Below are positions 1 to 9,825 of a DNA stretch of 9,825 nt, piece after piece. The notes under the pieces are model-generated. The model was not told the origin of the DNA and ran no database searches. It was given only the letters and a program-made list of their open reading frames with translations. Within the stretch, counting starts at the first letter, position 1; each line of letters opens with the position of its first letter. Source of the stretch: Nitrospinota bacterium (lineage in GTDB: Bacteria; Nitrospinota; Nitrospinia; JACRGO01); NCBI GenBank assembly GCA_016212295.1, contig JACRGO010000041.1, positions 1 to 9,825 of the forward strand. The letters run 5' to 3'. Made by a program: the position numbers and the translations under genes.

Positions 1-15
1 AAAATATTTTTCATG

Positions 16-23
16 AAAAGGAG
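16..23 (+). promoter_or_regulatory. Shine-Dalgarno of vapB-like gene
   Basis: AAAAGGAG lies 5 nt before the ATG at 29, a strong ribosome-binding site that fixes the antitoxin start. The promoter itself must lie left of the window. Confidence 0.75.
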
Positions 24-28
24 TTCAT

Positions 29-226
29 ATGAGAGCCACTGTAACAATAGAGAAAGAAGTGTTGGACACTCTTCAAAAGGAGACAAAAACAAAGAGCAAG
101 ACCTCTGCGGTGAAAGTAGCCATTGATGAATACCTCAGGAAAAAAAAGATCGAAAAAATCAAGTCCATGAAAGGCAAACTGGAGTTTGATATGACCGCGG
201 ATGAGATCAGACATTATGAAAGGTAA
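29..226 (+). CDS. vapB: VapB-type antitoxin (ribbon-helix-helix)
   Basis: This is a 65-residue antitoxin of a type II toxin-antitoxin pair. It would bind and silence the PIN-domain RNase encoded just downstream, and it would autorepress the operon. The first ~38 residues (MRATVTIEKEVLDTLQ... to SAVKVAIDEYLRKKK) have the pattern of a ribbon-helix-helix DNA-binding fold: a short beta strand followed by two amphipathic helices. The lysine-rich, then acidic C-terminus is the usual toxin-binding tail. The length is normal for small VapB proteins. A good Shine-Dalgarno sits 5 nt before the ATG. The stop overlaps the start of the next gene (ATG at 216) by 11 nt, as expected for translational coupling in TA operons. 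Family assignment rests on pattern and context. Because the toxin is broken, the antitoxin may now be an orphan. Confidence 0.8.
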   Translation: MRATVTIEKEVLDTLQKETKTKSKTSAVKVAIDEYLRKKKIEKIKSMKGKLEFDMTADEIRHYER

Positions 227-551
227 AAGGGTTGTTATAGACACATCCGTTTGGATCGACTATTTTAAAGGGGAAAATAAATCCGTAACGGTTCAAATGG
301 ATGATATTCTTATACAGGCTGATGTCTTTGTTCCTAAGGTTATTATCGCTGAGCTGATTCAGGGAGCGAAATCTGAGAAAGAGATTTCAGTGATTGAAGG
401 GTTTTTGGATGCTTTTTTCATCATCGACCAGTCCAAAGATTCCTGGGCAAAGGCGGCCAGGCTTTCCTTTGCAATGAAACGAAAAGGCGCTACCGTATAG
501 TATTGACATATTCATTCTGCAATACCATCTATTTCGAATGAAATAATCAAT
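216..551 (+). pseudogene. vapC: VapC-type PIN-domain toxin, frameshifted and C-terminally truncated
   Basis: The intact frame runs from the ATG at 216 to a TAG at 498-500, giving 94 residues; VapC toxins are usually about 130-140. The N-terminal PIN motif VIDTSVWIDYFKGE (acidic Asp9) and the central motif KVIIAELIQGAKS (Glu46) are present. The third conserved acidic motif, normally (S/T)xDxLIA, is absent from this frame. Just after the stop, in a shifted frame from 499, the sequence reads SIDIFIL, which matches that motif. A frameshift near 495-498 therefore broke the gene. The shifted frame runs only to a TAA at 549-551 and does not resemble the rest of a PIN domain, so the C-terminal strand and helix are lost as well. 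The start at 216 is preferred over 201 because it gives the usual small overlap with vapB and begins MKGKRVVIDT, like other VapC proteins. The product should lack RNase activity. A sequencing error could explain the frameshift but not the missing end. Confidence 0.75.
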
Positions 552-579
552 TTATGTGTAGTTTCTATTATGAGATGGC

Positions 580-617
580 TAATAACTACTGACCAATGCC
601 CGCTGACTACCGCCTGG
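580..617. repeat. Degenerate 7-bp repeat tract (array 1)
   Basis: In 7-nt steps the tract reads ctaataa, ctactga, ccaatgc, ccgctga, ctaccgc, a loose CTNNTGA-like heptamer. It fills the gap between the broken toxin gene and the membrane sensor gene, and overlaps the first possible ATG (596) of the latter. It is the weakest of the five arrays in this window. It resembles the ACTGACC-type heptamer spacers found between genes in several lineages. Confidence 0.45.
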
Positions 618-631
618 CTCCGCCAATCGCC

Positions 632-1195
632 ATGAAAAAAATTTCTTCTTCCGAGATATGGGGAACCATCGTTTCTCTTGCCGGCCTGATGGTGATGGCG
701 GGGTGGGTTTGGGATGTTTCCGTTTTGAAAAGCATCCTGCCCCACTGGGTCACCATGAAATTTTCCACCGCGTTTTCCTTCTTCTTGAGCGGAATCATCC
801 TTTTCCTGCTCGCGAGATTCATGAAGGGAGAAGCCCTGGCCCAAATCCTCCTCCTTATTCCTTCCCTGGTCGTCCTTTTTCTCATGGGCACTCTTTTGCT
901 TTCAAGTTTTTCCGATATCCGGACAGGGGTGGAGGATTTATTCATGAGGGAAGCGGAAGGGGCGGCGCGGAGCGTGGCTCCGGGCAGGCCGTCGGTTGTG
1001 ACCATGGTCTGTTTTATTCTTATGTCCGTCACCGGACTGGCGGCGATGCTAGGGGCGCCGGGCCTTAAAAAAATCCTTACAGCGGCCGGGGGTGCCTTGG
1101 TCGGGTTTGGCGGCCTGGCCCTCCTCGGATACCTCCTTCAGGTCCCGGTTTTTTATTCCGCCGTGGAAGGATGGAGCAAGCCATGCTTGATTTGA
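632..1195 (+). CDS. Integral membrane sensor domain protein, probable detached N-terminal half of a sensor kinase
   Basis: A hydrophobic protein of 187 residues from the ATG at 632. An ATG at 596 is in frame but lies within the heptamer tract and adds only polar residues. Hydrophobic segments lie at about residues 10-28, 44-61, 71-91, 122-140 and 148-170. Two stretches look like an internal duplication: ILPHWVTMKFSTAFSFFLSG and GRPSVVTMVCFILMS. This layout is typical of membrane input modules in front of PAS or histidine-kinase domains, where more membrane helices and a linker would normally follow. Here the frame ends at 1195, overlapping the start of a kinase in another frame (possible starts 1171 and 1183). 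Possibilities are a split two-gene sensor, or a kinase disrupted by an internal deletion plus frameshift; I favour the latter. No clear Shine-Dalgarno precedes 632. The ligand is unknown. Confidence 0.6.
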   Translation: MKKISSSEIWGTIVSLAGLMVMAGWVWDVSVLKSILPHWVTMKFSTAFSFFLSGIILFLLARFMKGEALAQILLLIPSLVVLFLMGTLLLSSFSDIRTGVEDLFMREAEGAARSVAPGRPSVVTMVCFILMSVTGLAAMLGAPGLKKILTAAGGALVGFGGLALLGYLLQVPVFYSAVEGWSKPCLI

Positions 1196-1956
1196 AGCGG
1201 TCCAATGAGGACCTGGAACGCTTTGCCTACGTGGCCTCCCACGATCTCCAGGAGCCCTTGCGCATGGTGGTGAGCTATCTGCAACTGCTGGAGCAGCGCT
1301 ACAAGGGAAAACTCGACGTGGACGCCGACGAATTTATCGGCTTCGCAGTTGACGGCGCCAAACGGATGCAGGGTCTTATCAATGGTCTTTTGTCCCTGTC
1401 CCGGATAGCCAGCCGGGGCAAATCCTTTGTATCGGTCGACTGCGGATCCGTCCTCCGGGAAACCCTGGCGAATTTGCAAATGGGAATAGAGGAAAACGGG
1501 GCCGAGGCGACCCATGATAAACTGCCGGAGATCATGGCCGACCCTTCCCAACTCATGCAGCTCTTCCAGAACCTTATTTCCAATTCCATAAAATTTCGGG
1601 GGGAAAGTCCTCCCAAAATCCACATAAAGGCCGAAAGAATCGAAAACTCCAAAATCCGCATCCCTCAATCCGAAATAGATAAAGGTTGGCTTTTTTCCGT
1701 CCAGGACAACGGAATCGGGATTGACCCTCAATTCGCCGGCCGGATTTTCAGCGTCTTCCAACGTCTGCACGGCAAGGAATATCCGGGCGCGGGAATCGGA
1801 CTTTCCATCTGCCGGAAGATCGTGGAGCGCCACGGCGGGAAGATTTGGGTGGAGTCCGAGCCTGAAAAGGGCGCGACGTTTTACTTTACAATACCGGATG
1901 TTCGTGATTCGCGATTCGTGAATCGTGAATCGTGGAGCGGGAATCGTGGTTCGTGA
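1183..1956 (+). CDS. Histidine kinase core (HisKA-HATPase_c) without its own sensor
   Basis: Cytoplasmic kinase core that would autophosphorylate a His and pass the phosphate to a response regulator, probably the Rcp1-like protein at 3575. Counting from the alternative ATG at 1171, the motifs in order are: H-box FAYVASHDLQEPLRMV (His24), N-box LFQNLISNSIKF (Asn138), G1 DNGIGI (Asp179), G2 GAGIGLSI, and the end GKIWVESEPEKGATFYFTIP. It belongs to the phytochrome-type (Cph1-like) kinase group by H-box style. The ATG at 1183 is preferred because GGATGGAG (1169-1176) lies 6 nt upstream; at 1171 the purine run touches the start codon. Either start overlaps the upstream membrane-protein frame and leaves only a stub of the expected coiled-coil linker. 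The last ~18 residues after FTIP are encoded by the heptamer array, whose TGA ends the gene. It is paralogous to the kinase at 1989. Confidence 0.8.
   Translation: MLDLKRSNEDLERFAYVASHDLQEPLRMVVSYLQLLEQRYKGKLDVDADEFIGFAVDGAKRMQGLINGLLSLSRIASRGKSFVSVDCGSVLRETLANLQMGIEENGAEATHDKLPEIMADPSQLMQLFQNLISNSIKFRGESPPKIHIKAERIENSKIRIPQSEIDKGWLFSVQDNGIGIDPQFAGRIFSVFQRLHGKEYPGAGIGLSICRKIVERHGGKIWVESEPEKGATFYFTIPDVRDSRFVNRESWSGNRGS
1816..1898 (+). repeat. 83-bp direct repeat, copy A (kinase 3' end)
   Basis: Aligns without gaps to 3024-3106, with four mismatches counted by eye (about 95% identity). It encodes the end of the ATP-binding domain (KIVERHGG to FTIP). The rest of the two kinase genes is clearly less alike: the H-box regions differ at many silent and coding positions. 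This suggests local gene conversion or duplication of the gene end. Confidence 0.8.
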
Positions 1957-1988
1957 ATCGGGGATCGTGATTCGGGGAGCGGGGAGCA
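1899..1988. repeat. Phased 7-bp degenerate repeat array (array 2)
   Basis: Twelve consecutive 7-nt units cover 1899-1982 with no phase slip, for example gattcgc, gattcgt, gaatcgt, gaatcgt, ggagcgg, gaatcgt, ggttcgt, gaatcgg, ggatcgt, gattcgg, ggagcgg. The consensus is roughly G(A/G)(A/T)(T/G)CG(T/G). The array encodes the tail and stop codon of the preceding kinase, and its last units (GGGGAG at 1974-1979, 9 nt before ATG 1989) provide the Shine-Dalgarno of the next kinase. It resembles the 7-bp short tandemly repeated repetitive (STRR) sequences described in cyanobacteria, although the host here need not be one. Confidence 0.85.
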
Positions 1989-3119
1989 ATGATCGATTTT
2001 TTCAGAAATCTGCTGTCATCGGACTCATTCATGCCGCACGGGCATTGTTTTCTGTGGGACCCCGGAGTGTTGTGGCTTACCGTGGCGTCGGACGCCCTTA
2101 TCGCGCTCTCCTATTACGCCATCCCTCTGGTTTTGTTTTTATTCATACGGAAAAAGAAGAATCTGCCGTTTGCCTGGATGTTTTTCCTGTTCTGCGTCTT
2201 CATTCTTCTCTGCGGAACCACGCACGTTTTGGATGTATGGACCGTTTGGGACCCGGCCTATCGGCTTCTGGGTCTGGTGAAGGCCGCCACCGCCTTGGTT
2301 TCCATTGCCACGGCGGTCCTGCTCATTCCCCTTATTCCCAAGGCGCTCGCCTTGAGAAGCCCCGAGGAACTCGAGGCCAAAAACCAGGAATTGCAAAAAG
2401 AAATCGTGGAGCGCGACCGAGTGAAAAAGCTGCTCGACCAATCCAATAAAGAGCTCCAGCAGTTTGCCTATATCGCTTCCCACGATCTTCAGGAGCCCTT
2501 GCGCATGGTCTCAAGCTACGTCCAGTTGCTTCAAAAAAAATACAAGGGGAAATTGGACTCCGACGCGGACGAATACATCGAATTCGCCTCGGATGGGGCA
2601 AGGCGGATGGGCAATTTGATCAACGATTTGCTTGCCTATTCGCGTCTTGAGAGCCAAGCCAAGGAATTCCGCTTGGTTGATGGTGAAAATATATTCAGGA
2701 ATTCACTCCGCGATCTCCAGGCCGCTATCAAGGAAAGCGGAGCTGTCGTGACACACGATCCTCTTCCGCGGGTCATGGGTGATGATGTTCAATTGGAAAG
2801 TCTTTTTCAAAATCTGATTGGAAACGCGATCAAATATAGAGGAAAAAAGACGCCCCAAATACACGTTTCCGTTGAAATGAAGCCAGGGGAATGGGTTTTC
2901 TCGGTCCGCGACAACGGCATAGGGATAGACCCCGGGTATTTTGGCCGCATCTTCGTCATTTTCCAGCGCCTGCACGCGCGCCATGAATATTCCGGCACTG
3001 GCATAGGCTTGGCCGTATGCAAGAAAATCGTGGAGCGCCACGGCGGGAGGATTTGGGTGGAGTCCGAGCCTGGAAAGGGCGCTACGTTTTACTTTACAAT
3101 ACCGGAGGTTGGAGCGTGA
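1989..3119 (+). CDS. Membrane histidine kinase with ethylene-receptor-like (ETR1-type) sensor domain
   Basis: A 376-residue sensor kinase. Residues ~25-118 form three membrane segments that closely match the ethylene-binding domain of plant ETR1 and cyanobacterial SynEtr1 (Slr1212): SDALIALSYYAIPLVLF in helix 1 and FILLCGTTHVLDVWT in helix 2. The key ETR1 residues Asp25, Tyr32, Ile35, Pro36, Cys65 and His69 align with Asp35, Tyr42, Ile45, Pro46, Cys75 and His79, and the Asp-to-Cys distance (40) is identical. The Cys and His are those that hold Cu(I) in ETR1. A coiled coil (~122-158) leads directly, with no GAF or PAS, to HisKA (FAYIASHDLQEPLRM, His165), N-box (Asn279), G1 DNGIGI (Asp308) and G2 GTGIGL (336-341). 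All catalytic motifs are intact. Its neighbour at 3575 is an Rcp1-like regulator, the expected partner. Copper and ethylene binding are inferred from homology. A gene symbol is not assigned. Confidence 0.88.
   Translation: MIDFFRNLLSSDSFMPHGHCFLWDPGVLWLTVASDALIALSYYAIPLVLFLFIRKKKNLPFAWMFFLFCVFILLCGTTHVLDVWTVWDPAYRLLGLVKAATALVSIATAVLLIPLIPKALALRSPEELEAKNQELQKEIVERDRVKKLLDQSNKELQQFAYIASHDLQEPLRMVSSYVQLLQKKYKGKLDSDADEYIEFASDGARRMGNLINDLLAYSRLESQAKEFRLVDGENIFRNSLRDLQAAIKESGAVVTHDPLPRVMGDDVQLESLFQNLIGNAIKYRGKKTPQIHVSVEMKPGEWVFSVRDNGIGIDPGYFGRIFVIFQRLHARHEYSGTGIGLAVCKKIVERHGGRIWVESEPGKGATFYFTIPEVGA
3024..3106 (+). repeat. 83-bp direct repeat, copy B (kinase 3' end)
   Basis: Partner of 1816-1898 (79 of 83 positions identical by eye). 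Shortly after it, at 3115-3132, comes an exact 18-bp copy (cgtgattcggggagcggg) of the end of array 2 (1966-1983). Confidence 0.8.
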
Positions 3120-3132
3120 TTCGGGGAGCGGG
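3115..3132 (+). promoter_or_regulatory. Heptamer-derived linker carrying the Shine-Dalgarno of the next gene
   Basis: This 18-bp sequence is identical to 1966-1983, where it also precedes a start codon. GGGGAG at 3123-3128 is 6 nt before ATG 3135. The same repeat unit thus serves as ribosome-binding site for two unrelated downstream genes. It also overlaps the stop codon of the preceding kinase, so the genes are probably co-translated from one mRNA. Confidence 0.7.
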
Positions 3133-3134
3133 AA

Positions 3135-3494
3135 ATGAAGGTCAAAAGTTTTAAGGAACTGGATGTTTGGAAGAAGGGCATTGAGATTGTTGACTGGGTG
3201 TATAAAATTACGGATGATTTTCCAAGGGAAGAAAAATCCGGGCTGGCTAAGCATATGCAACGAACGGCGATTTCTATCCCCTCCAATATAGCGGAAGGAT
3301 TTGCGCGTCAACATACAAAGGAATTTATTCAGTTCTGCCATGTGGCGTTGGGTTCTTGCGCGGAACTGGAAACCCAATTAATAATAGCAAGCCGTCGAAA
3401 TTATATATCCACGGAAAATTTTAACAAGATAGAAGAATATATTGATCACACCAGCCGAATGCTTATGAATTTGATTAAAAGCTTGAAAGGATAG
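3135..3494 (+). CDS. Four-helix-bundle protein (23S rRNA IVS / S23 family)
   Basis: A 119-residue protein with the hallmarks of the four-helix-bundle family first found encoded in intervening sequences of 23S rRNA genes: N-terminal [20 protein letters not shown], the central signature [14 protein letters not shown] (~45-58), and [20 protein letters not shown] (~63-82). Length is normal and the frame is intact. Members form pentameric alpha-helical bundles and are often free-standing; their cellular role is unknown, with RNA binding suggested. The gene is not inside an rRNA gene here but between two signalling genes, in the same orientation. Its ribosome-binding site comes from the heptamer linker (GGGGAG, 6 nt before ATG). 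Its sequence is visibly more AT-rich than the flanking kinases, with more ATA and TTA codons, which suggests separate acquisition. Confidence 0.88.
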
Positions 3495-3500
3495 GATCAC

Positions 3501-3563
3501 CCACGATCCACGAATCACGATCCACGAATCACGATCCACGAATCACGATCCACGAATCACGGA
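3501..3563. repeat. Phased 7-bp repeat array (array 3), 14-bp dimer unit
   Basis: Nine consecutive heptamers alternate between ccacgaa/ccacgat and tcacgat/tcacgga, so the apparent unit is a 14-mer (ccacgaatcacgat) repeated about four times almost perfectly. Its reverse complement reads (a)ttcgtggatcgtga..., so it belongs to the same family as array 2 but lies in the opposite orientation. It starts just after the IVS-protein stop and ends just before the Shine-Dalgarno of the response regulator. Its homogeneity suggests recent expansion. Confidence 0.85.
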
Positions 3564-3574
3564 AAGGAAAAAAC

Positions 3575-4021
3575 ATGACGCATTTTGAAAAGGCCAATCC
3601 CATTTCGATCCTGTTGGTGGAAGACAACCCCGGAGACGTCCGGCTGACCATGGAGGCCCTCAAGGAGGGCAAGGTGAACAACCGTTTGATTGTGGCCAGG
3701 GACGGAGTGGAGGCCCTTGCCATATTAAGAAAGGAGGGAGAGTTCGCCGAAGCCCCGCACCCGGATTTGATTCTCCTGGATTTGAATCTCCCTAAAAAAG
3801 ACGGACGGGAGGTATTGGCGGAAATCAAGGCCGATGAGAGGCTGAAACGAATCCCGGTGGTGGTCCTCACCACCTCCCAGGCGGAGGAGGACATTTTAAA
3901 AACCTACGATCTCCACGCCAACTGTTTTATCTCCAAGCCCGTGGATATGGACCGGTTCATTCAGGTGGTCAAGGCGACCAGCGAATTCTGGTTCACCATC
4001 GTGAAATTGCCGACGGAATGA
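3575..4021 (+). CDS. Rcp1-like single-domain response regulator
   Basis: A 148-residue stand-alone receiver domain with no output domain, resembling the Rcp1 regulators that pair with cyanobacterial phytochrome kinases. It begins [20 protein letters not shown] (acidic pocket Glu16-Asp17). The phospho-acceptor is Asp69 in [17 protein letters not shown]; the switch Thr is in VVVLTTS (99-100) and the conserved Lys is Lys121 in ISKPVD. The C-terminal [16 protein letters not shown] extension is typical of Rcp1-type proteins. AAAGGAA lies shortly before the ATG. It would receive phosphate from the two phytochrome-style kinases upstream (1183 and 1989) and act by protein contact. Partnership is inferred from gene order and kinase type. 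Confidence 0.9.
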
Positions 4022-4052
4022 AAATGATCGCCCTTCGGGCGGCCAAAAAAGA

Positions 4053-4080
4053 ATTCAGGAGCCAGGGTTCAGGCGTCAGG
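4053..4080 (+). repeat. 7-bp repeat array (array 4), NNTCAGG type
   Basis: Four in-phase heptamers: attcagg, agccagg, gttcagg, cgtcagg. The last three or four bases are constant and the first three vary. It lies in inverted orientation to array 5 at 4151. Confidence 0.7.
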
Positions 4081-4097
4081 GTATGAAAAAAATCTTT

Positions 4098-4135
4098 GCC
4101 GGTTCCACATGGTATCGTCTCCATGGAGCCGCCGG
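4098..4135. repeat. Imperfect inverted repeat between arrays 4 and 5
   Basis: The outer CCGG (4099-4102) pairs with CCGG (4132-4135), and ATGG (4109-4112) with CCAT (4121-4124). Short mismatched stretches separate them, and the loop is about 8 nt. It could form a stem in RNA or DNA, but there is no T-run, so it is not an intrinsic terminator. Confidence 0.4.
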
Positions 4136-4150
4136 ATGTGAAAAATTTTA

Positions 4151-4185
4151 CTGCCCCCTGATCCCTGACTCCTGCCCCCTTATAG
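4151..4185 (-). repeat. 7-bp repeat array (array 5), inverted partner of array 4
   Basis: Heptamers ctgcccc, ctgatcc, ctgactc, ctgcccc, then a degenerate cttatag. On the minus strand they read ggggcag, gagtcag, ggatcag, ggggcag, the same NNNNCAG pattern as array 4. With array 4 it frames a ~70-bp hairpin-containing core. Confidence 0.7.
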
Positions 4186-4208
4186 GGTATGATTCATAAG
4201 CGAAAAAA

Positions 4209-5693
4209 ATGAAAACTTCAACTTCTTTAAAAATTCTCCTGATCGAAGATAATCCGGGCGACGCCCGGTTGATAAAGGAAATGTGCGTGGAGGCGGAAAA
4301 TCTTTCCTTTGAGATGGATTGGACGGAAAGGCTCTCCGATGCCATAGGCCGCTTGGCTGAAAAAAAATTCGATGTGGTCTTGCTGGACCTTTCCCTTCCC
4401 GACAGCCACGGCTTCGAGACCTTCGCAAAGGCGCGGGACTCCGCTCCTAATGTCCCCATCGTGATTTTGAGCGGCCTGGATGATCAAGCCCTGGCCATGA
4501 AGGCGGTGCAGGCCGGAGCCCAGGACTATCTGGTCAAGGGCCAGGTGAGTTCCATGATTGTTGCGCGGGTCATCCGGTACGCCATGGAAAGAAAAAAGAT
4601 TGAAGAATCCTTGCGCAAGGCCAAAGTGGAGGCGGAAGAGGCCAACAAGCTCAAGGACAAATTTCTCGCCCTGGTGTCCCATGATCTGAAAGGTCCACTC
4701 ACCTCCATCATGGGTTTTATAGAGCTGATCCGCCAGGACCTTCAGGAGTTCGGCGTCCCCGAAAAGGTCTTGGAAATACTGGATATAGTCCACAATTCCA
4801 CGAAGAAGATGCATTTTCAGATCGATGACTTGTTGAATCTCTCCCGGCTACGGGCGGGAAAGATCACCCCGAAACTTAAGTTTTTCGACGTGTCCGGCAT
4901 GATTCTGGATGCCTTGGAAGGCATTAAATTTCTTGCGCGGAAAAAAGAGATCGATGTGGTTAATAAAGTCCCGGACCATACGCGGGTTTACGCGGACCCG
5001 ACGCTTTTTTTCGAGGTCATCCAGAACCTTGTGACCAATGCCATCAAGTTCTGCCGTAAAGGAGACCAAGTCACGATTTTTCTCCCGGAAAACGAGCGCT
5101 CCACCATTGCCGTGGCCGATACTGGAACTGGCATCAAGCCGGAATTAGTGAAAAATATTTTTAACTATCTTATAAGGACAACCACGACGGGGACTGCTGG
5201 AGAAATCGGAACCGGGCTTGGCTTGCCCTTTTCGCGGGACATCATGGAGGCGCACGGCGGGGCGTTGCGGGTGGAGTCTGCGGAAGGAAAGGGAAGCGTC
5301 TTTTACGCCGCGTTGCCCTGTGTGAAGCCGGGTATTTTGCTGGTGGAAGACGAGTTGGAAGATATGATCTTATTTAAAAAACATTTGGAAAAACTGGACG
5401 TGGACATTTTCGCGGCGGAAAATGGACAGGAGGCCATGAAAATTCTTGAAGAAAACAGCATTCATTTGATCATAGCCGATATCCGGATGCCGCTCATGGA
5501 CGGCTTTGAACTTCTTCAAAACATTAAAAAAATTTCTGAAACAAACCCCATTCCCGTTATCCTGGTTACGGGAAAAGCCCAGGAAACAAGGGAATATGCC
5601 TTTAAACTAGGGGCCGTGGATTTTATTACCAAGCCGGTGGATTTTGAAAAACTTCTTCAAAAGATCAGAAAGTTTTTATATGAAACAATTTGA
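4209..5693 (+). CDS. Soluble hybrid histidine kinase, REC-HisKA-HATPase_c-REC
   Basis: A 494-residue cytoplasmic protein with no membrane segment. Domains in order: an N-terminal receiver (~7-125; Glu13-Asp14, phospho-acceptor Asp60 in VVLLDLSLP, Lys110 in YLVKG); a short coiled coil (~126-150); HisKA (FLALVSHDLKGPLTS, His158); HATPase_c (N-box IQNLVTNAIKF with Asn277, G1 DTGTGI at 304-309, G2 GTGLGL 334-339); and a C-terminal receiver (~375-494; Glu380-Asp381, Asp424 in IIADIRMPLMDG, Lys475 in ITKPVD). All active residues are present. It is probably driven by phosphorylation of its first receiver by an upstream kinase and passes phosphate through the second, a relay that would need a separate phosphotransfer protein not seen here. 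ATG 4209 fits the start of the receiver fold; there is no clear Shine-Dalgarno. It follows the kinase/Rcp1 cluster in the same orientation after a repeat-rich spacer. Confidence 0.9.
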   Translation: MKTSTSLKILLIEDNPGDARLIKEMCVEAENLSFEMDWTERLSDAIGRLAEKKFDVVLLDLSLPDSHGFETFAKARDSAPNVPIVILSGLDDQALAMKAVQAGAQDYLVKGQVSSMIVARVIRYAMERKKIEESLRKAKVEAEEANKLKDKFLALVSHDLKGPLTSIMGFIELIRQDLQEFGVPEKVLEILDIVHNSTKKMHFQIDDLLNLSRLRAGKITPKLKFFDVSGMILDALEGIKFLARKKEIDVVNKVPDHTRVYADPTLFFEVIQNLVTNAIKFCRKGDQVTIFLPENERSTIAVADTGTGIKPELVKNIFNYLIRTTTTGTAGEIGTGLGLPFSRDIMEAHGGALRVESAEGKGSVFYAALPCVKPGILLVEDELEDMILFKKHLEKLDVDIFAAENGQEAMKILEENSIHLIIADIRMPLMDGFELLQNIKKISETNPIPVILVTGKAQETREYAFKLGAVDFITKPVDFEKLLQKIRKFLYETI

Positions 5694-5712
5694 ACGCCGC
5701 AGTACGGTTTTC

Positions 5713-5741
5713 TTGACAAGGCAGCCTGCCGGCTTTATATT
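5713..5741 (+). promoter_or_regulatory. Sigma70-type promoter of the arsR-like gene
   Basis: A perfect -35 TTGACA (5713-5718) is followed after exactly 17 nt by TATATT (5736-5741). The expected start of transcription is near 5748, leaving a short AT-rich leader of about 28 nt before ATG 5777. The AT-rich region from -10 to the start codon (tatatata, catattttt, tttatag) could hold an operator for the repressor, but I see no clean palindrome there. Confidence 0.75.
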
Positions 5742-5776
5742 ATATATAGACATATTTTTATTTATAGAAAAAACTT

Positions 5777-6058
5777 ATGGATTTTGATTGCTGTAAATTT
5801 TTTAAGGCAGTGGCGGATCCCAGCAGGATAAAAATAATGATGCTGCTGATGAAAGGGGAGATGTGCGTCTCTGATATATGCCAGCATTTTCACATGAAAC
5901 AGCCCTCCATCTCCCATCACCTTAATATATTGAAGAACGCGAAGATCGTGTCCGACCGCAAGGAGGGCAAGGAAGTGTATTACTCCTTGAATTCCTGCTG
6001 CATAGATTCCTGTTGCAGTGAGTTCATGCAAAGATTCAGAGGCAGGCCAAAGGCATAG
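5777..6058 (+). CDS. ArsR/SmtB-family metal(loid)-responsive repressor, Cys-rich
   Basis: A 93-residue winged-helix repressor. It starts FFKAVADPSRIKIMMLLMKGEMCVSDI, the standard ArsR helix 1 to helix 3 region. The recognition helix is KQPSISHHLNILKNA (~41-55) and the wing is DRKEGKEVYYSL (~60-71). It has eight Cys: Cys5-Cys6, Cys30, Cys35, Cys74-Cys75 and Cys79-Cys80. The classical arsenic site in helix 3 is CVC; here that region has a single Cys30 with Cys35 further on, and the doublets at both ends (DFDCCKFF, SCCIDSCCSEF) could form a different thiolate site for As(III), Sb(III) or a soft metal. It would leave DNA on ligand binding. It has its own strong promoter upstream, no evident Shine-Dalgarno, and is followed by a half-site cluster and a Cys-rich small ORF. 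The ligand cannot be named from sequence. Confidence 0.9.
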   Translation: MDFDCCKFFKAVADPSRIKIMMLLMKGEMCVSDICQHFHMKQPSISHHLNILKNAKIVSDRKEGKEVYYSLNSCCIDSCCSEFMQRFRGRPKA

Positions 6059-6076
6059 GAAATATTTTTTTTGTCC

Positions 6077-6102
6077 GAATACATAGACGTATTCGAATAC
6101 GT
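6077..6102. promoter_or_regulatory. Candidate operator: GAATAC/GTATTC half-site cluster
   Basis: Three 6-bp half-sites occur in order: GAATAC (6077-6082), a 6-bp spacer, GTATTC (6089-6094), and directly GAATAC (6095-6100). The second pair sits in a perfect 16-bp palindrome, ACGTATTCGAATACGT (6087-6102). Inverted half-sites of this kind between an ArsR-family gene and a small downstream gene fit a repressor-binding site. Binding by this repressor is inferred. Confidence 0.6.
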
Positions 6103-6116
6103 AGAATCTCAAGGGA

Positions 6117-6126
6117 AAGGAGGTGA
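6117..6126 (+). promoter_or_regulatory. Perfect Shine-Dalgarno of the Cys-rich small gene
   Basis: AAAGGAGGTGA-like sequence ending 5 nt before ATG 6132. It is the best ribosome-binding site in the window and strong support that the short ORF behind it is translated. Confidence 0.8.
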
Positions 6127-6131
6127 AGAAA

Positions 6132-6302
6132 ATGGAAAAAGAATGCTGCAATGTAAAGGTGACGGAAATCGATAACGGCTTCCGAGTGGAAATCACCGGC
6201 AAGGAGATAAAGGAAAAATGCAGGGACGTCATGGAAAATTGCCGGATGGGAGGCAAGCCGTGGAAGGAATTCCTCGCGAATTGTTGCTCTTCCAATGCCT
6301 GA
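6132..6302 (+). CDS. Small Cys-rich protein of unknown function (56 aa)
   Basis: A 56-residue ORF from ATG 6132 to TGA 6300-6302, easily missed because of its size. It begins MEKECCNVKVTEIDNGFRVE and has Cys5-Cys6, Cys30, Cys37 and Cys52-Cys53. The Cys doublets near both ends echo those of the ArsR-family protein just upstream. It is charged (many Lys and Glu), with no signal peptide or membrane segment, so probably cytosolic. Support for being a gene: a perfect Shine-Dalgarno, a candidate operator directly upstream, and a strong terminator 23 nt after the stop. Position and composition suggest binding or buffering of a thiophilic metal(loid), but I recognise no family. It could also be a small partner of a transporter encoded elsewhere. 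Confidence 0.75.
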   Translation: MEKECCNVKVTEIDNGFRVEITGKEIKEKCRDVMENCRMGGKPWKEFLANCCSSNA

Positions 6303-6325
6303 AATTCCGCAAAAGGCATGAAAGA

Positions 6326-6359
6326 AGCCCCGGAAATTTTCCGGGGCTTTTGTCTTTTT
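6326..6359 (+). terminator. Rho-independent terminator of the arsR module
   Basis: AGCCCCGG (6326-6333) pairs with CCGGGGCT (6341-6348); the AAA/TTT next to the loop can extend the stem. It is followed by TTTTGTCTTTTT. Strong GC stem plus T-run. On the minus strand the stem is followed only by cttctttc, so termination of the opposing restriction genes is less certain. Confidence 0.9.
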
Positions 6360-6437
6360 AAAATTTTTTACTTATTGTTAGGCCGAACCATTCAGGAGAA
6401 TCCGCAATAGGCGCTAGCATTGACAAAACGAAACGCT

Positions 6438-7052
6438 TCAAGAATAATCCAGTTCCCCCACTGTGGCAACCTGCCTGTATTTCACACCCTGAAACTCCTT
6501 GAAGTGCGCATGTCCGCATTTTATTTTTCTCTTTTCGCTTGCCCTTAGTTCCTGCCCCGCCGATTTCGTCTCCGCCACGAAATAGACGGTCTTTTCGTTC
6601 TTTTTGATCAAGGCCCAGTCCGGGTTGTAGTTTCCGATAGGCGTTTTGATCCTGAACCAGAAAGGAAGTTTGAAATAAAACTCGATATCATCCCTGCTCT
6701 CGCACTCCCTGGCAAACTGGTATTCCACATTGGAATCCAGGGGAAGGAGATTTCCATGAATGGTTTTGTCTTTTTTGGAAATGGCAAAGGTCAAGTCGTT
6801 GACGTGAACCTCATAATCATCAAAAAGGCGCATCTCGTACCCTTTTCCGCCGATCTTTTCGTATTTGATCCCGTCGATCATGAAATCCACCAAGACATCC
6901 TTGATGGCACCGACCGCATAATCCAGAAAGAGCTGGGGATTTATCAATACGTCGCAGATCCTCCCGGACTCCTTGAGAATTTTCAAAATGGTGGAGCGCG
7001 TCAGTTCCGTTCTTTCCTGAATATAAAACAGGATATCGGGTATCCTGAACAT
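6438..7052 (-). CDS. Type III restriction enzyme Res, C-terminal endonuclease part (after in-frame TAG)
   Basis: 204 residues in the same frame as the upstream Res helicase, separated from it by TAG (7064-7062) and three codons. It starts MFRIPDILFYIQERTELTRSTI, which in intact Res proteins is internal and follows the helicase region. MVDGIKYEKIGG-like text (FMIDGIKYEKIGGKGYEMRLF, ~57-77) is the usual linker. The nuclease core is PD-(D/E)xK: NYNPDWALI (Pro144-Asp145) and VYFVAETKSA (Glu161, Lys163), catalytic residues intact. It would cut DNA after translocation stalls. ATG 7052 has GGAGG only 2 nt upstream, a poor spacing, so separate translation may be weak. Either res is a pseudogene by nonsense mutation, or the domains are now made as two chains. 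TAG is used as an ordinary stop elsewhere in the window (ArsR, IVS protein), so general suppression is unlikely. Confidence 0.8.
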   Translation of the reverse strand: MFRIPDILFYIQERTELTRSTILKILKESGRICDVLINPQLFLDYAVGAIKDVLVDFMIDGIKYEKIGGKGYEMRLFDDYEVHVNDLTFAISKKDKTIHGNLLPLDSNVEYQFARECESRDDIEFYFKLPFWFRIKTPIGNYNPDWALIKKNEKTVYFVAETKSAGQELRASEKRKIKCGHAHFKEFQGVKYRQVATVGELDYS

Positions 7053-7061
7053 TCCCTCCAG

Positions 7062-9068
7062 CTAAGAAATGCTGGATGCCTGGATATCCGCCACGATCCC
7101 CACATCGCCAAACTCCAGGGCCGTCTTGGTGGTCTTGATGACGGCCCTCCTGATTACCGGCATCTCTCTCACCGCCCTGGCCGCCTTGCGTATCAACTCC
7201 TGGGTGTCATATTCCACCCGGTACGTGGTCTCATGTTTGATCCTGTCCCAGATTGCCTTGAATTTTCCGTCCAGTTCAAAACCCTTCTTGTACCTGGCCC
7301 ATTCCCTTTTCCGCTTGTTTTTGATCCGTCCCTGGAAGGAGACCCCGCAATCCTCTTCAATCTCGCTTTGAAGCTGGCGTGCAAATTCCTCATAGGACTC
7401 GTTGGCGACCACTGTCAAACGATTGATATGAGTATCCTGGATGCGGTTTCCTTCTTGGTTCACGGCAAGCCTTAATCCCCGCCCTATCTCCTGCCGCTTT
7501 TTCAATTCCGACCGCGTTTCGTTTAGCGTGCATATCTGAAAGACGTTGGGGTTGTCCCATCCCTCCCGCAGGGCGGAATGGCTGAATATGAAACGCAAGG
7601 GCTCCCCGATATCCAGGAGCCGTTCCTTGTCTTTCATGATCAGTTTAAAAGTATCGTCATCCACCTGGGTGTTTCCCTTGGTGTCCTTCCACTTGCCCTT
7701 ATTGTCCTGGGAAAAGTACCCGTTATGGATCTCGTCCACTGGAAAAGGAATGACGCCCCGGAAATCTGGTTTCTTGGAAATCTCTTTAAATGCATCCTCG
7801 AACCATTGGAAAAACTTGCCCTTCACGGGATGGCCGTCTGCATCATAGCCCCGGTAGTTGGCCACGCGGTCTATAAAAAAGAGGGAAAGGACCTTGATCC
7901 CCTTTTCCTTCAATCTCTTCTCCTTCAAAAAATGCTCCTCCACCGTTTTTCTGATCTGGATTTTCATCACCGCGTCGGTCAATCCGCCAAGGGTGTCTCC
8001 CACAAAGACCCTTTCCCCGTTGGAGAGTTCCACAAACCCTTCCGACACATCGATCCCGTTGATGATATACCCGTCCTTATAGATCTCCCTTTTGCCCGAC
8101 AATTTGTACAGGTCGTCGCCCACCCTGGCGGTGACGGATTTTCTCAAGGCCCCTTCCTTGGCATTCACGTCAATCCTGATTTTGGCCGAGGTGCGGGTCT
8201 TGGTGGCGTTCACCTTTTCCAGAGAGACGAAGGCCTCGTTGAAGTCATTTTCCGTGACAATGGAATCCACTTCTATCTGCTTCACCAGTCCAAGGTCGTA
8301 GGCCCTTACAGGATCAAGACTGTAAACCATGTTGTAACGGCGGATATGAGTGGCCGAATAGCGCAGGGTGCACAGAGGGTCCAGTCCCTCCACCGCCTTT
8401 TTCCGGATGTCCGTTTCCATGTTCTGCGGCTCATCCACGATCACGATGGGGCGGGTGGCTCGAATAAACTCCATGGGCCGCTTGCCCGTGAGCTTGTCAT
8501 TGGGCTTGTTGATGATATTTTCGTCTTTGGCGAAGGAATCGATATTGATAACGAGGATTTGGACAGTGTTGCCCAGGGCGAAGTTCCTTAAAGAGGAGAC
8601 CCGCTTGGAATCATACACCTCGAAGTTCACCGGGACCTTGTCGTAAAGGTTCTGAAAATGCGCGAAGGTGATTTCAAGGTTCTTCAGGACGCCCTCCCGG
8701 ATGGCGATGGAAGGAACCACGATGACGAATTTCTTAAAACCGTAATTTTTGTGAAGCCCATAAATGGTCCGGAGGTACACATAGGTCTTGCCGGTCCCGG
8801 TTTCCATGTCCACGGAAAAGTGCATTCCATCCAGGGCATCCGAAGCGGGCAATTCGTTCTTCTCCTGGACGGCGCGGAGGTTTTTCAGTATCTGCTCTTC
8901 TCCGATGGCCAAGGCGTTTCCCACTCCTCCCTCCGAATGATAGTAATGCGCATGATGCAGGGAAAAGCTGAAATCGCCGTGATTCAAAGGCTGGCCCTCA
9001 AAGACGCCCACGACTGAGGCTATGGCGTCAAGCTGATAAGGCTGGTTGGGATCGAAATGGAGTTTCAT
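7062..9068 (-). CDS. res: Type III restriction enzyme Res subunit, helicase part
   Basis: 668 residues of an SF2 ATPase/translocase. Motifs: N-terminal FDPNQPYQLDAIASVVGVFEG (Q-motif region), Walker A METGTGKT (88-95), the DEPQ form of motif II (VDEPQ, 211-215), SAT (238-240), motif V REGWDNPNVFQI (501-512), and motif VI RQEIGRGLRL (525-534). The DEPQ box and the REGWDNP motif are typical of Type III Res and related proteins. The frame stops at TAG 7064-7062, after ADIQASSIS, just before where the endonuclease domain should begin; that domain follows in the same frame (6438-7052). Helicase plus the downstream part gives about 876 residues, a normal full Res length. The start overlaps the stop of the upstream gene by 4 nt (ATGA), so they are translationally coupled. 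The Mod partner needed for restriction is not in the window. Confidence 0.9.
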   Translation of the reverse strand: MKLHFDPNQPYQLDAIASVVGVFEGQPLNHGDFSFSLHHAHYYHSEGGVGNALAIGEEQILKNLRAVQEKNELPASDALDGMHFSVDMETGTGKTYVYLRTIYGLHKNYGFKKFVIVVPSIAIREGVLKNLEITFAHFQNLYDKVPVNFEVYDSKRVSSLRNFALGNTVQILVINIDSFAKDENIINKPNDKLTGKRPMEFIRATRPIVIVDEPQNMETDIRKKAVEGLDPLCTLRYSATHIRRYNMVYSLDPVRAYDLGLVKQIEVDSIVTENDFNEAFVSLEKVNATKTRTSAKIRIDVNAKEGALRKSVTARVGDDLYKLSGKREIYKDGYIINGIDVSEGFVELSNGERVFVGDTLGGLTDAVMKIQIRKTVEEHFLKEKRLKEKGIKVLSLFFIDRVANYRGYDADGHPVKGKFFQWFEDAFKEISKKPDFRGVIPFPVDEIHNGYFSQDNKGKWKDTKGNTQVDDDTFKLIMKDKERLLDIGEPLRFIFSHSALREGWDNPNVFQICTLNETRSELKKRQEIGRGLRLAVNQEGNRIQDTHINRLTVVANESYEEFARQLQSEIEEDCGVSFQGRIKNKRKREWARYKKGFELDGKFKAIWDRIKHETTYRVEYDTQELIRKAARAVREMPVIRRAVIKTTKTALEFGDVGIVADIQASSIS

Positions 9069-9691
9069 GCCTGAATACTCGGTTCAAACAATGACGGTTG
9101 TTTTTCCAGGGGTGGATAAAAAACACCCACAATGACAAAGGGATTTTTGGCCCAGCCGTGAAATTGCTTTGTGGTTCCCAAAAAGAGATAAATGTCTTTC
9201 TGGCGAAATTCCGTCCAATATTTTCGCTTCACCAATTCCACCGCCTTTTTTTCATCGCCCTTTTCCCGTTTAAAGCAGTTCCAATATAGAGCGCCTATTT
9301 CCCAGTCTTCAATCATGAGCGTGGCCTCTTTTCCTTGGCCGTCCCGGAACCTGTAGGAAAATTTATAGGGAAGCTTGTTGACCACGGAAAATTCTTTCTT
9401 TACTTCTTCCTCGGACTGAAAAAGAGAAAGCTGATTGGCTTTTTGTTTCAGGATGGATAGTTTATCTTTCGGCCAATCGCGCTCTGTTTCCTCAACGACA
9501 AAATCCATAATCTCACGCGGCTTAAAAATAGCCAGGGAGAGTTCGTTCCTGTTGGCCTTGTCAATGAGTACCGCCAGATCATCATAGATGGGGTTGTTCC
9601 TGAAAATAATGCGTTTTCTTTCCTCCCATTTCTTCTCGGTCCCCACTGGTTTCCCCAAGAGGCGGATGCCTTTGATATCGGTTATCTTCAC
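9065..9691 (-). CDS. Conserved protein of unknown function associated with Type III restriction loci
   Basis: 208 residues from a GTG start at 9691. It begins MKITDIKGIRLLGKPVGTEKKWEERK and has no membrane segment, signal peptide or nucleotide-binding motif that I can see. Notable stretches are FKPREIMDFVVEETERDW (~56-73), LPYKFSYRF (~107-115), LMIEDWEIGALYWNCFKR (~125-142) and YLFLGTTKQFHGWAKNPFVIVGVFYPP (~168-194). The last resembles a beta-rich core with conserved aromatic residues. I recall similar uncharacterised proteins next to res genes, but cannot verify that here. The gene overlaps res by 4 nt (ATGA), so it is made together with Res and probably works with it. Its GTG overlaps the TAG of the upstream open frame by one base (TAGTG). 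There is no clear Shine-Dalgarno. The start could be affected by the rearrangement just upstream. Confidence 0.7.
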   Translation of the reverse strand: MKITDIKGIRLLGKPVGTEKKWEERKRIIFRNNPIYDDLAVLIDKANRNELSLAIFKPREIMDFVVEETERDWPKDKLSILKQKANQLSLFQSEEEVKKEFSVVNKLPYKFSYRFRDGQGKEATLMIEDWEIGALYWNCFKREKGDEKKAVELVKRKYWTEFRQKDIYLFLGTTKQFHGWAKNPFVIVGVFYPPLEKQPSLFEPSIQA

Positions 9692-9825
9692 TACTGTCCG
9701 GTTAAATTATCGAATAAATTCAATTGGTTAGGCATATAGCAGTCCTGTATTTTGTATTCTCTTTTTGTAAGTATTTGAAATAATGGACTTTTCTCGAACA
9801 AGGTCAGGCTCAAAATCTGTAAAAT
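9691..9825 (-). mobile_element. 3' end of a probable IS4-type transposase gene (partial at window edge)
   Basis: The minus strand is open from the window edge to TAG at 9693-9691, 44 codons. The peptide includes ILSLTLFEKSPLFQILTK and the ending NQLNLFDNLTGQ. The pattern (S/V)TLFEKxP followed by NQLxLF near the stop matches the C-terminus of IS4-family transposases as I remember them. The stretch is more AT-rich than the restriction genes. The stop overlaps the start codon of the next gene, so there is no room for a right-end inverted repeat after the transposase; the IS end seems lost or fused to local sequence. Identification from 44 residues is moderate. Confidence 0.55.

Follow-up and report, generated by a model that had tools for sequence, protein, structure and literature searches.

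In the plant receptor AtETR1, the residues required for ethylene binding are D25, Y32, I35, P36, I62, C65, and H69, a list that reportedly originates with Wang et al. in 2006. Two papers confirm the list in part (PMC6586836, PMC8879215). Among bacteria, SynEtr1 (Slr1212) of Synechocystis is a functional ethylene receptor (PMC6682694), in which the ethylene-binding domain (EBD) is followed, by description, by a histidine kinase. In Azospirillum brasilense, residues 1-130 of AzoEtr1 showed saturable 14C-ethylene binding when expressed in Pichia; the AzoEtr1 gene is followed by one for an output-less regulator, AzoRR-etr1, and D35, C75, H79, and K98 are the residues named in the receptor (PMC11819568).

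The window analyzed here is the whole 9,825-nucleotide stretch of a Nitrospinota contig (JACRGO010000041.1) that carries an EBD kinase gene; the source genome (G000) comprises 3.74 Mb in 237 contigs and is 90.5% complete. With the AzoEtr1 sequence of A. brasilense Sp7 read from plasmid NZ_CP012915, the two EBDs align without gaps over 129 residues at 48% identity, the four named residues carry identical numbers in both proteins, and the partner gene of AzoEtr1, like the likely partner gene here, encodes a stand-alone regulator lacking an output domain. The systems differ in the PAS domain and AHEMSQPL-type kinase of AzoEtr1, in its location on a large plasmid, and in the regulators, AzoRR-etr1 being only 27% identical to that of the window. 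SynEtr1 differs, by description, in its cyanobacteriochrome and in signaling to Slr1213, which enhances small RNA transcription. The Cph1/Rcp1 and CphA/RcpA pairs share the Rcp1-type regulator, and the kinase half of the window protein resembles bacteriophytochrome kinases in a PDB sequence search; the input of those pairs, however, is a phytochrome rather than an EBD.

Domain Layout and Binding-Site Residues of the Window Kinase

The kinase gene reads as one intact frame from ATG to stop (Table 1). The Pfam profile ETR1_N (PF25487) matches its product with E = 1.4e-38 and 131.5 bits against a curated cut-off of 27, residues 27-122 aligning to almost the entire profile (positions 2-97 of 97). 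A profile search had been named in advance as a check that might place the membrane domain in another family; instead, the domain falls in ETR1_N at a level far beyond chance, which bears out the original prediction of an ethylene-receptor-like sensor kinase. HisKA and HATPase_c are the remaining Pfam domains of the protein. Neither GAF nor PAS was detected in it by Pfam, in agreement with the predicted lack of a GAF domain, and the kinase departs from plant-type receptors (ETR/ERS) both in having no GAF domain after the EBD and in lacking Glu at ETR1 position 38. The H, N, G1, and G2 boxes are intact (H165, N box at 275-284, DNGIGID at 308, and GTGIGL at 336), and the kinase is of the FAY[IV]ASHD[LM][QK]EPLR type.

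Table 1. Features of the window, with coordinates in the window or residues in the EBD kinase
Feature	Position	Strand	Basis or remark
VapB-like antitoxin and PIN-domain toxin pair	26-500		Contig start
Second histidine kinase core (HisKA + HATPase_c)	1171..1956	+	Pfam
EBD sensor histidine kinase, 376 aa	1989..3119	+	EBD, coiled coil, HisKA, HATPase_c
Three-helix membrane EBD of this kinase	about residues 25-112		
ETR1_N ethylene-binding domain	2067..2354	+	Pfam, alignment, model
HisKA of this kinase	residues 156-222		Pfam; H165
HATPase_c of this kinase	residues 264-373		Pfam
Four-helix-bundle protein (23S rRNA IVP family), 119 aa	3135..3494	+	Between kinase and regulator
Stand-alone Rcp1-type response regulator, 148 aa	3575..4021	+	phmmer; likely phosphotransfer partner
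REC-HisKA-HATPase_c-REC hybrid kinase	4209..5693	+	Pfam
ArsR/SmtB-family metalloregulator	5777-6058		Cys pairs at both ends (DCC, SCC...SCC); adjoins signaling genes
Type III restriction Res gene, two frames	7062-9068 and 6438-7052	-	NF012027

The arrangement of an EBD joined through a coiled coil to HisKA and HATPase_c had been described as minimal. The layout is indeed present, but it is not unique, because two other proteins without a GAF domain share it: one from Sandaracinaceae MED-G138 (Myxococcota; L009), with a 57% identical EBD, and one from Breoghania (Alphaproteobacteria; L080), with a 43% identical EBD. The former is the nearest neighbor of the window EBD by path in the tree and has a receiver gene 63 bp downstream, although that receiver is only 33% identical to the window regulator.

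To compare individual positions, the window EBD was aligned with 82 other bacterial EBDs and AtETR1 (84 rows). The window EBD contains D35-x6-Y42-x2-I45-P46, C75-x3-H79, and LCGTTHVLDVWT, and the ETR1 pattern with its Asp-to-Cys spacing of 40 is exactly as first described. The equivalents of all seven AtETR1 residues are present (D35, Y42, I45, P46, I72, C75, and H79), and K98 corresponds to the output lysine (K91 of ETR1, K98 of AzoEtr1). The full set of seven is kept in 71 of the 84 rows, and no feature of the bacterial EBDs is better conserved than the Cu(I) ligands (C in 82 of 83, H in all 83). The replacement of ETR1 Glu38 by Val48 had also been pointed out; the residue call is correct, but Val48 is no anomaly, since Glu occurs at this position in none of the 83 bacterial EBDs (A 35, M 16, T 8, V 6, L 6, S 5, I 5), which rules the substitution out as a functional hint. 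At another position, that of P36, eight loci have Ala but keep the other site residues; they comprise a clade formed by Nodosilinea and its relatives and, apart from it, a Nitrospinia genome.

Residues 1-150 were modeled with AlphaFold2 on a 60-row alignment; the model has a mean pLDDT of 90.7 and helices at 25-55, 62-87, 91-112, and 125-149. The first three are predicted to be the three membrane helices that characterize the EBD family, and the fourth is modeled as a long helix running into the kinase. D35, Y42, I45, and P46 lie on modeled helix 1, F71, I72, C75, and H79 on helix 2, and K98 on helix 3. A Foldseek comparison of the EBD model with the PDB gave no match at E <= 0.001, the VIA-align rows were unrelated helical bundles with common helical arrangements, and the PDB sequence search returned no solved structure with sequence kinship to the EBD.

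The EBD encoded in the window is intact and retains all residues known for ethylene and copper binding, and an Rcp1-type regulator is encoded two genes downstream. Judged by its sequence, the protein is a complete, probably functional kinase of the ethylene-receptor type, whose EBD may bind ethylene. The observation behind the original prediction is confirmed, and its interpretation as a whole is supported in part.

The Rcp1-Type Regulator and Neighboring Genes

The regulator at 3575 had been called Rcp1-like, and phmmer searches of the PDB agree: this stand-alone receiver is nearest to RcpA (1k68, 5e-49) and Rcp1 (1i3c/1jlk, 3e-44), and its motifs include the phospho-acceptor D69 together with T100 and K121. 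The proposal that the EBD kinase signals to it is supported to the extent that the regulator is a likely partner, with similar neighbors in several related loci. Among 80 EBD-kinase loci surveyed, seven have a close Rcp1-like gene that starts no more than about 150 bp past the kinase stop, namely three from Okeania, three from Asticcacaulis, and one from another proteobacterium, and all seven kinases are of the same type as that of the window. An Rcp1-like neighbor accompanies six of the eight kinases with the motif SHD[LM][QR]EPLR and 1 of the 72 without it, the exception reading DLKEPLR. Only about three independent pairing events are represented, because the Okeania and Asticcacaulis loci are three near relatives each. 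In contrast to these tight pairs, kinase and regulator are separated in the window by about 455 bp containing one gene and a repeat; because the 119-aa gene and the repeat intervene, their pairing is a proposal and co-transcription only a possibility.

The intervening four-helix-bundle gene is probably a bystander. The kinase core that adjoins upstream shares 59% identity with the catalytic half of the EBD protein, and both kinases may thus signal to the one regulator, with the upstream core as a possible co-input; the hybrid kinase is a possible further member of the signaling cluster.

Several other features surround these genes. The upstream gene (596-1956) looks broken, by an internal deletion or an assembly fault. 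In the congener G001, a 1207-aa frame includes a domain that is 53% identical to the membrane domain of this gene (596-1195). In the window, the reading frame ends at GWS, short of the last membrane helix, and the kinase resumes in another frame at 1171. Arrays of a 7-base unit at 1902-1985 and 3501-3561 (TCGTGAA, and CACGATCCACGAAT in the opposite orientation) lie on either side of the EBD kinase and the four-helix gene. The array at 1902-1985 extends into the C-terminus of the upstream kinase, and a 14-base tandem repeat (3502-3561) separates the four-helix gene from the regulator. For a related 19-base pattern, the genome gave 24 matches, spread over six contigs, and the reversed control gave none. 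The Res gene (6438-9068) is probably broken or partly deleted, because its pieces match separate stretches of NF012027 (profile positions 1-589 and 860-958).

Proposed Mechanism and Alternative Readings

The best explanation of the locus, and in our judgment a likely one, is that the window protein is a membrane histidine kinase of the ethylene-receptor type that signals to the regulator at 3575. For this system we infer copper, ethylene, the direction of the signal, and the partner. The kinase would form a dimer with one Cu(I) per subunit, held by C75 and H79, and ethylene or a similar small olefin would bind this copper. The signal would then pass from the polar link between D35 and K98 through helix 3 and the coiled coil and, because no GAF or PAS domain lies between, would reach the kinase directly. 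Ligand binding would alter autophosphorylation of H165, by analogy lowering it, and phosphotransfer to D69 of the regulator. Having no output domain, this regulator would work through contact with other proteins, in the manner of Rcp1 or AzoRR-etr1. The genome also encodes a copper P-type ATPase, an enzyme that is nearly universal. Against the proposed reading weigh the patchy occurrence of the EBD in the phylum and, weakly, the outcome of a search for ACC deaminase: none was found in the genome, although the control genomes likewise never reached the cut-off, and no further signs of ethylene metabolism were seen.

A second EBD kinase is encoded in the same genome (C142:5573-6889, L086:5573-6889; L002), a 438-aa EBD-HisKA-HATPase_c protein with an ETR1_N match of 1.1e-29. 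Its residues at the seven ethylene sites are E, F, I, S, I, C, and H: Glu replaces Asp, Phe replaces Tyr, and Ser replaces Pro, and the Cys and His copper ligands and the lysine are kept. A His/Cys-rich ORF about 1.1 kb upstream has a weak CopL-family match that is below the cut-off (E 9e-4), and no regulator gene directly follows the kinase. Judging from these residues, the paralogue may be either a sensor of copper or a receptor that has degenerated.

The paralogue bears on the possibility that the window kinase itself is a Cu(I) sensor built on the EBD fold, in which Cys75 and His79 would register Cu(I) in the periplasm or membrane and ethylene would have no natural role. That the Cu(I) ligands are the best conserved residues of the family, that the paralogue retains Cys, His, and Lys without D, Y, and P and lies near the weak CopL match, and that full-length ETR1 becomes more rigid on loading with Cu(I) alone (PMC12643061) are all consistent with such a role. 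It is nevertheless unlikely, as the window EBD also keeps the pocket residues D, Y, I, P, and I, which are not obviously needed for pure copper sensing, the characterized bacterial members respond to ethylene, and no copper gene lies within the window; copper specificity is not known for the ArsR-type regulator at 5777. Also unlikely is a division of labor in which the window kinase would be a genuine receptor for ethylene (or an olefin) and the paralogue would sense copper; if true, these split roles would make plain copper sensing a further, perhaps ancestral, function of the ethylene-receptor fold.

A receptor role for some other Cu(I)-binding gas or small unsaturated compound would be compatible with established chemistry, as Cu(I) binds olefins, acetylene, and CO. 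We know of no plant association in Nitrospinota, the source organism included, and EBD kinases are often found in methanotrophs and in further bacteria that are not tied to plants. The pocket, however, contains the full set of ethylene residues without exception, and the sequence gives no sign of another ligand, so we regard this reading as improbable. That the protein is a relic, an EBD kinase that was acquired and serves no ligand-driven function, would fit the patchy occurrence of ETR1_N (3 of 77 genomes of the phylum) and the broken appearance of the upstream gene but is highly improbable for an ORF that is intact and in frame from end to end with all ligand and kinase motifs kept.

Distribution and Significance

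EBD kinases are spread over at least eight phyla, with named relatives in Cyanobacteriota, Pseudomonadota (many of them methanotrophs), Planctomycetota, Verrucomicrobiota, Bacteroidota, Myxococcota, Acidobacteriota, and Nitrospinota. ETR1_N was not found in G001, the sole congener examined. In the tree of 84 EBDs, the window row belongs to no starred grouping, and for this reason no donor or transfer can be named; matches in viral contigs are limited to the kinase half of the protein. A limited search of the open literature returned no report of the EBD kinase family in Nitrospinota. EBD kinases are frequent in methanotrophs, with 17 loci from Methylomonas, Methylobacter, and their kin; methanotrophs are governed by copper supply.

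The ethylene-receptor-type kinases are extended by this locus to Nitrospinota, in about the smallest layout, with the binding domain joined straight to the kinase. The window kinase is a good, otherwise ordinary addition to a known receptor family, and if binding is confirmed it would be a further bacterial receptor rather than a new principle. Its value lies in the study of how copper and ethylene may drive a kinase with neither GAF nor PAS in between, and the paralogue, with its altered pocket and intact copper ligands, offers a natural test of ethylene versus copper sensing.
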